From positions 1 to 64,000 of the forward strand of contig JABTUL010000004.1 of NCBI GenBank assembly GCA_015075425.1: 64,000 bases of DNA, in the 5' to 3' direction. Under the pieces are notes generated by a model. That model was not told where the DNA came from. It worked only from the letters and a program-made list of their open reading frames with translations, and made no database searches. Position 1 is the first letter of the stretch, and every line of letters starts with the position of its first letter. The DNA is from Spirochaetales bacterium. GTDB lineage: Bacteria > Spirochaetota > Leptospiria > Leptospirales > Leptonemataceae. A program made the position numbers and the translations under genes. Below are positions 1-64,000 of this stretch, one piece after another.

Positions 1-160
1 TTTTGTAATCGAAGTACAGATACGTAGCATCCATCTGGGTCAGTGCTTTAACGCGGTCGAGCAGACAGAGCTTGTCTAAAAGAAAGATGGAGAGAAAAAT
101 GAAAACCGGCAAATAAATCCAGGAAAAAGAAACTCGCTGCTCCTTTGCCTGCTGCTCCAT
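1..160 (-). CDS. N-terminal fragment of a membrane-anchored protein, DUF1574-like (runs off the left edge)
   Basis: An uninterrupted frame of 53 codons starts at ATG 160-158 on the minus strand and is still open at the window edge. The product begins with about 12 polar residues. A single hydrophobic segment (about residues 14-28, ending IFLLDK) follows, then LLDRVKAL. One N-terminal membrane anchor followed by DKxxLL is the look of the Leptospira-type DUF1574 family, whose soluble part resembles SGNH/AlgX-like O-acyl enzymes. Only the anchor is visible here, so the family name is tentative. It is divergent from pdxJ with 90 bp between start codons. I see no clear Shine-Dalgarno sequence. Confidence 0.5.
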   Translation of the reverse strand, partial: MEQQAKEQRVSFSWIYLPVFIFLSIFLLDKLCLLDRVKALTQMDATYLYFDYK

Positions 161-250
161 ATTTGACGACGGTCAGGTCCGGCCATACGGTCAAGCTCTT
201 TGCGTTGAAAAGAGCTGACAAAATAGGCAAGTTACCGGGCCTGTGTTCCT

Positions 251-985
251 GTGGGGATCCGGCTCAGCGTCAATGTCAACAAGATAGCGCTTCTGCGCAA
301 TACCCGGGACCTGAACATTCCAGACGTCCTGCAATTTGTGGAACTGGCGGTGCAGGCGGGCGCCGGAGGCATCACCGTCCATCCCCGACCCGATGCACGT
401 CATATCCGCGTGGAAGATGTAGAACATATCGCTCTTTTCTTGCGCAAGCATCCTCATGTAGAACTTAATATCGAAGGAAATCCCTTTCACCCGCCAATGC
501 TTGATCTGGCACGAAGATGGCGGCCGGCACAGGTTACTCTTGTGCCCGATGATCCCGCAGCACGGACTTCGGACCACGGCTGGGAACTTCGTGAGGAAGA
601 ACTGGAAAGACTGCGGTCCATCACCGGGGAGCTGAAAGCCTCGGGGATTCGCGTATCGCTCTTCATGGACCCACAGCCCGAGCGGCTTACAGCCGTCGTG
701 CAGAGCGGTGCTGATCGAATTGAACTTTATACAGAATCCTTTGCCCGGGCCTGTGGAACAGCACAGGAAGCAGCCGTAAGCAAACGATATGAAGAAATGG
801 CCGGCCAGGCGACCCGGGCCGGCCTTGGCGTCAATGCCGGTCACGATCTGAACCAGAAAAATCTGGCAAAAATCAAATCCTGGCCCGGGCTTCAGGAAGT
901 GTCCATTGGACATGCGTTGACGGCCGAAGCCCTGCTCTCCGGCTGGGAAGCAACCATCCGGGCCTATCTGGATATACTCCGGTGA
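251..985 (+). CDS. pdxJ: Pyridoxine 5'-phosphate synthase
   Basis: PdxJ condenses 1-deoxy-D-xylulose 5-phosphate with 3-amino-2-oxopropyl phosphate to make pyridoxine 5'-phosphate, the ring-closing step of DXP-dependent vitamin B6 synthesis in the cytosol. The 244-residue length is typical. The TIM-barrel landmarks are in order: SVNVNK near residues 6-11, the HPRPDARHIR loop at 44-53, ELNIEGN at 71-77, ELYTE, and GLGVNAGHDLN near the C terminus. The start is GTG at 251, placed immediately before the family's first beta strand. The gene ends in a GTGA overlap with the next gene, implying translational coupling. Several PLP enzymes lie nearby (aminotransferase, serC, alr), but no operon links them. 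Confidence 0.95.
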   Translation: MGIRLSVNVNKIALLRNTRDLNIPDVLQFVELAVQAGAGGITVHPRPDARHIRVEDVEHIALFLRKHPHVELNIEGNPFHPPMLDLARRWRPAQVTLVPDDPAARTSDHGWELREEELERLRSITGELKASGIRVSLFMDPQPERLTAVVQSGADRIELYTESFARACGTAQEAAVSKRYEEMAGQATRAGLGVNAGHDLNQKNLAKIKSWPGLQEVSIGHALTAEALLSGWEATIRAYLDILR

Positions 986-2220
986 GTGGATTGCCTGAGA
1001 GGGAAGTCTGGCAGAGCATCCGGCCTATCACCGGCCAGCATCTGGCCCGACCATCGCCTCTGAAAGACCTGGTGTCAGCGGATCTGATCCGCTGGGCCCG
1101 CAGGGTACATAAAATTGCTTATATGCCTTTCGGCTTTCTGGAGTCGCTCCAGGTCCGCGGCTATGAATACCTGCCTCTACGCGAGGATCCCTCCCCCATA
1201 CTTGCTGTAGCTCATAAAAAGCTCCATGATGTTTTCTTGCTCGAAGAGTATCTGGCTGGCCGGCCTTTAGAACGATTTCACGATTTGACTCTGGTAGCCC
1301 AGGCAGGTCTTTTTAGCGGGGTCTACGCTTATCGGGACATCATGCCAGCTTTCTTGAAAAAAGGCCTGCTGCGCCGGCCGACCATCGCTCTTTCCCATCA
1401 AATAGGAAAGATTCTCAAAGACTTAACCGAAACCGTGCATGCGAATCCCGTGTACCGCGAAGGCTCTGATATCCCTTACGATGAGGCGACCTTTGAAGCA
1501 GAACTGGGCGGCGCGGCCATCCTGGGCCTTGAATACCAGCAGTATGTCAAGTTCGCCGCGCGAACGACACTGGAATCCGTGGCCCGGGTCCAGAAGCTCA
1601 TGCAGGAGCGTAACTATCTTTTTTTGATCTTGCCGGAAGGAAAGTACTGCCACGACGGTAGCATTGCGACTTTGCAGGATTTGACCAGCTTCATGGCCTT
1701 CCGCCGCAAAAGGCTCACCATACCTGTTGCCATTGCCTACGATGAGCTGTGCCCGGACAGGACCGGGCGACTGGCCGCCTTTGCCTGCACTCACCCGGCC
1801 CTGTCACCGCCACAGTCCCGGGACGATCTGCCGGCATTCAGCCAAAAGTTGCAGCATATTTTGCAGCAACAAACTCCGGTACTATCCAGTCACCTGCTGG
1901 CGATTGCCTGTTTGCAGCAACCGGAACCCTTTTCCTTAAGTCAACTGAGAGACCGCTTTTTGCAACATGCCCGGACGATTAGCAACTCCGATCTGGTGCA
2001 GGACCCGGGTCTCTGCCGGACCGATTACCTGGAAGAACGCTGGACGCGCTTCCTCAAACGCAAATTCTACAATTGGTACAAAAAAACGCCACAGGGCCAT
2101 GTCCTTCTGCCACACCGCATGGCCCGGTTTTCACGCAGTGAACGTACCGATCATGATCTTGCCTGGAATGCGAACAATATCCGCCACGCCTGGCGATTGC
2201 TCGGATTTCAGGATAACTGA
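982..2220 (+). CDS. PlsC-like acyltransferase (putative glycerolipid acyltransferase)
   Basis: This is a 412-residue protein with the two hallmark blocks of the glycerolipid acyltransferase fold. An HX4D motif (H78-KKLH-D83) lies within a hydrophobic strand, and ILPEGKY carries the P218-E-G220 substrate-phosphate loop. It therefore probably moves an acyl chain onto a glycerolipid or related acceptor at the membrane. It is longer than housekeeping PlsC (about 240 residues), and the C-terminal 150 residues, rich in basic and aromatic residues, are not recognised. It starts at GTG 982, sharing GTGA with the pdxJ stop. The acceptor lipid cannot be told from sequence. Confidence 0.7.
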   Translation: MSGLPEREVWQSIRPITGQHLARPSPLKDLVSADLIRWARRVHKIAYMPFGFLESLQVRGYEYLPLREDPSPILAVAHKKLHDVFLLEEYLAGRPLERFHDLTLVAQAGLFSGVYAYRDIMPAFLKKGLLRRPTIALSHQIGKILKDLTETVHANPVYREGSDIPYDEATFEAELGGAAILGLEYQQYVKFAARTTLESVARVQKLMQERNYLFLILPEGKYCHDGSIATLQDLTSFMAFRRKRLTIPVAIAYDELCPDRTGRLAAFACTHPALSPPQSRDDLPAFSQKLQHILQQQTPVLSSHLLAIACLQQPEPFSLSQLRDRFLQHARTISNSDLVQDPGLCRTDYLEERWTRFLKRKFYNWYKKTPQGHVLLPHRMARFSRSERTDHDLAWNANNIRHAWRLLGFQDN

Positions 2221-2264
2221 ATCTTTTTTTCTTTCAGCAAAAGGGGAAGGGAAAAGTAAGGCCT

Positions 2265-3047
2265 GTGCATCTAAAAAGCGGCTCCCGGCTGGGCAAATAC
2301 AGAATCGAAAAGAAACTCTCCAGTGGGGGTTTCAGCAGCGTTTTCCGGGCTCGCGACATTCACGAAGGCGTGCAGGTGGCTCTCAAAGTCCCCCTGCCCG
2401 GCCATCAAACAGTTGAACTGATAAAAAATCTTAAAAATGAAGTCCGTCACCTCGCACCACTCGATCACCCGCATATTCTGGCCCTGAAAAATGCCGACCA
2501 GATTCAGGAAACATTCTTTCTTGTTTTTCCGCTGGGACAGAAGTCACTGACCGACCGCCTGAAGTCGCGCATCTCAGCGCGTAAGGCACTCGGCTACACA
2601 GAGCAAATTCTGGAAGCCATGGCCTATGCCCATGAGCGGCGTATCATTCATTGCGACATCAAACCGGATAACATCATCGTATTCCCGGATGATCGCCTGC
2701 GCGTGGGTGACTTTGGCATAGCCCGGGCAGCGCGCAAAACTCTGAGTGGATCCGGCTCGGGAACGATGGGTTTCATTGCTCCCGAACAGGCTATGGGCCA
2801 GGTTTCCATGCGCTCCGATGTTTTTTCTATTGGTATGGTCATCTACAGCCTCTTTGCTCGCCAGTTGCCGCGCTGGCCCTTTAAGAAATGGCCAGGCATG
2901 GAAAGGATGCGCCGGCTACTTTCCGCAGAAATGATCGCTTTTATCCTGCGCGCTCTGGCCGTGAATGACAAGGAACGCTACAGGGATGCCATCCAGATGC
3001 ACCGGATTTTTTTACGAATCAAAAAGAATGCTCTGCGGCAGCGCTAA
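2265..3047 (+). CDS. Serine/threonine protein kinase, Hanks type, catalytic domain only
   Basis: The 260 residues are almost exactly one kinase domain. A glycine-rich loop LSSGGFSSVF lies at 18-27, with the VALK lysine K41 and the catalytic loop HCDIKPDN (D131). The DFG metal site is at 149-151 and is followed by an APEQA activation-segment anchor. All catalytic residues are present, so it should be active. There is no transmembrane segment and no PASTA or other sensor domain, so the kinase is cytosolic and its input is unknown. The start is GTG 2265, 44 bp after the acyltransferase and preceded by a purine-rich run (2241-2261). It converges with the minus-strand gene at 3044, overlapping it by 4 bp. 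Confidence 0.9.
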   Translation: MHLKSGSRLGKYRIEKKLSSGGFSSVFRARDIHEGVQVALKVPLPGHQTVELIKNLKNEVRHLAPLDHPHILALKNADQIQETFFLVFPLGQKSLTDRLKSRISARKALGYTEQILEAMAYAHERRIIHCDIKPDNIIVFPDDRLRVGDFGIARAARKTLSGSGSGTMGFIAPEQAMGQVSMRSDVFSIGMVIYSLFARQLPRWPFKKWPGMERMRRLLSAEMIAFILRALAVNDKERYRDAIQMHRIFLRIKKNALRQR

Positions 3048-3682
3048 AACCAGCAATGGTAAAAGCGACGGAACTGAACCAGATTGTCCAGTCTGCGCTC
3101 TTCCCGCGATAGGAGAGAAGCCGTAAGGGTGATGGAGCGCTCGTCTTCTGCAAGTATCGTTCTTTTATTGCTGGCTTTACGCACTTTGTAGGGAAAGTAG
3201 TATTCAGTAACATGTAATATTTCAAGGCCCGGGATCTCTGCTGGAATCTGGCCGGAGGGGAGATCCACCTGAAAGCGTTCAAAATGATTGCGGGTCAGTC
3301 GGAACACAGCCTGACCCTGACTGTGCTGGAAGATCTGATTGTAAGCTGCATTTAAGGCTTCCACGCTGGCGAAGTGAAAGCTTACCTCCGTAAATGCCGA
3401 CTGATCATCTTTCTTCAGGCGCACATCGGTAATCCCCGGAATCTTCTGGATCGATTCAAAAGGAATTTGATAGCTCTGACCGGGATTTAAGGGACTCTGT
3501 GCGTCACTTCCTTCCTGATTTTTTCGCAGATTGAGCATGGCCCTGTATTTTTCCTGCAAGCCGATGCGGAAGCTGAATCGCCCCGAGCCATCTTTTTCAA
3601 AACGAATGATTTCACGCAGCTCAAAGCAATGCAGCTGTGCACCCAGAAGCAGGCATAAAAGTAACAAGCGTTGCCAGGGCAT
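3044..3682 (-). CDS. Secreted or lipid-anchored protein of unknown function
   Basis: I do not recognise the family. I chose ATG 3682 because it places a compact signal peptide (MPWQR followed by a Leu/Cys-rich core) at the N terminus. A GTG at 3697 would add five residues. The mature part begins right after GAQLHC, and that cysteine could be a weak spirochaetal lipobox. The first mature strand has the pattern hydrophobic-RFEKDGSGRF, followed by alternating strands and polar turns typical of an exported all-beta or alpha/beta domain. The 3' end overlaps the kinase gene by 4 bp. The 5' end is divergent from the PBP4-type peptidase gene. Confidence 0.6.
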   Translation of the reverse strand: MPWQRLLLLCLLLGAQLHCFELREIIRFEKDGSGRFSFRIGLQEKYRAMLNLRKNQEGSDAQSPLNPGQSYQIPFESIQKIPGITDVRLKKDDQSAFTEVSFHFASVEALNAAYNQIFQHSQGQAVFRLTRNHFERFQVDLPSGQIPAEIPGLEILHVTEYYFPYKVRKASNKRTILAEDERSITLTASLLSREERRLDNLVQFRRFYHCWF

Positions 3683-3766
3683 GCAAATGAATTGCACTGG
3701 ACCGATGGCCAGTCAATTGATAAAAAAAAGACTTTGCAGAGCTGGCCGTAAAAAAATGCTCAGGAT

Positions 3767-5197
3767 ATGCGACGCGTCCTGAGAATCGCTCTGTTTGGCC
3801 CTCTTTTTTTCTATTGCACTCAGGAACTGCCGGTCATTGCCTTTGTTAGGGGAATAGAGCAGAGCCCCACGGCAGTACTGGATCGTTTGCCTGTTGCCAG
3901 CGAAGCTATCGGACTCTTTGTTGTAGATCCAGGCACACAGGAAGTGCTCCTCGAACACAATGGACGGGAGAGCTTCATCCCCGCCTCCACTCTGAAGCTT
4001 CTGCCAGCCGTGCTCGCTCTGGAGAGGCTCGGCCCGGAACATACATTCCGGACCGATTTACTGCTGGATGGCAGAGTGAACGGACAGGCGCTGGAAGGTG
4101 ACCTCTTTTTGCGCGGCGGCGGTGACCCGGCTTTGCAGATAGCCGATCTTGCTGCCCTGATCCGGCAATCGGGCCTCCATGAACTCAAAGAGCACAGGGG
4201 TCGCTTCTTTTACGACGAATCGTATCTGCCCGCGCGGGAAAGCCTGCTTCTGGATCGTGACCCTTTTGCCAGTTACAACCCCGGCCTTGGCGCTCTGACT
4301 CTGGAACGTAACCTGTTTGCCATCGCCTGGGAGAAGGAGCGACTTTCGATTTTGCCACCTCTGCCACTCTTCAGAGCCAACCTGGAGAGGGGAAAGCAAA
4401 ACGACTATCGCTATGAACCGGAGGGCGAAAAGGAACTCTGGACGGTTCTGAGCCGGGAAGGTCGTGGCCTGCGCTATCTGCCGGTCAAAAAGCCCGGTCT
4501 GTATACTGCGCTCACATTCCAGAAACTCTGTCGCGATCGCGGACTTCCCCTGGCCCGGCCGGAAAGTACAACGGAAAGTCGCGGTAAGCTCTTTGCCGGA
4601 CACCATTCGGATGGACTGCGCCGCATCGCCCGGGAAATTCTCTACTACAGCAACAATGTTATGGCCGAGCTACTGGCTTTGCATCTGACCCGGGAGCTGA
4701 CCGTTGCCAGAGGATCCACTGATGAGCAGGCAGAAAACCAGGAACAGGCTCTCAAGGCATTTTTGGCCACCCGTTTTCCTGCCATTCCCTGGGACAATCT
4801 CGTACTCAAAGATGGCTCCGGTCTGTCTTCAGAGAACAGGATTTCTCCGCAACAACTGGCCACATTTCTGGTCCTCGGGGATCGCATAACAGGCGTGGAT
4901 CTGGAAACCTTGCTGCCTATCGGTGGCTGGAATGGCACAATGGTGGATCGGCTACAGGCGGAAACGACAGCTCTGCGCGTTCATGCGAAATCCGGTACCC
5001 TGGCTTTCGCCGTCTCCACGGCCGGCTATCTGTACGCTCAGAGCGGCAGAAGACTGGCCTTTGTCCTTTTTCTGAATGATCAGGCAAAGCGGCAGCAATT
5101 TGAAAAGGGTGGTCTATCGCGCGAAGGAAGCAACTGGATCCGCCAGCAGAAGGAAACGATGGACCAGATCCTTACCCGAATCATACTTTCTTACTGA
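3767..5197 (+). CDS. dacB: D-alanyl-D-alanine carboxypeptidase/endopeptidase, PBP4 (DacB) family
   Basis: Members of peptidase family S13 trim or cleave peptidoglycan stem peptides in the periplasm. All three penicillin-binding motifs are visible: SxxK at S74-T-L-K77, SxN at S295-N-N297 and KSG at K408-S-G410. The GGGDP motif of the family lies at 117-121. A hydrophobic N-terminal segment with FFYC could be a signal peptide. At 476 residues it is normal for DacB. The stop codon overlaps the start of the downstream PAP2-like gene (TGATG), suggesting a small envelope operon. Confidence 0.92.
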   Translation: MRRVLRIALFGPLFFYCTQELPVIAFVRGIEQSPTAVLDRLPVASEAIGLFVVDPGTQEVLLEHNGRESFIPASTLKLLPAVLALERLGPEHTFRTDLLLDGRVNGQALEGDLFLRGGGDPALQIADLAALIRQSGLHELKEHRGRFFYDESYLPARESLLLDRDPFASYNPGLGALTLERNLFAIAWEKERLSILPPLPLFRANLERGKQNDYRYEPEGEKELWTVLSREGRGLRYLPVKKPGLYTALTFQKLCRDRGLPLARPESTTESRGKLFAGHHSDGLRRIAREILYYSNNVMAELLALHLTRELTVARGSTDEQAENQEQALKAFLATRFPAIPWDNLVLKDGSGLSSENRISPQQLATFLVLGDRITGVDLETLLPIGGWNGTMVDRLQAETTALRVHAKSGTLAFAVSTAGYLYAQSGRRLAFVLFLNDQAKRQQFEKGGLSREGSNWIRQQKETMDQILTRIILSY

Positions 5198-5907
5198 TGA
5201 AATCTATCACCGGCAAACTGGCGACCGCAGCGCTGCTGCATTACCTGGCCTATATCGTTATGCAGAGCCTGGCTCTTTTTGCAGAAACGCGCCGCGGTCC
5301 ATCCCTGCCCGATCTGATCCTGGATCAATTTCCGGCCCGTCGCCACTGGGATTTCTTCAATTCCACCATCTGGCTGCCCGCGCTACTCGGTTGCATTGTT
5401 CTGCTCCTTTTTTTGCGACCCCACAGCGCTCTTGCCTACCTGCGTGTCGGTGCAGCTGTGAGCGTTCTGCGGGGGATCTTTATCTCCCTGACCAGCCTGG
5501 GGCCGCCGGAAGGGTTACGCCAGGCCTCACCCGCTGCCTTTCTCGATTTTGGCCCGGAGAATCTGTCTTTCTCACTCTTCCTCAGGCAATGGCTGCCTCT
5601 GGACGTGTTCTGGGGAGGCAGCGGGCTTTCTGCCGCCTATTTGACCCAGGATCTCTTTTTTTCCGGCCACACCGCCTCCACTTTCCTGCTGCTGCTCTGC
5701 CTGAGAAACGGTGACCGGCTTTTCTGGCCCTTCCTTCTTTACCATATTCTTTCTGTTTTTTTTATTATATACACTCATGAACACTATTCGATCGACATTC
5801 TGGGCGCCTATTTCATCACTTACGCCGTTTATGTTTTCTTTGAAAGAAAAGGGTGGATCAATGTTCGCGCAGAACCTGCTGCAAGCCGCGAGCAATTTCT
5901 GCGATAA
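5197..5907 (+). CDS. PAP2 / sphingomyelin-synthase-like integral membrane phosphatase or phosphotransferase
   Basis: The 236-residue protein has about six hydrophobic segments. Near the C terminus are the two PAP2_C-type catalytic blocks: LFFSGHTA (SGH) and, about 45 residues later, HEHYSIDILGAYF (HYSxD). In this superfamily the histidines carry out phosphoryl transfer on lipid phosphates at the membrane. The N-terminal R-rich PAP2 motif is not obvious, which favours the sphingomyelin-synthase-like branch. It shares one base with the upstream dacB stop (TGATG), so the two are probably translated together. Its last 50 bp overlap the convergent lipoprotein gene. The substrate is unknown. Confidence 0.7.
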   Translation: MKSITGKLATAALLHYLAYIVMQSLALFAETRRGPSLPDLILDQFPARRHWDFFNSTIWLPALLGCIVLLLFLRPHSALAYLRVGAAVSVLRGIFISLTSLGPPEGLRQASPAAFLDFGPENLSFSLFLRQWLPLDVFWGGSGLSAAYLTQDLFFSGHTASTFLLLLCLRNGDRLFWPFLLYHILSVFFIIYTHEHYSIDILGAYFITYAVYVFFERKGWINVRAEPAASREQFLR

Positions 5908-6226
5908 GTTTCTGCATGGTGGGCTCCTGCATGAGTAAATCTTCAAATTCCCGCAACTCCGCTGAGACCTGGCAGTCCTTTAATGTAAGGGTAAAATCCA
6001 CCATAATCTTTTGATACTGCGATTCTTCGAGAACAACGCGGCGATTGTGTTCGTCCAGGAGAAGCTGGCTCAATCGAGCGGTCAGCTGCCGGCGGCCATT
6101 TTCGATAGCTACAACCGCTTCCTTCCGACAGAGGGCCGCGGACAATTCTCCCATTTCAAGGGCCAGATTGCCCCCCTTCTGACAGAAGGGCAGAACGAGT
6201 ATCAGGATAAAGAGAGCCTTTTGCAA
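5858..6226 (-). CDS. Small putative lipoprotein of unknown function
   Basis: The 122-residue product starts with a hydrophobic signal sequence ending LVLPFCQKG, a plausible relaxed spirochaetal lipobox with lipidation at Cys15. The rest is predicted mostly helical with many charged residues and one further cysteine pair. I do not recognise a family. The start is TTG 6226, the only initiation codon close to the signal sequence. It lies 2 bp after the stop of the LEA-like lipoprotein gene, so the two form a co-transcribed pair. Its 3' end overlaps the plus-strand PAP2-like gene by 50 bp. Confidence 0.6.
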   Translation of the reverse strand: MQKALFILILVLPFCQKGGNLALEMGELSAALCRKEAVVAIENGRRQLTARLSQLLLDEHNRRVVLEESQYQKIMVDFTLTLKDCQVSAELREFEDLLMQEPTMQKLIAEIARGLQQVLREH

Positions 6227-6228
6227 AT

Positions 6229-6705
6229 CTACATGGTAGGAATGAGACTGCCACCTTTGCGCACCGGATTTTGCACTGATGTCTTAAAATCCACCGGCAG
6301 GCGCAGAGTTTGCAGACCGATTGTACCCTGAATGCCCACATCCCAGTCAGTCTTAAAGAGAATCTGCGGTAGAAGTGTGGCAATGCCCTCTACCTGACTC
6401 AGGGTAACCTGGCTCGATAGAGCGATAGGTTTTCCCAGCGGAATGGCCCGCGTCCCGGCAGGCAACTGTGTTGTGGCAGCGCGACTCCCCTCAAGAAAGA
6501 TCCCCATATCAAAATGGTCGACAGGCACAGGGACGGGACTTGAAACCGGCGAAGACACTATCAAATCATAGTCCACCGTAAAACTTGATTGGGCAGGTGA
6601 AACCTGGTTGGGCCGAATTCCGGTAAGCCGAAATCCCTCAATACGCGCGGACATCCCCGCGCCACAGGAAAGAATGAAAAGGAGAAGAGGTATCGTGCGC
6701 AGCAT
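6229..6705 (-). CDS. LEA type 2 / WHy-domain lipoprotein
   Basis: The 158-residue protein has a short signal peptide ending LFILSCG, a good spirochaetal lipobox with Cys14. A single immunoglobulin-like domain follows, of the water-stress/hypersensitive (WHy) or LEA14 type: FRLTGIRP, SFTVDYDLIVSSP and a C-terminal LRLPVDFKT strand. Such domains are found in bacterial surface or periplasmic proteins associated with desiccation or stress, but the exact role is unknown. ATG 6705 is preceded by AAGGAA at a good distance. It is probably translated together with the next small lipoprotein (2-bp gap). The 67 bp separating it from the aminotransferase stop hold no visible terminator. Confidence 0.75.
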   Translation of the reverse strand: MLRTIPLLLFILSCGAGMSARIEGFRLTGIRPNQVSPAQSSFTVDYDLIVSSPVSSPVPVPVDHFDMGIFLEGSRAATTQLPAGTRAIPLGKPIALSSQVTLSQVEGIATLLPQILFKTDWDVGIQGTIGLQTLRLPVDFKTSVQNPVRKGGSLIPTM

Positions 6706-6772
6706 GGTTCCTTTTCCCCTATCGCTTCAGAATGTCGAATCTTTTTATCTGTAGAAACGCCCTGTCTGCGGG

Positions 6773-8074
6773 TTAGATACTGCCCAGAAATTCGGGAATG
6801 GCGGCGGCAATGGAACTAAAGATGAATTCAAAGCGTTCTTCGTCCTGCTCAAGGGTAGTTGCGCGAAAGCCTGAAAGATCACAGACAAAACCGGACAGCG
6901 GAACAACGCAGATATTACGCTGAGCCAGCAGGTGATACACGAACTTCTTGTCCGGAGGCGTGGTGGGACTGATCAGAGAATCGATGAAATCGCGCACCCG
7001 ATCGTTTTTAATACCAAGGCGCATCCGGCTCTGCAAGGGCTCGGCAAAAACCGGACTGAAATAGAAGGCGCCGCTGGGTGGATTGATGTGCACACCCGAT
7101 GCTGCGCCAAAGATTTCCGCCAGCCGCTGGCTGCGCCGGGCAAAGAGCTGATTGCGTTTCATCTGCCAGGGACGATACTCCGGATGAGAAAAGATTTCCG
7201 GGATCACGGCCTGCGGCAGGGTTGTGGAACACACCTCAAGCATTTTGGCATCCAGCAATGATTTCACATAACGGGCAAATACAGGATCCCGATCCTGGTT
7301 GTAGACCTCTATCCAGCCGCATCGCGATCCAGGCCAGGGCATTTCTTTAGATATACCCTTGAGAGAAAGAGCGGGCACATCACCGATTACACTGGAAATC
7401 GGTGTGGGTTCGCCCCGGTAGACCATGTTGATATAGATTTCATCGGCCACAATGAACAGACCAAACTCGCGGGCAATGCTGATCATTTCTGTGATCACAG
7501 ACCGCGGAAAAACAGCACCCGTGGGATTGTCCGGATTGATAATCATAATCCCGGCTATACTTTCATTGTACTTGACCTTCATGCGCAATTCATCAAGGTC
7601 CGGCATCCAGCCGCGCGCCGGATCCAGCCTGTAAGTTATGGGAGGGGATCCGGCATGCGCGGCCTCTGCCGATGAATGGGTGGGGTATGCAGGAGACGGA
7701 CCAATGACCCGCGCTTCGCGGCGGAGCTGTCCATATACTTTACTTACGGCATCTCCCAGGCCATTGAAGAAAAGAATATCGTCGGCCTGGATCTGCACAC
7801 CGCCCCGTGCATTGAGCTGTGCTGCCAGGTATTCCCGCGTGTCATTGAGACCGCGCGTGGGACAGTATCCGTAATTCTTATCATCATGAACGGCGCGGGC
7901 AATGATTTCCTTCATCCACAGGGGAATTTTCTCTCCCTTCTGGATGGGATCGCCAATGTTTTCCCAGTAGATCTCCTTCCCGGAAATCGTTTTGATCTTA
8001 TGGGCCACATCAACAATCTGCCGGATCTCGTAGGTGAGCTCATGGGCTCCCATATGAACGATGTCGGTGCGCAT
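6773..8074 (-). CDS. Pyridoxal-phosphate aminotransferase, class I/II
   Basis: The 433-residue fold-type I aminotransferase shows YGYCPTRGL in the substrate-binding region, NPDNPTG at 180-186, and DEIY at 211-214 (Asp pairing with the PLP ring nitrogen). The Schiff-base lysine is K243 in SKEMPWPG, followed by SRCGW for phosphate and carboxylate binding. This resembles the AlaA/aspartate aminotransferase group, and the amino-acid specificity is not determinable. Upstream on the minus strand a strong hairpin with a T-rich tail (8151-8170) sits in the leader 77 bp before the start, so attenuation is possible. The start ATG 8074 has no strong Shine-Dalgarno. Confidence 0.88.
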   Translation of the reverse strand: MRTDIVHMGAHELTYEIRQIVDVAHKIKTISGKEIYWENIGDPIQKGEKIPLWMKEIIARAVHDDKNYGYCPTRGLNDTREYLAAQLNARGGVQIQADDILFFNGLGDAVSKVYGQLRREARVIGPSPAYPTHSSAEAAHAGSPPITYRLDPARGWMPDLDELRMKVKYNESIAGIMIINPDNPTGAVFPRSVITEMISIAREFGLFIVADEIYINMVYRGEPTPISSVIGDVPALSLKGISKEMPWPGSRCGWIEVYNQDRDPVFARYVKSLLDAKMLEVCSTTLPQAVIPEIFSHPEYRPWQMKRNQLFARRSQRLAEIFGAASGVHINPPSGAFYFSPVFAEPLQSRMRLGIKNDRVRDFIDSLISPTTPPDKKFVYHLLAQRNICVVPLSGFVCDLSGFRATTLEQDEERFEFIFSSIAAAIPEFLGSI

Positions 8075-8314
8075 ACAAAACAGGCCTTTTGGTCAGCGGT
8101 GAGGTTGGAAGCACATTTCGGGGCGACGGTAGCGGGAACAGAAGAAGAAAAGGGGGGCTTGCGCCCCCCTCACACAAAGGGTGTCGAATCAATCACACAG
8201 ATAGTATGTCGGCTATTCTCAGGCTTCCTTTAGGGCCAACGCTGGAAGAAAGCATTTTTTTAGGCGGGAACCAGAGCCGCTCCTCAGAGGTCGTACGCGG
8301 CAAAGGAGCGCCGA
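8075..8314. other. Non-coding interval with leader hairpin
   Basis: This interval lies between the divergent aminotransferase (minus) and the disrupted lipoprotein gene (plus). Apart from the perfect hairpin at 8151-8170 I see only weaker inverted repeats (for example 8278-8284 with 8304-8310, next to the Shine-Dalgarno of the downstream gene). No convincing -35/-10 pair is visible, and I recognised no riboswitch fold. Confidence 0.5.
8151..8170 (-). terminator. GC-rich perfect hairpin with T-rich tail, terminator or attenuator
   Basis: An 8-bp perfect stem (AGGGGGGC / GCCCCCCT) with a 4-nt loop is followed on the minus strand by TTTTCTTCTTC, the structure of a rho-independent terminator. 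It lies 77 bp upstream of the minus-strand aminotransferase start. No gene I trust lies immediately upstream on that strand, so it either ends an unrecognised minus transcript or attenuates the aminotransferase leader. Confidence 0.6.
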
Positions 8315-8544
8315 ATGAAAAAAACACTGATTTCCCTCTTGCTACTGGGGGCGGCCTGCCTGCCTCCATCCGATATGTGCAGAGTCGGCTGAAAGAAAAA
8401 CGGGCCTGCATGGACGCTTTTCTGCTGGAGTTTGGCGGCTGCAAAGGAGACTCTACCTGTGAAGGCAATGCTTTTGCTTTGCTGGCCGGCTGCCGTTCCA
8501 TTCCGCTGGACAGTTGCCCGGCGGGAGGAAGGAAAAGAAAATAA
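8315..8544 (+). pseudogene. Frameshifted small Cys-rich lipoprotein gene
   Basis: ATG 8315 follows an excellent Shine-Dalgarno (AAAGGAG, 8302-8308). It opens a perfect lipoprotein-like signal, MKKTLISLLLLGAACLPPS, but the frame stops after 25 codons at TGA 8390. A second frame overlapping the stop continues in register with a protein-like, cysteine-patterned tail (RLKEKRACMDAF, then GGCKGDSTC, ending at TAA 8542). Moving from frame one to frame two within about 8375-8392 restores one product of about 75 residues with six Cys in the tail. A single-base deletion near 8381-8390 would explain it. A sequencing error or programmed shift cannot be excluded, although I see no canonical slippery heptamer before the stop. 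Confidence 0.55.
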
Positions 8545-8686
8545 AAAAAGGCCAGCGGTGCCTGCATGAGGGTCTGGAACAGTGATCGGCAGAGTCGATT
8601 TTTCTGGCAAACTTCCGAATTCGTTTGACAGTTCTGACAGATACCTGCGGGGTGCGGCTGGCCTTTGGGCCATTAAGGAGAGGACC
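8545..8686. other. Intergenic interval upstream of the UMF1-type transporter
   Basis: 142 bp without a supported gene. A TTGACA sits at 8625-8630, but no acceptable -10 hexamer follows at 16-18 bp, so I do not call a promoter. AAGGAGAGG at 8675-8683 is the ribosome-binding site that fixes the transporter start at GTG 8687. Confidence 0.4.
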
Positions 8687-10015
8687 GTGGCAAAGAAAGA
8701 GCGCGCCCCATTTAAGGAGATCTTTGGCTGGGCCATGTTTGATTTCGCCAACTCCAGCTATACTACGGTGATCATCACAGTTGTATTCAGTGTGCTCTTT
8801 CCGCGCGTCATCGTTGGTGATGGGCCCGATTTCAAGATGGGGAATTGGTACTGGACCGTCGCTCTTTCGATCAGCTATTTTTTAATCGCCTTTGCTGCAC
8901 CGGTGCTGGGTGCCATTATGGATTTTTCTGCTTCCAAGAAAAAATTCCTGATGGCCAGCTATCTACTCACCGTCGTGGCCACCTGCGCGCTTTACTTTGT
9001 AACGCCAGGTGCTATCGTACTCGGTATCATTCTCGTGGTAATTTCTAACTTTGGTTTTTCTGCCGGTGAATCCTTTGTTTCCTCTTTCCTGCCAGAACTC
9101 GGGCCGCAAGAAGAGCTGGGAAAAATTTCCGGTTTCGCCTGGGGTCTGGGCTACTTTGGCGGCATTGCCTCAACCGGTATTGTGCTGGCCCTGCTGGGCT
9201 CGCAAACCGTGGAAAATTTTGAGATGCAGCGCTATGTAGGACCCATCACCGGTCTCTTTTTCCTGGTAGCCGGCATTCCCACCTTCCTCCTGCTCAAGGA
9301 ACGCGGCGTGGCCCGGAAACTGGCTCCCGGGCAAAGTTACTGGTCGGTGGGCTTTGGTCGTTTGAAGGAAACATTTGCCGATCTCAAATCCTTCCGCGAT
9401 TTGATGGTCTTTCTGATATCCCTGTTTTTTTCTTTTGCGGGGTTATCCATTGTTATCTCCTTTGCTTTCATCTATGGCGATCAGGTCATCGGCTGGCAGG
9501 ACAGTACCAAGGCCCTGATGTTTGTCATTACCAATCTCACCGCTGCCGTGGGCGCTGTCATTTTTGGCTATATCCAGGATAAGATCGGTGACAAGCTGAC
9601 CTACAACATCACCCTGGTCATCTGGATTATTGCCGTTACGCTGATCTATGCAGCGGCGGAAGTCACCGGCTGGATCAATGCCAGCCTTGGCACCGAATAC
9701 AAAACGGAATTTATTTTTCTTTTTATTGGTTCTATAGCCGGTCTTTCTCTGGGGGCCACCCAGTCGGCCGGGCGAGCCATGGTCGGGGTATTCAGCCCTC
9801 AGTCCAAATCAGGGGAATTTTTTGGCCTCTGGGGCCTGGCAGGCAAAGCGGCAGCAATTCTGGGACTCATGAGCCTGGGTGCGATGCAACTCTACCTGGG
9901 TCTGAAGACTGCCATCCTGCTCACGTCCGGGTTCTTTGTCATGGCCTTCCTGACCGCTTTATTCGTGGATGAAAAGCGGGGTAAGGCAGCGGCCCGCGAA
10001 CACGAAGGAGCTTAA
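8687..10015 (+). CDS. MFS permease, UMF1 family
   Basis: The product is a 12-helix major facilitator of the UMF1/Atg22-like branch. The N-terminal signature FKEIFGWAMFDFANSSYTT is diagnostic. GWAxFDxANS is followed by helix pairs, a long central loop (about residues 205-240), and a second helical half with SRDFVR-like charged boundaries. The longest open frame starts at 8582, but the Shine-Dalgarno AAGGAG (8675-8680) six bases before GTG 8687 and the lack of family homology upstream fix the start there, giving 442 residues. The transported substrate of bacterial UMF1 proteins is generally unknown. The stop is one base from the convergent ankyrin gene stop. Confidence 0.88.
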   Translation: MAKKERAPFKEIFGWAMFDFANSSYTTVIITVVFSVLFPRVIVGDGPDFKMGNWYWTVALSISYFLIAFAAPVLGAIMDFSASKKKFLMASYLLTVVATCALYFVTPGAIVLGIILVVISNFGFSAGESFVSSFLPELGPQEELGKISGFAWGLGYFGGIASTGIVLALLGSQTVENFEMQRYVGPITGLFFLVAGIPTFLLLKERGVARKLAPGQSYWSVGFGRLKETFADLKSFRDLMVFLISLFFSFAGLSIVISFAFIYGDQVIGWQDSTKALMFVITNLTAAVGAVIFGYIQDKIGDKLTYNITLVIWIIAVTLIYAAAEVTGWINASLGTEYKTEFIFLFIGSIAGLSLGATQSAGRAMVGVFSPQSKSGEFFGLWGLAGKAAAILGLMSLGAMQLYLGLKTAILLTSGFFVMAFLTALFVDEKRGKAAAREHEGA

Positions 10016-10016
10016 G

Positions 10017-10475
10017 TTACTGCGGTTCTTCAAGCATCTTTACAATCATGGCGAACTGGGGACCGTAGCGCAGCCGCTTGCGAGCAAGGCTGGCTGCGGT
10101 TTCGCCCAGGGAATCTTTCAGGGCCGGATCAGCGCCCTCGTCCAGCAGTACCTGAATGGCCGCCATATTTCCTTTGCTGGCCGCATACATGAGAGCCGTA
10201 CGCCCGGCAGGCATCGCCGCGCTCCCCTTTTCTGTTTGTCGATTGATCTGGGACCTTAGCTCCGGCAGCCTGCTTTGCAGGGCAGCAACCGACTCATCCA
10301 GACTGCTCATGAGTGGCAGTAGTTCAGGGCCCGGTGCGGCTGCGTCAGCCTCAAGCGTTTCCGGCGCCTCGTCCGGGCTGCTTGCCCGCCTCTCCTGTTT
10401 GCGGGCCTCTTTATCCGCTTTCTTTTGTTGCTTCTGCCGCTCGCGCTGTCTTTTGTTCTGAAACTGTCCCGACAT
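10017..10475 (-). CDS. Ankyrin-repeat protein with basic N-terminal helix
   Basis: The 152-residue cytosolic protein has no signal sequence. Residues 1-35 are a Lys/Arg/Gln-rich helix (coiled-coil or nucleic-acid-binding potential). Residues 40-85 form an acidic, Pro/Ala-rich linker and short helix. The C terminus carries two ankyrin repeats with the canonical GRTALMYAASKGNM and DEGADPALKD turns. Ankyrin repeats mediate protein-protein contact; the partner is unknown. It follows bpt on the same strand after 133 bp. Confidence 0.75.
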   Translation of the reverse strand: MSGQFQNKRQRERQKQQKKADKEARKQERRASSPDEAPETLEADAAAPGPELLPLMSSLDESVAALQSRLPELRSQINRQTEKGSAAMPAGRTALMYAASKGNMAAIQVLLDEGADPALKDSLGETAASLARKRLRYGPQFAMIVKMLEEPQ

Positions 10476-10608
10476 CCATTCTCCTGGATCTGCAAAGAGT
10501 CTGGCTGCTTAACAGATTTCCTGTCCGGTTTCTCCGCCCCGTCGCTACGGGCAAGCCGCAAATACCCTGTCCCGGATACCTGCTTCTTCTGCCCGCAGCG
10601 ACCGGTTT

Positions 10609-11352
10609 TCAGCCCCAGGAATCGTTCGCTTTCTTGATCTGGTGGGGACCAAAGTTCTTTTTATAATTCATCTGCGGACAACCAGCAATGTAAAAGCCTG
10701 CGTAATGATATGTAAGACCCATGGTTTGGGCCAGGTGCAACTCCAGCAAAAAAGAATAGGTTCCCGGAGAATACTTTCCGTAATCAGGATCAAAGATAAA
10801 ATACACAGAGGACATCCGATCCCCGAAGAAATCCACTATGCCGAGGCCAATAAGCCGTTCCCCATCATGGATTTGCAGCTCCCGCGTTGAATCAAGACAG
10901 CTGTGCACCAGAAAACTTTCATAATCATCAAGAGAAACGTAACCGGCTCTATCGTGTTGCTCATTGAGATAGCGCTCATACAAATCGATCTTTTCCGGTG
11001 TGCATTGGGGTTCTTCCAGAGAATACCGGAACAGCGACTGCCCTTTCTTCCAGACCCGGTCCTGGCTGCGACTGCGGACGAACTCTGCCACCCTGATGCG
11101 AATGATCTGACACTCGGCGCAACCCTCGCATTCCATGCGATAGATGAGTCGTCCGGAACGGCGGTATCCCTGATCCATCAGGAAGCCGTAATGACTGCCC
11201 ACGCGCAGACCATCCAGGTAAGCATAACGTGCGGTGCGATCCGGCAGGTAGGGACATGCCGCCTCAAACTGGCCCAGACCAGCAATCAAATCCCAGTATT
11301 CGTGGTCCATATTGAGATTCATGATCTGCTGCCGAGATTCCACTTTACACAT
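10609..11352 (-). CDS. bpt: Aspartate/glutamate leucyltransferase (Bpt), N-degron pathway
   Basis: Bpt transfers leucine from Leu-tRNA onto N-terminal Asp or Glu of proteins, marking them for ClpS/ClpAP. The 247-residue length and the motifs fit. CPYLPDRTAR lies near residues 33-42 and GYRRSGRLIYRMEC is followed by CxxC (C-E-G-C). The GNAT-like half has SSVYFIFDPDY, SPGTYSFLLEL, and the C-terminal GFYIAGCPQMNYKKNFGP. The start is ATG 11352; an ATG a few codons in (MNLNM) is also possible. It is divergent from serC with only 24 bp between start codons, so at least one promoter must lie inside the other gene. Confidence 0.93.
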   Translation of the reverse strand: MCKVESRQQIMNLNMDHEYWDLIAGLGQFEAACPYLPDRTARYAYLDGLRVGSHYGFLMDQGYRRSGRLIYRMECEGCAECQIIRIRVAEFVRSRSQDRVWKKGQSLFRYSLEEPQCTPEKIDLYERYLNEQHDRAGYVSLDDYESFLVHSCLDSTRELQIHDGERLIGLGIVDFFGDRMSSVYFIFDPDYGKYSPGTYSFLLELHLAQTMGLTYHYAGFYIAGCPQMNYKKNFGPHQIKKANDSWG

Positions 11353-11376
11353 CAGACGTCCGCAAAATTTAGCCTT

Positions 11377-12453
11377 ATGAGTCGAATCTTTAATTTTTCT
11401 GCAGGGCCGGCCATTTTACCGGAAAGCGTTCTCCTCCAGGCGCAAGCTGAACTTCTGGATTACAAAGGCACGGGCATGTCGCTCATGGAAATGTCGCATC
11501 GTAGCAAACCTTACGATGAAGTGCACATGGGTACGCTCTCCAGTCTGCGCAGTCTGGCAAAGATTCCCGACGATTTTGATATTTTGTTTATGACTGGCGG
11601 TGCCAGCCTGCAGTTTGCACTCGTGCCCATGAATCTGAGCCGCGGCAATCCAGCCGGATATGTGAATACGGGCGCCTGGTCGGAGAAGGCCATCAAAGAA
11701 GCGGAAATTCAGGGAATACAGGTATTGGATGCCGGATCGTCCGCCGCTTCCAACCACAACCATATTCCGGAAGTGCGTCTTCAGGGCGGACTCGATTATT
11801 TGCACCTGACCAGCAATAACACGATCTTTGGCACGCAGTGGCAGTCCTTTCCGGATCCGGGGGATGCAAAGCTGGTCATTGATTTAAGTTCCGATTTTCT
11901 CTCCCGGCCCATCGACTGGAACCATACGGGACTGGTCTACGCCGGAGCGCAAAAAAATGCCGGACCCGCAGGTCTGACCCTTGTTATCATCCACAAGGAA
12001 TACTATGAACGGGAGAAGAAAAGCACGCCCACAATGCTGCGCTACTCTACACACGGCAAAAATGATAGCCTCTACAACACCCCGCCCACTTTTCTCATCT
12101 ACCTGTTTTCCCTGGTACTGGGCTACATCGAAGAACAGGGCGGCCTGACAGGCATAGCCCGTTACAACCAGCATAAAGCCAACCTAATCTATAACGCCCT
12201 GGATGCCTGGCCGGCCTTTTACCTGCCCCATGCAAGAAAGGATTCCAGATCTTTGATGAATATTACTTTCAATCTGGCTAACAAAGAACTGGAAAAAGAA
12301 TTTCTGAGCGGCTCAGAGAAGCTGGGAATGGATGGTCTAAAAGGGCACCGCTCTGTAGGCGGCTTTCGCGCTTCTATCTACAACGCCATGCCGGAAAAGG
12401 GTTGCCAGTGCCTGGCAGACTACCTCAATGATTTTGCCAGGAAGCATGGCTGA
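11377..12453 (+). CDS. serC: Phosphoserine aminotransferase
   Basis: SerC converts 3-phosphohydroxypyruvate and glutamate to phosphoserine, and it also serves the DXP-dependent vitamin B6 route that feeds PdxJ (pdxJ lies at 251). The open frame extends far upstream to 10903, but that part is antisense to bpt. The family N terminus SRIFNFSAGPAILP starts at ATG 11377, giving 358 residues. The PLP lysine is K193 in GAQKNAGPAG, and the C terminus has SVGGFRASIYNAMP. The stop TGA overlaps the next small gene (TGATG), so the two are coupled. Confidence 0.96.
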   Translation: MSRIFNFSAGPAILPESVLLQAQAELLDYKGTGMSLMEMSHRSKPYDEVHMGTLSSLRSLAKIPDDFDILFMTGGASLQFALVPMNLSRGNPAGYVNTGAWSEKAIKEAEIQGIQVLDAGSSAASNHNHIPEVRLQGGLDYLHLTSNNTIFGTQWQSFPDPGDAKLVIDLSSDFLSRPIDWNHTGLVYAGAQKNAGPAGLTLVIIHKEYYEREKKSTPTMLRYSTHGKNDSLYNTPPTFLIYLFSLVLGYIEEQGGLTGIARYNQHKANLIYNALDAWPAFYLPHARKDSRSLMNITFNLANKELEKEFLSGSEKLGMDGLKGHRSVGGFRASIYNAMPEKGCQCLADYLNDFARKHG

Positions 12454-12650
12454 TGTGGCTGCGGCTGGGTGACAGCGAGATCGTGAATATGGAACATGTA
12501 GAACTCGTGCGCAAGGTTGATCCCTGTAGCATTGAGATCATGCTGCGCACACGCAGCAGAGAATTGCCTTTTGAACATGCAGAAGATCGCGACCGGGCCT
12601 TTGAGAAGCTGGTTTCCAATCTGGTAAAACTTCGCTCGGCAATGGAATGA
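12453..12650 (+). CDS. Small conserved-looking protein of unknown function
   Basis: The 65-residue product starts at the ATG that shares its A with the serC stop (TGATG). It looks coding: a beta-rich first half (GDSEIVNMEHVELVRKV, then SIEIMLRTRSRELPF) and an amphipathic C-terminal helix rich in Asp, Arg and Leu. The strand-strand-strand-helix pattern is reminiscent of a minimal PH-like fold, but that is only a shape impression. It sits between serC and purK on the same strand, with 37 bp before purK. Confidence 0.65.
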   Translation: MWLRLGDSEIVNMEHVELVRKVDPCSIEIMLRTRSRELPFEHAEDRDRAFEKLVSNLVKLRSAME

Positions 12651-12687
12651 GAAGCAGCCAATCCCCCAGCGATTCAGGCCCAGGATC

Positions 12688-13803
12688 TTGCTCTACAAGC
12701 CGGGTTTAAAACTGGGCATACTGGGCGGTGGCCAGCTGGGTCGCATGCTCATCCAGGCAGCCATGGACCTGGATCTGGAGGTGCATATCCTTGATCCCGA
12801 TCCAGCGGCACCCGCCAGCCCTTTTGCCCATCGATTCGTTTGCGGTAGTTTTCAGGATAGAGCGACGGTACTCGAATTTGGCCGCGGATTGGATCTGCTC
12901 ACCATCGAAATCGAGGCTGTGGATACTGATGCTTTGCTGGAACTTGCTTCTGGCGGCCTGCCCGTCTTCCCGCAGCCGCAAATCATAAAAACCATCCAAA
13001 ATAAAGCAACACAAAAAGAATTCTATCAAAGAAACCAATTGGCCTGTGCGCCGTGGAAACGCATTGAAACCAGCGACGAGCTTGCCGAACTATCGGCCTT
13101 CCCCGTTGTGCAAAAAACTCTGGCCGGCGGCTACGATGGGCGGGGCGTGAAAATCCTGCAGAGCAGAGATGATCTGGGGGAAGCCCTGCCCTGTCCCTGT
13201 ATAATAGAAGGAAAAATCCCTATCGAAAAAGAGATAAGCGTTCTTGTGTCAGGCCATGCCGATGGCTCATATGCCATCTACGATCCCGTGGAACTGACCT
13301 ACCACGACGCCCTTTTTGTCGATGCACTGCGAGCCCCGGCCCGCATCCCTGCCGCAACCCGCCACGCTGCCCGGGCCCTGGCGTTGCAAACGGCGCAGAG
13401 CTTTGGTATTGTGGGCATTCTGGCCGTGGAGATGTTTTTAACTCTGGTTGATGGTGAAAAGCAACTGCTCATCAACGAATGTGCGCCGCGAGTCCATAAT
13501 AGCGGGCACCATACCATGCGCGCCTGTCCGGTATCACAGTTCGAGGCTCATCTGCGAGCCATCACCGGTCTTCCCCCTGGCCGTACCGATCTGCATTGTC
13601 CTGCCGGAATGGTGAATATCACCGGACCGCAGAGTAACCGCACGCTGGATTTGCATAGCATCCTGAAGGCGCCTGGAAACTCGCTTCACCTTTATGGTAA
13701 AGCACCCAGACCAGGTCGTAAAATTGGGCATGTAATCACTCTGGCAGAAAAGGAAGAAGATCTGGACGCACGGATAGAGAGCATCCGTTCTCTGCTCGCC
13801 TGA
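12688..13803 (+). CDS. purK: N5-carboxyaminoimidazole ribonucleotide synthase
   Basis: PurK is the ATP-grasp enzyme making N5-CAIR from AIR, bicarbonate and ATP in purine synthesis; PurE, encoded next, rearranges the product. The 371 residues begin with the nucleotide-fold motif [12 protein letters not shown]. They include [12 protein letters not shown] in the ATP-grasp core and [14 protein letters not shown], the family signature. The start is TTG 12688, the closest initiation codon to the first strand; the ribosome-binding site is weak. The 44-bp gap to purE holds no terminator, consistent with a purKE operon. Confidence 0.94.
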
Positions 13804-13847
13804 TATTTTTTCCCTTCCAGGTCTGGACGGGCCAGAGATTCTGGTTC

Positions 13848-14318
13848 ATGCCCCGACCGCTGGTAGCCGTCATCATGGGAAGCAAATCCGACCTTCCTGT
13901 GATGGAAGCGGCCACCGGCATCCTGGTGGATTTTGGCGTCCCGGTTGAGCAGGAAATCGTCTCCGCACACCGCACACCCGATCGCATGTTTGACTATGCA
14001 AAATCGGCCACGGACCGCGGGCTCAAGGTCATCATAGCCGGAGCCGGCGGGGCAGCGCATCTACCAGGCATGGTGGCGAGTCTGACGCCGCTGCCGGTCA
14101 TCGGTGTGCCCGTGCAAAGTTCCAGTTCTTTCCTCGGGCTTGACTCAATCCTGTCCATCTTACAGATGCCGGCCGGTGTCCCGGTCGCCACGGTTGCCTT
14201 AAACAACGCGCGTAATGCTGGCCTGCTGGCCGTGCGCATTTTAGGCTGCCATGACCCGGATTTACAGGAAAAACTGGAAACGTACCGGCAAGAACAGGCA
14301 GAGGCTGCCCTGCATTGA
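13848..14318 (+). CDS. purE: N5-carboxyaminoimidazole ribonucleotide mutase, PurE class I
   Basis: PurE interconverts N5-CAIR and CAIR. The 156-residue protein shows [12 protein letters not shown] at the phosphate-binding N terminus, the [10 protein letters not shown] catalytic loop and [11 protein letters not shown]. Near the C terminus is [17 protein letters not shown]. Just before that the usual KALNG segment of class I enzymes reads SSSSFLG, a local divergence that does not touch the catalytic His. The pairing with purK shows that the organism uses the bacterial two-enzyme route. The stop overlaps the following lipoprotein gene in TTGA. Confidence 0.95.
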
Positions 14319-15229
14319 CCCGGTACTTTTCTGTGATCTCTAAGAATGTCGGCAAGGGTGCGGCTCTTTTCATTTTTTTGCTTACGTTCCATTGCCAGCT
14401 GGTCACTCCTCCTTGCGACCTTGCAGACAGCCTGTGTAACCCTGTGGCTTTGAGTCTGCTATATCTAAGACCGCGCAAAGTACCGCGACTCGAGGCAATC
14501 GTTGTAGGAGGTTCAAGTTCCATTGACCGTTACAACCTTGACGGCAGCTTCCACAGCACTCTTTTTGCGGGCGAAGCTCCAGAAATCTTAAGTACGGATC
14601 AAGAAAGCAGGCAGATCTACTGGTCCAGCGCTGCTTCACAGTATCTGCGTCGGGGTCCATTCAACGGCATATACATTTCCCAGATTGTTTCCGGCTATGA
14701 TGTAGGCGGCAGCGCTGCTGATAGTAAAAATGGTATTTTTTATTTTACAGATAATGGCACCGATCAGATATTTTCCGCAAATCTGGACGGCAGTGCTGTT
14801 ACTCTTCGCGGTTCTACGGCCGGAGGCCCGCAATCACCGTTCCTCGACGGGCCTTATTTATATGTAGCGCGTAAGGATGATGCGATTCTATCCCGCCTTC
14901 ATCTGGCCTCCGGCTCCATCGAGGATGTGACAGGCATCGCACCCGGCGCTATGTTTATGGCCACGGCCGATCCCTTCGGTGATAGTATCTACTACTCAAT
15001 TGCTACCCTCGCAGTGCAGCGCTCTGGCAAGAATCCGCCGGCAACCCCGACCTATCTGGTTGGTTCGGGTACAGCATTTGGCATCGCCATCGATCCCTAC
15101 GCCGGCCACCTTTACTTTCGCGATGCTGCCACCGTGACTCGCTGTAATTTACAGGGAATGGAGTGTGTACTCATCATCAGCGGTGGCCTTTCCGGCTCTG
15201 GCCTGGTTCTACTTTTTGACAGCACCTGA
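14315..15229 (+). CDS. Putative lipoprotein with beta-propeller-like repeats
   Basis: The 304-residue product starts at TTG 14315, overlapping the purE stop by four bases. A basic N terminus and hydrophobic stretch end in FLLTFHCQ, a likely lipobox. The rest consists of repeated strands with [21 protein letters not shown] and LYFRDAA turns, similar to the YWTD/NHL-type strands of six-bladed propellers. It is probably a surface or periplasmic binding scaffold. No catalytic residues can be named. It converges with pyk, leaving only 7 bp between stops. Confidence 0.65.
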
Positions 15230-15236
15230 TCCGCCT

Positions 15237-16667
15237 TCAGCCAAAAACACGCACCTGGATGGCAGTTATGCGCTCATCACCTGCGGCAATATCTGAAACA
15301 ATCACAACCGGATCCCCCGGAAGTACGCGATTGCGGCGTCGCAACTTATCAAATGCCGAACGAATCGTTTTTTCCGGGTCGCTGGAGAAATCCATAAGAA
15401 AGGGGACAACGGCACGGTTCATCCACAGCTTCCGTCGGGTGCTGGACATGTTGGTAAAGGCATATATGATTGAGGAGCGCGGTCGGAAGCTGGCAACCTG
15501 AGAAGCAAAAATCCCCCGCCGGGTGATGACGACGATGGCCGGAGAACCCAGGGAATCGGCAAGGCGACAGGCACTGCGCGCGAGTTCTTCGCGGTTGTCC
15601 AGCGGCTGACGCAAATCATGGAAGGAAAGGCCCGGCTCCCGCTCTATACGCAGCGCAATGCGATCGAGCATCTCCACACACCGTTCGGGAAACTTTCCTG
15701 TTGCAGTTTCACCGGAAAGCATAATGCAGTCCGCGCCCTCATAGACAGCGTTGGCCACATCGGTGACTTCCGCACGGGTGGGCATGGGGTTCTGAATCAT
15801 TGACTCCAGCAAATGAGTAGCCACAATGACCGGCTTACCCGTTGCCGCACACTGACGAACCATGGAACGTTGCACCACCGGTAAATCTTCCAGATCAATT
15901 TCCACGCCCAGGTCGCCACGGGCAACCATGATGGCATCCGTCGCTGCCAGTATTTCTTTAAAATTATCAACCCCTTCCTGATTTTCTATTTTGGCAACGA
16001 TTCGAGCATGGCTGTTTTTTTCTTCAATCAGTGTGCGCACCTGCTCCACGTCGCTGGCGGAGCGCACAAAGGACAGTGCTATAAAATCAACGTCGTTTTC
16101 AAGACCAAAAAGGATATCCTGCTGATCCTTTTCCGTGATGGACGGCAGATTGACGCGGACTCCGGGTAAATTGATATGCTTGCGCGAACCCAGGGTTCCT
16201 CCATCGATAACCTCGCAGCGCAGGGAATGTTCTCCTACTTCCAGAACCTTGAGGTTGATAAGCCCGTTGTCCACCGTAATCATAGCACCCTTTTTCATAT
16301 CCTTGACCAGTTCCCGATAATTAACATGAACAGACTTTTCTTCTGTGTTCACACCGGGCATGACATTGAAATGAAAAATTTCACCCACTTTCAGATTGAT
16401 GCTCTCATTGACCTCTCCGGTACGAATTTCCGGGCCCTGCAAATCCATAAGGATGGCCAGCGGATGGTTGAGCCGACGATTGAGATTTTTGATACGTTTA
16501 ATTACTTGCAGATGTGACGCATGATTTCCGTGCGACATGTTCAAACGCACGATATTCATACCCGCCAGGGCCAGTTTTTCAATCACTTCTGACGAAGCGC
16601 TGGCCGGGCCGATGGTGCAAATGATCTTGGTACGGCGAAATTCGCGCCGCTCGCTGGCCTCGTTCAT
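15237..16667 (-). CDS. pyk: Pyruvate kinase
   Basis: Pyruvate kinase makes ATP and pyruvate from phosphoenolpyruvate and ADP. The 476-residue enzyme has [13 protein letters not shown] at the N terminus, [16 protein letters not shown] and LSFVR. KIENQEG provides the catalytic lysine, with VARGDLGVE and then [13 protein letters not shown] and [12 protein letters not shown]. The C-terminal allosteric domain is complete. The start ATG overlaps the stop of the upstream 640-residue gene by four bases (ATGA), so pyk is translated as the second gene of a two-gene unit. Confidence 0.97.
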
Positions 16668-18586
16668 GCTCCTTTTTTCACCATGAGTCGATTCAGGAAA
16701 TCCTCCAGAGCGGAGGCTACGTCAAATTTTTCCTGATTGGGCATGGACGCTTTACGCTGTGTATCGGCTTCCGCCTTGGCCTTTTCCAGCAGCTTGCGAC
16801 CATTTTTGCGGATGTACTGCTTGCTGATCAAAACAGGCCACTGGTACTCCGGTTTATCATGATGGATCCGGTAGCTGAAAATGTCCTTACGTCCGTGTTT
16901 TTTTAGAAAGGCAATGAGTAAATTTTCATCAAGCTCTGGAAAGTGCGGCAGGAGCGTCTCCCGGTTGGGAAGTTCGCCACGCTGCCAGGCTTCATCCAGT
17001 ATACCGATCATGCGCGCCAGCATCTCCTCTGCTTTTTTCTCTTTTTCCTGGGCTTCCGGGGAAGATCCGCCAGGCTCTTCATCGCTATCCGCTGCTTCTT
17101 CCGCTGTGCCTGGCTGGGTGGTTTTTTTGGTCGGTTGTTCCTCCGCCTTGCCCTCCCGGGCTTTCATGCGCTCACTGACCAGTTTTTTCTGGGCTCTGCG
17201 TGCCGCCTCTGTTTCTACGGCGATACGAGCATCTACCATTTCCTTTTGCACTTTGCTTTTGAGTTTCTTAGCTTCCTCCGCAGCTAATTTATCAGAGCCA
17301 AAAAGGCTGCGCCAGAGTCTGACAAAGAAAGGCAGACGGGCAAAAAGCATCCGCTGCTCCAGATCCGAGTACACTTTTAATAGATCGTGATTGAGGATTC
17401 GCTCCACTCCAAGAGCACTCAAAATTCGGATTTCTGTATCATCTCCGGAACGATCAAAAAGGTCGCGCGCGGACTGAACAGCCGGAGCGGCCGCATTCTT
17501 ATGAAGAGCCATCTGCACTACCTTGCCACCTTCCACGTAATCGGTCATGAGGGCCACGCCAGAACCGGATATCAGGCCTGGCGTATCTGCTGTATAATTT
17601 TTCAGTCGCTCTATATTCACCGGACGATGCGCCTGCGCCAGCTCTGTCAGTACATCGTTCACCCGTGCTTCTTTCTTTTTCTGTTCTTCTTGATGCTGCA
17701 CGCTTTTTAGATAGGGGGCCAGCGCGCAAATTTCCTGCACGACCTGCTTTGCCCCTTCCGAAAGGCCGGCCACGTTCAGGCCCTTAATCTCCGCGAGAAT
17801 ACTCTCAAAGTCCAGACCTTCTTTCAGACCGTCCTGACGCTGTAGCAACCGGGTGTAAACATAACCTGCCAGAATGCGATAGCGTTCCATTAACTCGGCA
17901 CGATTGTTGTAGTACACGCCCTTGAATTCTGGCTGTTCACTGCGCAGCAGGAGGAGTTTTCCATCACGCAGTAGTTGTTCAATAAGCGGACGAATCACAT
18001 GCACATACACTTCACGTTTTTCTTCATTGCTCTTGTATTGATCCGAATAAAAAAAGCGGCTGATCTCCGCACCGGCAAGAGATGCGTGCAGGTTCCCTTT
18101 CTCAATCGAACTCAAGAGAGCCTCGCTCAGAAGAGAGCCCGAAGCGGCCTTGCGGCTCTCCAGCCATTTGGAGCACTGGGCTACGTTGCGGCCCACAAAA
18201 TCCTGAACGTAGCGCCGGGCGGATGTAGCATCGGCTGGTCCTGGCCGGCAGTACACCGTGATATTCTGCAGCCCCCTTCCTTTAACGAAGTCTGCCGCGG
18301 GCATACTGCACACAAATCGCAGCTTTGAGGAACCCCGCCCGGTCAGCTCCATTAAATATTCTTTGATTTTGTCGTCTGAAAGCTTCAGATCATGCTTGAG
18401 CTGATCGATTCCGGGCAGAGTACCGCTGGAAGCAGTGAACTTGCTGGTCCAGTCGGCGATTTTTTCATAGAGGTTCTGAATTCCCTTGAATTTAAAGTCT
18501 CCCCGCGCTTCCATGGCCTGAATGAGTTCGCGAGCCTCATCGGCATCGAGAACTTCAAGAAAGGAATCTGCCGGGGACTTTTCCAT
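16664..18586 (-). CDS. Large soluble protein of unknown function upstream of pyk
   Basis: I do not recognise this 640-residue protein. It lacks a signal peptide and transmembrane helices. It appears helical throughout, with short winged-helix-like or J-domain-like stretches. A very charged Lys/Glu/Ala region lies at about 435-530, including a low-complexity acidic linker ([16 protein letters not shown]). The C-terminal block ends with a helical segment after residue 610. Its ATGA overlap with pyk and its minus-strand position 15 bp from the divergent ubiE start suggest it is a conserved, expressed gene. A regulatory or scaffold role with glycolysis would be pure speculation. Confidence 0.7.
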
Positions 18587-18601
18587 TAGCGCCCATCCAG
18601 T

Positions 18602-19360
18602 ATGCTGAGGTCCGAACTTATGACAAGGAAATATGCACTGCCATCCCGTGAAAACCGGACCCGCTACATCCAGGAAAATTTCGATGCGATTGCCCCGAGC
18701 TACAACCGCTTCAATGATGTCGCTACTTTTGGGCTACACAGAGTCTGGAAGAATAGAGCCATAAAAGCGGCCAATCTAAAGCACCCGTTCCACGCTCTGG
18801 ACCTCTGCTCCGGGACAGGAGATCTGGCTCTGCGGCTTCTTGATCTGGCCCTGCCCGGATCTCTGGTTACGGCACTCGATTTCAGTTCCTCGATGTTAAC
18901 CATTCTGGAAAATCGTCTGCCGGCGGAAAAGCGCTCCATGCTTCACTGCCACGCCGGCGATGCCACGGACCTCTCCTTTCTGGAAGATGACTCGCAAGAT
19001 GCCGTCACCATCGGCTTTGGCTTGCGCAATATCCAGAACCGCGAACAGGCGCTCAGGGAAACCTTACGGGTCCTCCGCCCGGCCGGGCGGCTCATTATCC
19101 TGGAAGTCGGCAAAGTACAGCTACCGGTGATCGCACAGCTACATGGTTTTTTTTTCCGGCGCATGGTGCCCTGGATCGGTTATCTGGTGGAAGGGAGGAA
19201 GAATGAAATGTATGATTACCTGCCTGCCTCGGCAGATATATATCCCTCTCAAAAAGAAATGGTTCACGAACTAAAAGCTGCCGGGTTTGCAGACGTCCAG
19301 TATACAAATTTTATGTTTGGCGCAACAGCCCTGCATGTAGCTTTCAAGCCGTCCATTTAA
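18602..19360 (+). CDS. ubiE/menG: Demethylmenaquinone/ubiquinone C-methyltransferase
   Basis: This SAM-dependent methyltransferase of the UbiE/MenG family acts in the last carbon methylation of quinone synthesis. It has 252 residues. The family N terminus FDAIAPSYNRFNDVATFGLHR is clear, followed by the SAM-binding loop LDLCSGTGDLAL, DFSSSML, and TIGFGLRNI. The family C-terminal YDYLPASADIYPSQKEM is present. GTG/ATG alternatives near 18602-18620 only change a few residues. In this lineage menaquinone is the likely quinone, an inference. It is followed directly, without a gap, by the NAD-kinase-like gene. Confidence 0.93.
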   Translation: MLRSELMTRKYALPSRENRTRYIQENFDAIAPSYNRFNDVATFGLHRVWKNRAIKAANLKHPFHALDLCSGTGDLALRLLDLALPGSLVTALDFSSSMLTILENRLPAEKRSMLHCHAGDATDLSFLEDDSQDAVTIGFGLRNIQNREQALRETLRVLRPAGRLIILEVGKVQLPVIAQLHGFFFRRMVPWIGYLVEGRKNEMYDYLPASADIYPSQKEMVHELKAAGFADVQYTNFMFGATALHVAFKPSI

Positions 19361-20248
19361 ATGTCACTGCTCATCGTCTTCAAACGCAGCAAATGGGAAA
19401 GAGACCTGGAGTTTTATGGCAGTGTCAGGGCACTTGAGCGAATCTATACCATCCAGAATCAGGCAAAAGACCGGATCTTAAGTTCCCATGAAAGACAGAA
19501 GGAAGCCCTGGGGCTGCTGCGCCGTGAACTACCGCAAGCCACATTCTATTCTCGCGCTGACCTCTTATCGCGCGGGGCAGCGGGCTTTTTTGCCCTGGCT
19601 GGCCTCGGAGGCGACAACCATTTTGTACATATAAGCCGCCAGGCCGGGTCGGCTCTCCTTGCGGGAATCAATTCCGATCCAGAAACATCCTCCGGAAACT
19701 TACTTTACTTTAGCGCAGAAACATTTCTGCGGCCCGCTCGCCTGCTCTGTGAAGGTAGAATGCCCGATGACCTCCTGATCGAAGAGTGGCCCGGACTCAC
19801 CGGCTACATTGTCCTGGAAGATGGCAGCCGAATCGATTTACCTCATGCGGTTTCGGAAATCAGCATTCGATCTGCCTTTCCCGAGCATGTTTCCCGTTGC
19901 CTGATTGATACCGGAGACGGTAAACTCTACGAACAAAAGAGTTCCGGCCTGTTACTTGCCACCGGAACGGGCTCAACAGGCTGGTTCATGAGTGCCGGCG
20001 GCAGCAGCTTCCCGCGCACAGAAAAGACGTTTCGCTACCTCCTCAGAGAACCCATGGCCCTGCACGAATTCCCGGCGAGCGGTACAATAGAAAAACAGGG
20101 AGTACTCCGAATCATTTCAGAAATGGACGGGCTGATTAATATTGACGCGGAAAAAAATCTATGCTTCGACTTTCCACAGGCTGCGGTGGCTACTTTTGTG
20201 CTTTCCCGTGCGCTCCGGATACTTAAGCCGATTACATCAGCATCATAA
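19361..20248 (+). CDS. Diverged NAD kinase-like protein
   Basis: The 295-residue protein has the two landmark motifs of the NAD kinase/diacylglycerol kinase superfamily. LGGDNH (G83-G84-D85) stands where GGDGT is usual, and ATGTGSTGW matches the TGSTA loop that contacts the nicotinamide ribose. LLAGINSDPETSSGNL corresponds to the GINTDP...G loop of NADK. The substitution of the glycine-threonine pair after Asp85 is unusual, but the catalytic Asp is kept. It would phosphorylate NAD or NADH. ATG 19361 lies immediately after the ubiE stop. The last 17 bp overlap the convergent HDOD gene. Confidence 0.75.
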   Translation: MSLLIVFKRSKWERDLEFYGSVRALERIYTIQNQAKDRILSSHERQKEALGLLRRELPQATFYSRADLLSRGAAGFFALAGLGGDNHFVHISRQAGSALLAGINSDPETSSGNLLYFSAETFLRPARLLCEGRMPDDLLIEEWPGLTGYIVLEDGSRIDLPHAVSEISIRSAFPEHVSRCLIDTGDGKLYEQKSSGLLLATGTGSTGWFMSAGGSSFPRTEKTFRYLLREPMALHEFPASGTIEKQGVLRIISEMDGLINIDAEKNLCFDFPQAAVATFVLSRALRILKPITSAS

Positions 20249-21092
20249 AGAATTTATAAAATTCATCCTGCTGTAGATGCTTTATGTACTGCGTTTCAAA
20301 ATATTCCCGGTCTTTATCCGTTATCTTGAGCTTTTCTTCCAGATAGGTCCCGTCCGCTTGATCCGCCGCGGAAGCATGCCCGTAACCGTATTTTTTGGCC
20401 AGGTAATTGGCATAGGCCACATAGTAGAGGATGGTCCTTTCTTCTTCTTCCATATCCATGGAATCCGTCCGGGCCACATCTTTATGATAACAAACAATAT
20501 ACATATACAGACGGGGTAACTTCCATTCCTCTACCGCCAGCCGCCCGGCCTCCAGATGATTGGTGGCAAAAACACCCTGCTCGGCCACGGAAAATGGTTT
20601 CTTCTCCTCAACGGCTTTGTTGATGGTTTGAACAAATTTCTGCCGGTCATGCAAATTCAGTACAATCTTTCCGATGTCATGCAACAGTCCGGCAATGAAC
20701 GCCTCTTCTGAAAGAGGCTTGTGTTTGTACTTGAGCGCAAGTTCCCGGGCGATGATACCGGTGACGATCGAATGCTCCCAGACCAGCTTCTTAAAACGAG
20801 TGTAATTTCCAGTTTCAAACAGGGCACGAGAGCTGGCCACAAGCGCCAGAGAGCGAACCACCTTAAAGCCAAGCATGCTGATGGCTATTTGCAAGGTACG
20901 AATTTCATGACCCCGATTGTACAGAGAGGAGTTGGCTGCTTTAAGAATCAAAGTCGCCATGTTCTGGTCCGTCTTGATCAAGCGATCAAGTTCTGCAAAA
21001 CCCATATCGCTATTTTCATCCAGATTCAGAAGGCCGGTAATGACATGGGGCTGGATCGTGAGTTTTAGCGTTTTAATATTCAACTCGGCCAT
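20232..21092 (-). CDS. HDOD-domain signalling protein
   Basis: HDOD domains are metal-site-degenerate HD-like domains used in bacterial signalling. Here the core reads GLLHDIGKIVLNLH near the middle, preceded by SISMLG-like NNSLY helices (residues about 55-75: ILKAANSSLYN) that are typical of the family. The longest frame begins at TTG 21137, but ATG 21092 (MAELNIKTLK) gives a more natural start and 286 residues. There is no second domain, so the output is through partners. A related HDOD protein is encoded at 22976, on the other side of traB and cheD. Confidence 0.82.
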   Translation of the reverse strand: MAELNIKTLKLTIQPHVITGLLNLDENSDMGFAELDRLIKTDQNMATLILKAANSSLYNRGHEIRTLQIAISMLGFKVVRSLALVASSRALFETGNYTRFKKLVWEHSIVTGIIARELALKYKHKPLSEEAFIAGLLHDIGKIVLNLHDRQKFVQTINKAVEEKKPFSVAEQGVFATNHLEAGRLAVEEWKLPRLYMYIVCYHKDVARTDSMDMEEEERTILYYVAYANYLAKKYGYGHASAADQADGTYLEEKLKITDKDREYFETQYIKHLQQDEFYKFFMMLM

Positions 21093-21147
21093 ACTGCGCA
21101 GAGTACGGAACGTAAACAAACCGCTCCGATCAAGCAAAAAATCGGTG

Positions 21148-21166
21148 CAGGCCGTAAAAAGGCCTG
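21148..21166 (-). terminator. Weak hairpin between TraB-type and HDOD genes
   Basis: CAGGCC / GGCCTG forms a 6-bp stem with a 7-nt loop. On the minus strand a T6 run follows five bases after the stem. It lies between the traB-like stop (21192) and the HDOD start (21092), where it could reduce read-through. Confidence 0.35.
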
Positions 21167-21191
21167 AGAGCGGCTACGAGGCTGCCAAGTC

Positions 21192-22469
21192 CTACCGGAC
21201 CAGATTGAGAAGAAGCTGACCCCAGAAGGGTAAATTTCCCAGAGTGAGCCCGAGGGAAACGAGCATAGCCAGCACCAGGAGACGTAATACACGATTCTCT
21301 CCCAGCCCGCGCCATGCTGATTTCCAATCTTTAGTATCTGCTGCCAGATTCTCAAAATCTTCAAACCGGGGCTTGCGCAAGGCCAGCTCCGTCAGTGTGC
21401 TGAACATCCACAACCTCGGGCCAAAGATAGCAATGAAGAAAGCAAAAGGAGCCATGACAATGGTTACCAGAATAGTGAGCGGATGGGCACGCGACAGGAT
21501 CGCTCCCAGACCGGCACCGCTGCTACGGCCAATGACCCAGACCCAGGCCAGATCTTTCGCTGCCTCCTGGCCACTTTTCTGAAATACAAGCATGACCGCA
21601 CCAAGAACGACGGCAAAGAAAATCCAGCTGGCAGCACTGCGCAGAGGTGAGGCAGGAGGCAGAAATTCAAGCTCCTGTAAATCAGCACGCTCCTGATTTT
21701 TCAAGCGTTCCACAATTCCACGAACATGGGCTGCTCCCACGACTAAAAAGAAAATTCTACCGGCCGGATGCTCCTTAAGCGCCGCTAACATTTTTTCCGA
21801 AAGATAGGCATCCCGTTCGTCCAGAATGATGGTACGCAAATTCTGGTATCTCGATGGCAGCTGATCCAGAAGATCATCCAGGGCATCGCTGGATTTGAGC
21901 CGTTCAATCTCTTCCGTTGCCAGGTCTTCGCGAAATAGCAGAGTCGATATCAAATAACTTATAAGATAAAGACGGCTGAAGAAACCCACACCGTGCCAGG
22001 TACGGCGCAGAGTAAGTCGCACATTGCGATCGGCAAGAACAAACGGCCGCTTGTGCATGACGGCCAGTTGCAGCGCCTCCTGCATTTCTGAGCCGGGTTT
22101 CACGCCCGTTTCCAGGCCAATTTTCTTTTGAAATGCGGAAAGAATGAGCGTGCTGGCCAGCAACGCCAGGCGCCGTTCTTTAATGATTTTTACCAGATCC
22201 ATGCTGGCCAGACGGTCTTTGTCGCGCAGGGCCTCATGGCGCACTTCGCACAATTCCACGCCTACCACATCCGGCTTGATATGCTTGAAAACCCGCTCAA
22301 CGTCCGCAACGGATTCGCGTGAAACATGGGCTGTACCCAGAACATAGATGGATTGACGGCCAAGGCGAACCACTTCCAGGGGACCGGAAGTCTGCAGGCC
22401 ATTTGCTTTTTTCCGCGGGGTCACTTTTTTTCCTTGTTCTCCTGCCGTAGCTACGCGTCTCTTATTCAT
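21192..22469 (-). CDS. TraB/PrgY-family membrane protein
   Basis: The domain order is that of the TraB family. An N-terminal soluble domain carries the signature YVLGTAHVSRESV and a second GTAHV-like block, LVVGAAHVRGI, followed by four C-terminal hydrophobic segments. TraB/PrgY proteins are related to the Tiki protease superfamily; PrgY of enterococci reduces peptide pheromone activity. The bacterial chromosomal members have no settled role. The longest frame starts upstream at 22517, but ATG 22469 (MNKRRVATAG) is the better start, giving 425 residues. This start shares the palindrome CATG with a possible cheD start on the other strand. Confidence 0.82.
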   Translation of the reverse strand: MNKRRVATAGEQGKKVTPRKKANGLQTSGPLEVVRLGRQSIYVLGTAHVSRESVADVERVFKHIKPDVVGVELCEVRHEALRDKDRLASMDLVKIIKERRLALLASTLILSAFQKKIGLETGVKPGSEMQEALQLAVMHKRPFVLADRNVRLTLRRTWHGVGFFSRLYLISYLISTLLFREDLATEEIERLKSSDALDDLLDQLPSRYQNLRTIILDERDAYLSEKMLAALKEHPAGRIFFLVVGAAHVRGIVERLKNQERADLQELEFLPPASPLRSAASWIFFAVVLGAVMLVFQKSGQEAAKDLAWVWVIGRSSGAGLGAILSRAHPLTILVTIVMAPFAFFIAIFGPRLWMFSTLTELALRKPRFEDFENLAADTKDWKSAWRGLGENRVLRLLVLAMLVSLGLTLGNLPFWGQLLLNLVR

Positions 22470-22527
22470 GTGCGCACTTCCGTCTGGCAGGGAAATTGGG
22501 CCAGGCTGTCGCGCCACAAGAAAAGCA

Positions 22528-23034
22528 GTGACTCATTTGGACCACAATGGACATACGTTTCCCGTAGGCGTTGCTGAATGGAAGCTTACGGAAAGTCCCC
22601 ATGCGCTGCGAACCACTCTGGGCTCCTGCACCGGCATTGTTCTTTATGCGCCTGAGCAAAAAATGGGCGGAATCGCTCACATTCTCCTTGGAGATCCACC
22701 GCCCGGTCGTATCATCCACCGGGGGAAGTATGCCCGTACTGCTCTCGAAGGACTCCTTGCGGACTTCCAGAAGCAGGGCATTGCACCGTCATCGCTTCGA
22801 GCCCGTCTTTACGGAGGTGCCAGCCTGTTTGAGGTAGAAAACAGTTCATTCTTCAATAAAATCGGTCCGGGCAACGTGGAAGCTGCACGGCAGGCCTTGC
22901 AGTCCGCGGGTTTACGGATCATCCATGAGGATACGGGGGGCAACGTGGGGCGGACCATTACCCTTTTCACGGACGATGGTCGACTGCTGCTGCGGGCCGG
23001 AAGTAAAGAACAATTTATCTATAAGGTTAACTGA
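22528..23034 (+). CDS. cheD: Chemoreceptor glutamine deamidase CheD
   Basis: CheD deamidates glutamines in chemoreceptors and modulates CheC phosphatase. The signature TLGSCTG carries the nucleophile Cys, and GGIAHILLG supplies the catalytic His exactly 17 residues later, as in characterised CheD. Homology begins just before HNGHTFPVGVAEW. I therefore favour GTG 22528 (168 residues), which also leaves a 58-bp promoter space from the divergent TraB-type gene. ATG 22468 in the same frame is an alternative that adds 20 atypical residues. No chemotaxis receptor or cheC is nearby. The 3' end overlaps the frame of the next HDOD gene by 59 bp. Confidence 0.9.
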   Translation: MTHLDHNGHTFPVGVAEWKLTESPHALRTTLGSCTGIVLYAPEQKMGGIAHILLGDPPPGRIIHRGKYARTALEGLLADFQKQGIAPSSLRARLYGGASLFEVENSSFFNKIGPGNVEAARQALQSAGLRIIHEDTGGNVGRTITLFTDDGRLLLRAGSKEQFIYKVN

Positions 23035-23893
23035 TCTGGATCTGAAAGCTGAAATCGATGCGACCCTTGCCGATGTGCAAAAATTGCCGGCCATGCCTTC
23101 CCTTGTGCTGCGCATCCAGGGCATGCTTCAGGACCCCGATGTAGACATTCGCGCGCTCTCTGCGGAAATTTCCAATGACATTGCCCTGACTGCGGGAATC
23201 GTTCGACTGAGCAATTCAGCTTACTACAGCCCGCGCAATCGCATCCACTCCGTGCAGGAAGCCATCATGACCCTGGGTCTGCAAACCGTCCTTAGCATCG
23301 TTATGGTCACCATTACCCGGGGAATTTTAAGCGTGCCCATGGACGCCTATCGTTTAAGTGAAAAAGATCTCTGGCAGAGTTCTCTGGTAACTGCTGAGCT
23401 GTGTCGGGAAATTGCCAGCGCAAAAAAAATCTGTGTGCCGGACACCGCTTTCACCGCCGGGCTTTTGCACGATATTGGCCGCGTGGTGCTTGTCCCTTTC
23501 TTTCGCCAGGTATACCAGCAAATTCAGATTGATATGCAGAAGAATCCCACTCTGCGTTTCTCAGACCTGGAAAGAAAATATATGGGTTATTCACATTTTG
23601 AAATCAGCGGAAAAATTCTGCGCAGCTGGAATTTCCCGGAGGCCATGGCCGAATCCATTGAATGTATCCTGAAGCCCGCCCTGGCCAAACAGGAAGCCGG
23701 GCTTGCGGCCACCCTGCATATTGCCCATTTTTTGACCAATGCTGCCGGTGTTGGGGCCGATCCCTACGGACTTTCAGAAGCACTCGATCCGATCGCCCTG
23801 AAGAGCACACGCCTGACCGATGCAGAGCTGGAAGACCTGTACCGGACAGTACCGGAAACTATGGAAAAACTCAAAGACCTGCTCAGTCTCTGA
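22976..23893 (+). CDS. HDOD-domain signalling protein, overlapping cheD
   Basis: This is a second single-domain HDOD protein. Typical HDOD landmarks are LPAMPSLVLRIQ at the N terminus, VRLSNSAYYSPRNRI, EAIMTLGLQTVLSIV, and the HD-like core AGLLHDIGRVVLVPF. The open frame begins at 22925; ATG 22976 gives 305 residues and is the first ATG before the domain. It overlaps the end of cheD by 59 bp in another frame, so translation of the two is probably linked. That makes a chemotaxis-related role plausible but not shown. Confidence 0.82.
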   Translation: MVDCCCGPEVKNNLSIRLTDLDLKAEIDATLADVQKLPAMPSLVLRIQGMLQDPDVDIRALSAEISNDIALTAGIVRLSNSAYYSPRNRIHSVQEAIMTLGLQTVLSIVMVTITRGILSVPMDAYRLSEKDLWQSSLVTAELCREIASAKKICVPDTAFTAGLLHDIGRVVLVPFFRQVYQQIQIDMQKNPTLRFSDLERKYMGYSHFEISGKILRSWNFPEAMAESIECILKPALAKQEAGLAATLHIAHFLTNAAGVGADPYGLSEALDPIALKSTRLTDAELEDLYRTVPETMEKLKDLLSL

Positions 23894-24013
23894 CCCGGAT
23901 GATTCATGAACGTACAGCGCAAAGTACATGTTCAATGGAAAAAAGGAAAACCACCCGCGGCTGGTGACAAACAAAACATTGACATACCCGCTTGCCTTCT
24001 GTCCGGTAGCTGC

Positions 24014-25204
24014 ATGAGAAGGATTTTCCCCCGGACAGCAGTCCTGGTCTATTTTCTGTCCATGCTAATGCCCCTTCTGGCAAATCCCGCTACGCGTATT
24101 GCCTACGAACTGCCAGGTTCGGTTGCGATCGCCTCCGGCGGGGAAGCCACAGTCAGGGTAAAGGTCAAAATTCCACCGGGCAACCATATCTATGTAGGCC
24201 ATGAAGAAGAAAGCAGCACAGTGCTACTTGATTTTCAAATGGATCCCAAAGAAGGATTTCAGATTGCTGAAGTAAAACGACCGCGCGGGCAACGCAAAGG
24301 ACCGGATAGAATTCTGGAGAAAGAAGGGGAAATCCAGTTCAAGGTCTTCGAGCTACAGGGGAGAGGCGTGGGCAGCAGTGTGAATGCAAATCTGTCTGTC
24401 AGAGTGCAAATGTGCAGCAATGAAGGGATCTGCTATGAGCCTTATATTCATAAAGAAAAACTATTGTTTTTAATCCATGCAAAAAGGCAGGATGTCCGGG
24501 ATCGGACCAGTTCCCGCATTCCGTGGATTCTTTCCCACGCAGAGGCAAAAGAGAAAGCCCGGACACGCAAGCAAAATCTTTTTACTCTCATCACCGCTCC
24601 GTGGTGCGGTGCCTGTCGCTATATGGAGCAGAAGGCCTTCTCCAGCACTCAGGTTCAAGAGCGGCTGAGTGAAAAATTCGTTGCCCTGCGAATCCTGGAC
24701 ACCAATCCCGATCGTTCGGATTTCCGTTACAACGGCTACCCTACCCTTATCATCCGTGATCCCGCTGGCAGAGAGCTTTACAATAAAGCTGGAGCCATGG
24801 ATGCAGCGGCCTTCCTGTCGTTGCTTGCTCCTTTTGAAAAAGAAGCCGGCACCGACGGAGCAGCCCCGGGAGTGGGCAGCGCTCAGAAAAATGAACAGTT
24901 GATCCTGGCTATCTATCAAAAAAACAAAGAACAGGTCCGCGATTCTCTCGCTCAGGGAGCAAACCCCTCCACCCTGCATGGCAGCTGGTCTGCTCTGATG
25001 CTGGCCGTCTATTTTGATCAGCCAGAAATCGTTCAGCTGCTCATAGCAAAGGGGGCGGACCTCCGCTATACCATGCCCGGAGGCTGGACAGCGCTGTCGC
25101 TTGCAGAAGCCTACCAGAGGAAGGAGATCCTCGGCGTCTTACAAAATCAGGGGCTACCGCGCTCCCTGCCTGCCGGCAGGCCGCCGGCCCCTGGAAAATT
25201 GTGA
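24014..25204 (+). CDS. Exported thioredoxin-like / ankyrin fusion protein
   Basis: ATG 24014 opens a signal peptide (MRRIF followed by a hydrophobic core ending LLANP). Residues of about 30-150 resemble the DsbD N-terminal immunoglobulin-like domain (VKIPPGNHIYVGHE, two conserved cysteines CSNEGICY). A thioredoxin fold follows with the active site A-P-W-C198-G-A-C201. Two ankyrin repeats at the C terminus follow (about 290-380: LAQGANPSTLHGSW, IAKGADLRYTMPGGW). The product should act in the periplasm as a disulfide reductase or isomerase, with the ankyrin part choosing partners. It ends in a GTGA overlap with aroK. Confidence 0.78.
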   Translation: MRRIFPRTAVLVYFLSMLMPLLANPATRIAYELPGSVAIASGGEATVRVKVKIPPGNHIYVGHEEESSTVLLDFQMDPKEGFQIAEVKRPRGQRKGPDRILEKEGEIQFKVFELQGRGVGSSVNANLSVRVQMCSNEGICYEPYIHKEKLLFLIHAKRQDVRDRTSSRIPWILSHAEAKEKARTRKQNLFTLITAPWCGACRYMEQKAFSSTQVQERLSEKFVALRILDTNPDRSDFRYNGYPTLIIRDPAGRELYNKAGAMDAAAFLSLLAPFEKEAGTDGAAPGVGSAQKNEQLILAIYQKNKEQVRDSLAQGANPSTLHGSWSALMLAVYFDQPEIVQLLIAKGADLRYTMPGGWTALSLAEAYQRKEILGVLQNQGLPRSLPAGRPPAPGKL

Positions 25205-25740
25205 AAAAAAATTTAGCGTTTATCGGAGCGCGCGGCGCGGGGAAGTCCAAAATTTCCCGCAAACTGGGCAAAGCCACCGGACGGACGGTTCTTTCAACAG
25301 ATATGCTCATCAGCTACGAGGCGGACGGAAAATCGATTCCGGATCTGGTTAGCGAGGAGGGCTGGCAAAAATTTCGGGAACGTGAATACGATCTGCTTTG
25401 CAAGCTTGCGCAAATGAGTGGCGTGATCTTCGATTGTGGGGGTGGAATTCTGGTTGATACGGATGGCACGCAGGAGTTTTATTCAGAAAGAAAGGCCGGC
25501 ATACTCAGGGGGTGCGCGCACATTATTTTGATTCATAGACCGCAAAGCTGGCTCCTGGGTCGGTCGCAAGATCCATCGCGGCCGGCTCTGAGTGACCAAA
25601 CAGAATACAGAACGATCCTGGAACGCCGGCTGCCCTGGTTGCAGAAGACCGCAGACTTTGTACTGGATATGGATCAATTTACCATCGAAACGGCAGTGGA
25701 ACTCTTACAACAAAAGTACAGCACCGTGCTCGGCTTCTGA
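25201..25740 (+). CDS. aroK: Shikimate kinase
   Basis: Shikimate kinase phosphorylates shikimate in aromatic amino-acid synthesis. The 179-residue protein has the P-loop GARGAGKS at 9-16 and STDMLISYE for shikimate binding. DCGGGILV (the GGG substrate loop) and an R-rich lid (TILERRLPW) follow. GTG 25201 overlaps the upstream stop. It is a normal-length AroK although the substrate-binding Asp-Arg pair reads TDM rather than the usual DxD, so I call the family with good but not full confidence. Confidence 0.82.
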   Translation: MKKNLAFIGARGAGKSKISRKLGKATGRTVLSTDMLISYEADGKSIPDLVSEEGWQKFREREYDLLCKLAQMSGVIFDCGGGILVDTDGTQEFYSERKAGILRGCAHIILIHRPQSWLLGRSQDPSRPALSDQTEYRTILERRLPWLQKTADFVLDMDQFTIETAVELLQQKYSTVLGF

Positions 25741-25762
25741 TGTTACACTTCCTTTCGAGCGA

Positions 25763-26149
25763 TTACTCCAGCTCAACGGCCAGATGGATTCCCAGATGAC
25801 CCATCAGTAAAAGCAACTCCGGGCTGATTTCCAGTTCCGCCGTCTCTGCCTGACCTTTTTGTACGCTGGCATAAATTTCCAGATGCACGGAAAACCGCCC
25901 GGCAATCGATTTGATTTTTTGACGAAGAGGAGCAATGCGCTCAAGGAGCACACGCACATGATCGTTGAGTGTCGCCCCGGCAGGTAAACTGGAATGGATT
26001 TGCCAGATCCCGTCGAGGTTTTGATCGGGTGCCGGAAGAAGTATGCGATCCGCTGCAACTCCCAACTCCAGATTCAGACCCTCCGGAACTATGTCCGGAC
26101 CGCTGATAGAGAAGATGGCCCAGATGATGGGGCGCTTCTCTGCACTCAT
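25763..26149 (-). CDS. DUF4279-type protein
   Basis: The 128-residue protein resembles the DUF4279 family: an N-terminal strand FSISGPDI, then GLNLELGVAAD, then WQIHSSLPAGATLNDHVRVLLERI. The C-terminal LEISPELLLLMGHLGIHLAVE ends the pattern. Its function is unknown; family members are often orphan or toxin-immunity neighbours, but no toxin is visible here. The start is ATG 26149, which shares one base with the stop of the upstream TPR gene (minus-strand TGATG), so the pair is coupled. A TTG one codon earlier is possible. Confidence 0.72.
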   Translation of the reverse strand: MSAEKRPIIWAIFSISGPDIVPEGLNLELGVAADRILLPAPDQNLDGIWQIHSSLPAGATLNDHVRVLLERIAPLRQKIKSIAGRFSVHLEIYASVQKGQAETAELEISPELLLLMGHLGIHLAVELE

Positions 26150-27507
26150 CAACGCAGGCGCAGGGCAGAACGTATCTCCCGCACCTTTTCCTTATGCAGG
26201 ATGGAACGCTGGAAATGCCCGGAATCAGCGTACAGATCGGCAAGGTTTGCGTGTACCAGAGATCCAAAACTCGATGACTCCAGATTGAGCCGAATCAAAA
26301 GCAAGCGAGCTCCTTCCACGTCTTCGCGGGCCCGGACCTTCTGGCCCATGGCATTGCGCAGTGCGCCTCTGTTATTCAAAAAAATAGCATACTTATACGA
26401 TTGGTCCAGCCCGAGCGTCTCCAGCAGAGCTATGGCCTCATTCATAAAATCCATCGCCAGCGCATAGCGTTTTTCTTTATAGTATACATTTCCAATATTA
26501 TTGAGAGAATAGGCATAGTCGGGACTTTTCGTAAGACCAAGATCACGCAATAGAGTCAGCGACCGTTTAAGGTCCACGAGGGCCGCGCCGGCCCGACCCT
26601 CATGCCCTTTTACGAGACCCGAGACACGGTAAAAAGTCGCTTCTTGACTGCCGCCGGAGAGATGCGCCCGGGCTCGTCCGAGCAGCTCACGCGCCCGGGT
26701 ATGATCGTTAAGTTCATTGGAAGCAACGAAGGCGGCATTGATGGCCGCGTCAGCAAAGTCAGACTTTACCTCCAGCGCACGCTCGAAGCAGGCAAGCGCT
26801 GCATGTGGATCAGAATACATAGAGGCAGTGCCACAGGCGTAATGATCGTAGGCGGCAGCACCCGGATCCGGCGCGTTTGGAGCCTGTGCGGGATCCCGGG
26901 CCGGCGCTGAGGGCCGGGGAGCTACTTCTATGCCAGGCGATGCGTTCGGCACACCGGGTGGTTGGATCTGCGGATCACGGGCGGGCGGGCCGGAAAGAGC
27001 AAGAGCTGCAGCATCGGGCTTTTGCTCCGGGCGAGCGGCCAGGAGTCCAGGAACGATCGACTCTGCCAGCCGGTAAAGATCAGTATCCCTGCCCTCTGTT
27101 TTATAGGAGCGCTCGGTCAGTCCATCGGTCGTGCGCACAAGGCGGGCCAGGATTTGCAAGCGACCGGCCACAAGGCTGTAGCTTCCCAGTAAAATGTAGC
27201 GGGCCCGAACCAGGCGACCCAGCTCCAGCGCCTGCTCGGCAGCCGGGTCCTGGGCGTAAAGCCCGCTTTCCTGACGCGAAAGTTCTGCGAGGGCCCGCTT
27301 TCGATCCACATTGGCTACGACAGCAAAGCCAGGCCGGCTACTCAGATCTGCCGTGGCATTCTCCGAGAGGACAGTCGCCATCCACCCCGCATTCTCCTGG
27401 CCCGCGTACGAAAACCCGTAAACGAGCACAAAAACAGGCTCCGGAGCTTTCGCAAAAAGACCGGAAACAAGAAAAAGACAGAAAAGAGAGCGCACCAGCA
27501 TCAGCAT
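26149..27507 (-). CDS. Secreted FlgO/CsgG-like N-terminal domain with TPR repeats
   Basis: The 452-residue protein starts with a signal peptide (LVRSLFCLFLVSGLFA). Residues of about 25-160 resemble the FlgO/CsgG/TolB-N-like domain (VANVDRKRALAELSRQESG, then LVRARYILLGSYSLVAGRLQI, then TDGLTERSYKTEGR), seen in outer-membrane-associated assembly proteins. A Pro/Ala-rich linker follows at about 170-215. Then about five TPR-like units run to the C terminus (ACFERALEVKSDFADA, YSLNNIGNVYYKEKRY, FLNNRGALRNAMGQ). It is probably periplasmic or outer-membrane associated. Its start is only 6 bp from the divergent cyclase start. Confidence 0.72.
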   Translation of the reverse strand: MLMLVRSLFCLFLVSGLFAKAPEPVFVLVYGFSYAGQENAGWMATVLSENATADLSSRPGFAVVANVDRKRALAELSRQESGLYAQDPAAEQALELGRLVRARYILLGSYSLVAGRLQILARLVRTTDGLTERSYKTEGRDTDLYRLAESIVPGLLAARPEQKPDAAALALSGPPARDPQIQPPGVPNASPGIEVAPRPSAPARDPAQAPNAPDPGAAAYDHYACGTASMYSDPHAALACFERALEVKSDFADAAINAAFVASNELNDHTRARELLGRARAHLSGGSQEATFYRVSGLVKGHEGRAGAALVDLKRSLTLLRDLGLTKSPDYAYSLNNIGNVYYKEKRYALAMDFMNEAIALLETLGLDQSYKYAIFLNNRGALRNAMGQKVRAREDVEGARLLLIRLNLESSSFGSLVHANLADLYADSGHFQRSILHKEKVREIRSALRLR

Positions 27508-27513
27508 CGACGA

Positions 27514-29514
27514 ATGCCAAAAAGAATTAACCTGTCACGCAATAAATTGGGGCCAATGGCGGAACGTAAGGCTGATTTTTCAGAAAAGATTGACCCCACC
27601 ACCGAGTCAGAGCACAGGAAGGCAGTGATCGAAACAGAACGGTCAGAAGCTCCAGCACCCCCGAGCCCGGGGCCCCCCAGACTCAATGTTCTTGTGGTCC
27701 TTGCCGCCGGCCTTGTTTTCTACTATCTCCTGGTCTGGACTCTGGTTTTTTTCACGGTACTGCGAGAGTATCCGCTGGAGCAGATCCGCAGTCGGCCTGC
27801 GGAATTTCGTGCTCTGCTCGATGCTCGCACCCGGCTTTCTGAAGAAGAATTCAATGACCGAATGGATGCCTACTTTGATCCATCCACAGATCTGAGTCTC
27901 GCCTCCCGGTTCCTCTACGGCCTGGTCATGTTCTCGTCTCTTGCCTTTGTCTTTGCCTTCATCTACATCTACCACAAACCGATCGAGCAGGTTCTGGCAT
28001 TTCGTCGGGCCGGTAAGAATGTTCCGGAGAACGAGCGGCAACTGGCACGCAGACGATTGTTCCGTTCCTCCGCCATTTCTGCCTTCATGCCGGCGGCCAC
28101 GGGTCTCTGGCTGGTAGGTTTTGGACTTCTCTTTGGTATGGTTGGCTTTGAGTCGAACGCTCCACTTCAAAAAGTATTGCTGCGCACCTGGCCATTGTTT
28201 GTGCTCTCTATTGCCCTTGCAGCCATCTTCATCTACTGGTGGCAAAAGCATCGCATTCAAAACTACTTCATCCAGTACATCCTGAGCCCGGAAGAACTGC
28301 GGGAAACACCGCCGGCCTCCCGTGATCTGAGCCTGAAAGTTCGCCTTGCAATGGCCAGTTTCATCACCACTTTTCTGCCTCTGGGAATCGTGTTCCTCTT
28401 TCTACTGTCATCGCTTTCAACAGTCCAGGTCACGGAATGGTTTCCAGAAAAGCCATCCCTGGCTCAGGAGCGGGCCAGTGAAATACTGCTTGGCGATTTC
28501 TATACAACGGCTCGCGATCTGGACCTTTTGCCCTATCTACGCGATTTCATGGACCGCCATCGTCTTTTTATTCCCTGGCTGGTCCACATCAACGCCATGG
28601 ATACGCCTCTCTTGCTTTTGGGACTTGCAGCCGGAACTTTTATTGCTCTATTCTATTCTTTTTACTTACTCCGATTGATTCTGGCAAGCATCATGCGGCC
28701 CATCGCTGAACTGCAGGGTCGGATGCTCCAGACAGCGGATGGAAACTATGAGGCCTTTGTGCCTGTCCGCAGTAATGATGAACTGGGCGATTTATCGGCG
28801 GGCTTCAACCGCATGGTAACCGAATTAAGCGACCGGGAACGGATCCGCAGTCTGTTCGGGCAGTATCTGACCCGGGAAGTATCAGACCAGATCCTGAGTG
28901 GCCGCGTTAATTTAAATGGTGATCTCTACCAGGCAGCCATCATGTTTGCTGACATTCGCAATTTCACTGCGATGAGTGCATCCATGTCTCCGGCTGATGT
29001 TCTGCTTTTTCTCAACTCCTACCTGCGCGATATGATCGATGTCATCGCCACGTCAGGAGGGATTATTGATAAATTTATCGGGGATGGGATTCTGGCCGTT
29101 TTCGGTGCTCCTGTTCGCTCTACCAACTATTGCGATCAAGCGCTGGAGGCTGCTCTGCAAATGCAGGCCGCAGTGAATCGGCTCAACATAGAGCGACGCA
29201 GCGGCGGTAAGCGCCAGCCCATCGCTATTGGCATCGGAGTACACGCCGGTCCCATCATTGCCGGAAATATTGGCAACGATCGCAAACGTGAGTACACCGT
29301 AATAGGAGATACCGTTAATCTGGCCAGCCGTATAGAGGGTTTGACCAAACGTTACAAAAGTTCCATTCTTGTGAGCGAAACTGTTTTTTCCGCCCTGAGC
29401 CCGCAGATGCGTGTCACGGTCCAGGCACATGAAATCCGTGGTGTCCGGGTGCGTGGAAAGCAGGAACCGATTGGCCTATTCCGGATCGAGACACTCCCGG
29501 ACAGGGAATTATGA
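27514..29514 (+). CDS. Membrane adenylate/guanylate cyclase, class III, with HAMP linker
   Basis: The 666-residue protein has several transmembrane helices between residues 60 and 385, with a periplasmic segment. A HAMP-like linker follows (RPIAELQGRMLQTADGNYEAFVPVRSN is its start), then a C-terminal class III cyclase domain. Catalytic metal Asp residues are D480 (FADIRNF) and D524 (GDGILAVFG), 44 residues apart as usual. The adenine and ribose region (IGDTVNLASRIEGLTK) is present. It should make cAMP or cGMP in response to an extracytoplasmic or membrane signal. ATG 27514 and ATG 27556 are both possible starts. The stop overlaps apbE in ATGA. Confidence 0.88.
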   Translation: MPKRINLSRNKLGPMAERKADFSEKIDPTTESEHRKAVIETERSEAPAPPSPGPPRLNVLVVLAAGLVFYYLLVWTLVFFTVLREYPLEQIRSRPAEFRALLDARTRLSEEEFNDRMDAYFDPSTDLSLASRFLYGLVMFSSLAFVFAFIYIYHKPIEQVLAFRRAGKNVPENERQLARRRLFRSSAISAFMPAATGLWLVGFGLLFGMVGFESNAPLQKVLLRTWPLFVLSIALAAIFIYWWQKHRIQNYFIQYILSPEELRETPPASRDLSLKVRLAMASFITTFLPLGIVFLFLLSSLSTVQVTEWFPEKPSLAQERASEILLGDFYTTARDLDLLPYLRDFMDRHRLFIPWLVHINAMDTPLLLLGLAAGTFIALFYSFYLLRLILASIMRPIAELQGRMLQTADGNYEAFVPVRSNDELGDLSAGFNRMVTELSDRERIRSLFGQYLTREVSDQILSGRVNLNGDLYQAAIMFADIRNFTAMSASMSPADVLLFLNSYLRDMIDVIATSGGIIDKFIGDGILAVFGAPVRSTNYCDQALEAALQMQAAVNRLNIERRSGGKRQPIAIGIGVHAGPIIAGNIGNDRKREYTVIGDTVNLASRIEGLTKRYKSSILVSETVFSALSPQMRVTVQAHEIRGVRVRGKQEPIGLFRIETLPDREL

Positions 29515-30524
29515 GTAAACACTGGTTAGAACATAAATTTTTAAAATTATCAATAGCGATGCTTTTCCTGTTTCCCGGCGGCTGCAAAACTCAGGAGACT
29601 GTCGAAGGAATCGCTGTCGAGACTCCCTACCGAATCGTTTTTGAATCGGACCGCTGGAATGGCCGCTCCACAGTACGCTCATCAGTGCAACGCGAACTCA
29701 AAGCGGTCACGGAACTTTTCTCCCTGTACACGGAAGGAAGCGAGATCCAGCGCTTCAATGAAGCCCCCGGTCCCGTCAGGGTGTCGGCACCTTTTCTCGA
29801 ACTGACAGCACTATCCCTGGAACTTGCCTTAGCCAGCGGAGGGGCATTTGATCCGACTCTGGGCCCACTGCTTGATGTCTGGGGCTTTGGCAAACACAAG
29901 CGTAAGGATGCGCCCGCAGATGCAGAAATCCAGCTGGCTCTGAAGAAAATCGGCTACCGGGGAATTCAGATCGCAGATGGGATGATCCTCAAGGAGAGGC
30001 CTTCTTTGACATTGAATGTGAACGCGCTGCTGGATGGCTACGCTGCGGATCGTCTGGCAGCAGCTCTTCAGCAGGCGGGTTTCCCTGATTTTATGATTGA
30101 GGTGGGTGGAGAAATTCGCGTGGGCCGGCAGGAGAAAAAAGAGCCCTGGAAAATCGGTATTGAAAAACCGGTGTATGAAAGCGAAGCGCGTCAGCTCCAC
30201 CGCACGCTCCACCTGAGTAACGCGGCGGTGGCCACATCGGGTGATTATCGTAACTTTATAAAATATGGAGAAAAACGCATAAGTCATATCCTGGATCCGC
30301 GTAGCGGCAGGCCGGCAAAAACAAACGCCATATCCGCAACAGTCGTAGGGCCTGAATGCTCCCGTGCCGATGGCCTGGCAACAATTCTGCTGGTTCTACC
30401 ACCGGAGGAGGCCCTGGCGCTGGTGGCAGATATGCGGGGCTACGAGGCCCTGCTCCTTCTGGCCGGGACTGGCGGCCGCATAGAAGAAAAGATGACGGCG
30501 GGAATGACGCGCTATTTTCAGTGA
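29511..30524 (+). CDS. apbE: FAD:protein FMN transferase, ApbE family lipoprotein
   Basis: ApbE links FMN covalently to a threonine of target flavoproteins (for example Rnf/Nqr subunits) in the periplasm. The 337-residue product has a signal peptide with a lipobox (LFPGGC, Cys about 25). It then has FDPTLGPLLDVWGF, the NVNALLDGYAAD helix, VEVGGE-like MIEVGGEIR, ATSGDYRNF and SHILDPRSGRPA, the family's Mg/FAD-binding sequence. The DGYA position usually carries an acidic or basic variant, so this is acceptable. ATGA overlap with the cyclase gene. No flavoprotein target is encoded nearby. Confidence 0.92.
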   Translation: MSKHWLEHKFLKLSIAMLFLFPGGCKTQETVEGIAVETPYRIVFESDRWNGRSTVRSSVQRELKAVTELFSLYTEGSEIQRFNEAPGPVRVSAPFLELTALSLELALASGGAFDPTLGPLLDVWGFGKHKRKDAPADAEIQLALKKIGYRGIQIADGMILKERPSLTLNVNALLDGYAADRLAAALQQAGFPDFMIEVGGEIRVGRQEKKEPWKIGIEKPVYESEARQLHRTLHLSNAAVATSGDYRNFIKYGEKRISHILDPRSGRPAKTNAISATVVGPECSRADGLATILLVLPPEEALALVADMRGYEALLLLAGTGGRIEEKMTAGMTRYFQ

Positions 30525-30536
30525 GCGTTTTGACCC

Positions 30537-31997
30537 CTATATTCTCCAGTAGTAGGGAGAAAACACCATGAGCAATGTGAAAAGCTCAAGCCGTCCCAGG
30601 AGCATGATGATCGAGAGTACCCATTTCCCGGCAGGGACTACATGTGCATAATTTGCTACCGGTCCAACACTGCCAATACCCGGACCAACACCTCCCTGGC
30701 ACGAAGCCACAGCACCCATCGCTGAATCCATATCCAGGCCAAGTATTGCCAGAACCAGTGTACCATTGAGAAAGACCAGCATGTAAAGTGTAAAAAAAGC
30801 CAGTATGTTGTGCAATATATGCGGAGCAACAAGTCTCTGATTGAGGCGAACGGGAATAACGGCTCTTGGATGCAAGAGACGCCCAAACTCGAGAATCCCA
30901 TTTTTTACAAGTACCAGTACCCTGACCATCTTAATAGCCCCGCTTGTAGAACCAGCGCAGGAACCAGAAAAAAGAAGGACCAGAAAAACGAAGCGAGCGT
31001 ATGGAGCAAAAGTTTCGTAGTCCGCCGTTCCGAAGCCGGTGGTTGACAGAATGGAAACGACAGCAAAGGCTGCATTGCGCAGGACCGGTTCTGTTCCCTG
31101 ATCTTTGACATAGATCAGGCTGGCCACCCCCATGAAAACGATGTTCGCCAAAACAACAACGCTGTAGAAACGAAGTTCCTCATCACGAAAATAGGCACCT
31201 ATTCGGCCCTTGATGATACCATAGTAATGCAAAGAAAAATTAATACCCGAAACGAACATAAACACAATCGTTACGTACTGCGCCGCAGGACTGAAGGCCG
31301 CCATACTGGCATTGCGGGTAGAAAAGCCTCCCGTTGCCACAGTGCCGAATGCGTGACAGAGCGCATCGAATAAGCTCATACCACAAATCATGAGGGCTGC
31401 GGTATTTACCAGTGTTAAGAGCACATACACCGCCCACAGTCTTTTAGCCGTGCCACGAACCTGTGGATGAATTTTATCTTTGGTCGGTCCGGCCACTTCC
31501 GCGATGAAAAGCTGCGCTCCGCCAACTCCCAGCAAAGGCAGAATGGCCAGAGAAAAAACAATAATCCCCATTCCACCCAGCCAGTGGGTCAAACTCCGCC
31601 AGAACAAAAGTCCATGAGGCAATGCTTCAATATCTGTCAGGATGGAGGCTCCGGTCGTCGTGAATCCGGATATTGTTTCAAAAAAAGCGTCGGTGTAAGT
31701 TGGAATGCTGCCATGAATCACAAAGGGCAAAGCACCAAAAGCAGATATGAGAATCCAACTGAGCGCAACTGACACATAACCCTCCCGCTTGCTGAGTTCA
31801 TCATAGTCCGGTTGCTGCCCGATGATTACAAGGATTCCAAGGCCTGTGAGGATCGTTATGGTTGCTGCGGATAGAAGGGAAAGGATATCACCATCTCCGT
31901 AGTAAAGCGAAAATAAAACACCCGTTGGCATTATCGCACCCACAAGTAATAGCAGCAGCCCCTGCAGATGGCAAACAAGTCGCAAATTTATTTTCAC
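30537..31997 (-). CDS. trkH: Potassium uptake protein TrkH-type, unpaired
   Basis: The 486-residue membrane protein has the four pore-loop repeats of the TrkH/KtrB superfamily, each with a selectivity glycine. These are ETISGFTTTGASIL, CHAFGTVATGGFSTRN, VVSILSTTGFGTADY and SCQGGVGPGIGSVGP. I set the start at GTG 31997 (VKINLRLV), where TrkH homology begins; the frame stays open to 32078. There is no adjacent trkA, so it might share the KtrA-type subunit at 39746-40420 or act with a remote TrkA. It is divergent from kdpA, so the kdpA promoter lies between them. Confidence 0.9.
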   Translation of the reverse strand: MKINLRLVCHLQGLLLLLVGAIMPTGVLFSLYYGDGDILSLLSAATITILTGLGILVIIGQQPDYDELSKREGYVSVALSWILISAFGALPFVIHGSIPTYTDAFFETISGFTTTGASILTDIEALPHGLLFWRSLTHWLGGMGIIVFSLAILPLLGVGGAQLFIAEVAGPTKDKIHPQVRGTAKRLWAVYVLLTLVNTAALMICGMSLFDALCHAFGTVATGGFSTRNASMAAFSPAAQYVTIVFMFVSGINFSLHYYGIIKGRIGAYFRDEELRFYSVVVLANIVFMGVASLIYVKDQGTEPVLRNAAFAVVSILSTTGFGTADYETFAPYARFVFLVLLFSGSCAGSTSGAIKMVRVLVLVKNGILEFGRLLHPRAVIPVRLNQRLVAPHILHNILAFFTLYMLVFLNGTLVLAILGLDMDSAMGAVASCQGGVGPGIGSVGPVANYAHVVPAGKWVLSIIMLLGRLELFTLLMVFSPYYWRI

Positions 31998-32218
31998 AGA
32001 ACTGGATGAAATGACCCCATAGACAGAACAAGAACAAGTGATTGAATCCACTGGAAATAGTACGGGCATCGACAACATTTTGATGGCGCGACCCCCGATT
32101 TTGATAAATTTTTGATATGCGGATCGCTTTTGATTTTGATTTCTTTTTGACGCTGTTACTTTGAATTTCTACACCATTTACATTGACATCGGCTGGAAAG
32201 GCAAACTATACTGCCTGA
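31998..32218. other. Divergent intergenic region between trkH and kdpA
   Basis: This 221-bp region separates two potassium-uptake genes transcribed away from each other. It holds the kdpA promoter (32183-32212). The AT-rich part 32095-32160 may contain the trkH promoter, but I cannot pick hexamers with confidence. No KdpE-site consensus was assigned. Confidence 0.5.
32183..32212 (+). promoter_or_regulatory. Sigma-70-type promoter of kdpA
   Basis: A perfect -35 TTGACA (32183-32188) and a -10 TATACT (32207-32212) are separated by 18 bp. Transcription should begin around 32218-32220, that is at or within a base or two of the kdpA ATG at 32219. No Shine-Dalgarno precedes the ATG, so the messenger is probably leaderless. 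Confidence 0.7.
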
Positions 32219-33859
32219 ATGGAAATTGTCCTCACCCTATTGCTTGTTACTGCAGGGGGCCTTTTGCTGGCCCCCTATATGACAGTTGTGTTTTCAGCAA
32301 CGGAGCCGCTTTCGCGCGTAGAAACGTGGCTGTATAAACTCAGTGGCGTTGATGCAGAACGGTCCATGACCTGGCAGGAATACAGTTTAGCTCTTTTGAA
32401 ATTTCACACCATCGGCTTTTTCGTGCTCTTTGCCCTGTTATCTTTGCAAGGGCTGGCCCCGCTCAATCCAGAAGGATTGCCCGGGCTTTCCTGGCATCTG
32501 GCCCTCAATACAACAGTGAGTTTCATCACCAACACCAACTGGCAGGCCTATTCCGGGGAATCTACACTTTCCTATCTCAGCCAGATGCTGGGACTGGGGG
32601 TGCAAAATTTCCTCAGCGCGGCCAGTGGCCTGGCTGTGGCCATTGCCCTGTCTCGCGCGCTGGCCCAGGATAAGGGAAAGCTTGGAAATTTTTGGGCTGA
32701 TTTGACTCGCAGTCTTTTATACATTTTGCTTCCACTTTCCTTTCTACTGGCGCTGTTTCTTGTAAGTCAGGGTGTTGTGCAGAATTTTTCCGGATATGTC
32801 CGGGCCCTGGATGGCGGCATCATCCCGGGCGGACCGGCGGCTTCGCAAATTGCTATCAAACAGTTGGGCACCAACGGAGGAGGATTCTTTGGAACCAACA
32901 GTGCTCACCCGTATGAGAACCCCACTCCCGGGTCCAATCTGCTGCAGCTCATTTCTATACTTCTCATTCCGGTGGCCATGGTTTTCACGTTCGGTGCTCT
33001 AACCGGTCTAAAAGCCCATTCCCGGGCCCTCTTTGTAACAATGGGAATACTCCTCGTTTCCGGGCTGGGTTTGATGCTATGGGCCGAAAGCCAGGTCCAT
33101 CCACTGATTGATCGTATTTCATGGCTGGAGGGCAAAGAGCTCCGCTTCACAAACGACAGCTCCCTGCTCTGGGCGGGATTTACAACGGCAGCGTCCAATG
33201 GCTCGGTAAATTCCATGCACGCGTCTCTAGCGCCCCTGGCTGGGGGCGCTGCGCTCATGAACATGATGCTTGGCGAGATCATCTTCGGTGGAGCAGGAGC
33301 GGGCCTTTATGGTATGGTCCTTTTCGTAATTTTGACGGTTTTTCTGGCGGGCCTGATGGTAGGGCGAACACCCGAATATGCCGGCAAAAAAATTGGCAAA
33401 ATGGAAATCCAGCTCGCTGCCATAGGCCTTATCCTGCCATCTGTGTTAGTACTTGCCGGGACTGGGATCACTCTCCTTTTACCGGATGCTTTAACTTCGT
33501 TGAGCAATCGCGGGCCGCATGGACTCAGTGAATTGCTTTACGCATTTACTTCGGCGGCCAACAATAACGGCAGCGCCTTTGCCGGGCTGAACGCAAACAC
33601 CCCGTACTTCAACGTGAGTCTGGCTATCTGTATGCTTGCAGGCCGATTTGGTGTAATCATCCCCGTGCTGGCCATTGCGGGCAGTCTCAGCCAGAAGAAA
33701 AGCCTTCCGCCTTCAAGCGGGACGTTCCCTACAGAAGGTCCGCTTTTCATTGTATTACTTTTAAGTGTCATCCTTTTAGTCGGGGCATTGACCTTCTTCC
33801 CTTCCCTTTGTTTGTCGGTAATACCTGAGCATCTTGTAGAATCTGATCTATCATTCTAA
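32219..33859 (+). CDS. kdpA: Potassium-transporting ATPase subunit A
   Basis: KdpA is the channel-like potassium-binding subunit of the KdpFABC pump. The 546 residues carry the four filter loops ITNTNWQAYSGE, LGTNGGGFFGTNSAHPYENP (gly-rich), FTTAASNGSVN and FTSAANNNGSAF. The N-terminal TM arrangement matches the family. ATG 32219 lacks a ribosome-binding site, in line with the leaderless promoter. It is the first gene of kdpABCDE, and a small gap separates it from kdpB. I found no kdpF-like ORF between the promoter and kdpA, but a very short one could be missed. Confidence 0.97.
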   Translation: MEIVLTLLLVTAGGLLLAPYMTVVFSATEPLSRVETWLYKLSGVDAERSMTWQEYSLALLKFHTIGFFVLFALLSLQGLAPLNPEGLPGLSWHLALNTTVSFITNTNWQAYSGESTLSYLSQMLGLGVQNFLSAASGLAVAIALSRALAQDKGKLGNFWADLTRSLLYILLPLSFLLALFLVSQGVVQNFSGYVRALDGGIIPGGPAASQIAIKQLGTNGGGFFGTNSAHPYENPTPGSNLLQLISILLIPVAMVFTFGALTGLKAHSRALFVTMGILLVSGLGLMLWAESQVHPLIDRISWLEGKELRFTNDSSLLWAGFTTAASNGSVNSMHASLAPLAGGAALMNMMLGEIIFGGAGAGLYGMVLFVILTVFLAGLMVGRTPEYAGKKIGKMEIQLAAIGLILPSVLVLAGTGITLLLPDALTSLSNRGPHGLSELLYAFTSAANNNGSAFAGLNANTPYFNVSLAICMLAGRFGVIIPVLAIAGSLSQKKSLPPSSGTFPTEGPLFIVLLLSVILLVGALTFFPSLCLSVIPEHLVESDLSF

Positions 33860-33872
33860 TTAGAGGAAATAA

Positions 33873-35936
33873 ATGTTTTCAACATCAATACCTGTCATCG
33901 CACTGACATGGGCCACGCTGCAAAAACTGAACCCCCGCGAACAAATGCAAAACCCTGTTATGTTTCTGGTATATCTGGGGACAATAGTGACGGCCGTTGT
34001 ATGTGTAATTGACATTGTCAGGGATGAGTTTTCCGCGTTTCATTTACAGATATGTTTATGGTTACTGTTCACTTTGCTGTTTGCTAATTTTGCCGAAGCA
34101 ATAGCAGAAGGCAGGGGGAAAGCCCGCGCAGACCATCTACGTAAATCCCGCGTTGCCACCACAGCACGTAAGCTGGAGTCTGGAACGGAGAAAATAGTTG
34201 CCGCTTACCTGCTCCGTCCAGGTGACATTGTCATTTGCGAGCGGGGTGATACAATACCGGCCGATGGTGAAGTCACCCAGGGAATCGCCAGCGTTGATGA
34301 ATCAGCAATCACCGGAGAATCAGCACCCGTAATCCGCGAAAGTGGCGGTGATCGTAACGCTGTTACCGGTGGTACCAGGGTGATAAGCGACAGGATAGTC
34401 ATCAAAATCACCGCCGAGGAAGGATTCGGATTTCTGGATCGTATGATCCAACTCATAGAAGGTGCCCGTCGGCAGAGAACACCCAATGAAATCGCTCTGC
34501 GGATTTTATTATCAACGCTTTCCGTTATTTTTTTGGTCGCCGTGGTTGCCCTGTATCCCATGGCCGAATACAGTTACAGAGAAAGCGGAGGGATTCTCCC
34601 CCAAACTTTTTCTTTGCCAGTCCTCGTAGCGTTGCTCGTTTGCTTGATTCCCACAACGATTGCCGGCCTGCTCAGCGCTATCGGGATCAGCGGCATGGAA
34701 CAGCTTATTAAATCGAACGTCATCGCCATGAGTGGCAAGGCAGTCGAGGCGGCCGGCGATATCGATATCTTGCTCCTGGATAAAACAGGAACAATCACTC
34801 TCGGGAACCGAATGGCCAGCGAATTTGTTCCGGCTCCAGGATTTACGCGGGCAGAGGTGGCTGACCTGGCCCATCTGGCATCCTTACGCGATGAAACACC
34901 GGAAGGTCGATCCATCGTTGTCCTTGCCAAAAAGGCCTTCTCACTGAGAGCAAGGCATTTGCAAGAGCTGAATATATCGTTCATCCCCTTTAGCGCTGCT
35001 ACCCGGATGAGTGGAGCTGACATCAAAGCGGCGAATGGCATTCGGGAAATCCGCAAGGGGTCAACGGAGGCCATTCGCAACTACCTCGCCCGGTACGGTC
35101 AGGCAATTCCCCCGGATCTCGAAATGGCCGCAGAAGACATTTCGCGCAAAGGCAGCACACCCCTCTACATAGCCGCCGACCGGAAGGCAGTAGGTCTCAT
35201 TGAACTCAAAGATATTGTAAAGGGTGGCATTCGTGAGCGTATCGGGCACCTCCGTTTGATGGGGATTCGTACCATTATGATTACCGGCGACAATGCCCTC
35301 ACTGCTGCGGCCATCGCCGCTGAAGCCGGCGTGGACGATTTTGTTTCCGAGGCTCGGCCTGAAACCAAACTGCAACTCATCCGGGACTGGCAAAGTCGGG
35401 GGCATCTGGTGGCAATGATCGGTGACGGCACGAACGATGCTCCGGCCCTGGCCCAGGCAGACGTGGGCGTGGCCATGAACTCCGGAACGCAGGTAGCGCG
35501 CGAAGCCGGAAACATGATTGATCTTGACAGTAATCCCACCAAGCTAATCGAAATTGTCGAAAATGGCAAAAGAATACTCATGACCCGGGGCGCGCTAACA
35601 ACGTTCAGTATTGCCAATGACATTGCGAAGTATTTTGCGATTCTTCCGGCTCTATTCACAGGCTTGTATGCCAGTGAGGGTTCATCAGCTCTCGATGTTC
35701 TCAACATCATGAGTTTGTCTTCGCCGGCCACGGCGGTGCTCAGTGCCACCATATTCAATGCGTTAATTATTGTTGCGCTCATCCCCCTGGCTCTGCGCGG
35801 CGTGACTTATCGCCCGCTTGGCGCAGGCAAAGTGCTGCTGCGCAACCTGCTCATCTTTGGTCTGGGTGGAGTGCTAACTCCCTTCGCAGGAATCAAGTTG
35901 ATCGACATGTTGCTGTCGCTTCTGGAGGTAATTTAA
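33873..35936 (+). CDS. kdpB: Potassium-transporting P-type ATPase subunit B
   Basis: KdpB is the catalytic P-type ATPase of the Kdp pump. It has 687 residues. The actuator motif is TGES (147-150), where Ser150 corresponds to the Ser that can be inhibited by phosphorylation. D303 of DKTGT is the phosphorylated Asp, and [10 protein letters not shown] is the hinge motif. The transmembrane [10 protein letters not shown] and LIPTTIAGL segments are complete. The stop is followed immediately by kdpC (TAA then ATG). Confidence 0.98.
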
Positions 35937-36494
35937 ATGCAACAGTGGCTACAATCATTACGTGTACTGGTTGTTTATTCTGTACTTTGCGGACTCATCT
36001 ATCCGCTGAGTGTGACCCTTCCTGGTGGCCTTTTCTTTGCTGAAGAGTCCCGGGGATCTTTGTTAAAAAAAGGGAACGCTGTCGGCGGAAGCCTGCTTCT
36101 GGCCCGTCCTGGGAAAGAAGGAAGATTCTGGCCACGGCCCTCCGCTGTGGACTATGCGACGGTACCATCCGGCGCTTCCAATAAAGGTATACACTCCAGT
36201 GATTTGAAGGCCGCTGTTCAAAAAAGGCGACTTGCCTGGGAAGCTGCTCATGGCACCGATGCCCCCGACGAGATGCTCTTCGCATCGGCAAGCGGCCTTG
36301 ACCCGCACATCAGTCCGGAAAATGCCTTGAGTCAAACAGAACGCATCAGCCGCGAGACAAACATCCAACCCGAGCAGATCAGCCGGCTCATTCTGGATCA
36401 CACAGAGGAGCCCCTCCTTGGAATTTTTGGCCGCAAAAGAGTGAATGTACAAATTTTGAATCAGGCCCTGGACGAACTCGATGCACGACAATAA
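35937..36494 (+). CDS. kdpC: Potassium-transporting ATPase subunit C
   Basis: KdpC is the single-pass stabilising subunit of the Kdp pump that increases ATP affinity. The 185-residue product has one N-terminal transmembrane helix (LVVYSVLCGLIYPLSVTL). The periplasmic region includes ARPGKEGRFWPRPSAVDY, the family SGLDPHISPENA (ASGLDPHIS), and a C-terminal LGIFGRKRVNV. Start codon ATG 35937 directly abuts the kdpB stop. It overlaps kdpD by 14 bp in another frame, so subunit and sensor are coupled. Confidence 0.96.
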   Translation: MQQWLQSLRVLVVYSVLCGLIYPLSVTLPGGLFFAEESRGSLLKKGNAVGGSLLLARPGKEGRFWPRPSAVDYATVPSGASNKGIHSSDLKAAVQKRRLAWEAAHGTDAPDEMLFASASGLDPHISPENALSQTERISRETNIQPEQISRLILDHTEEPLLGIFGRKRVNVQILNQALDELDARQ

Positions 36495-39075
36495 ATCCCC
36501 GGACGAACTCCTGGCGGAGATTGAAAGGGAAAGGCAACTTCTGGAACGACCCATTTTGAAAGTCTTCCTGGGCATGTCTGCTGGAGTGGGTAAAACGTTT
36601 GCGATGCTCCAGGCTGCAAGACAGCTGGAACTGGATGGCGAAGATGTCGTTGTCGGCTACGTGGAAACCCATGGCCGACCGGAAACCAATGCCCTCCTTG
36701 AGGGCCTCGAAATCCTTCCGCGCAAAAAAGTTCACTATCGTAATCTGGATCTGGAGGAATTCGATCTGGAGGCGGCTATCTCTCGAAGACCCCGATACCT
36801 GATCGTCGACGAGCTGCCACATTCCAACGCGCCCGGATTGCACCACAGCAAACGCTACCAGGACGTCCTGGAGCTACTCAACCAGGGAATCAATGTTTTT
36901 ACAGCGATCAATATCCAACATCTGGAAAGTCAGGTGCAGGCTGTTCATGAACTGTCGGGGATTCAGGTAAGAGAAACCGTTCCTGATTCCTTCTTTGAAA
37001 AAGTTACAGATATAGAAGTCATAGATATAACTCCGGATGAGCTGTTACGTCGCTTTCATGAAGGGAAAGTATATATCCCCGAACAGGCACAGATGGCCGT
37101 CATGCGTTTTTTCCGTCGGGAGAATCTGGCATTGCTGCGCCGCCTGGCCCTCGACTACGCCGCTGCTGAAGTAGAAAGAGAAATGTTACAACTGGAGCCA
37201 CGCAAAAACCTGGGACACCGATTTCTTGTCGCCATAGGCCCTGACTCTGGCAGCGAATATCTGATCCGTCACGCCAGAAGGGCTGCCCAGAGCCGCAACG
37301 CACCCTGGATTGCCCTGCATGTATCCTCTCAGGGAAAATTGACAGCGACGGAAAATCAAAATGCGGAAAAACATCTAAAACTGGCTGCTGAATTGGGGGC
37401 TGAAATTATGACCATCTCCGCTGAAAATCCGGCTGTAAGCATCATTGAAATTGCACAGGCCCGCCAGATTTCGCGACTGTTTGTGGGCCAACCGCGCAAA
37501 CGGCCATGGTACCTTCTCCTTGCACGACCGTCCCTGCCCGAAGCTCTCATGAGGCTCAGATCAGATATCGATCTGTACATTGTGGCCCTGCCAGAACAGC
37601 AGACGCTTTCCTGGAAAGAAAGCCTGCATTTTCACTCATCATTAAGCTCTTATCTGTACATCACCCTCATACTTGGCAGTCTTACTTTTATTAATTCGTT
37701 TTTGTTGAAATATGTAGATCCGTATACCATTTCTCTTGTGTATCTATTCTGTATAGCTGTTCTGGGAATGTTTTTTTCACGCGGACCAATAATGCTCGGG
37801 GGTTTAATGGCTGCCTTTTCCTGGAATTTTTTCTTTCTCGATCCACGGCATACTTTTCACATAGCCCGGACCCATGATGCCCTTACCTTTCTTGTTTTGC
37901 TGATTGTTTCCCTGGTTACCGGTTCTCTGACCAGTCGCCTGAAGGCCAAGGAATCATCACTCCTCCGTCGCGAAAAATTTCTGGCTGCCCTTTTTGAACT
38001 CATGAAAGCCATCAGTAATAGCGACAGTAAAACGGGAATCATCAAGCGGGCAGAAGAACGTTTTGGTGCCGTATTCAAGGCGCGGACGACAATTTACCTT
38101 TTTCCCGATTCTTCCTCCGCAGACGCAACCAATATGAACCGTGATGAGGCTGTCGCCCGCTGGGTTTTTAAGAACAGCACCGTTGCCGGGCGCTACACGG
38201 ACACGCTTCAGGAAACAGAAAAAACCTTCCTTCCCCTGATTTCCGGACAGCAGGCTACAGGTGTCCTGGGTATCACTCTGGGGAAAAAGCCAGCCCGTGA
38301 GGATTGGTCACTGTTACAGGCAATGGCGGGCCTCGTAGCCCTTTACCTTGATCGACTGGGACTCAAGGAAATGGAAAAAAAGCTTGATAGATCTCTCGAT
38401 TCAGAACGGCTATTCTTGACTGTCCTCCATTCCCTTTCGCACGAACTGCGTACGCCTCTGACCTCAATCCGCGGAGCTGCAGAAACCCTGTCAAATACCG
38501 AGAAGAAGGATCAGTCTACCAGTGCTTTGCTTCAAGATATTCTTGATTCGGCAGAAGTCATGAACCACCTGATAGCCAATTTACTCGACATGAGTCGCAT
38601 CGAATCCGGGGGCATGAAGCTGAACATTATGGACATTGACCTTCCGGATCTTGTTAACAATGCTATCGAACGCCTGTCCGGCCTCCTTGCGAATCGCCGG
38701 ATCGAAAAGGAATTCCCCGAACACCACAGCCCACTTTATGGAGATGGTGCCCTTATTGAACAGGCCATCTACAATATTTTACACAACGTTGCCACTCACA
38801 CGCCCGAAGGAACAGGCTTGCGGATCAGAATGGCTGAAACAAAGGAAAATGTACGCCTGTTTATCAGTGATCAGGGGCCAGCCCTGAGCCCAGATTTGAT
38901 GAATCATATATTTCAAAAATTTTATAAATCAAAGCAATCTCATGGACTGGGTCTCGGCATGAGCATAGCCCGCGGAATAGTGGAAGCTCATGGAGGAAAG
39001 GTCGATGCCTATCCAGGAAAGACCGGAGGCTTGAGTGTCCTTTTTGATCTACCACGCCAGCCTGAAGGGATCTGA
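36481..39075 (+). CDS. kdpD: Sensor histidine kinase KdpD
   Basis: KdpD senses low potassium or turgor and phosphorylates KdpE. The 864-residue protein has the N-terminal KdpD domain with Walker A G31-MSAGVGK-T39 and the DELPHSN Walker B (region about 110-120). A universal-stress-like domain (about 245-370) follows, then four TM helices (about 390-500). A GAF-like region (about 515-640) precedes the HisKA motif with phospho-acceptor H654 in HELRTPLTS. The HATPase domain has an LGLGMSIARGI N-box/G-box part. It is full-length and overlaps kdpC by 14 bp; kdpE follows by one base overlap. Confidence 0.96.
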   Translation: MHDNKSPDELLAEIERERQLLERPILKVFLGMSAGVGKTFAMLQAARQLELDGEDVVVGYVETHGRPETNALLEGLEILPRKKVHYRNLDLEEFDLEAAISRRPRYLIVDELPHSNAPGLHHSKRYQDVLELLNQGINVFTAINIQHLESQVQAVHELSGIQVRETVPDSFFEKVTDIEVIDITPDELLRRFHEGKVYIPEQAQMAVMRFFRRENLALLRRLALDYAAAEVEREMLQLEPRKNLGHRFLVAIGPDSGSEYLIRHARRAAQSRNAPWIALHVSSQGKLTATENQNAEKHLKLAAELGAEIMTISAENPAVSIIEIAQARQISRLFVGQPRKRPWYLLLARPSLPEALMRLRSDIDLYIVALPEQQTLSWKESLHFHSSLSSYLYITLILGSLTFINSFLLKYVDPYTISLVYLFCIAVLGMFFSRGPIMLGGLMAAFSWNFFFLDPRHTFHIARTHDALTFLVLLIVSLVTGSLTSRLKAKESSLLRREKFLAALFELMKAISNSDSKTGIIKRAEERFGAVFKARTTIYLFPDSSSADATNMNRDEAVARWVFKNSTVAGRYTDTLQETEKTFLPLISGQQATGVLGITLGKKPAREDWSLLQAMAGLVALYLDRLGLKEMEKKLDRSLDSERLFLTVLHSLSHELRTPLTSIRGAAETLSNTEKKDQSTSALLQDILDSAEVMNHLIANLLDMSRIESGGMKLNIMDIDLPDLVNNAIERLSGLLANRRIEKEFPEHHSPLYGDGALIEQAIYNILHNVATHTPEGTGLRIRMAETKENVRLFISDQGPALSPDLMNHIFQKFYKSKQSHGLGLGMSIARGIVEAHGGKVDAYPGKTGGLSVLFDLPRQPEGI

Positions 39076-39755
39076 TGCAGAGCATTCTTATTATTGATGA
39101 TGACCCGCGCATAAGGCGCATGTTGCGCATCCATCTGGAGAATCAAAATTTTCGGGTACATGAGGCCACGACCGTTCAGGGGGGCCTGGCCTGTGTCGTC
39201 GAGCATCCAACCGATCTGGTTTTGCTTGATCTGCGCCTGGGACCAGAACGGGGCCAGGATTTTTTGCAATCCCTTCGGCAGTTCAGCAATATACCGGTGA
39301 TCATCCTCTCCGTGAACGAATCAGAGGCGAATATTGTGAATCTGCTGGATGGAGGGGCCGACGACTACGTATCCAAACCGTTTTCCATGCAGGTCCTTAC
39401 AGCGCGCATAAAAGCTGCATTGCGTCGCTCCGGGGAAGGGACTCCCAGTATTTTTGAAAGCGAAGATCTGAGTATTGATCCGGGTGCTCACACCGTCAGG
39501 GCAAAAGGTAAAGATGTTCATCTCACTCCAACGGAATTTGAACTGCTGGTTCTTTTTGCACGACATCCTGGCAAAGTTCTAACCCATCACTTCATACTGG
39601 AGAAAATATGGGGCCTGCAGTATTTAAACGAACCCGGCTACTTACGTAGTTACATATTTTCCCTGCGCAAGAAAATTGAACCGGATCCGCGGAGCCCTCT
39701 GTTCATCATCAGCGAACCCGGGGTTGGATACCGCTTCAACGCGCCTCAGCTGTAA
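39075..39755 (+). CDS. kdpE: Response regulator KdpE
   Basis: KdpE is the OmpR/PhoB-type regulator that activates kdp transcription when phosphorylated by KdpD. The 226-residue protein has the acidic pocket IIDDDP (D8-D10) and the phospho-acceptor D52 in LLDLRLG. The conserved Thr/Ser and Lys (YVSKPF) switch sites are present. A winged-helix DNA-binding domain (ELLVLFARHPGKVLTHHFILEKIWG) and a C-terminal GVGYRF end it. It shares the A of kdpD TGATG. The end overlaps the convergent ktrA gene by 10 bp. Confidence 0.96.
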   Translation: MQSILIIDDDPRIRRMLRIHLENQNFRVHEATTVQGGLACVVEHPTDLVLLDLRLGPERGQDFLQSLRQFSNIPVIILSVNESEANIVNLLDGGADDYVSKPFSMQVLTARIKAALRRSGEGTPSIFESEDLSIDPGAHTVRAKGKDVHLTPTEFELLVLFARHPGKVLTHHFILEKIWGLQYLNEPGYLRSYIFSLRKKIEPDPRSPLFIISEPGVGYRFNAPQL

Positions 39756-40420
39756 TCGTTGAGGAAAATTTCCAGATCCTGGCGATGACCAAAAATGACC
39801 CAGCGATCCCCGGCCACTATCACACCTTCTGGATCCGGCACACCAAGGACTGCGGACTTGCCTTCGCTATCCTTACGACGCACCGTGATCAGGTTCAAAC
39901 GATACTTCAGACGAAGCCCCACGTCCATGATACGCTTGCCCATCAGGGCACCTGGAACCGGTATCTCGACAATACGGAACAGCCCCAGCGGCTGCATTCT
40001 CTGCAAACTTTCTGATTCAAAGAGGTGACGCACCAGGTTCCTGGACGCCTGCTCATCGGGATCAAATAGTTCCGTTACACCCAGCATGCGCAGAATTTTT
40101 TCTTCCAGTGGAGTCTGGGCCCGGACCAGCAAGCGGCGCACTTTCTGCTCCATCAGAATCGAAGCGCAGGTGATCAGACTTTCAAAATGGGCCAGAGTGA
40201 CAATGATCAGGTCGAGTTCATGCAATTCCTGATCGGCCAGCGCCTGTGAATCCGTGGCCTCAAGGCACACGGCATCTGCTGCCAGCTCTGCGGCTTTTTC
40301 CACCCGGCCCATTTCTTTGTCAATAGCCAGAACCTCATGGCCGCTCTCGATCAACTGGTGCAGCAAGTTCCAGCCAAACGATCCAATGCCGATGATCGCG
40401 ATACGATTTCTGTTTCTCAT
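39746..40420 (-). CDS. ktrA: Potassium-uptake regulatory subunit, KtrA/TrkA-type RCK protein
   Basis: The cytosolic RCK/KTN subunit binds nucleotides and gates its membrane partner. The 224-residue protein starts at ATG 40420, with the Rossmann glycine motif IIGIGSFG at 9-16 and IDKE at the end of strand 2. A C-terminal TrkA_C domain follows (about 135-224: GKRIMDVGL and LGVPDPEGVIVAGDRWVIFG). A single RCK domain identifies it as KtrA rather than full-length TrkA. The start overlaps the ktrB stop (ATGA). The end overlaps kdpE by 10 bp. Confidence 0.92.
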   Translation of the reverse strand: MRNRNRIAIIGIGSFGWNLLHQLIESGHEVLAIDKEMGRVEKAAELAADAVCLEATDSQALADQELHELDLIIVTLAHFESLITCASILMEQKVRRLLVRAQTPLEEKILRMLGVTELFDPDEQASRNLVRHLFESESLQRMQPLGLFRIVEIPVPGALMGKRIMDVGLRLKYRLNLITVRRKDSEGKSAVLGVPDPEGVIVAGDRWVIFGHRQDLEIFLNDYS

Positions 40421-42186
40421 CCGGCCGCCACATACTCCACAGGATAACGGTAATCCACCGGACGCTGCAGCGGCAAAAAGGCCACAACAGCAGTAAGCAC
40501 TCCGACACGCCCGGTCAGCATGACCGCGCAAAGTAAAAGTTTACTTACAGAAGTCAGGTCAGGCGTGAGTCCCCGGGAAAGGCCCACTGTGCCATAAGCT
40601 GAAACCACCTCAAAAGCCAGATCCAGAAAATCCTGGTTTTCCATTAGTGTCAGGACCATAGTCGCTGCAAAAATAACAAAAAAAGACATAACAATCGTAC
40701 TCAGTGCCCGATCCAGACTTACCCGGGCAACTTCCCGGCCAAAGGCATCCACGGTGTCCCGACCACGGCTCTGCCCCACGATGAGCAACAAAGCCAGGGC
40801 CAGAGTAGTGGTTTTGACCCCGCCGCCGGTGGACATGGGCGATGCCCCCACCCACATAAAAAAACAGGATAGAAATGTCATCCCCTCTCCCAGCGCAGCC
40901 ACATCCAGAGTGTTGAAGCCCGCGGTTCGCATCGTTACACTGTAAAACATAGCGTGTAAAAGTCGCGCGGAAATGGTCCTGTCACGCAACCAACCATCAC
41001 GTTCCAGGACAAGAACCGACAGCAGGGCTGATAAAAACAAGAACAAACTTGAAAGCAGAACCAGACGGGTGGCGAGGGTCAACCGGGCACGAAAGCGCAA
41101 AAGACCCAGAAGTTCCATAATCACAGGAAAACCCAGCCCCCCCAGAGTAATCAGCACCATGTAACCCACAAGGTGCCACGGAGTGGCAACCGGCGCCAGG
41201 CTTCCCGGGTGTAAACTAAAGCCCGCATTGCAGAATGCGGAAATACTCTGGAAAATGGCCAGAAACATTTTCTCAGACACGGGAAGATCTAAAGGCTGGG
41301 TCAGGTACAAATACAGGGCACCGACGCCTTCAAAACTGAAAGTAAGAAAAGCCACACGCAGTACTATTGTATACACTTTTCCCAGGGAATCGGGGCTGAT
41401 CAGGTCGCGCATGAGCATCCGTGTACGCACGGAAGCCCGACCGGTTAACAGGTAAGCAAAAAAAGTTGTGAGAGTCATAAGACCCAGGCCGCCCACCTGG
41501 ATGAGAATCAGGAGCACCACCTGGCCCGGGCGGGTCAGATCTTTAGCCACATCGATCGTGGAAAGGCCTGTCACGCAAACGGCGCTCACCGCCGTAAAAA
41601 AGAGGTCTATAGCCGCAACTCCGGGCCTGTGCATGCGCGGTAGAAGTAAAAAAAGAAATCCCAGGAATATTACAACGGCGAAACTGAATACAAAAACAGT
41701 CGCTGGATGAATGGAACGCACGCGCAAAAAAACCCGGCGGCGGGCCAGATGCAAAATAGCTCCAAATAAAAGAACAGCCTGATTGATAAATAAAAATAGT
41801 AAAATATAAGATCGGGGAAATCCGCTTCCCAGAAAGAAGCGCTCCAGAAGAATCATGCCCGAAGCCAGGACTATAACCACGATCTGGAGAAAATGTTCCC
41901 GAAACCGAAGCCGCAGGGAAACGACCGGGCTTCCCCAGAAAGAAAGAATTTCATATCCAAGCAGTCCATACACCAGATACCGCAAAGCCCGCTCGACAAT
42001 GGCCGGATACCTTTCCGAGACCCCAAAACCAAATTCAGCAATCAGTAGTGCGAGCGAAAGAAAGCCGAGCCCCGCATAGATTCGCGCAAGAAAGGGTCCC
42101 GGTCCATTCTGGTAAAAAGTGCGCACACGCAGATGAATCCCGGCTAACCGAAAAAAAAGATGCCGTGGCCACTCCGGATCCATCAA
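40417..42186 (-). CDS. ktrB: Potassium-uptake membrane subunit, KtrB/TrkH-type with N-terminal extension
   Basis: The 589-residue protein has the four TrkH-type pore loops with selectivity glycines: TAVSAVCVTGLST, SISAFCNAGFSL, MFYSVTMRTAGFNTLD and VSAYGTVGLSRGL. Homology to KtrB starts near residue 155 (HPATVFVFSFAVVIFLGF). Before it lies a 150-residue extension with about four extra TM helices, absent from standard KtrB of about 440 residues. It ends at the ktrA start (ATGA) and overlaps alr at its 5' end (ATGA), so alr-ktrB-ktrA form one unit. Confidence 0.92.
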   Translation of the reverse strand: MMDPEWPRHLFFRLAGIHLRVRTFYQNGPGPFLARIYAGLGFLSLALLIAEFGFGVSERYPAIVERALRYLVYGLLGYEILSFWGSPVVSLRLRFREHFLQIVVIVLASGMILLERFFLGSGFPRSYILLFLFINQAVLLFGAILHLARRRVFLRVRSIHPATVFVFSFAVVIFLGFLFLLLPRMHRPGVAAIDLFFTAVSAVCVTGLSTIDVAKDLTRPGQVVLLILIQVGGLGLMTLTTFFAYLLTGRASVRTRMLMRDLISPDSLGKVYTIVLRVAFLTFSFEGVGALYLYLTQPLDLPVSEKMFLAIFQSISAFCNAGFSLHPGSLAPVATPWHLVGYMVLITLGGLGFPVIMELLGLLRFRARLTLATRLVLLSSLFLFLSALLSVLVLERDGWLRDRTISARLLHAMFYSVTMRTAGFNTLDVAALGEGMTFLSCFFMWVGASPMSTGGGVKTTTLALALLLIVGQSRGRDTVDAFGREVARVSLDRALSTIVMSFFVIFAATMVLTLMENQDFLDLAFEVVSAYGTVGLSRGLTPDLTSVSKLLLCAVMLTGRVGVLTAVVAFLPLQRPVDYRYPVEYVAAG

Positions 42187-43301
42187 TCGACGATCCTTCT
42201 GGATTGGGTGTGGTGGATACGCGTTACTACTTCATAGTTGATGGTTCCGGCAAGCTCGGCCAATTCTTCAGCGGTCACTTTTTCTTCAACCGATGATCCG
42301 ATAAGAACAGCGATGTCACCCGACCGGACATCTTCTATATGGGTCACATCTACCATAATCATATTCATGCAGACCCGGCCCCGTACCGGAGCGCGACGGC
42401 CGCGGATCAGCACATGCGAGCGATTGGAAAGAGCGCGCGCATAACCTTCATTGTAGCCCACGGGCAAAACCGCGATGAGGCTGTCCGTCAAAGTCCTGTA
42501 AGTGCAGCCATAGCCAATAAATTCCCCCCGCGCCACCCGGTTTAGATGGATAATCTGCGTCTGCCAGCTCAGAACCGGTTGCAGGTCGGCCTGAACACCC
42601 ATGCTATGCAGGGAGAGCCGCGTTTCCTGCGAAGGCCAGAGGCCATACATCCCGATTCCTGTGCGCACGGCATCAAATCGCGAAGCAGGCAGGATCAGAG
42701 CCGGCGCGCTGGCCGCAGCATGCACCAGTATGTCCGAGCGGATGGTCCGGGCCCGCCGGGCAGCAGCCTCGAATCTCTGCAACTGCAAAAGGGCGTAATC
42801 TTGATTGAGCACGTCTTCCACATTGGCAAAATGCGTCATGATCCCCTGAAAGTAACGCGGGCTTTTTTGGAGCAGGGCAAATATCTCCTCAAGGCCCTCC
42901 CCGTGCGCCCCCAGACGACCCATCCCTGTATCCACTTTTATATGGAAGGGAATCTCCGCTTCTGTCAGGCGCCCAACGTCCTGTGCCGTGGACGCAACCG
43001 TATGCACTGTCCGACCGGTGGCATTCCAGACTGCGAGCAAGGAATCATGCCTGGCGCTCGTACCACCCATGATGAGCAGCGGCCAGCGCAAATAAGGCAC
43101 AAGCTCCCTGGCTTCCTCCACAGAGTGAACGGCAAGAGAGTCCCCCGGCTCAAGAAGGTCGTTTAATAAGCGGACAACGGGCTCACTTCCATGCCCGTAG
43201 GCGTTGGATTTAACAACAGCGATGATCCGTGCCGGCCGGCAGAGCCGACGAAACGTCTCAATGTTGGCAGCAAGCGCCGACCTGGAAAGCAGAACCGACA
43301 A
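42183..43301 (-). CDS. alr: Alanine racemase
   Basis: Alr converts L- to D-alanine for peptidoglycan, using PLP. The 372-residue enzyme has the PLP lysine K31 in VVKSNAYGHG, then the barrel strands KVDTGMGRLG, MTHFAN and IGYGCTYRT. It also has CMNMIMVDVT, typical of the C-terminal domain's active-site loop. The start is TTG 43301 with GGAGG four bases before it. It is first in a unit with ktrB and ktrA (ATGA overlaps), so D-Ala supply and potassium uptake are co-transcribed. Confidence 0.94.
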   Translation of the reverse strand: MSVLLSRSALAANIETFRRLCRPARIIAVVKSNAYGHGSEPVVRLLNDLLEPGDSLAVHSVEEARELVPYLRWPLLIMGGTSARHDSLLAVWNATGRTVHTVASTAQDVGRLTEAEIPFHIKVDTGMGRLGAHGEGLEEIFALLQKSPRYFQGIMTHFANVEDVLNQDYALLQLQRFEAAARRARTIRSDILVHAAASAPALILPASRFDAVRTGIGMYGLWPSQETRLSLHSMGVQADLQPVLSWQTQIIHLNRVARGEFIGYGCTYRTLTDSLIAVLPVGYNEGYARALSNRSHVLIRGRRAPVRGRVCMNMIMVDVTHIEDVRSGDIAVLIGSSVEEKVTAEELAELAGTINYEVVTRIHHTQSRRIVD

Positions 43302-43563
43302 AGGGCCTCCGGCTTGTTTAGCGATGGACAGGAAGCGCGCCCCGGAAAACGCTGTCTATGAGAATTCCAGAATGAAGAAATTACGCACAACTCGCAAGGT
43401 TCGGATCAATATAGCGCGCAAAAGAACAGAACGCGCCCTGCGCAGCAAAGCAAAACGCGCCCACCGCAATTCTACCGGATTCAAAGATCTCGAAGAATCC
43501 TGAAAAAAATCTGTAACCGGACGAACAGAAAATCGTCTCAGTGGAACCTAAAGAGGCAATTGT
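43302..43563. other. Divergent interval upstream of alr, holding a small basic ORF
   Basis: Between the alr start and the 81-residue gene at 43564 there are 262 bp. The plus-strand ORF at 43324 or 43372 (listed separately) fills most of it. I see no other feature; no convincing promoter hexamers were found for either side. Confidence 0.4.
43372..43503 (+). CDS. Small highly basic protein (candidate)
   Basis: From ATG 43372 the frame encodes 43 residues, of which about 17 are Lys, Arg or His (MKKLRTTRKVRINIARKRTE, ending GFKDLEES). ATG 43324 in the same frame would give 60 residues. The bias toward Lys/Arg codons and the amphipathic look resemble small basic nucleic-acid-binding proteins, but no family is recognised and neither start has a good Shine-Dalgarno. 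It lies between divergent alr and the 81-residue gene. Confidence 0.45.
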   Translation: MKKLRTTRKVRINIARKRTERALRSKAKRAHRNSTGFKDLEES

Positions 43564-43809
43564 ATGACCGGCGGAGTGATGAAAACCATAGAAGGCTATT
43601 ATCGCAAGATGGGCATTCAGGATGATAGTATGCTCAACCGCATGAAAAAGCGCAATGTGCGCATACAGCTCTGTCTGAAATCCATCGACCTCTCGCTGTA
43701 CTCTGACTCCTCTGATGATCACCCTGAAGATGTAGAGAAAGTTCGTCAGGCCCTTGAATCCATCTATGAATCCAATGCTTTGCTCGGCGCAAACTCAGGA
43801 AAGGTATAA
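43564..43809 (+). CDS. Small protein upstream of the FIST gene
   Basis: The 81-residue product (MTGGVMKTIEGYYRKMGIQD at the start) is charged and mostly helical, with a variable acidic middle (SDSSDDHPED) and no signal or membrane segment. AAAGAGG before ATG 43564 is a reasonable ribosome-binding site. It ends 2 bp before the FIST gene, whose own Shine-Dalgarno lies inside its last codons, so the two are probably expressed together. Function unknown. Confidence 0.65.
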   Translation: MTGGVMKTIEGYYRKMGIQDDSMLNRMKKRNVRIQLCLKSIDLSLYSDSSDDHPEDVEKVRQALESIYESNALLGANSGKV

Positions 43810-43811
43810 CC

Positions 43812-44948
43812 ATGTCCGTCTCGATTTTTGAAAGCCAGAATGCTGCAGATTTGGCCTCACGATTGCTCGCCAGGAAAGACGATGCCGGGCTGGCCCTGAT
43901 TTTTTTTGGCGCAGAGTTTGATTACAAAGCCCTTTTTGCCGGGCTGAACGGCTCCGCCCTGCCATTCATCGGCTGCATGGATACCGGTCGGCTTTGCAAT
44001 GATAACTACAACCTGACGGAAACGCACGCAACTGCCATGGTCCTGCCGCGCAGCATGATTGAAGCGCTGGAGATTTTCACCTACGATATGCGACCGGAAT
44101 TGGGCTACACCGCCATCCGCGAGGCGTCCGCCAATTTATTCAGGAATGCATTAAATAAATTAAATATTAACGAAAAGGATCCCGACTTGAGCAGGGTATT
44201 CGCCATCAATCTGGTGTTCGGGCTCATGTCTGCCAATCCCGTCCTTGAAGGACAAAATCGGGTCAGTCTCTTTTTTCAGACCGTTGGAGGCAGCTCCGGG
44301 GGCAAGCTGGACTTCAAGGCCGCACCGGTGATCTCCAGTCGCGGCATGGGACCTCTGGGAGCCACCGCAGTTGTGCGCCTGGCCCGGGGCTATTCTTATG
44401 TTACGGGACTCACCTCAAGTTTTGAAAAAACAGAACACAAACTCAAGGTCACACGCCTGGCCGGCCCGCGGCACATTCTGGAATTCAATGGCCAGCCGGC
44501 CGCTGCGGAGTACGCACGGATTCTGGGCCTCAGTCCGGGGGATCTCTCACCCAATACCTACGCTACTTACACTCTGGGACTTGATACCGGAGACGGCGAA
44601 CGGCTCATTACCAGCATCCAGCAGGGGGACAACCAGGGCGGTCTTCTGACCTATAACGATGTCAATGCCGATATCACTTTTACTGTCTACCGGGCTACCT
44701 CCCAGCTGGAACCGCGAAAATCGCGCCTTTCTGAGCTTTCGTCGCAAAAGGTGGCCGCCTTCCTCTCCTTTGACTGTGTACTCTGCTACCTGGCTCGCAA
44801 TCAGCAGCAGGAAATCCAGACTATTGCCAGCAATTATGCGGCCATTCTACCCGGAGTCCCCAAAATCGGCTTTGGTACTTTTTCAGAGAATTATTGCGGG
44901 GCCAACGTAAATCAAACAGAGACCTTTCTGGCCATTCTGGAAGACTGA
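43812..44948 (+). CDS. Stand-alone FIST-domain protein
   Basis: FIST domains are sensory modules usually found next to signal-transduction outputs and proposed to bind small ligands such as amino acids. This 378-residue protein has a FIST_N part (IFFGAEFDYKALFAGLNGSA, then FIGCMDTGR, then ITGLTSSFEKT-like strands) and a C-terminal FIST_C part (TYTLGLDTGDGERLITSIQ, and FSFDCVLCYLARNQQQEIQ). There is no kinase, GGDEF or MCP domain, so partners must relay the signal. ATG 43812 follows AGGAAAGG. The upstream 81-residue gene is a possible partner. Confidence 0.82.
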   Translation: MSVSIFESQNAADLASRLLARKDDAGLALIFFGAEFDYKALFAGLNGSALPFIGCMDTGRLCNDNYNLTETHATAMVLPRSMIEALEIFTYDMRPELGYTAIREASANLFRNALNKLNINEKDPDLSRVFAINLVFGLMSANPVLEGQNRVSLFFQTVGGSSGGKLDFKAAPVISSRGMGPLGATAVVRLARGYSYVTGLTSSFEKTEHKLKVTRLAGPRHILEFNGQPAAAEYARILGLSPGDLSPNTYATYTLGLDTGDGERLITSIQQGDNQGGLLTYNDVNADITFTVYRATSQLEPRKSRLSELSSQKVAAFLSFDCVLCYLARNQQQEIQTIASNYAAILPGVPKIGFGTFSENYCGANVNQTETFLAILED

Positions 44949-44986
44949 ATAAACATCACGGGACCTGGAAAAAGCCTTGCCACACC

Positions 44987-45022
44987 GGCAGGGAGGGGTA
45001 TGAATCTGCCAACCCCTGGAGG
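44987..45022 (+). promoter_or_regulatory. Alternative hairpins over the Shine-Dalgarno of the CBS gene
   Basis: GGCAG (44987-44991) can pair with CTGCC (45006-45010), and AGGGGT (44994-44999) can pair with ACCCCT (45012-45017). The strands interleave, so the two stems exclude each other or form an H-type pseudoknot. The Shine-Dalgarno GGAGG (45018-45022) starts at the next base. Such an arrangement could control translation of the CBS gene. Confidence 0.4.
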
Positions 45023-45027
45023 AAACC

Positions 45028-45474
45028 ATGCCCAAGAGTTATGCGCCCCGCTTTGTTGCCCCTGATGCCTCTTTGAACCTGCCTCTGGTTCGAGACTTGA
45101 TGATCAAAAAGGTCATCTCCCTGACCCCGGAAATGGAAATCCATGCTGCTATGGAGTTGCTCATCAAAAACAAGATTTCCGGGGCACCTGTTATCGCCCG
45201 CAACGGCTCTCTTTTGGGAATGCTGACCGAACGCGATTGTATCCGGATGCTCAAAGCAGAACTGATGCATTCTCAGGACGTGGCCCACACAGTAGCCGAT
45301 TGCATGAATGCGGACATCCCGTCCATTGAGCCCGATAAAAATATCCTGGAAGCCGCTGCTTACTTTGTGGAAAAAAATATGCGCCGGATCCCTGTTGTGG
45401 AAAAAAACAAAGTCATAGGTCAGGTGCATCGAACAGAGGTGCTCAAATACATGGCCCGGCTCCGCAAGGGCTGA
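45028..45474 (+). CDS. CBS-domain pair protein
   Basis: Two CBS domains fill the 148 residues: VRDLMIKKVISLTPEMEIHA is followed by the first sheet (ISGAPVIARNGSLLGMLTERD), then ADCMNADIPSIEPDKNILEA and MRRIPVVEKNKVIGQVHRTE. CBS pairs bind adenosyl compounds and often regulate transport or enzymes; no fused output is present. The Shine-Dalgarno GGAGG and start ATG 45028 are certain. An unusual potential RNA structure precedes it. Confidence 0.88.
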   Translation: MPKSYAPRFVAPDASLNLPLVRDLMIKKVISLTPEMEIHAAMELLIKNKISGAPVIARNGSLLGMLTERDCIRMLKAELMHSQDVAHTVADCMNADIPSIEPDKNILEAAAYFVEKNMRRIPVVEKNKVIGQVHRTEVLKYMARLRKG

Positions 45475-45573
45475 TCCTTCTTAAACTACCCCGCAATCTG
45501 GGCCGACTGCTGGATTAAACAGCACCGGAGTCTGCTGCTTCAAGAAATCGGCTTTTTAACCGATAGAAAAACC

Positions 45574-47061
45574 ATGCCCTCCGTACGCACTTTTCTATCG
45601 GCTCTCTTTCCCAAAAAAAGCGATGGCTGCCCTGTAGCCCTGATGGGTCAGGGGCCACTCAGCCGGGTTGTTATGGAAGAGATACGCCTGGGCCGCTTGA
45701 GCGGACTGGAAATCGTCTGCATCATCAGCGACGATGCCCTGCCAGGTTCCACTCTGCCCGTATATCATAGCAAGGACCTTTCTGCAGCCATCCAGAAACA
45801 TGGCATCCGCAGAATCTATATCACCAGTCCCGTAGCCGGACAGAGCAAACGTCAATTGCAGCGCGACCTGGCCCGTCAGGGAGTGGCCTGCAAGATTCTC
45901 CCGAATATGAAAGAACTGCTCGAAAGCAGTCTATCCGCTCCGCCGCTGGAAGATCTACTGAAACGACCCCAGGTGATTCTCAAGGATGAGGCCGTGGAAA
46001 GATTGGTCCGCGAACGCACGGTCCTCATCACCGGGGCCGGGGGGTCCATTGGTGCGGAGATTGTCCGGCAGATAGCCAGAATGGAGGCTGCGGCTCTTGT
46101 GCTTGTGGATGCAGCAGAAACAGCCCTGGTGGAAATCGATCGAGAGCTGCGCGAAAGTCCACGGACCGCAGAACGCATCGTTTCCGTGGTGGGAGATATT
46201 CGTGACCCGGCTTTCCTGGGTCGTCTGTTCCAGGACTTTGATATACAGATCGTTTTTCATTGCGCTGCTTACAAGCATGTGCCCATGATGGAGCTCAATC
46301 CCGGCCAGGCGGTTCAGAACAACGTCATCGGCAGCGTCCAGCTCGCAAACGCCGCCCGCGACGCCGGTGTGGATCGCTTTGTTATGATCTCCACAGATAA
46401 AGCCGTGAATCCCGTGAATGTCATGGGAGCAACCAAACGAATCGCTGAACTCTATATCCAGAATCTGGCGCGCACCTGTGATACGCGTTTCATTACTGTA
46501 CGCTTTGGCAACGTGCTGGGTTCCCAGGGCTCGGTGATTCCACTGTTCAATCGGCAGATCGACGCAGGCGGACCGGTAACTGTTACCCACCCGGATATCA
46601 TTCGCTATTTCATGACCATCCCGGAGGCGGCCAGTCTTGTCCTGCAGGCCGGCGCTATGGGCAAGGAAGGAGAGATCTTCATTCTGGATATGGGAGAACC
46701 ACTGCGAATCAAAGATCTGGCAGAAGATTTGATACGCCTCCGCGGTCTTGAACCCCACCGGGACATTGAAATTCGCTACATCGGCTTGCGTCCGGGTGAG
46801 AAACTATTTGAAGAGCTATTCATGCACGATGAAGCGGAGCAGCCCACCCACCATCCGCGCATTCGTGTGGCCAGCTCGCGTTTTCTGAATTTGAACACTC
46901 TGACCGCACAGATTGAGGAACTGGAAAATGCAGCCCGCAGCTACCAGCGCCAGGCCATTGACGAAATCATGGCCCACATTCTGCCCGAATACCGCCCTGC
47001 CCGGTCCCTGCCACCCAGTCAGGCCCGCCTGGAGAGTTGGTACAATCTGGAAGCGGTTTAA
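45574..47061 (+). CDS. capD: CapD/WbpM-like nucleotide-sugar 4,6-dehydratase or epimerase
   Basis: Proteins of this type start the synthesis of many bacterial surface sugars. In 495 residues there is an N-terminal Rossmann-like domain (VALMGQGPLSRVVMEEIRLG) and a C-terminal SDR domain. The SDR has GAGGSIGAEIVRQ, CAAYKHVPMMELNP and STDKAVNPVNVMGATKR (Met replaces the usual Tyr of YxxxK, as in WbpM/FlaA1/PglF). The transmembrane helices that precede this region in WbpM or PglF are absent. The last 48 bp of the gene and its stop region recur as a perfect direct repeat at 61923. Confidence 0.9.
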   Translation: MPSVRTFLSALFPKKSDGCPVALMGQGPLSRVVMEEIRLGRLSGLEIVCIISDDALPGSTLPVYHSKDLSAAIQKHGIRRIYITSPVAGQSKRQLQRDLARQGVACKILPNMKELLESSLSAPPLEDLLKRPQVILKDEAVERLVRERTVLITGAGGSIGAEIVRQIARMEAAALVLVDAAETALVEIDRELRESPRTAERIVSVVGDIRDPAFLGRLFQDFDIQIVFHCAAYKHVPMMELNPGQAVQNNVIGSVQLANAARDAGVDRFVMISTDKAVNPVNVMGATKRIAELYIQNLARTCDTRFITVRFGNVLGSQGSVIPLFNRQIDAGGPVTVTHPDIIRYFMTIPEAASLVLQAGAMGKEGEIFILDMGEPLRIKDLAEDLIRLRGLEPHRDIEIRYIGLRPGEKLFEELFMHDEAEQPTHHPRIRVASSRFLNLNTLTAQIEELENAARSYQRQAIDEIMAHILPEYRPARSLPPSQARLESWYNLEAV

Positions 47062-47065
47062 CATT
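47018..47065 (+). repeat. 48-bp direct repeat, copy 1 (3' end of capD)
   Basis: The sequence from 47018 to 47065 equals 61923-61970 base for base. Copy 1 encodes the final residues of capD (ending WYNLEAV), its stop TAA (47059-47061), and four more bases. The flanking bases differ (A/G at 47017 versus 61922, T/A at 47066 versus 61971). It marks the left end of the 14.9-kb glycan interval. Confidence 0.97.
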
Positions 47066-47082
47066 TTCTCCCCGGGGGAAAG

Positions 47083-47105
47083 AAAAAAGCAAGGCAACCT
47101 TTGCT
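47083..47105 (-). terminator. Weak minus-strand hairpin with T6 tail at the left cassette edge
   Basis: AGCAAGG (47088-47094) pairs with CCTTTGCT (47098-47105) with one bulge. On the minus strand it is followed by TTTTTT (47088-47083). It could stop antisense transcription entering capD from the right. It lies 18 bp after the 48-bp repeat. Confidence 0.3.
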
Positions 47106-47130
47106 AAAATGAGCATCTGGCAACGAGCCC

Positions 47131-48111
47131 ATGAATCCAGCAGAGGTTGTCTTCACCATTCTGACACCAACCTACAACCGGGCGCACACCCTGCCACGGG
47201 TCTACCAGAGTATTTGTGCACAGGAAAAAGTAGAAACGGAGCGGGCCTTATTCGAATGGCTTGTCATTGATGATGGCTCAACAGACACCACAGGGGAGTT
47301 GATCGACAGGTATCAAAAGGAGGCCGCTTTTCCTATTCGCTATAGCTACGGTCCCAATAAAGGCAAGAGTCTGGCCTTAAATAAAGGATACGATCTGGCT
47401 CGCGGCGAATTTTGCGTTATCGCCGATTCCGATGATGCCATGGCTCCCGGCAGCCTGCGGATTTTTTTTGAGAGCTGGTTCAGTCTGCCCCCTGAAAAGC
47501 AGATCACCTGTGCGGGTATATCCTGTTGCTCTATGGATGGATATTCCGGTAAACGGATGGGCAGAGAACCTCCAGGAGCTCCTCTGCTCACGGAAACAGA
47601 TTTCCTGACATACTGCTATAAAAATCGCTGGTTTGTCGAGGGCTGGAGCGCTGTCAAAACAGGAGTGTTCCGAGAATTTCCCTTTCCGGAGATAAAAGGT
47701 CCTGATCAGTTTGTGCCGGAGGCCTACAGCTGGGTTCAACTGGGTAGAAAATACCCGTTTCTTGTGCTGCCCGATACGTTAAGAATCATTTTCTTTCAAC
47801 CGGACGGCTATACCCTGAACCCTAAAGCCAATTTGCGCAAGCAAGCCCGGGGACGATTTCTTTACTATTCCGCAAACATCAACTGGAACCGCGACCTCAT
47901 GCTCCGATACTGGCCTTCGCGCTATTTGCGTGACCTGCTTCAGGCCGCCCGGACGGCAGCTTTTGCCGGCTTTCCCAGTGGCTCCGCCCTTCAAAGTTTC
48001 AGGGCCAGGATCGACCGATTGCTTGTGTTACCCATTATTCTTTTTTCAAAATTATATCTAATTTTAGAATCGGTCCTGACACTGAAGAAAGCTGAGCCTG
48101 TGAAATCTTGA
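47131..48111 (+). CDS. Glycosyltransferase family 2
   Basis: The 326-residue GT-A enzyme has LTPTYNRAHTLPRVYQS at the N terminus, VIDDGSTDTT for nucleotide binding and the DxD-like IADSDDAM for the metal. It has a C-terminal membrane-associated amphipathic segment (IILFSKLYLILES). Sugar specificity is not deducible. It overlaps the next gene by four bases (TTGA) and is the first gene of the glycan interval. Confidence 0.9.
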   Translation: MNPAEVVFTILTPTYNRAHTLPRVYQSICAQEKVETERALFEWLVIDDGSTDTTGELIDRYQKEAAFPIRYSYGPNKGKSLALNKGYDLARGEFCVIADSDDAMAPGSLRIFFESWFSLPPEKQITCAGISCCSMDGYSGKRMGREPPGAPLLTETDFLTYCYKNRWFVEGWSAVKTGVFREFPFPEIKGPDQFVPEAYSWVQLGRKYPFLVLPDTLRIIFFQPDGYTLNPKANLRKQARGRFLYYSANINWNRDLMLRYWPSRYLRDLLQAARTAAFAGFPSGSALQSFRARIDRLLVLPIILFSKLYLILESVLTLKKAEPVKS

Positions 48112-49223
48112 GTATGCACGTAGTGCACATCATCACCGGCCTCGGCCGTGGCGGTGCAGAAAGTGTCCTTCTCACTCTCGCTCAGGCCCTGGAAAAAAGC
48201 GGAATTAAATGCACCGTTATTTCCCTGACAGGTCCTGGACCCATAGGTACAGAGCTGATGGCTGCGGGTATTCCTGTTCACAGTGTCCCTTTTCGCGGCT
48301 GGAAAGGAATCTTCGCCGCCGCTCATCTGTTCCAGCTCTTGCGCCGACTGCGGCCCGATCTCGCACACACCTGGATGTACCATGCCGATTTACTGGGCGG
48401 ACTCACCGCCTGGCTCTGTCGCATCCCGGTGATCTGGCATGTCCACAATACTACCTTGCGAGTCGGCAGCAGTAAGTGGTCCACCCGATTGGTGGCCCGC
48501 CTTTGTGCTGGAATTTCTGGCTTTGTCCCCCGCGAAATCCTGTATTGCGCGCGGGCGGCCATCCCTGTGCATCAGCGGATTGGTTATTCCCGGAAGAAAG
48601 GAATACTCGCGCCCAATGGCATTGACACGGAACGCTACCGCCCACGGCCCGACCTTAGAGCCAGCCTCAGAGCAGAGTTAAAGTTGCCGGCTGATAGTTT
48701 TGTCGTGGCCATGGTGGCCAGAGCCGATCCGCTCAAAAACCATGAAATGCTTTTCCATGCTTCTATACAATTGGCTTCTCCATCTATTTTTTTTCTGCTC
48801 TGCGGGAAGGACGTAAATGTACAGAATCCACGGTTCGAGCGATTCGTAAAGAATGAATACGTACAGGCCCATTTTCGATTTCTGGGGGAACGCCAGGATG
48901 TAAACCTTCTCTTAAATGCCTGTGACTGTTGCGTTCTCTGCTCATTCGCAGAAGCTTTCCCGGTTGTTCTGGGCGAGGCCATGGCCACAGGCCTGCCCTG
49001 CATTGCCACGGATGTGGGCGATTGTGCATGGATCGTCGGAAATACGGGGTCCATTGTGCCACCGGGCGGACGACTGGATCTTGCTCTAAAATCTCTCTCC
49101 GGGAGTGATCTTGCCGTGCGAACTCAGCTGGGCAGGAGAGCCCGTCAGCGGATTGTCGAGAATTTTGGAATTTCACAGTTCACTTCAACAGTCATTGCCG
49201 CATACACCGGAATCCTGGAGTAA
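48108..49223 (+). CDS. Glycosyltransferase family 4
   Basis: The 371-residue GT-B enzyme has GLGRGGAES near the N terminus (donor loop) and the EX7E motif E-A-F-P-V-V-L-G-E at the C-terminal half (donor nucleotide-sugar binding). It also has VARADPLKNHEM, typical of GT4. The start TTG 48108 overlaps the previous stop; ATG 48114 in the same frame may be used instead. Acceptor and donor sugars unknown. Confidence 0.9.
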   Translation: MSMHVVHIITGLGRGGAESVLLTLAQALEKSGIKCTVISLTGPGPIGTELMAAGIPVHSVPFRGWKGIFAAAHLFQLLRRLRPDLAHTWMYHADLLGGLTAWLCRIPVIWHVHNTTLRVGSSKWSTRLVARLCAGISGFVPREILYCARAAIPVHQRIGYSRKKGILAPNGIDTERYRPRPDLRASLRAELKLPADSFVVAMVARADPLKNHEMLFHASIQLASPSIFFLLCGKDVNVQNPRFERFVKNEYVQAHFRFLGERQDVNLLLNACDCCVLCSFAEAFPVVLGEAMATGLPCIATDVGDCAWIVGNTGSIVPPGGRLDLALKSLSGSDLAVRTQLGRRARQRIVENFGISQFTSTVIAAYTGILE

Positions 49224-49269
49224 AAAAACCATTGCCGCCTACCACGGATCTTTACACTAAGCCCTGGTA

Positions 49270-50304
49270 ATGCTGGCTTTTGTTACTGAAACCCGGACCG
49301 ATGCCATTGGCCGGTGCAACGAGGCTCTCTGGGCTGAGTTCCAGCGCCAGGGTGGACAAAACGTACAGCGCTGGCACTGCACAATAAGCCGGGAATCGGG
49401 ACGCGTCTCACGCGCAGCCAGGCGAATACTGGATCTGGTTTTGATTACATGGCGCCGGTCAAGCAGGGCGACAGTGCTGATCAGTGATCCGTATTCTCTC
49501 CAGGCACTTACAGCCTTCATACCCAGGGGAGACCGATTGCTCCTGCTTTTTGCGCATTTTGAGTACACCGGACTCTTTCGATTTCTACCCCGAATTCTGC
49601 TCCCAATCCTCCTACGAAGGTTCGACCTCATTTTTAGTATGAGCGAATTCTCAAAGCGACAACTGGTGGAGCTTGCAGGGGTGCCGGCCCGACGAACGAC
49701 TTTGACCCGAATGGGCATTGACCATGGATCCTTCCGCCCACTGCCAAATTCTGCCTCTCCTGTACAGGGTGATTATTTGATTTATGTAGGAACGGAAACA
49801 AAAAGAAAGAATATCAAAAGGATGCTGGAAGCCATCGCCCTGGTAATGGAACAGAAAGCAGACTTGATTCTTGTAAAGGTTGGGGGACCGGGAGCAGACC
49901 CCAGTGATCGCGAGCAAACTTGGGCACTGGCAGAAAAGCTGGGCATACAGAAGCGAATCCATTTTACCGGGCAAATAACCGATGACACGTTGGCCCACTT
50001 TTACACTCATGCGCGTGCCCTTGTTTTTGTTACGCTGATGGAAGGTTTTGGATTTCCAGTCGCTGAAGCCATGTCCTGCGGCTGTCCGGTTATTGCTTCA
50101 GCTATCCCCACGTTAATGGAACTGACTCAGGGGTCACAGCTTCATGTGGATCCTCACAACCCTGACGAGATCGCCGGAGCGGTGCTGCGTTTACTGGGTG
50201 ATCCTTCCCTTGAGGCGCAATTAAAGGCGGATGGCCCACGCATAGCAGCCTCCCTGAATTGGGAAGATACTGCTCGCCGCTTCATCGAAGGAATACCAGG
50301 CTAG
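49270..50304 (+). CDS. Glycosyltransferase family 4 (mannosyl/rhamnosyl-like)
   Basis: The 344-residue protein has a short N-terminal domain with SMSEFSKRQLVE and MGIDHGSFRP. The C-terminal donor domain has YVGTETKRKNIKRMLEA, FTGQITDDTLAHFYTHA and EX7E in E-G-F-G-F-P-V-A-E. This is the WbaZ/mannosyl-rhamnosyl GT4 look. It lies 46 bp after the previous gene, where I see no feature. No signal peptide. Confidence 0.9.
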   Translation: MLAFVTETRTDAIGRCNEALWAEFQRQGGQNVQRWHCTISRESGRVSRAARRILDLVLITWRRSSRATVLISDPYSLQALTAFIPRGDRLLLLFAHFEYTGLFRFLPRILLPILLRRFDLIFSMSEFSKRQLVELAGVPARRTTLTRMGIDHGSFRPLPNSASPVQGDYLIYVGTETKRKNIKRMLEAIALVMEQKADLILVKVGGPGADPSDREQTWALAEKLGIQKRIHFTGQITDDTLAHFYTHARALVFVTLMEGFGFPVAEAMSCGCPVIASAIPTLMELTQGSQLHVDPHNPDEIAGAVLRLLGDPSLEAQLKADGPRIAASLNWEDTARRFIEGIPG

Positions 50305-50328
50305 CGCGATGTGAGAGCATAAAGTTAA

Positions 50329-51087
50329 ATGAAAAATCAGTTTTACGAAAACTACTCAAGCGAACATCTTGATCTCATTCATCCCGAAGGGCGGAACGCC
50401 ACCCGCAGGATGGCTGCGGAAACTCTTGTCCGCTCTCTGGATAATTTCAAAACGCACATGAACTCACAGAGCCGGGTTCTGGACCTCGGATGCGGTTCCG
50501 GCAATCTCGCCTTTCTCTGCGCAGAACTCGGAGTGGTTGACTATACGGGAATTGACCTTTCTGAAGAAAACATAGCGATTTGTCGAAACGATTTTCCCCG
50601 GTATCAGTTTGCCGTTTCAGATATTTTAGCGTATCTACAAAATTCAAATCGGGAATATGATATCGTTCTTATGAGCCATGTAATGGAACACTTTTCCTTA
50701 AACGAAGCTTTAACCATACTCCAGGAAATCAAAAATCGCATTACACCAGGTGGCTTTTTTGTTAATATTATGCCCAATGCGCAGGCTTATTTTCATGCAA
50801 CTGCGGTGTTATACTCAGATATCACCCATGAAAGATTGTACTCGGCTATTAGTTTTTCGCATTTACTACGGAAAGCCGGCTGGCCTTCCTTTCGTCATTA
50901 CAATTATCGAGTTGGCGGATCTGCATTTCGCAGACTGCTCCACTCCATCGCACTCAAATTCTTTGAAATGCTACTGTCTGCACTGGGTTTTGACAGGCAT
51001 TCCATCTACACTTCGAGCATTATAACGGTGGCAAGCAAGAATAATCACCCCTACACCGGTAAGGCAGAAGCGGGACAGTATAGTTAA
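50329..51087 (+). CDS. Class I SAM-dependent methyltransferase
   Basis: The 252-residue protein has the SAM-binding loop VLDLGCGSGNLAFL, motif II IDLSEEN, MSHVMEHFS (motif IV) and a C-terminal hydrophobic part. In a surface-glycan cluster it likely methylates a sugar hydroxyl or amino group. The base composition is visibly more AT-rich than flanking genes, as is the next gene's, a sign that this pair may have a different origin. No strong Shine-Dalgarno. Confidence 0.88.
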   Translation: MKNQFYENYSSEHLDLIHPEGRNATRRMAAETLVRSLDNFKTHMNSQSRVLDLGCGSGNLAFLCAELGVVDYTGIDLSEENIAICRNDFPRYQFAVSDILAYLQNSNREYDIVLMSHVMEHFSLNEALTILQEIKNRITPGGFFVNIMPNAQAYFHATAVLYSDITHERLYSAISFSHLLRKAGWPSFRHYNYRVGGSAFRRLLHSIALKFFEMLLSALGFDRHSIYTSSIITVASKNNHPYTGKAEAGQYS

Positions 51088-51116
51088 AGAATCAATCTGA
51101 ATGAAAGGAATGAACT

Positions 51117-51953
51117 ATGATATCGCTGGTGAGACATTTAAAATTGCGGGCTTACGAAGCGTTGCAGATATTCAGAAGTTCTCTGGAAATTCAAAGAGCA
51201 CTCTTCCTGAGTAAAATTCTTGAAAGCCACCCGTCAATTTCTCTAAATCGTTTTGAAAGCCGGGTCTACTCCCAGAACGGAGAAGACGGGATTCTTATAG
51301 AAATTTTCCGCAGAATCGGGATGAAAGATCAGACCTTTGTGGAGTTTGGAGTTGGTGATGGCCTTGAGAATAATACAGTACGGCTGCTGTTATCCGGATG
51401 GAAAGGCTGGTGGATCGAGGGCTCACGAACACTTTTTGCTAAGATTGAAATGCAGTTTGAAGAACACATTACGGCCGGATCCCTGAAAGCGAGCTCCCAT
51501 TTCATTACCAGAGACAACATTAAAGATATTTTTATGTCTCAAGGCATTCCCAATGAGATCGATCTCCTTTCCATAGACATTGATGGGAATGACTACTGGA
51601 TCTGGCGGGTACTTGATTTTATGCGGCCCCGGGTCATCGTGATTGAATACAACGCATCGCTCGGACCCTCCGATTCACTGGCCATTAATTATGATGAAAA
51701 ACACACCTGGGATGGCAGCAACTATTTCAGCGCCAGCCTCAAAGCGTATGAACGGCTCGGCAAAGAACGCGGCTACTCCCTTGTGGCCTGCGACCTCACC
51801 GGAACCAATGCCTTTTTTGTCAGAGAGGATCTGTGTTCCGATCAATTCCAGGGCCCATTCACCTCGGAAACCCATTTCCAACCGTTTCGTCCATTTCTGC
51901 GCGGAAGAGGAATGGGGTATCGTGGAACGCTCAAGTCGTTTGCCAGGGTTTGA
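51117..51953 (+). CDS. FkbM-like methyltransferase or related SAM-binding protein
   Basis: The 278-residue protein has VYSQNGEDGILIEIF and VEFGVGDGLENNTVRLLL, then a GWKGWWIEGS strand, and LLSIDIDGNDYWIW (D-I-D-G-N-D). This is the pattern of an FkbM-like group often found in capsule and O-antigen clusters. AAGGA lies before ATG 51117. It probably methylates or otherwise modifies a sugar; that is an inference from family and context. Confidence 0.7.
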   Translation: MISLVRHLKLRAYEALQIFRSSLEIQRALFLSKILESHPSISLNRFESRVYSQNGEDGILIEIFRRIGMKDQTFVEFGVGDGLENNTVRLLLSGWKGWWIEGSRTLFAKIEMQFEEHITAGSLKASSHFITRDNIKDIFMSQGIPNEIDLLSIDIDGNDYWIWRVLDFMRPRVIVIEYNASLGPSDSLAINYDEKHTWDGSNYFSASLKAYERLGKERGYSLVACDLTGTNAFFVREDLCSDQFQGPFTSETHFQPFRPFLRGRGMGYRGTLKSFARV

Positions 51954-51977
51954 TCCGCAAAATCCACTGTATTCGGA

Positions 51978-53567
51978 ATGCTACAGGCTTCAAATTCTCT
52001 TCCTTCCATCGTTGTCGGGTCCGGTCCGGCAAGCGCGGCAGCCATTGAGGCACTTTGCAAAGCGGGAGAGCCGGTCCTCGTCGTTGACGCTGGACTGGAT
52101 CTGGAACCTGAATACGCAGCCCTGAAAGTTCGCCTTGCAGCGCAGGATCCGGCAGACTGGGATCCCCTTGACCTTGAGCGATGGAAGGGCCACGGAAGGG
52201 GAACAAGTATCCGGGGCGTGGACAGTAAAACGGCTTCTGGTTCAAACTTCGCAAACGAGGTACCAGCGGAAGCCCGACCTCAGAAGATGATCCGTGCCAG
52301 AATGGCTCGCTCCTATAGCCTTGGCGGTTTGAGCAATGTCTGGGGGGCAAGCATTCTACCTCATCACCCTGAAGATCTCAGCGATTGGCCTGTTCCTTTT
52401 TCAGAACTTCAGGCAAGCTACCAGGCTGTTCTGGATTTCCTCCCTCAGGCAGCCTGGCCAGATTCTATGACCGGACTCTTCCTGCCTGAGGGAGATGTCA
52501 GCAAAGGATTGAAGGCCGGCGCACAGATACAGAAAATATTGGAAAATCTGGAGAAAAAAAAAGACGAACTTGCTCGGGACGGGATATTCTTCGGGCAATC
52601 ACGCCTTGCTGTGGATAATCGGAACAATAGTTGTCGCTACTGCGGCCTGTGTATGTACGGCTGCCCTTATGACTTGATTTACTCCAGCCGCCAGACTCTC
52701 GAGAAATGGAACCAGGGTGGCGTTGATTACCGGCCAGGCCACCTGGTTCATTCCTTTCGCGAAGAAGGGTTGAAAGTTCTGGTCCAGGGTACGCTGTTGA
52801 ACAGCGGGAAACCGTTTCAGTATGAAGGCAAACGTTTGTATTTAGGGGCCGGCGTCCTGGAGACGGCCCGGATAACACTGCAATCTTTCCAACTGAAGGA
52901 AGTTGAATGGCCGCTACGGCACAGCGATATATTTCTAATGCCAGTGCTCCAGTACAGGAGGACAAAGGGCGCAATGAATGAAAGCGCACACCAGCTAACA
53001 CAACTATTCCTCGAACTCCGCGACCGGGCCACCTGTGATCGGTTCGTGCATCTACAATTGTACGGCTATAATGATTTGTATCGGCAGGCTCTGGAAAGGC
53101 TGCTCGGACCTCTTTATCTTCCGCTCCAGGGAGTGGCAGCCGCTTTCCTTGAACGATTGCTCATGGTTTTTGGCTATATTCATTCCGATGACAGCTCACA
53201 CCTGACATTCAAGTTAAACGCGAACTCACCTGGAACGATGCTGGTACAGGGGTATAAAAACAACAGCGCTCGCAAAATCGCCCGGCGGATACGTACCAGA
53301 ATGCTGAGCCTGCGCCGTGAACTCGGCGGCATACCACTCTGGCCTCGACTGGGTCTGCCCGGCTATGGAAATCACTCTGGCTGCAGTTTTCCCATGTCCA
53401 GGAGTCCGGGAGAAAAGCAGTCAGACATTCTGGGCCGGCCCATGGGGCTAAAGCGGGTCCACCTCATTGATGCCAGCAGTTTGCCCTCTCTTCCGGCTAC
53501 CACCATTACTCTGACGGTAATGGCCAACGCACATCGCATTGCCAGCGCAGCGGCCAGAATAGAATAG
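51978..53567 (+). CDS. GMC-family FAD oxidoreductase with CxxCxxCxxxCP motif
   Basis: GMC flavoenzymes oxidise primary or secondary alcohols. The 529-residue protein has the FAD-binding motif VVGSGPASAAAIEAL near the N terminus and GGLSNVWGAS for the flavin. C-terminal HSGCSFPM and HLIDASSLPSLPATTITLT, the GMC C-terminal block, are complete. In the middle C219-RYC-GLC-MYGC229-P forms CX2CX2CX3CP, known from the long GMC branch and compatible with an iron-sulfur cluster. It sits just before an aminotransferase and an acetyltransferase gene. Confidence 0.85.
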   Translation: MLQASNSLPSIVVGSGPASAAAIEALCKAGEPVLVVDAGLDLEPEYAALKVRLAAQDPADWDPLDLERWKGHGRGTSIRGVDSKTASGSNFANEVPAEARPQKMIRARMARSYSLGGLSNVWGASILPHHPEDLSDWPVPFSELQASYQAVLDFLPQAAWPDSMTGLFLPEGDVSKGLKAGAQIQKILENLEKKKDELARDGIFFGQSRLAVDNRNNSCRYCGLCMYGCPYDLIYSSRQTLEKWNQGGVDYRPGHLVHSFREEGLKVLVQGTLLNSGKPFQYEGKRLYLGAGVLETARITLQSFQLKEVEWPLRHSDIFLMPVLQYRRTKGAMNESAHQLTQLFLELRDRATCDRFVHLQLYGYNDLYRQALERLLGPLYLPLQGVAAAFLERLLMVFGYIHSDDSSHLTFKLNANSPGTMLVQGYKNNSARKIARRIRTRMLSLRRELGGIPLWPRLGLPGYGNHSGCSFPMSRSPGEKQSDILGRPMGLKRVHLIDASSLPSLPATTITLTVMANAHRIASAAARIE

Positions 53568-53598
53568 GTTTCAAGAGGTCTTTCCCGGAGAAAATTTT

Positions 53599-54849
53599 AT
53601 GCTGCCTTTATTGCCACAGGCTCGTTTCAGAATTTACACTACTTTTTATAGCTATACACAGGGAATTCGAGCCCTGATCGGTGGTAGCGTCCACAGCCAG
53701 GATCTGGCCAATTTACAGGAGGCTCTAAAGAAGCGATTCTCTACCCGGTATGCGATACTTGTTCCCCAGTGCAGAGTGGGTATCTATCTGACTTTTAAAC
53801 ACCTTATAAAGCCCGGCCAGAAGGTCTTGATGTCCCCGTATACCATCGTTGATATAAGCAATATGGTCCTCCTTGCTGGAGGCCTTCCTGATTACGTGGA
53901 TGTGGAATTAGGGACTTGCAATATCTCGGCAGATGAGGTGGAAGAAAGAATCGGTCCGGACACCGGTGCTGTACTCATTACCCATTTGCACGGTCTGGCT
54001 GCGGAAGCGGACCGGATCCGCGCTGCCTGTGACCGATACAATGTCCCCCTGATCGAAGATTGTGCCCAGGCATTTGGTACAGTATGGCGGGATAAGCCGG
54101 TGGGCACCTTCGGGAAGGCGGGTATTTTTAGCTTTGGCATGTACAAAAACGTAAACGCCTGGACCGGGGGTGCTATTATCACTGACGATGCGGAGCTGGC
54201 TCAGAAAATCAATAAGGAACTGGCGCAATTCACGGGTTCCCCCCGAAGCATGCTAAGAAAGAAACTACAGGCCGGTATTCTTTCGGACATTCTGACCCAC
54301 CCGATTATTTTCAAATTATTTACTTTCTGGATTTTTCGCTTTGCCTTTTTAAATGATATTGAATTTATCAATAAGAAAGTCCGCATTGAGCTGGATGCCA
54401 GCCGGCGGCTCGAATTCCCGGATTACTACAGGTTTCCATTCACGGCGCCGCAGGCCAGATTGGTACTGCGGCAACTGGACAGAGTTGATTCATTCAGCAC
54501 GAATCGCATGAAGAAAGGCCTGCTCTACCATGAAGGCCTCAACGATATCAAGGAAATCATTATTCCGCCGGCACGATCCGATCTTTCCCATACCTACACC
54601 TACTTCCCTATCCAGTACCACGACCGTAACACACTCATCAAATTCCTGATGAAACATTGCCGTGACCTGGCCGCCCAGCACTACAAGAACAATGCAGACC
54701 TGGAAGAATTTAAAGATTTCTTCCAGGATTGCCCCGCGGCTCGCTCTGTAGCAAGCCAGCTGATCTTCTTGCCCACCTATCCCACCTACTCCGTGAGACA
54801 GGTTGAGCGGAATATCCGGCTGATCAGACGGTTCTTCGGGAAAGATTAA
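53599..54849 (+). CDS. DegT/DnrJ/EryC1-type sugar aminotransferase
   Basis: Fold-type I PLP enzymes of this family transaminate ketosugars to amino sugars. The 416-residue protein has ILVPQCRVGI in the N-terminal loop, IEDCAQAFG with the PLP-binding Asp, and the Schiff-base lysine K183 in FGMYKNVNAWTGG. The position and sequence around the lysine differ from the usual SxHxxK form, which may reflect an uncommon substrate. It follows the GMC oxidoreductase (31-bp gap) and precedes the GNAT gene by 6 bp. Confidence 0.88.
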   Translation: MLPLLPQARFRIYTTFYSYTQGIRALIGGSVHSQDLANLQEALKKRFSTRYAILVPQCRVGIYLTFKHLIKPGQKVLMSPYTIVDISNMVLLAGGLPDYVDVELGTCNISADEVEERIGPDTGAVLITHLHGLAAEADRIRAACDRYNVPLIEDCAQAFGTVWRDKPVGTFGKAGIFSFGMYKNVNAWTGGAIITDDAELAQKINKELAQFTGSPRSMLRKKLQAGILSDILTHPIIFKLFTFWIFRFAFLNDIEFINKKVRIELDASRRLEFPDYYRFPFTAPQARLVLRQLDRVDSFSTNRMKKGLLYHEGLNDIKEIIIPPARSDLSHTYTYFPIQYHDRNTLIKFLMKHCRDLAAQHYKNNADLEEFKDFFQDCPAARSVASQLIFLPTYPTYSVRQVERNIRLIRRFFGKD

Positions 54850-54855
54850 GAAACG

Positions 54856-55491
54856 GTGGAAGATGCAGAAATCCACAAAAGCCTTGACTCCATTGCCCTG
54901 AAGGAGCTGGCATCTCTTCACAGGAGCGCACTGCCTGACTCCCTGCTTTCATTGCTTGGTCGGCGGGCCATCCAGAGTTACTATCAATTTGTGTCTGCCT
55001 CACCTTCAGAATCCTTGATTCTGGTCGGGAGTTCACCAATTCTTGGTTGCTGTGTTCTGTCATTTGCGCCAGCGACTCTGATGGGACGCTTTCTGCGCAG
55101 CAATCCGTGGCGGCACGGGCTATTTGCTATACTCTCGTTGGTCCAGGCCAAGGCCTTTACACGGATGATCCGCACCCTGTTCCATTTCCGGGATACTTTC
55201 CCTGGGGAAATGGAATCTCTACCGGAAGTTGTGCAGCTTTTTGTGGCCGGGGAATCCCGATCTTCGGGAATCGGATACCGATTGCTAAAAAAAGCAGAGG
55301 AACAACTCCATCAGAGAGGAGCAGGCGGTTATTTCGTTAAAACTCAGACAGAAGCAGGAAACCGGGCCATCGGCTTTTATAAAAAGAATGGCTTCACTCT
55401 CCGGGGGGAAGTGTTTCTTCAGGGGCAACACTTCCAGATCCTGGCAAAGGACCTGGAAGGATTGGGCCGGCCCAGGCGGCCAGCACCATGA
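54856..55491 (+). CDS. GNAT-family N-acetyltransferase
   Basis: The 211-residue protein begins at GTG 54856, 6 bp after the aminotransferase stop. The acetyl-CoA-binding turn reads ESRSSGIGYRLLKKAE (R/Q-xx-G-x-G/A), followed by FVKTQTEAGNRAIGFYKKNGF, a typical GNAT C-terminal strand. With the aminotransferase before it, acetylation of a new amino group is likely. The 3' end overlaps the convergent membrane glycosyltransferase by 98 bp. Confidence 0.85.
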   Translation: MEDAEIHKSLDSIALKELASLHRSALPDSLLSLLGRRAIQSYYQFVSASPSESLILVGSSPILGCCVLSFAPATLMGRFLRSNPWRHGLFAILSLVQAKAFTRMIRTLFHFRDTFPGEMESLPEVVQLFVAGESRSSGIGYRLLKKAEEQLHQRGAGGYFVKTQTEAGNRAIGFYKKNGFTLRGEVFLQGQHFQILAKDLEGLGRPRRPAP

Positions 55492-56749
55492 GCAAATGAG
55501 CAAGCACCAGGATGTCCGTGTAGAAAGAGTAGCGCAGCATCAGTGCATTCATTGTCCCGGAAACCAGGTAATTAAAGCCATGTAGAGCAAGAGCACCAAG
55601 TAAGCTCAATGCTAGCAGATCGCTGCTGCGCCAGAACGAAAGGAGTGCCAGGAGACCGGCACAGCACAGGAGCAGCGGATAGGTGAGGCCGCCCATGATG
55701 AAAATGATGGACCCCAGAACCAGTCGGGCGTGCTCTTTGTAGTATTTTTTATATAAAATGATTCCTATTCTCCAGAGTCGTTCATTTAAAAAGCGAACCT
55801 TCTCCGGCTGAAGGCTGAATAAGTCCGTCCCGTCCAGAAGATCCAGCTCCGCCAGGTAGGCTGCATACGTTCCTCTGTAGCAGACGTGGTTCCAGTTATC
55901 CAGGTAATGCATGGAATGACGCAAAAAATTCGGAGCCTGATTGTATTCTATTAACCACTGACCGGTCCGCAGACGATTGTGGACCTCTATAAAGTAATGA
56001 CGATCTTCCTCAGGGAAAAGCCCGGAATCGCTCTCCCGGGCCAGGTAGAATAACGGCGTGGTAAATTGCAGACCGGTCACGGGCCTTGCCTCCAGAGATC
56101 TGTGGCGTATATAGTTATAGGCACCTTCCAGAGAGCGACCCAACACCACTGGCAGAAGGAAAGCCAGAAAAACGATGGGCAGGACGCGGAAACGGCCGGA
56201 TCGCAGAACCCACAGGCCAACCGGCAGGAGTGCCGCGATGAAGAAAAGCATCTGCGGCCTGGTCAGGATAGCCAGCAGCCAAAAAACCATCGCAAGGGCG
56301 AGCATTTGCAACTTCCCTCTGAGAAAAAATAGTAAAAGGGCTGACCAGAAGAGGAGGAGCAGGCCGTAAGCCAGTGACTCGGTCAAAATCGCAGAACCAA
56401 TTCCGCGGGCACCGAGCAAGGGCAAATTCAAAACGATGAACAGGATCGCCTGAAGCAGCGGCGGCAAAACCAATGTACGCCATAAAACCCGGATCAGGAC
56501 AGAGCTTGCAGCAAGAACGAAAATGGTTTGAAAGAATACGGCAATGAAAAGGCCCGATTTATCCGGCCAGATAGCAGTGACAGCCAGCCACAAAGGATAC
56601 AGCGGCGGCCTGCCCATAACACCCTGCAAATAGCCTGCACTGTCTGGAGATAAAACCGGCCCGCGTAGAAGACTCTCCAGGAGAAAGGCGCAAAAGAATG
56701 CGCAGAAAAACAGGGGTAAAGCTATCCTGCCCGTCACAACCCCACGCAT
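55394..56749 (-). CDS. Multi-pass membrane protein, GT39/ArnT-like glycosyltransferase candidate
   Basis: The protein has about 10 hydrophobic segments. After TM1 comes an extracytoplasmic loop with LSPDSAGYLQ, an Asp-containing motif like that of dolichol/undecaprenyl-phosphate-sugar dependent GT-C enzymes. A long middle loop (about residues 220-320) follows. ATG 56749 (MRGVVTGR) gives 451 residues; the frame continues upstream to 56770. It uses lipid-linked sugars if the family call is right, for which the GT2 at 56817 could supply the donor. It converges with the GNAT gene (98-bp overlap). Confidence 0.65.
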   Translation of the reverse strand: MRGVVTGRIALPLFFCAFFCAFLLESLLRGPVLSPDSAGYLQGVMGRPPLYPLWLAVTAIWPDKSGLFIAVFFQTIFVLAASSVLIRVLWRTLVLPPLLQAILFIVLNLPLLGARGIGSAILTESLAYGLLLLFWSALLLFFLRGKLQMLALAMVFWLLAILTRPQMLFFIAALLPVGLWVLRSGRFRVLPIVFLAFLLPVVLGRSLEGAYNYIRHRSLEARPVTGLQFTTPLFYLARESDSGLFPEEDRHYFIEVHNRLRTGQWLIEYNQAPNFLRHSMHYLDNWNHVCYRGTYAAYLAELDLLDGTDLFSLQPEKVRFLNERLWRIGIILYKKYYKEHARLVLGSIIFIMGGLTYPLLLCCAGLLALLSFWRSSDLLALSLLGALALHGFNYLVSGTMNALMLRYSFYTDILVLAHLLMVLAAWAGPILPGPLPGSGSVAPEETLPPGE

Positions 56750-56816
56750 TTCTTTCGGAATCCGTGGCAAGCTTTTTCAGGCAGACAGGGGAAAAACCCT
56801 CTAAACAGCTGACCGC

Positions 56817-57722
56817 ATGATGGCCTCCCGGCAGTGCAGCATAGTCATCCCGGCTCTCGATGAGGAAAAAGGAATCGGAGAAACCTTGAAGTCCATCCGC
56901 GCCACAGAAGAAGCAAACAGCCTGGAAATAGAAATCGTAGTGATTGACGATGGATCCATCGATCAAACCGGCGAAATCGCCAGGGGCCTTGGTGCTACTG
57001 TCGTCCGCCACCCGTCACCGGCAGGGTATGGCCATTCCTTGAAGGATGGCATCCGTGCGGCTCGATTTGACACCATAATCATTACAGATGCTGATGGCAC
57101 ATACCCACTGGACCAGATACCGGCATTGCTGACTCGCTACCAGCAAGGTTTTGACATGGTTGTGGGAGCCAGAACGGGATCGGAATACCGCGAATCGGTG
57201 CTCAAGCTCCCGCTGCGTTTCATACTGAAGTGGCTGGTAGAGTTTACAACGGGCCGGAAAATTCCCGATATCAACTCAGGATTTCGCATCTTTTCCAGGG
57301 CCACCGCCTTAAATCATTTGGACCGGCTTTGCAATACATTCAGTTTCACCACCGGTATGACTCTGGCCTATATGCTGACCGGAAGGTTTGTCGATTACAT
57401 CCCTATCGCCTATCATAAGCGCAAGGGGAAGTCCAAAGTTCGCCTTTTCCGCGACTCGCTAAGAACGATGCAATACATCGTGGATGCTATCCTTTTCTAC
57501 AATCCTATAAAACTTTTTATTGTCTATGCGATGAGCCTCGCACTGCTTTTTCTCTGCTTCCTGGGTCTCTACCTGTACACGGATCATTTCTTCTTTGCCG
57601 GGCTGGCCCTTGCCTGCTTCGGACTGATTTTCTTTATCCTGGCGCTGGGGCTCATTTCCGGAATGCTGCGCCAATTCTTTCTGCCCGGGGGCAGCTTACC
57701 CCGTAACTCTGCCGGGCAATGA
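56817..57722 (+). CDS. Polyprenyl-phosphate glycosyltransferase, DPM1/GtrB-like GT2
   Basis: The 301-residue protein has VIPALDEEKGIGETL, VIDDGSIDQTGE and the DxD motif ITDADGTYP. It then has KIPDINSGFRIFSR and two C-terminal transmembrane helices, the layout of enzymes making undecaprenyl- or dolichyl-phosphate sugars. It probably makes the lipid-linked sugar donor for a GT-C enzyme such as the neighbouring 55394 product. Start 56817 is divergent from that gene. It overlaps the next gene by four bases (ATGA). Confidence 0.88.
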   Translation: MMASRQCSIVIPALDEEKGIGETLKSIRATEEANSLEIEIVVIDDGSIDQTGEIARGLGATVVRHPSPAGYGHSLKDGIRAARFDTIIITDADGTYPLDQIPALLTRYQQGFDMVVGARTGSEYRESVLKLPLRFILKWLVEFTTGRKIPDINSGFRIFSRATALNHLDRLCNTFSFTTGMTLAYMLTGRFVDYIPIAYHKRKGKSKVRLFRDSLRTMQYIVDAILFYNPIKLFIVYAMSLALLFLCFLGLYLYTDHFFFAGLALACFGLIFFILALGLISGMLRQFFLPGGSLPRNSAGQ

Positions 57723-58714
57723 ATCTGATCGGTGCGGACAGGAAGCGATACGCCGGCCAACTGCTGGGGCTCCTCACCAGCACCATAGCTCTTGCTTTTT
57801 TCATTTATGCCTTTGACCTGGAAGATCTAAAAAAAATTGTCAGTCAGCTGGATCCGTACTCTGTCCCTCTCGCCGTCTTCTGGCTCCTCGCCTTCAACAG
57901 CATTTTCGCATTACGCTGGTATTTTATTCTCAATCATCGTTTGAGTATTGCTTCCAGTCTCTACGCGGTTTTTATGGGCATAGGAGCGAATATGTTCCTT
58001 CCGGCCCGGGGCGGAGACGTGCTGCGCGTGGCCTATTCGCATCGCGCCGGTCCCGTTCCCCTGCCCTTACTGGCCGGAGGCGTCTTTGTGGAGAAGCTAC
58101 TGGACCTGGTTGCCGTTGCTTGCCTGGCCTTTCTGGCTCTTTTTCTCAATTCCGGTATTCGTGACTACCTTCCTGTGCAACAGCTTGTGTTGCTACCTTC
58201 TGTGATGATCCTGACGCTCCTCTTAGTGTTCTTGCTGATTGCGTGGAAACAGGATTTGCCCGACCGGCTGCTGAAATTGCTCAAGCGCGTTCCCCTGCTG
58301 TCGGGAATTTTGCCGGCTTCTTTGGGGCAGACATTCGTCGATGCACGGGAACTGTTTCGACCTTTGAATATCTTTCTCGCCGCTTTCGCGACCACCTTCT
58401 TATGGTTTCTTTCTTACCCACTGGCTTATTTTCTGGCGGGCCGGCTGCTGGGTGCCGACCTGCCCTACTCCCACCTGGTCGTCATTACGATCGCCGGGGC
58501 TCTGGGCGTTGCCCTTCCCGCTGTCCCTTCGGGCCTGGGGGTCTTGCATGCCTCGCTTATCTCTGCTTTTCTGCTTCTGGGACGATCCGCAGCAGATGGC
58601 CTCGCTTACGCAACGACGGTCCATTTACTCTGGTTTCTGGTGTTTGGTTCGATAGGTATGCTCCTGTATTTTCGCTGGGCTCTTCTGCGCCGCAGAAGCG
58701 CGGAGCCCCGCTGA
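57719..58714 (+). CDS. Flippase-like membrane protein, AglD/YbhN (LPG synthase TM) family
   Basis: The 331-residue protein has about eight transmembrane segments and the family motifs GIGANMFLPARGGDVLRV and VPSGLGVLHASL. These proteins, typified by the membrane half of lysyl-phosphatidylglycerol synthase and AglD, are commonly encoded beside polyprenyl glycosyltransferases and thought to move lipid-linked sugars. Its ATGA overlap with the GT2 gene before it supports a functional pair. It shares one base with the asnB start (TGATG). Confidence 0.82.
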   Translation: MNLIGADRKRYAGQLLGLLTSTIALAFFIYAFDLEDLKKIVSQLDPYSVPLAVFWLLAFNSIFALRWYFILNHRLSIASSLYAVFMGIGANMFLPARGGDVLRVAYSHRAGPVPLPLLAGGVFVEKLLDLVAVACLAFLALFLNSGIRDYLPVQQLVLLPSVMILTLLLVFLLIAWKQDLPDRLLKLLKRVPLLSGILPASLGQTFVDARELFRPLNIFLAAFATTFLWFLSYPLAYFLAGRLLGADLPYSHLVVITIAGALGVALPAVPSGLGVLHASLISAFLLLGRSAADGLAYATTVHLLWFLVFGSIGMLLYFRWALLRRRSAEPR

Positions 58715-60579
58715 TGTGCGGGATAGCGGGCTTTCAAGGCCCGTTGAATACAACTGCTCTGGACCGCATGACGGATCAAATGATCCTGCGCGGGCCAGAT
58801 GGTCGGGGCACTTTTGTAGATGCGGAGTCAGGTTTGCATCTGGGTCATCGTCGCCTTTCCATCCTGGATCATGCGGGCGGCCACCAGCCTTTATGGAGCA
58901 GGGATGGCCAGCTGGCTGTCATTTTCAATGGCGAAATCTACAACCACGGGCCCCTCCGTTCTGAACTGGAGGCCCTGGGCCATGTATTCCGGACGGACCA
59001 TTCCGATACAGAAGTCCTGCTTTATGGCTACAGGCAATGGGGGGAGGATTTTGTAAAAAAATTGAACGGAATGTGGGCGTTTGCTCTTTTCGACAGAGCC
59101 AGAAGACAGTTGCTTCTGTCGCGGGATCGATTCGGAAAAAAACCGCTCTACTACTACGCTTCCCCGGGACTCTTTGCCTTTGCATCCCAGCTCGATGCGC
59201 TGACCCGACATCCAGGCGTGGACCGTCAGGTGAGTCGGACCTCATTACTTAAATACTTTGCTTACGGATACATTCCGGCTCCCGGGAGCATCTATTTAAA
59301 CATTTATAAACTTCCTGGAGGCCATTCGCTCTGTTTGAATCTGGATACCGGTGCAAGGCGCACATGGGCCTACTGGACCCACCGGATTGAGCCGGAGCCA
59401 CTGCGGCGGGGTCAGACCATTCAGAGCCTCGCGGGTGAATTGGAAAGCCTGATCGAGGAAGCGGTCCGCACCCGCCTTGTGGCCGACGTTCCCGTCGGTA
59501 TCTTCCTCAGCGGAGGACTGGATTCTTCAGCGGTGGCTGCCATGGCCCGCCGGCATATCAACGATTTACACACCTTCTGCATTGGATTTACGGAAAGTAC
59601 CTATGACGAAAGCCCTTTTGCCGCCGCGGTCGCAGAACACCTGGGGACCAGCCACCACCTCCGCATTCTGGATGGGAAGGAACTGGGCCTGATTCGCCAG
59701 ACGATCGTATCCGGCCTGGATGAGCCGATGGGTGACAGCTCCCTGCTGCCAACCTGCCTGCTCAGCGCTTTTGCCCGCGAGTCCGTAACTGTGGCCCTGG
59801 GCGGTGACGGAGGCGACGAACTCTTCGCCGGATACGATACCTTCCGAGCCCTGCGGCCAACAGAAATGGTAGAACGCTGGATTCCAGGACCGATCCACAC
59901 GGCAATACGCAAACTCGTCAATATCCTGCCCACCTCCAGGCGCAGCATGAATTTCCTTTTTCGGTTGCGTCGTTTCCTCCGGGGGCTGGCTTTCCCGTCT
60001 GCGTATCGTGCTCCCGTATGGCAGGCAACGGTAGAACCTGAAGAACTGGCCGACTTGCTTGATGGTCCGGTAGATCTGGAAGAAGTCTTCGCGGAGGCTA
60101 TCGAGTGCTGGCAGGAGTCTGCCAATCTTGATGAACCCTTGCGTCTTATGCAATTCTATACAAAAATCTATATGCAGGATTCCGTACTCACCAAAGTAGA
60201 TCGGGCCAGCATGCTCAACTCCCTCGAAGTACGCGCTCCCCTTCTGGATGTAAACGTAGTGGATTTCGTGCGCAAGCTGCCCTATGATTTACGCTTTCGT
60301 GCCGGGAGGGGGAAATTCCTCCTCAAAGAAGCCTTTCGTACCGCACTGCCCGCAGCCATCGTAGATAGATCCAAAAAAGGTTTTGCCAGTCCCGTCTCCG
60401 CCTGGTTTTACTCGGGGGAGCTGGCTCTGGATCAGCCGTCTCCTCTGCTAAACCGGCCTGCTGTGGATAGATTCCTGCGGACTCATAGAGCAGGTCGGGC
60501 CGACTATGGGCAGGCTCTCTGGAATATGTATTTGCTGAATGCCTGGCTTGCTCGCGAAGGCCCCCTGCGGAAAGACTAA
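58714..60579 (+). CDS. asnB: Asparagine synthetase-like glutamine amidotransferase (AsnB family)
   Basis: The open frame begins far upstream at 58243, but Cys2 must follow the initiator, and MCGIAGFQG starts at ATG 58714, giving 621 residues. Domains: N-terminal nucleophile glutaminase (C2, GHRRLSI, FNGEIYN, SDTEVLLY), then the synthetase domain with the PP-loop FLSGGLDSSAVAA and ALGGDGGDELFAGY. In capsule and O-antigen clusters such proteins often transfer amide nitrogen to uronic-acid sugars rather than aspartate; that is my reading here. Its stop interlocks with the wzx stop (CTAA). Confidence 0.9.
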   Translation: MCGIAGFQGPLNTTALDRMTDQMILRGPDGRGTFVDAESGLHLGHRRLSILDHAGGHQPLWSRDGQLAVIFNGEIYNHGPLRSELEALGHVFRTDHSDTEVLLYGYRQWGEDFVKKLNGMWAFALFDRARRQLLLSRDRFGKKPLYYYASPGLFAFASQLDALTRHPGVDRQVSRTSLLKYFAYGYIPAPGSIYLNIYKLPGGHSLCLNLDTGARRTWAYWTHRIEPEPLRRGQTIQSLAGELESLIEEAVRTRLVADVPVGIFLSGGLDSSAVAAMARRHINDLHTFCIGFTESTYDESPFAAAVAEHLGTSHHLRILDGKELGLIRQTIVSGLDEPMGDSSLLPTCLLSAFARESVTVALGGDGGDELFAGYDTFRALRPTEMVERWIPGPIHTAIRKLVNILPTSRRSMNFLFRLRRFLRGLAFPSAYRAPVWQATVEPEELADLLDGPVDLEEVFAEAIECWQESANLDEPLRLMQFYTKIYMQDSVLTKVDRASMLNSLEVRAPLLDVNVVDFVRKLPYDLRFRAGRGKFLLKEAFRTALPAAIVDRSKKGFASPVSAWFYSGELALDQPSPLLNRPAVDRFLRTHRAGRADYGQALWNMYLLNAWLAREGPLRKD

Positions 60580-61907
60580 GAGAGCAGGAGAGTCCGCGAC
60601 CCTGGCCGCGATGTTGCTCGGGGCACGGATCGCCAGAAAAGGGCAAAAAGCATAAGGGCGAACATCGTTCCATAAAGCAGGATGTAACACCAGGCATACC
60701 CCGCAATACCGGCCTGGACGGGGAGAATCTGAAAAAGAAAAAGTAACCAGAGAGCAGAAAAGGCATAAATCCAGAAAAGTCGCTGTCCCTTCCCCTGGGA
60801 TTGAAGCAAACCATACAAAACGGCGGTACACAGATAAAGAATCGAAGCTATAGCATGGAGACGCACCAGAGGCGCCGCATGCTCCGTCACTTCCGGGTCG
60901 ATCCAGAAAGTAAGCAGCGGTTCCGCCCATAAAGAAAGCGGCAGATAATAGAACAACGACACCAGAAAAATACCGGAAAATGAGACCAGCATAAGAGGCC
61001 GAATTGTTAGCTGCTGGCTATGTCGCCGGACGAATACTGTGTAAAGAGAGGAATTGATGGCAAAAACAAGGAACCAGGCCTTGGTGTTCACATCTGCTGC
61101 AATAGCATAGTATCCCAGACCTTCCAGATGAAGAAATTTACCTATGACTATCTTATCAATATTGTGGATTGCTATTCCCAGAACGCTCGTTCCGAACACG
61201 GGTAAACCAAAACGGAAATTCAGCCAGAAATCCCTCCTGTTCAGCTGGGGCCACAGCCACGACAGCGTTTTTTCCGTCCCGATCACGCTGGATAGAGAGT
61301 AAAGAAATTTTACCAGAGTACCTCCGGTAATCACATACATCAGCTGCAACAAATTTCCCTGACTGAGACCGCCAACAAGAAGGGCTGCATTGCGAAAAAC
61401 ATCAAATAAAAATAGCGCAATGTTGGTTTGATAGATGCGATTGTGTGCCTTCAGGATTGCTCCCAGAAAGGAATCCAGGAGCATGAATCCCAGACATATA
61501 CCAACCAGCTTCAGGTGCAGACTATAATCCGGGCTGCTAAAAAGCAGCAAAGAAAATTCTTCAGAGAAAATCAGAACCGGAACAATCGCCATCCAGAACA
61601 TAATGTAATAGAAGGATGTGGCCCGGCTCAGCATCCGGTAGCGCGAAAGGGCGCTTCTGGCGCGGATCAAGGCCCTGGTATAGCGCATATGGAGTGCATA
61701 GCCCGTTCCAAGGTCCAGATAACCTACGAAGTTAAATAGCAGTAACAGCAACGTCAGGCGGCCATAGGCTTCGCTACCCGCCCGTGAAATGAAGAAGGGG
61801 GTGGTGAAAAAAAATAGAGCAAGACTGATAATTCGTAAAACTACAAAAGAACCGGCGTTGAGGATATGCTCACGAAATGCTTGAACTACACTTAGAATTT
61901 TGTTCAC
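60576..61907 (-). CDS. wzx: Wzx-type O-antigen/polysaccharide flippase
   Basis: The protein has about 12 transmembrane helices of the MATE/MOP superfamily polysaccharide-transport branch (TPFFISRAGSEAYGRLTLLLL, LDLGTGYALHM near the N terminus). It would flip undecaprenyl-linked oligosaccharide to the periplasm for polymerisation or transfer. The ORF extends upstream to 62123, but GTG 61907 (VNKILSVVQ) is the sensible start and gives 443 residues. The upstream region contains the second 48-bp repeat at 16-63 bp from the start, so its promoter lies within or beyond the repeat. The asnB stop interlocks at its 3' end. Confidence 0.85.
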   Translation of the reverse strand: MNKILSVVQAFREHILNAGSFVVLRIISLALFFFTTPFFISRAGSEAYGRLTLLLLLFNFVGYLDLGTGYALHMRYTRALIRARSALSRYRMLSRATSFYYIMFWMAIVPVLIFSEEFSLLLFSSPDYSLHLKLVGICLGFMLLDSFLGAILKAHNRIYQTNIALFLFDVFRNAALLVGGLSQGNLLQLMYVITGGTLVKFLYSLSSVIGTEKTLSWLWPQLNRRDFWLNFRFGLPVFGTSVLGIAIHNIDKIVIGKFLHLEGLGYYAIAADVNTKAWFLVFAINSSLYTVFVRRHSQQLTIRPLMLVSFSGIFLVSLFYYLPLSLWAEPLLTFWIDPEVTEHAAPLVRLHAIASILYLCTAVLYGLLQSQGKGQRLFWIYAFSALWLLFLFQILPVQAGIAGYAWCYILLYGTMFALMLFALFWRSVPRATSRPGSRTLLLS

Positions 61908-61922
61908 GGTCGCTGCTGCCCG

Positions 61923-61970
61923 GTCAGGCCCGCCTGGAGAGTTGGTACAATCTGGAAGCGGTTTAACATT
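61923..61970 (+). repeat. 48-bp direct repeat, copy 2 (capD 3'-end fragment)
   Basis: Identical to 47018-47065, the end of capD. Here there is no capD: the sequence upstream is not similar to capD, and downstream lies the small lipoprotein gene, whose stop codon (61969-61971 on the minus strand) uses the last two repeat bases. It lies in the region upstream of wzx. Confidence 0.97.
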
Positions 61971-62286
61971 ACAGCTCCCTGCATTCAGCAGGCAGGCGCG
62001 ATGCACAAAAAATCTGCCCCAGCGTCTTCTCCTGATCGCAGGCAGCCAGCCCGCTAAAATCGGGAGTCTCTTCAAGGGCCAGCTGCCGGAGCGCCGCCGC
62101 CTGAACTCGACCCTTGCATTCACTGTTTAGCCGGTTGACCAGTTCGGCACAGGCGGCGGCTTCCATCCATTTCTTCTTACAGGTATCGATGTCTTTGAAA
62201 AGCAGGCTGCAATGGCCGAGACAAAGGACCAGGCAGGGTAAAACCAGGCGCCTCAGGTACTGCAGTCCCGTAGCCAGAGGATACAC
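61969..62286 (-). CDS. Small Cys-containing putative lipoprotein
   Basis: The 105-residue protein starts at GTG 62286 and has a signal peptide (RRLVLPCLVLCLGHCS) whose LGHC is a plausible lipobox. The mature part is helical with four cysteines (DTCKKKW, AACAEL, SECKGR, AACDQEK, FCASRLPAEC) in a regularly spaced pattern that suggests disulfides. Family unknown. The stop overlaps the right-hand 48-bp repeat by two bases. After repeat collapse it would converge with capD. Confidence 0.62.
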   Translation of the reverse strand: MYPLATGLQYLRRLVLPCLVLCLGHCSLLFKDIDTCKKKWMEAAACAELVNRLNSECKGRVQAAALRQLALEETPDFSGLAACDQEKTLGQIFCASRLPAECREL

Positions 62287-62430
62287 GATGCCTGTATGGC
62301 GGGACCGCCTTCAGAGGGAAGGTCTTTTTAGACCGGGCGGAAATCGGCGGCGCAGCCAAATTTTCCCGGACAGAGAAATATTTTTACATCGTGACTCGAT
62401 TTTCCTGGCTCTGTACTCGTCATTTGATAG
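62287..62430. other. Divergent intergenic region
   Basis: 144 bp between the small lipoprotein (minus) and the outer-membrane protein gene (plus). It is A/T-rich toward the right side (62375-62430). I could not place a credible -35/-10 pair, and no structured RNA is visible. Confidence 0.35.
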
Positions 62431-63441
62431 GTGAGGAACGGCCTTTTACTGCTGGCCTGGTTGGCCTTTAGCGGCCTCGCCGCGGAACAGGTGTACCTGC
62501 GTAACGGGACCGTCGTATCCGGAACCATCCTGAGCCAGGACAGCAATGCAATCGTAATCAAAGGGCTGAGCGGGGTCATCACCATCCCTCGCAGCGATAT
62601 CAGTCGCATCGAAGAGAGTCGAACGGAAAGAAAATCGGCCGCCGTCCGCCTGAAAGATGGCTCGGTTCTGCGCGGGACGATTGAAGATTCCGACTCCAGC
62701 AGTGTTGTCTTATCCACCCAGGCCGGGCTCCTTACTCTGCGGCGCTCCATTATTGATTCCATCACAGACGGTGGTTCCTTCGCGGGCCCGGGCTCGAGCG
62801 GGGGGCTGCGCAGCGGCATACGCGGCGGATCCTGGGCTTTGAGCGGGCCGGTGCGCCGGAACTACCGGTCCGGCTCGGGTGGGACGATTTTCATGGAAAC
62901 GAGCCTTGGAGAGTCCAGTTTCTTGGGGCTGGAGAGTAGATTTGGCCGCTTCCTGGCAACGGACAACCAGGGCGGGCAGCTTGATCTGGCCATGGTCCAT
63001 GCTGTGGCAGGCTACGAATTCTGGTTTGCGGATCGGTTGCTGCTTCTTAGCCCCCGGGCGGGAATCGGAGTGGCCGGCATCCGCAGCATCGTGCATCGTC
63101 GCGATGTGGAATACTTTGCGCTGGACTACTTTCAGCAAAGAGAGGACTATCTGGGACTGGTGCTTCTCCATCAGGACTACCGCCGACCCAATCTGCGCAT
63201 GCTCGCTCTGCGTCACTATCTGGATAAAGGCGATCGCGTGGGTTATGTGCTTTCCGACCGTTCCATCTTTCGCGAAGAAAATTCTGGTGTGGGGGTCTCC
63301 GGAATGCTGGGATTTCTGCTGGCTTTTCATTTCCGCAGTGGCTTCTTCCTGGGGCTGGAAGCGTTCGGGGCCGGCGTGGGAGAAGGCGGGGGCGGATTGC
63401 CGCTGGGTGGCGTCCAGGCGGAACTGGGCTGGCGCTTCTAA
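62431..63441 (+). CDS. Outer-membrane protein with two N-terminal strand-turn repeats
   Basis: The 336-residue product starts at GTG 62431 with a signal peptide (LLLLAWLAFSGLAA). Residues 21-61 (VYLRNGTVVSGTI, then VITIPRSDISRI) and 70-112 (VRLKDGSVLRGTI, then LLTLRRSIIDSI) form two copies of a small SH3/LSm-like beta module. After a Gly/Ser linker the C-terminal 200 residues show alternating aromatic strands of a beta-barrel and end in GWRF, a terminal Phe typical of outer-membrane proteins. It precedes the Kelch-type lipoprotein gene (21 bp). Confidence 0.72.
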   Translation: MRNGLLLLAWLAFSGLAAEQVYLRNGTVVSGTILSQDSNAIVIKGLSGVITIPRSDISRIEESRTERKSAAVRLKDGSVLRGTIEDSDSSSVVLSTQAGLLTLRRSIIDSITDGGSFAGPGSSGGLRSGIRGGSWALSGPVRRNYRSGSGGTIFMETSLGESSFLGLESRFGRFLATDNQGGQLDLAMVHAVAGYEFWFADRLLLLSPRAGIGVAGIRSIVHRRDVEYFALDYFQQREDYLGLVLLHQDYRRPNLRMLALRHYLDKGDRVGYVLSDRSIFREENSGVGVSGMLGFLLAFHFRSGFFLGLEAFGAGVGEGGGGLPLGGVQAELGWRF

Positions 63442-63462
63442 GGAAAACTAAGGAGAAACTTT

Positions 63463-64000
63463 ATGAAAAAAATACTACATGGAATCATTATCTCCCTGTC
63501 TTTCCTGGGACTGTTCCGTTGTGGTAGCGATGCGCTGGTATCCGCCACCGCTTCCTCCAGTTCCCGGGATTTACTGACAGCCACCTTGCTTGATGTGTTG
63601 CGTAATTCTGTTTCTGGTTCCAGCTCCACGCTGGGATCCGGGACTCCCACAACGGCTCAAAAGCTACGGGGCATATGGATCGTTGGCGGCTATAACGGAA
63701 GCAGTATAGTAAATACCACAGACCTTTACGATCCAGAAACGGATACCTACTTCCAGAGTGCCGGGCCGGCACTGGGCGTAGCCCGGGCCCATATCGGACT
63801 TGTATCCATGAGCGGCAAGCTCTATGCCATCGGCGGCATTACCTCAGCGGGTGCTGCCAGCAGCTCGGTGGAAATGCTGGATATCAGTGGCAATGCGTCC
63901 AGCTGGACTTCCGAGGCTAACCTGACGACCGCCAAGATTGCTCCCATCGTCGGTAGAATTGGCGACAGACTCTACGCCGTTATGGGTTCAGCGACAGTAG
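63463..64000 (+). CDS. Kelch-repeat lipoprotein (runs off the right edge)
   Basis: The open frame from ATG 63463 is preceded by AAGGAGAAA (63450-63458). It encodes a signal peptide with the lipobox LGLFRC (Cys20), then a Ser/Thr-rich linker of about 50 residues. Kelch-type blades follow: GIWIVGGYNGSS, then LYDPETDTY, MSGKLYAIGG, and a third incomplete blade (GDRLYAVMGS). Kelch propellers are common on spirochaete surface proteins. It is probably co-transcribed with 62431 and truncated only by the window end. Confidence 0.85.
   Translation, partial: MKKILHGIIISLSFLGLFRCGSDALVSATASSSSRDLLTATLLDVLRNSVSGSSSTLGSGTPTTAQKLRGIWIVGGYNGSSIVNTTDLYDPETDTYFQSAGPALGVARAHIGLVSMSGKLYAIGGITSAGAASSSVEMLDISGNASSWTSEANLTTAKIAPIVGRIGDRLYAVMGSATV

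Follow-up and report, generated by a model that had tools for sequence, protein, structure and literature searches.

Three neighbouring genes of the window (the whole stretch of 64,000 nucleotides of spirochaete DNA analysed here) encode a predicted flavin-dependent dehydrogenase, an aminotransferase and a predicted N-acetyltransferase, and slightly better than even odds can be given to the explanation that together they put an acetamido group on a sugar, most likely one linked to polyprenyl phosphate. The GMC-type dehydrogenase recurs in many genomes with either of two partners, an SDR reductase or a DegT-type aminotransferase. The initial annotation had described three adjacent open reading frames on the plus strand, and their coordinates were confirmed (Table 1). 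The spacing is tight, with 31 bases between the GMC and DegT genes and 6 bases between the DegT and GNAT genes.

Table 1. Positions of the three genes, their sites and the neighbouring genes in the window.
Feature	Position	Strand	Remarks
Gene without known family, just upstream of GMC	51117..51953	+	No Pfam or NCBIfam match
GMC-fold FAD dehydrogenase (predicted)	51978..53567	+	ORF, 529 aa
CxxCxxCxxxCP motif, C219/C222/C225/C229-P230	52632..52667	+	Probable Fe-S cluster site
DegT/DnrJ/EryC1/StrS-fold PLP aminotransferase, distinct subfamily	53599..54849	+	ORF, 416 aa
Codon of PLP-binding Lys183	54145..54147	+	K183 invariant in subfamily alignment
Hydrophobic helical insert of DegT, residues ~209-275	54223..54423	+	Alignments, model, hydrophobicity
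GNAT-fold N-acetyltransferase (predicted)	54856..55491	+	ORF, 211 aa, GTG start
Polytopic membrane protein, candidate GT-C-like glycosyltransferase	55394..56770	-	Inference
GT2, polyprenyl/dolichyl-phosphate glycosyltransferase type	56817..57722	+	NCBIfam profiles, all below cut-offs
LPG_synthase_TM/flippase-like membrane protein	57719..58714	+	Pfam PF03706, E 8e-41; TIGR00374

Judged by sequence profile, the GMC protein is a divergent member of its superfamily. Its sole Pfam match was GMC_oxred_C (E = 2e-4, 22.4 bits against the curated cut-off of 24.6), and the Pfam profile search did not find the GMC_oxred_N domain. The AlphaFold model (pLDDT 93.4) clearly has a GMC fold, and 470 residues of it aligned with the FAD glucose dehydrogenase of B. 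cepacia (BcGDH, 6a2u; VIA Z 33.0, rmsd 3.2). Glucose and fructose dehydrogenases were the top structural matches (Z of ~31 with fructose dehydrogenase), followed by pyranose oxidases, and cholesterol oxidase was also among the matches. In the alignment of homologs, the glycines G14 and G16 of the nucleotide-binding motif are invariant, and His466 is present in all 58 sequences. The second catalytic residue of BcGDH, Asn519, corresponds to Thr509 in the window protein (T in 44 and N in 4 of the 58 homologs), so the chemistry may differ from that of a textbook GMC enzyme. No signal peptide was apparent on inspection of the sequence, and the protein is therefore read as cytoplasmic.

Of 58 homologs, 55 retain all four cysteines of the motif, and in the phmmer alignment C225 and C229 fall on Cys218 and Cys222 of the 3Fe-4S cluster of BcGDH, which carries its Fe-S cluster at the matching site (PMC6719666). 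The motif is probably an Fe-S cluster site. The initial annotation regarded a flavoprotein with such a motif as unusual, but a sugar dehydrogenase has a cluster at just this place; the motif thus has precedent, because the model lies nearest to Fe-S glucose and fructose dehydrogenases, and the idea of an oddity was dropped once the alignment with BcGDH was made.

The aminotransferase matched the DegT family in Pfam (E = 1.2e-51, 176 bits against a cut-off of 19.8) and is 60% identical to a copy in Hydrococcus rivularis. No named nucleotide-sugar aminotransferase profile of NCBIfam (WecE, ArnB, PseC and others) reached its cut-off, the best match being PRK11706 with 129.7 bits against 375. The structural model was nearest to sugar aminotransferases (Z 38.6 to 7b0d), which also made up most of its matches, with WbpE, QdtB and AHBA synthase among them. 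Alignments by phmmer to ArnB and 7b0d left ~42-54 extra residues in DegT at the hydrophobic insert, where the model has helices at 215-232 and 235-252 with only moderate pLDDT (~52-76), and the most hydrophobic 19-mer of the protein begins at residue 236. The insert is a candidate membrane- or lipid-contacting element. The third protein matched Acetyltransf_1 and Acetyltransf_7 of Pfam (E = 2e-8; 35 bits against a cut-off of 27, and 34.8 against 20.7), and showed 29-37% identity to GNATs adjoining the same DegT in three other loci (L015, L109 and L110).

Homologous loci were annotated by six-frame HMM searches. Spirochaetota, Acidobacteriota, Myxococcota, Cyanobacteriota and Alphaproteobacteria all have loci in which the DegT subfamily adjoins a GMC gene; in Acidobacteriota a homologous GNAT joins the two. 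When DegT alone was used for searching, six subfamily matches exceeded 500 bits; five had enough flank, and a GMC gene lay next door in 5/5, so the association is far beyond chance. In one of these five (L105), the GMC comes from another subfamily and is without the Cys motif. No adjoining GMC was found for lower-scoring relatives of DegT (263-273 bits; L108, L112, L114), which probably belong to a different subfamily.

Whether other gene neighbourhoods keep the trio together was a point raised in the initial annotation, and they do: it is complete in L015/L116 and in L110, and GMC-DegT pairs occur in further phyla. In L110 the trio comes straight after a polyprenyl-phosphate GT2 gene (order PPGT-GMC-DegT-GNAT). 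In L074, where the GNAT is divergent, the order is DegT-GMC-GNAT; it is GMC-DegT-polytopic protein-flippase-like in L111, a relative from the window's own family, while L109 has DegT-GNAT at a contig edge. Pairs of GMC and DegT without an adjoining GNAT were seen in L042, L106, L107 and L011. Phage records gave no match to GMC; plasmid records gave distant GMC relatives only, in glycan loci of Rhizobium and Azospirillum, and only generic sugar aminotransferases when searched with DegT.

This GMC is most often paired with an SDR reductase and not with an aminotransferase: of the 81 homologous loci, 59 have an SDR beside it and 8 have DegT, and no locus has the two together. The tree test rejected one common origin for the DegT-paired GMCs (AU p = 0.00124). 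The 82-row tree contained 7 partner changes, at least 3 of them forced, and the tree without long branches contained 5, with 1 forced. This exchange is best explained by a shared keto intermediate, which would be either reduced to give an epimer or aminated to give an amino sugar. The swap across phyla suggests a modular, undescribed system of sugar editing.

The best profiles of the GT2 protein, each below its cut-off, were AglJ (104 bits), dolichyl-phosphate hexose transferase, PpgS and the ArnC-type PRK10714, and its gene was the one close member of this GT2 subfamily found in the window's own genome. It lies 1.3 kb from the GNAT gene. Between them is the opposite-strand gene for the polytopic protein, whose end overlaps the GNAT gene tail-to-tail; this protein has at least 7 predicted TM segments and no Pfam or NCBIfam match, and the analogous neighbouring proteins of L080 and L106 have PMT_2 matches. 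Cytoplasmic-type GT4/GT2 glycosyltransferases and a CapD-type dehydratase are also encoded in the cluster. Among the window neighbours with a family match, there was no gene for a hitchhiker or multihaem cytochrome subunit.

We infer the catalytic steps, the sugar substrate, its lipid carrier and the order relative to flipping as follows. The GMC enzyme, with FAD and a probable Fe-S cluster, would turn a ring hydroxyl into a keto group, passing the electrons to an acceptor other than NAD(P); DegT would aminate the ketone with PLP, and GNAT would acetylate the new amine. The sugar would already be on a polyprenyl-phosphate carrier made by the GT2 of the window, and the lipid-linked product might then be flipped by the flippase-like protein and transferred by a membrane glycosyltransferase, for which the polytopic protein is a candidate. 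In loci elsewhere that pair GMC with an SDR reductase, the two enzymes would together work as an epimerase, as DprE1/DprE2 do. Oxidation, transamination and N-acetylation in this order had been proposed in the initial annotation; the order stands as the best reading, with the trio recurring and the structural neighbours of GMC mostly sugar enzymes. Taken alone, the coupling of GMC oxidation to DegT amination is quite likely. The broader proposal, in which a cytoplasmic Fe-S GMC makes a keto-sugar lipid and its fate is decided by an SDR (epimer) or by DegT and GNAT (acetamido sugar), is plausible but somewhat short of an even chance.

A polyprenyl-phosphate GT2 gene lies within 500 bp of GMC in 27 of 82 loci, and in the same loci the density of such genes is 0.73 per 10 kb within 3 kb of GMC versus 0.08 beyond 6 kb. 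For polytopic proteins, the density is 1.68 within 3 kb versus 0.64 beyond 6 kb. This adjacency alone is no proof of a lipid-linked substrate, since glycan clusters often contain polyprenyl-phosphate GT2 genes; together with the hydrophobic insert of DegT, their enrichment beside GMC favours a lipid-linked over a nucleotide-linked sugar, and we put a polyprenyl-phosphate-linked substrate at about an even chance. The same chemistry could act on a UDP- or dTDP-sugar, with GMC replacing the NAD-dependent dehydrogenase of a WlbA/WbpE/WbpD-like route and the cytoplasmic GT4/GT2 enzymes using the product. Most DegT fold relatives of known substrate act on nucleotide sugars, and the cytoplasmic-type glycosyltransferases and the dehydratase of the cluster fit such a route, but the enrichment of GT2 and polytopic proteins at GMC loci and the insert, which is missing from the aligned nucleotide-sugar aminotransferases, speak against it, and we consider it rather unlikely.

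An improbable reading gives GMC a non-sugar alcohol as its substrate (a lipid, a sterol-like compound or a polyol), on which DegT and GNAT make an N-acyl amine. Both families do include non-sugar enzymes (cholesterol oxidase; AHBA synthase), and the hydrophobic segments are compatible with a lipid; against this, the sugar dehydrogenases and pyranose oxidases lead the matches of GMC, those of DegT are mostly sugar aminotransferases, and the loci are glycan loci. Far less credible still is a mosaic glycan cluster in which the three genes have nothing to do with one another. Genes are shuffled in glycan clusters and GNAT is not always there, but DegT-GMC adjacency recurs across five phyla or more, the GMCs involved are not monophyletic, and homologous GNATs occur in both Spirochaetota and Acidobacteriota loci. 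A chance neighbourhood was ruled out by this recurrence and the tree tests.

If the modular lipid-carrier reading is true, it would be, to our knowledge, the first route aminating a sugar directly on a lipid carrier, in a system that spans many phyla and uses a flavoprotein fold other than that of DprE1. Amino sugars and rare epimers of surface glycans would then be made on a membrane carrier, not on nucleotides, by NAD(P)-free oxidation, which would account for glycan clusters whose aminotransferase has no nucleotide-sugar dehydrogenase to go with it. The idea of DprE1/DprE2, which in mycobacteria are a major pair of drug targets, would extend to a second flavoprotein fold, and exchange of SDR for DegT should turn an epimerase into an amino-sugar synthase. 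Nothing relevant on GMC with an aminotransferase in glycan synthesis was found in the literature, a weak absence as subscription papers lay outside the search.

As in the trio, the WlbA (MviM-type)/WbpE-WlbC/WbpD-WlbB and QdtB/QdtC routes have a keto sugar, a DegT aminotransferase and an N-acetyltransferase. They differ in the NAD-dependent first step (or QdtA isomerisation), the nucleotide-linked substrate and the acetyltransferase, which is of the hexapeptide-repeat type and not GNAT. The B. cepacia glucose dehydrogenase and the Gluconobacter fructose dehydrogenase resemble the window GMC in fold and in the site of the Cys cluster, but form multi-subunit complexes that include a multihaem cytochrome, oxidise free sugars in respiration and have no aminotransferase. 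In aminoglycosides, pairs of 6'-dehydrogenase and aminotransferase are known, of which AprQ is FAD-dependent (PMC5461906). The KanQ/KanB and AprQ-type pairs are like the trio in chemistry, as a dehydrogenase followed by a PLP aminotransferase turns a sugar hydroxyl into an amine, but they act on free pseudo-oligosaccharides at the primary C6' alcohol and lie in antibiotic clusters. DprE1 is a VAO-type flavoprotein, not GMC, and DprE2 is a classical SDR. They share the oxidase and reductase roles of the mycobacterial decaprenyl-phosphoryl-ribose 2'-epimerase (PMC11127046). The GMC-SDR loci resemble this system, in which a flavoprotein oxidase turns a polyprenyl-phosphate sugar into a keto intermediate that the second enzyme takes over, whereas the window has an aminotransferase and a GNAT where the DprE system has its reductase.

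In the window, which derives from a Spirochaetota genome of 4.13 Mb, the genes encoding a GMC flavoenzyme, a DegT-type PLP aminotransferase and a GNAT N-acetyltransferase lie within a glycan cluster. Its upstream part encodes GT2 and GT4 glycosyltransferases, a methyltransferase and a dehydratase of the CapD type (Pfam/NCBIfam profiles); its downstream part is listed in the table. The last 98 bases of the GNAT gene (55394-55491) are shared with the membrane-protein gene on the minus strand.

Features of the locus and its surroundings in the window
Feature	Position	Strand	Remarks
FIST-domain protein	43812-44948		weakly NosP-like, 111 bits (cut-off 450)
SQNGEDG-motif protein	51117-51953		directly upstream of GMC; no Pfam or NCBIfam match in profile searches
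GMC	51978-53567	+	ORF, first of trio
DegT	53599-54849	+	ORF, 31 bases after GMC
GNAT	54856-55491	+	ORF, 6 bases after DegT
Polytopic membrane protein	55394-56770	-	downstream of trio
GT2, polyprenyl/dolichyl-phosphate type	56817-57722		downstream; profile matches
Flippase-like LPG_synthase_TM protein	57719-58714		downstream; profile match
Asparagine-synthase-like amidotransferase	58711-60576		downstream; profile match, top NCBIfam profile XrtA/PEP-CTERM amidotransferase, 512 bits (below cut-off 817)

The GMC sequence was divergent, with the C-terminal GMC domain as sole profile match, under cut-off. Its predicted model was of high confidence (pLDDT 93.4) and best matched Burkholderia cepacia FAD glucose dehydrogenase (BcGDH, 6a2u; Z 33.0, rmsd 3.2, 470 residues, 17% identity), followed by fructose dehydrogenase (Z about 31) and then pyranose 2-oxidases; cholesterol oxidase was also among the matches. 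BcGDH holds a 3Fe-4S cluster by Cys212, Cys218 and Cys222 (PMC6719666), and the GMC Cys motif aligned to this site, so the motif, pointed out in the initial annotation, has a precedent. Among 58 homologs, all four Cys were conserved in 55 and His466 in every one, and the position equivalent to BcGDH Asn519 was mostly Thr. The site of the motif suggests that FAD electrons pass through an Fe-S centre, from which they would reach an acceptor other than oxygen or NAD(P).

The DegT model clearly had a sugar aminotransferase fold (Z 38.6 to 7b0d, 36-37 to ArnB, QdtB and WbpE), and the protein scored far under every named NCBIfam equivalog. Alignment with sugar aminotransferases revealed about 42-54 additional residues around 209-275, modelled as hydrophobic helices with moderate confidence.

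Scanning 84,980 genomes with the GMC alignment gave 80 loci, and partners were assigned by six-frame HMM searches over 81 loci including the window. The partner was a short-chain reductase (SDR) in 59 and the DegT subfamily in 8, mutually exclusively; 14 had neither, several at contig ends. In the commonest form GMC preceded an extended-SDR protein, and in many cases there was also an AglJ-like polyprenyl-phosphate glycosyltransferase (L009-L088; e.g. L028:335-2810, L029:8688-12399). Searching with DegT alone found rare members: 2/292 genomes in the phylum of Hydrococcus, 6/347 in Acidobacteriota, 3/296 in the window's phylum and 3/237 in the Myxococcota group. GMC adjoined DegT in all five assessable loci (L105, L106, L107, L110, L113; >500 bits, not found through GMC); a sixth such match, L109, begins 124 bases from a contig end and is not among the five with enough flank. 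The GMC next to DegT in L105 (5513-8651, cyanobacterial genome G470) belongs to a different subfamily and lacks the Cys motif. What the aminotransferase requires thus seems to be oxidation by a GMC, not one particular GMC.

The trio, proposed at first as a hydroxyl-to-acetamido pathway, was also found complete in L015/L116, with GMC divergent from GNAT-DegT, and in L110, in the order polyprenyl-phosphate GT2-GMC-DegT-GNAT. L109 has DegT-GNAT, and L074 has DegT-GMC plus a weakly related GNAT. The window GNAT was 29-37% identical to the GNATs that adjoin this DegT in loci of Acidobacteriota. A second spirochaete MAG, a class-level relative, has a DegT gene next to GMC that is broken into two overlapping frames (L075:8683-9977 / L002:3075-4369; L075 is the same contig as L002/L007), which may reflect frameshift, assembly error or decay. 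Distant GMC relatives adjoin a GHMP kinase and a sugar-nucleotide-binding protein on a Rhizobium leguminosarum plasmid (L006) and a GT9 gene on an Azospirillum sp. B510 plasmid (L005).

DegT-partnered proteins were scattered in the GMC tree (82 rows), with seven partner changes, at least three forced by well-supported branches; without six divergent or long-branch rows there were five, one forced. With those six rows omitted, a single clade of DegT-partnered GMCs was rejected by the AU test (p 0.00124, lnL difference 81). Between the window and Hydrococcus, DegT is 60% but GMC only 37% identical, consistent with DegT having been exchanged separately. A shared ketone would be the simplest chemical reason why reductase and aminotransferase have repeatedly replaced each other next to one dehydrogenase.

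In 27/82 loci, a polyprenyl-phosphate GT2 lay no more than 500 bp from GMC or its partner. Its density was 0.73 per 10 kb within 3 kb of GMC versus 0.08 beyond 6 kb in the same loci, and that of polytopic membrane proteins, some matching PMT_2 (L080, L106), was 1.68 versus 0.64. Together with the order GMC-DegT-polytopic protein-flippase-like in L111, from the window's own family, and the hydrophobic DegT insert, this gene-content evidence favours a polyprenyl-phosphate sugar as substrate. Since glycan clusters often contain such genes anyway, we keep a nucleotide sugar as a rather unlikely alternative.

To our knowledge, no known system unites an Fe-S dehydrogenase of the GMC type with this DegT subfamily and a GNAT, and our literature search found no description of the combination. 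DprE1/DprE2 act on a polyprenyl-phosphate sugar (PMC11127046) and share the lipid-linked oxidise-then-convert logic; by analogy, the GMC-SDR loci look like a widespread two-enzyme epimerase. KanQ/KanB and AprQ share the order of dehydrogenase then aminotransferase (PMC5461906), and WlbA/WbpE/WbpD share the product type.
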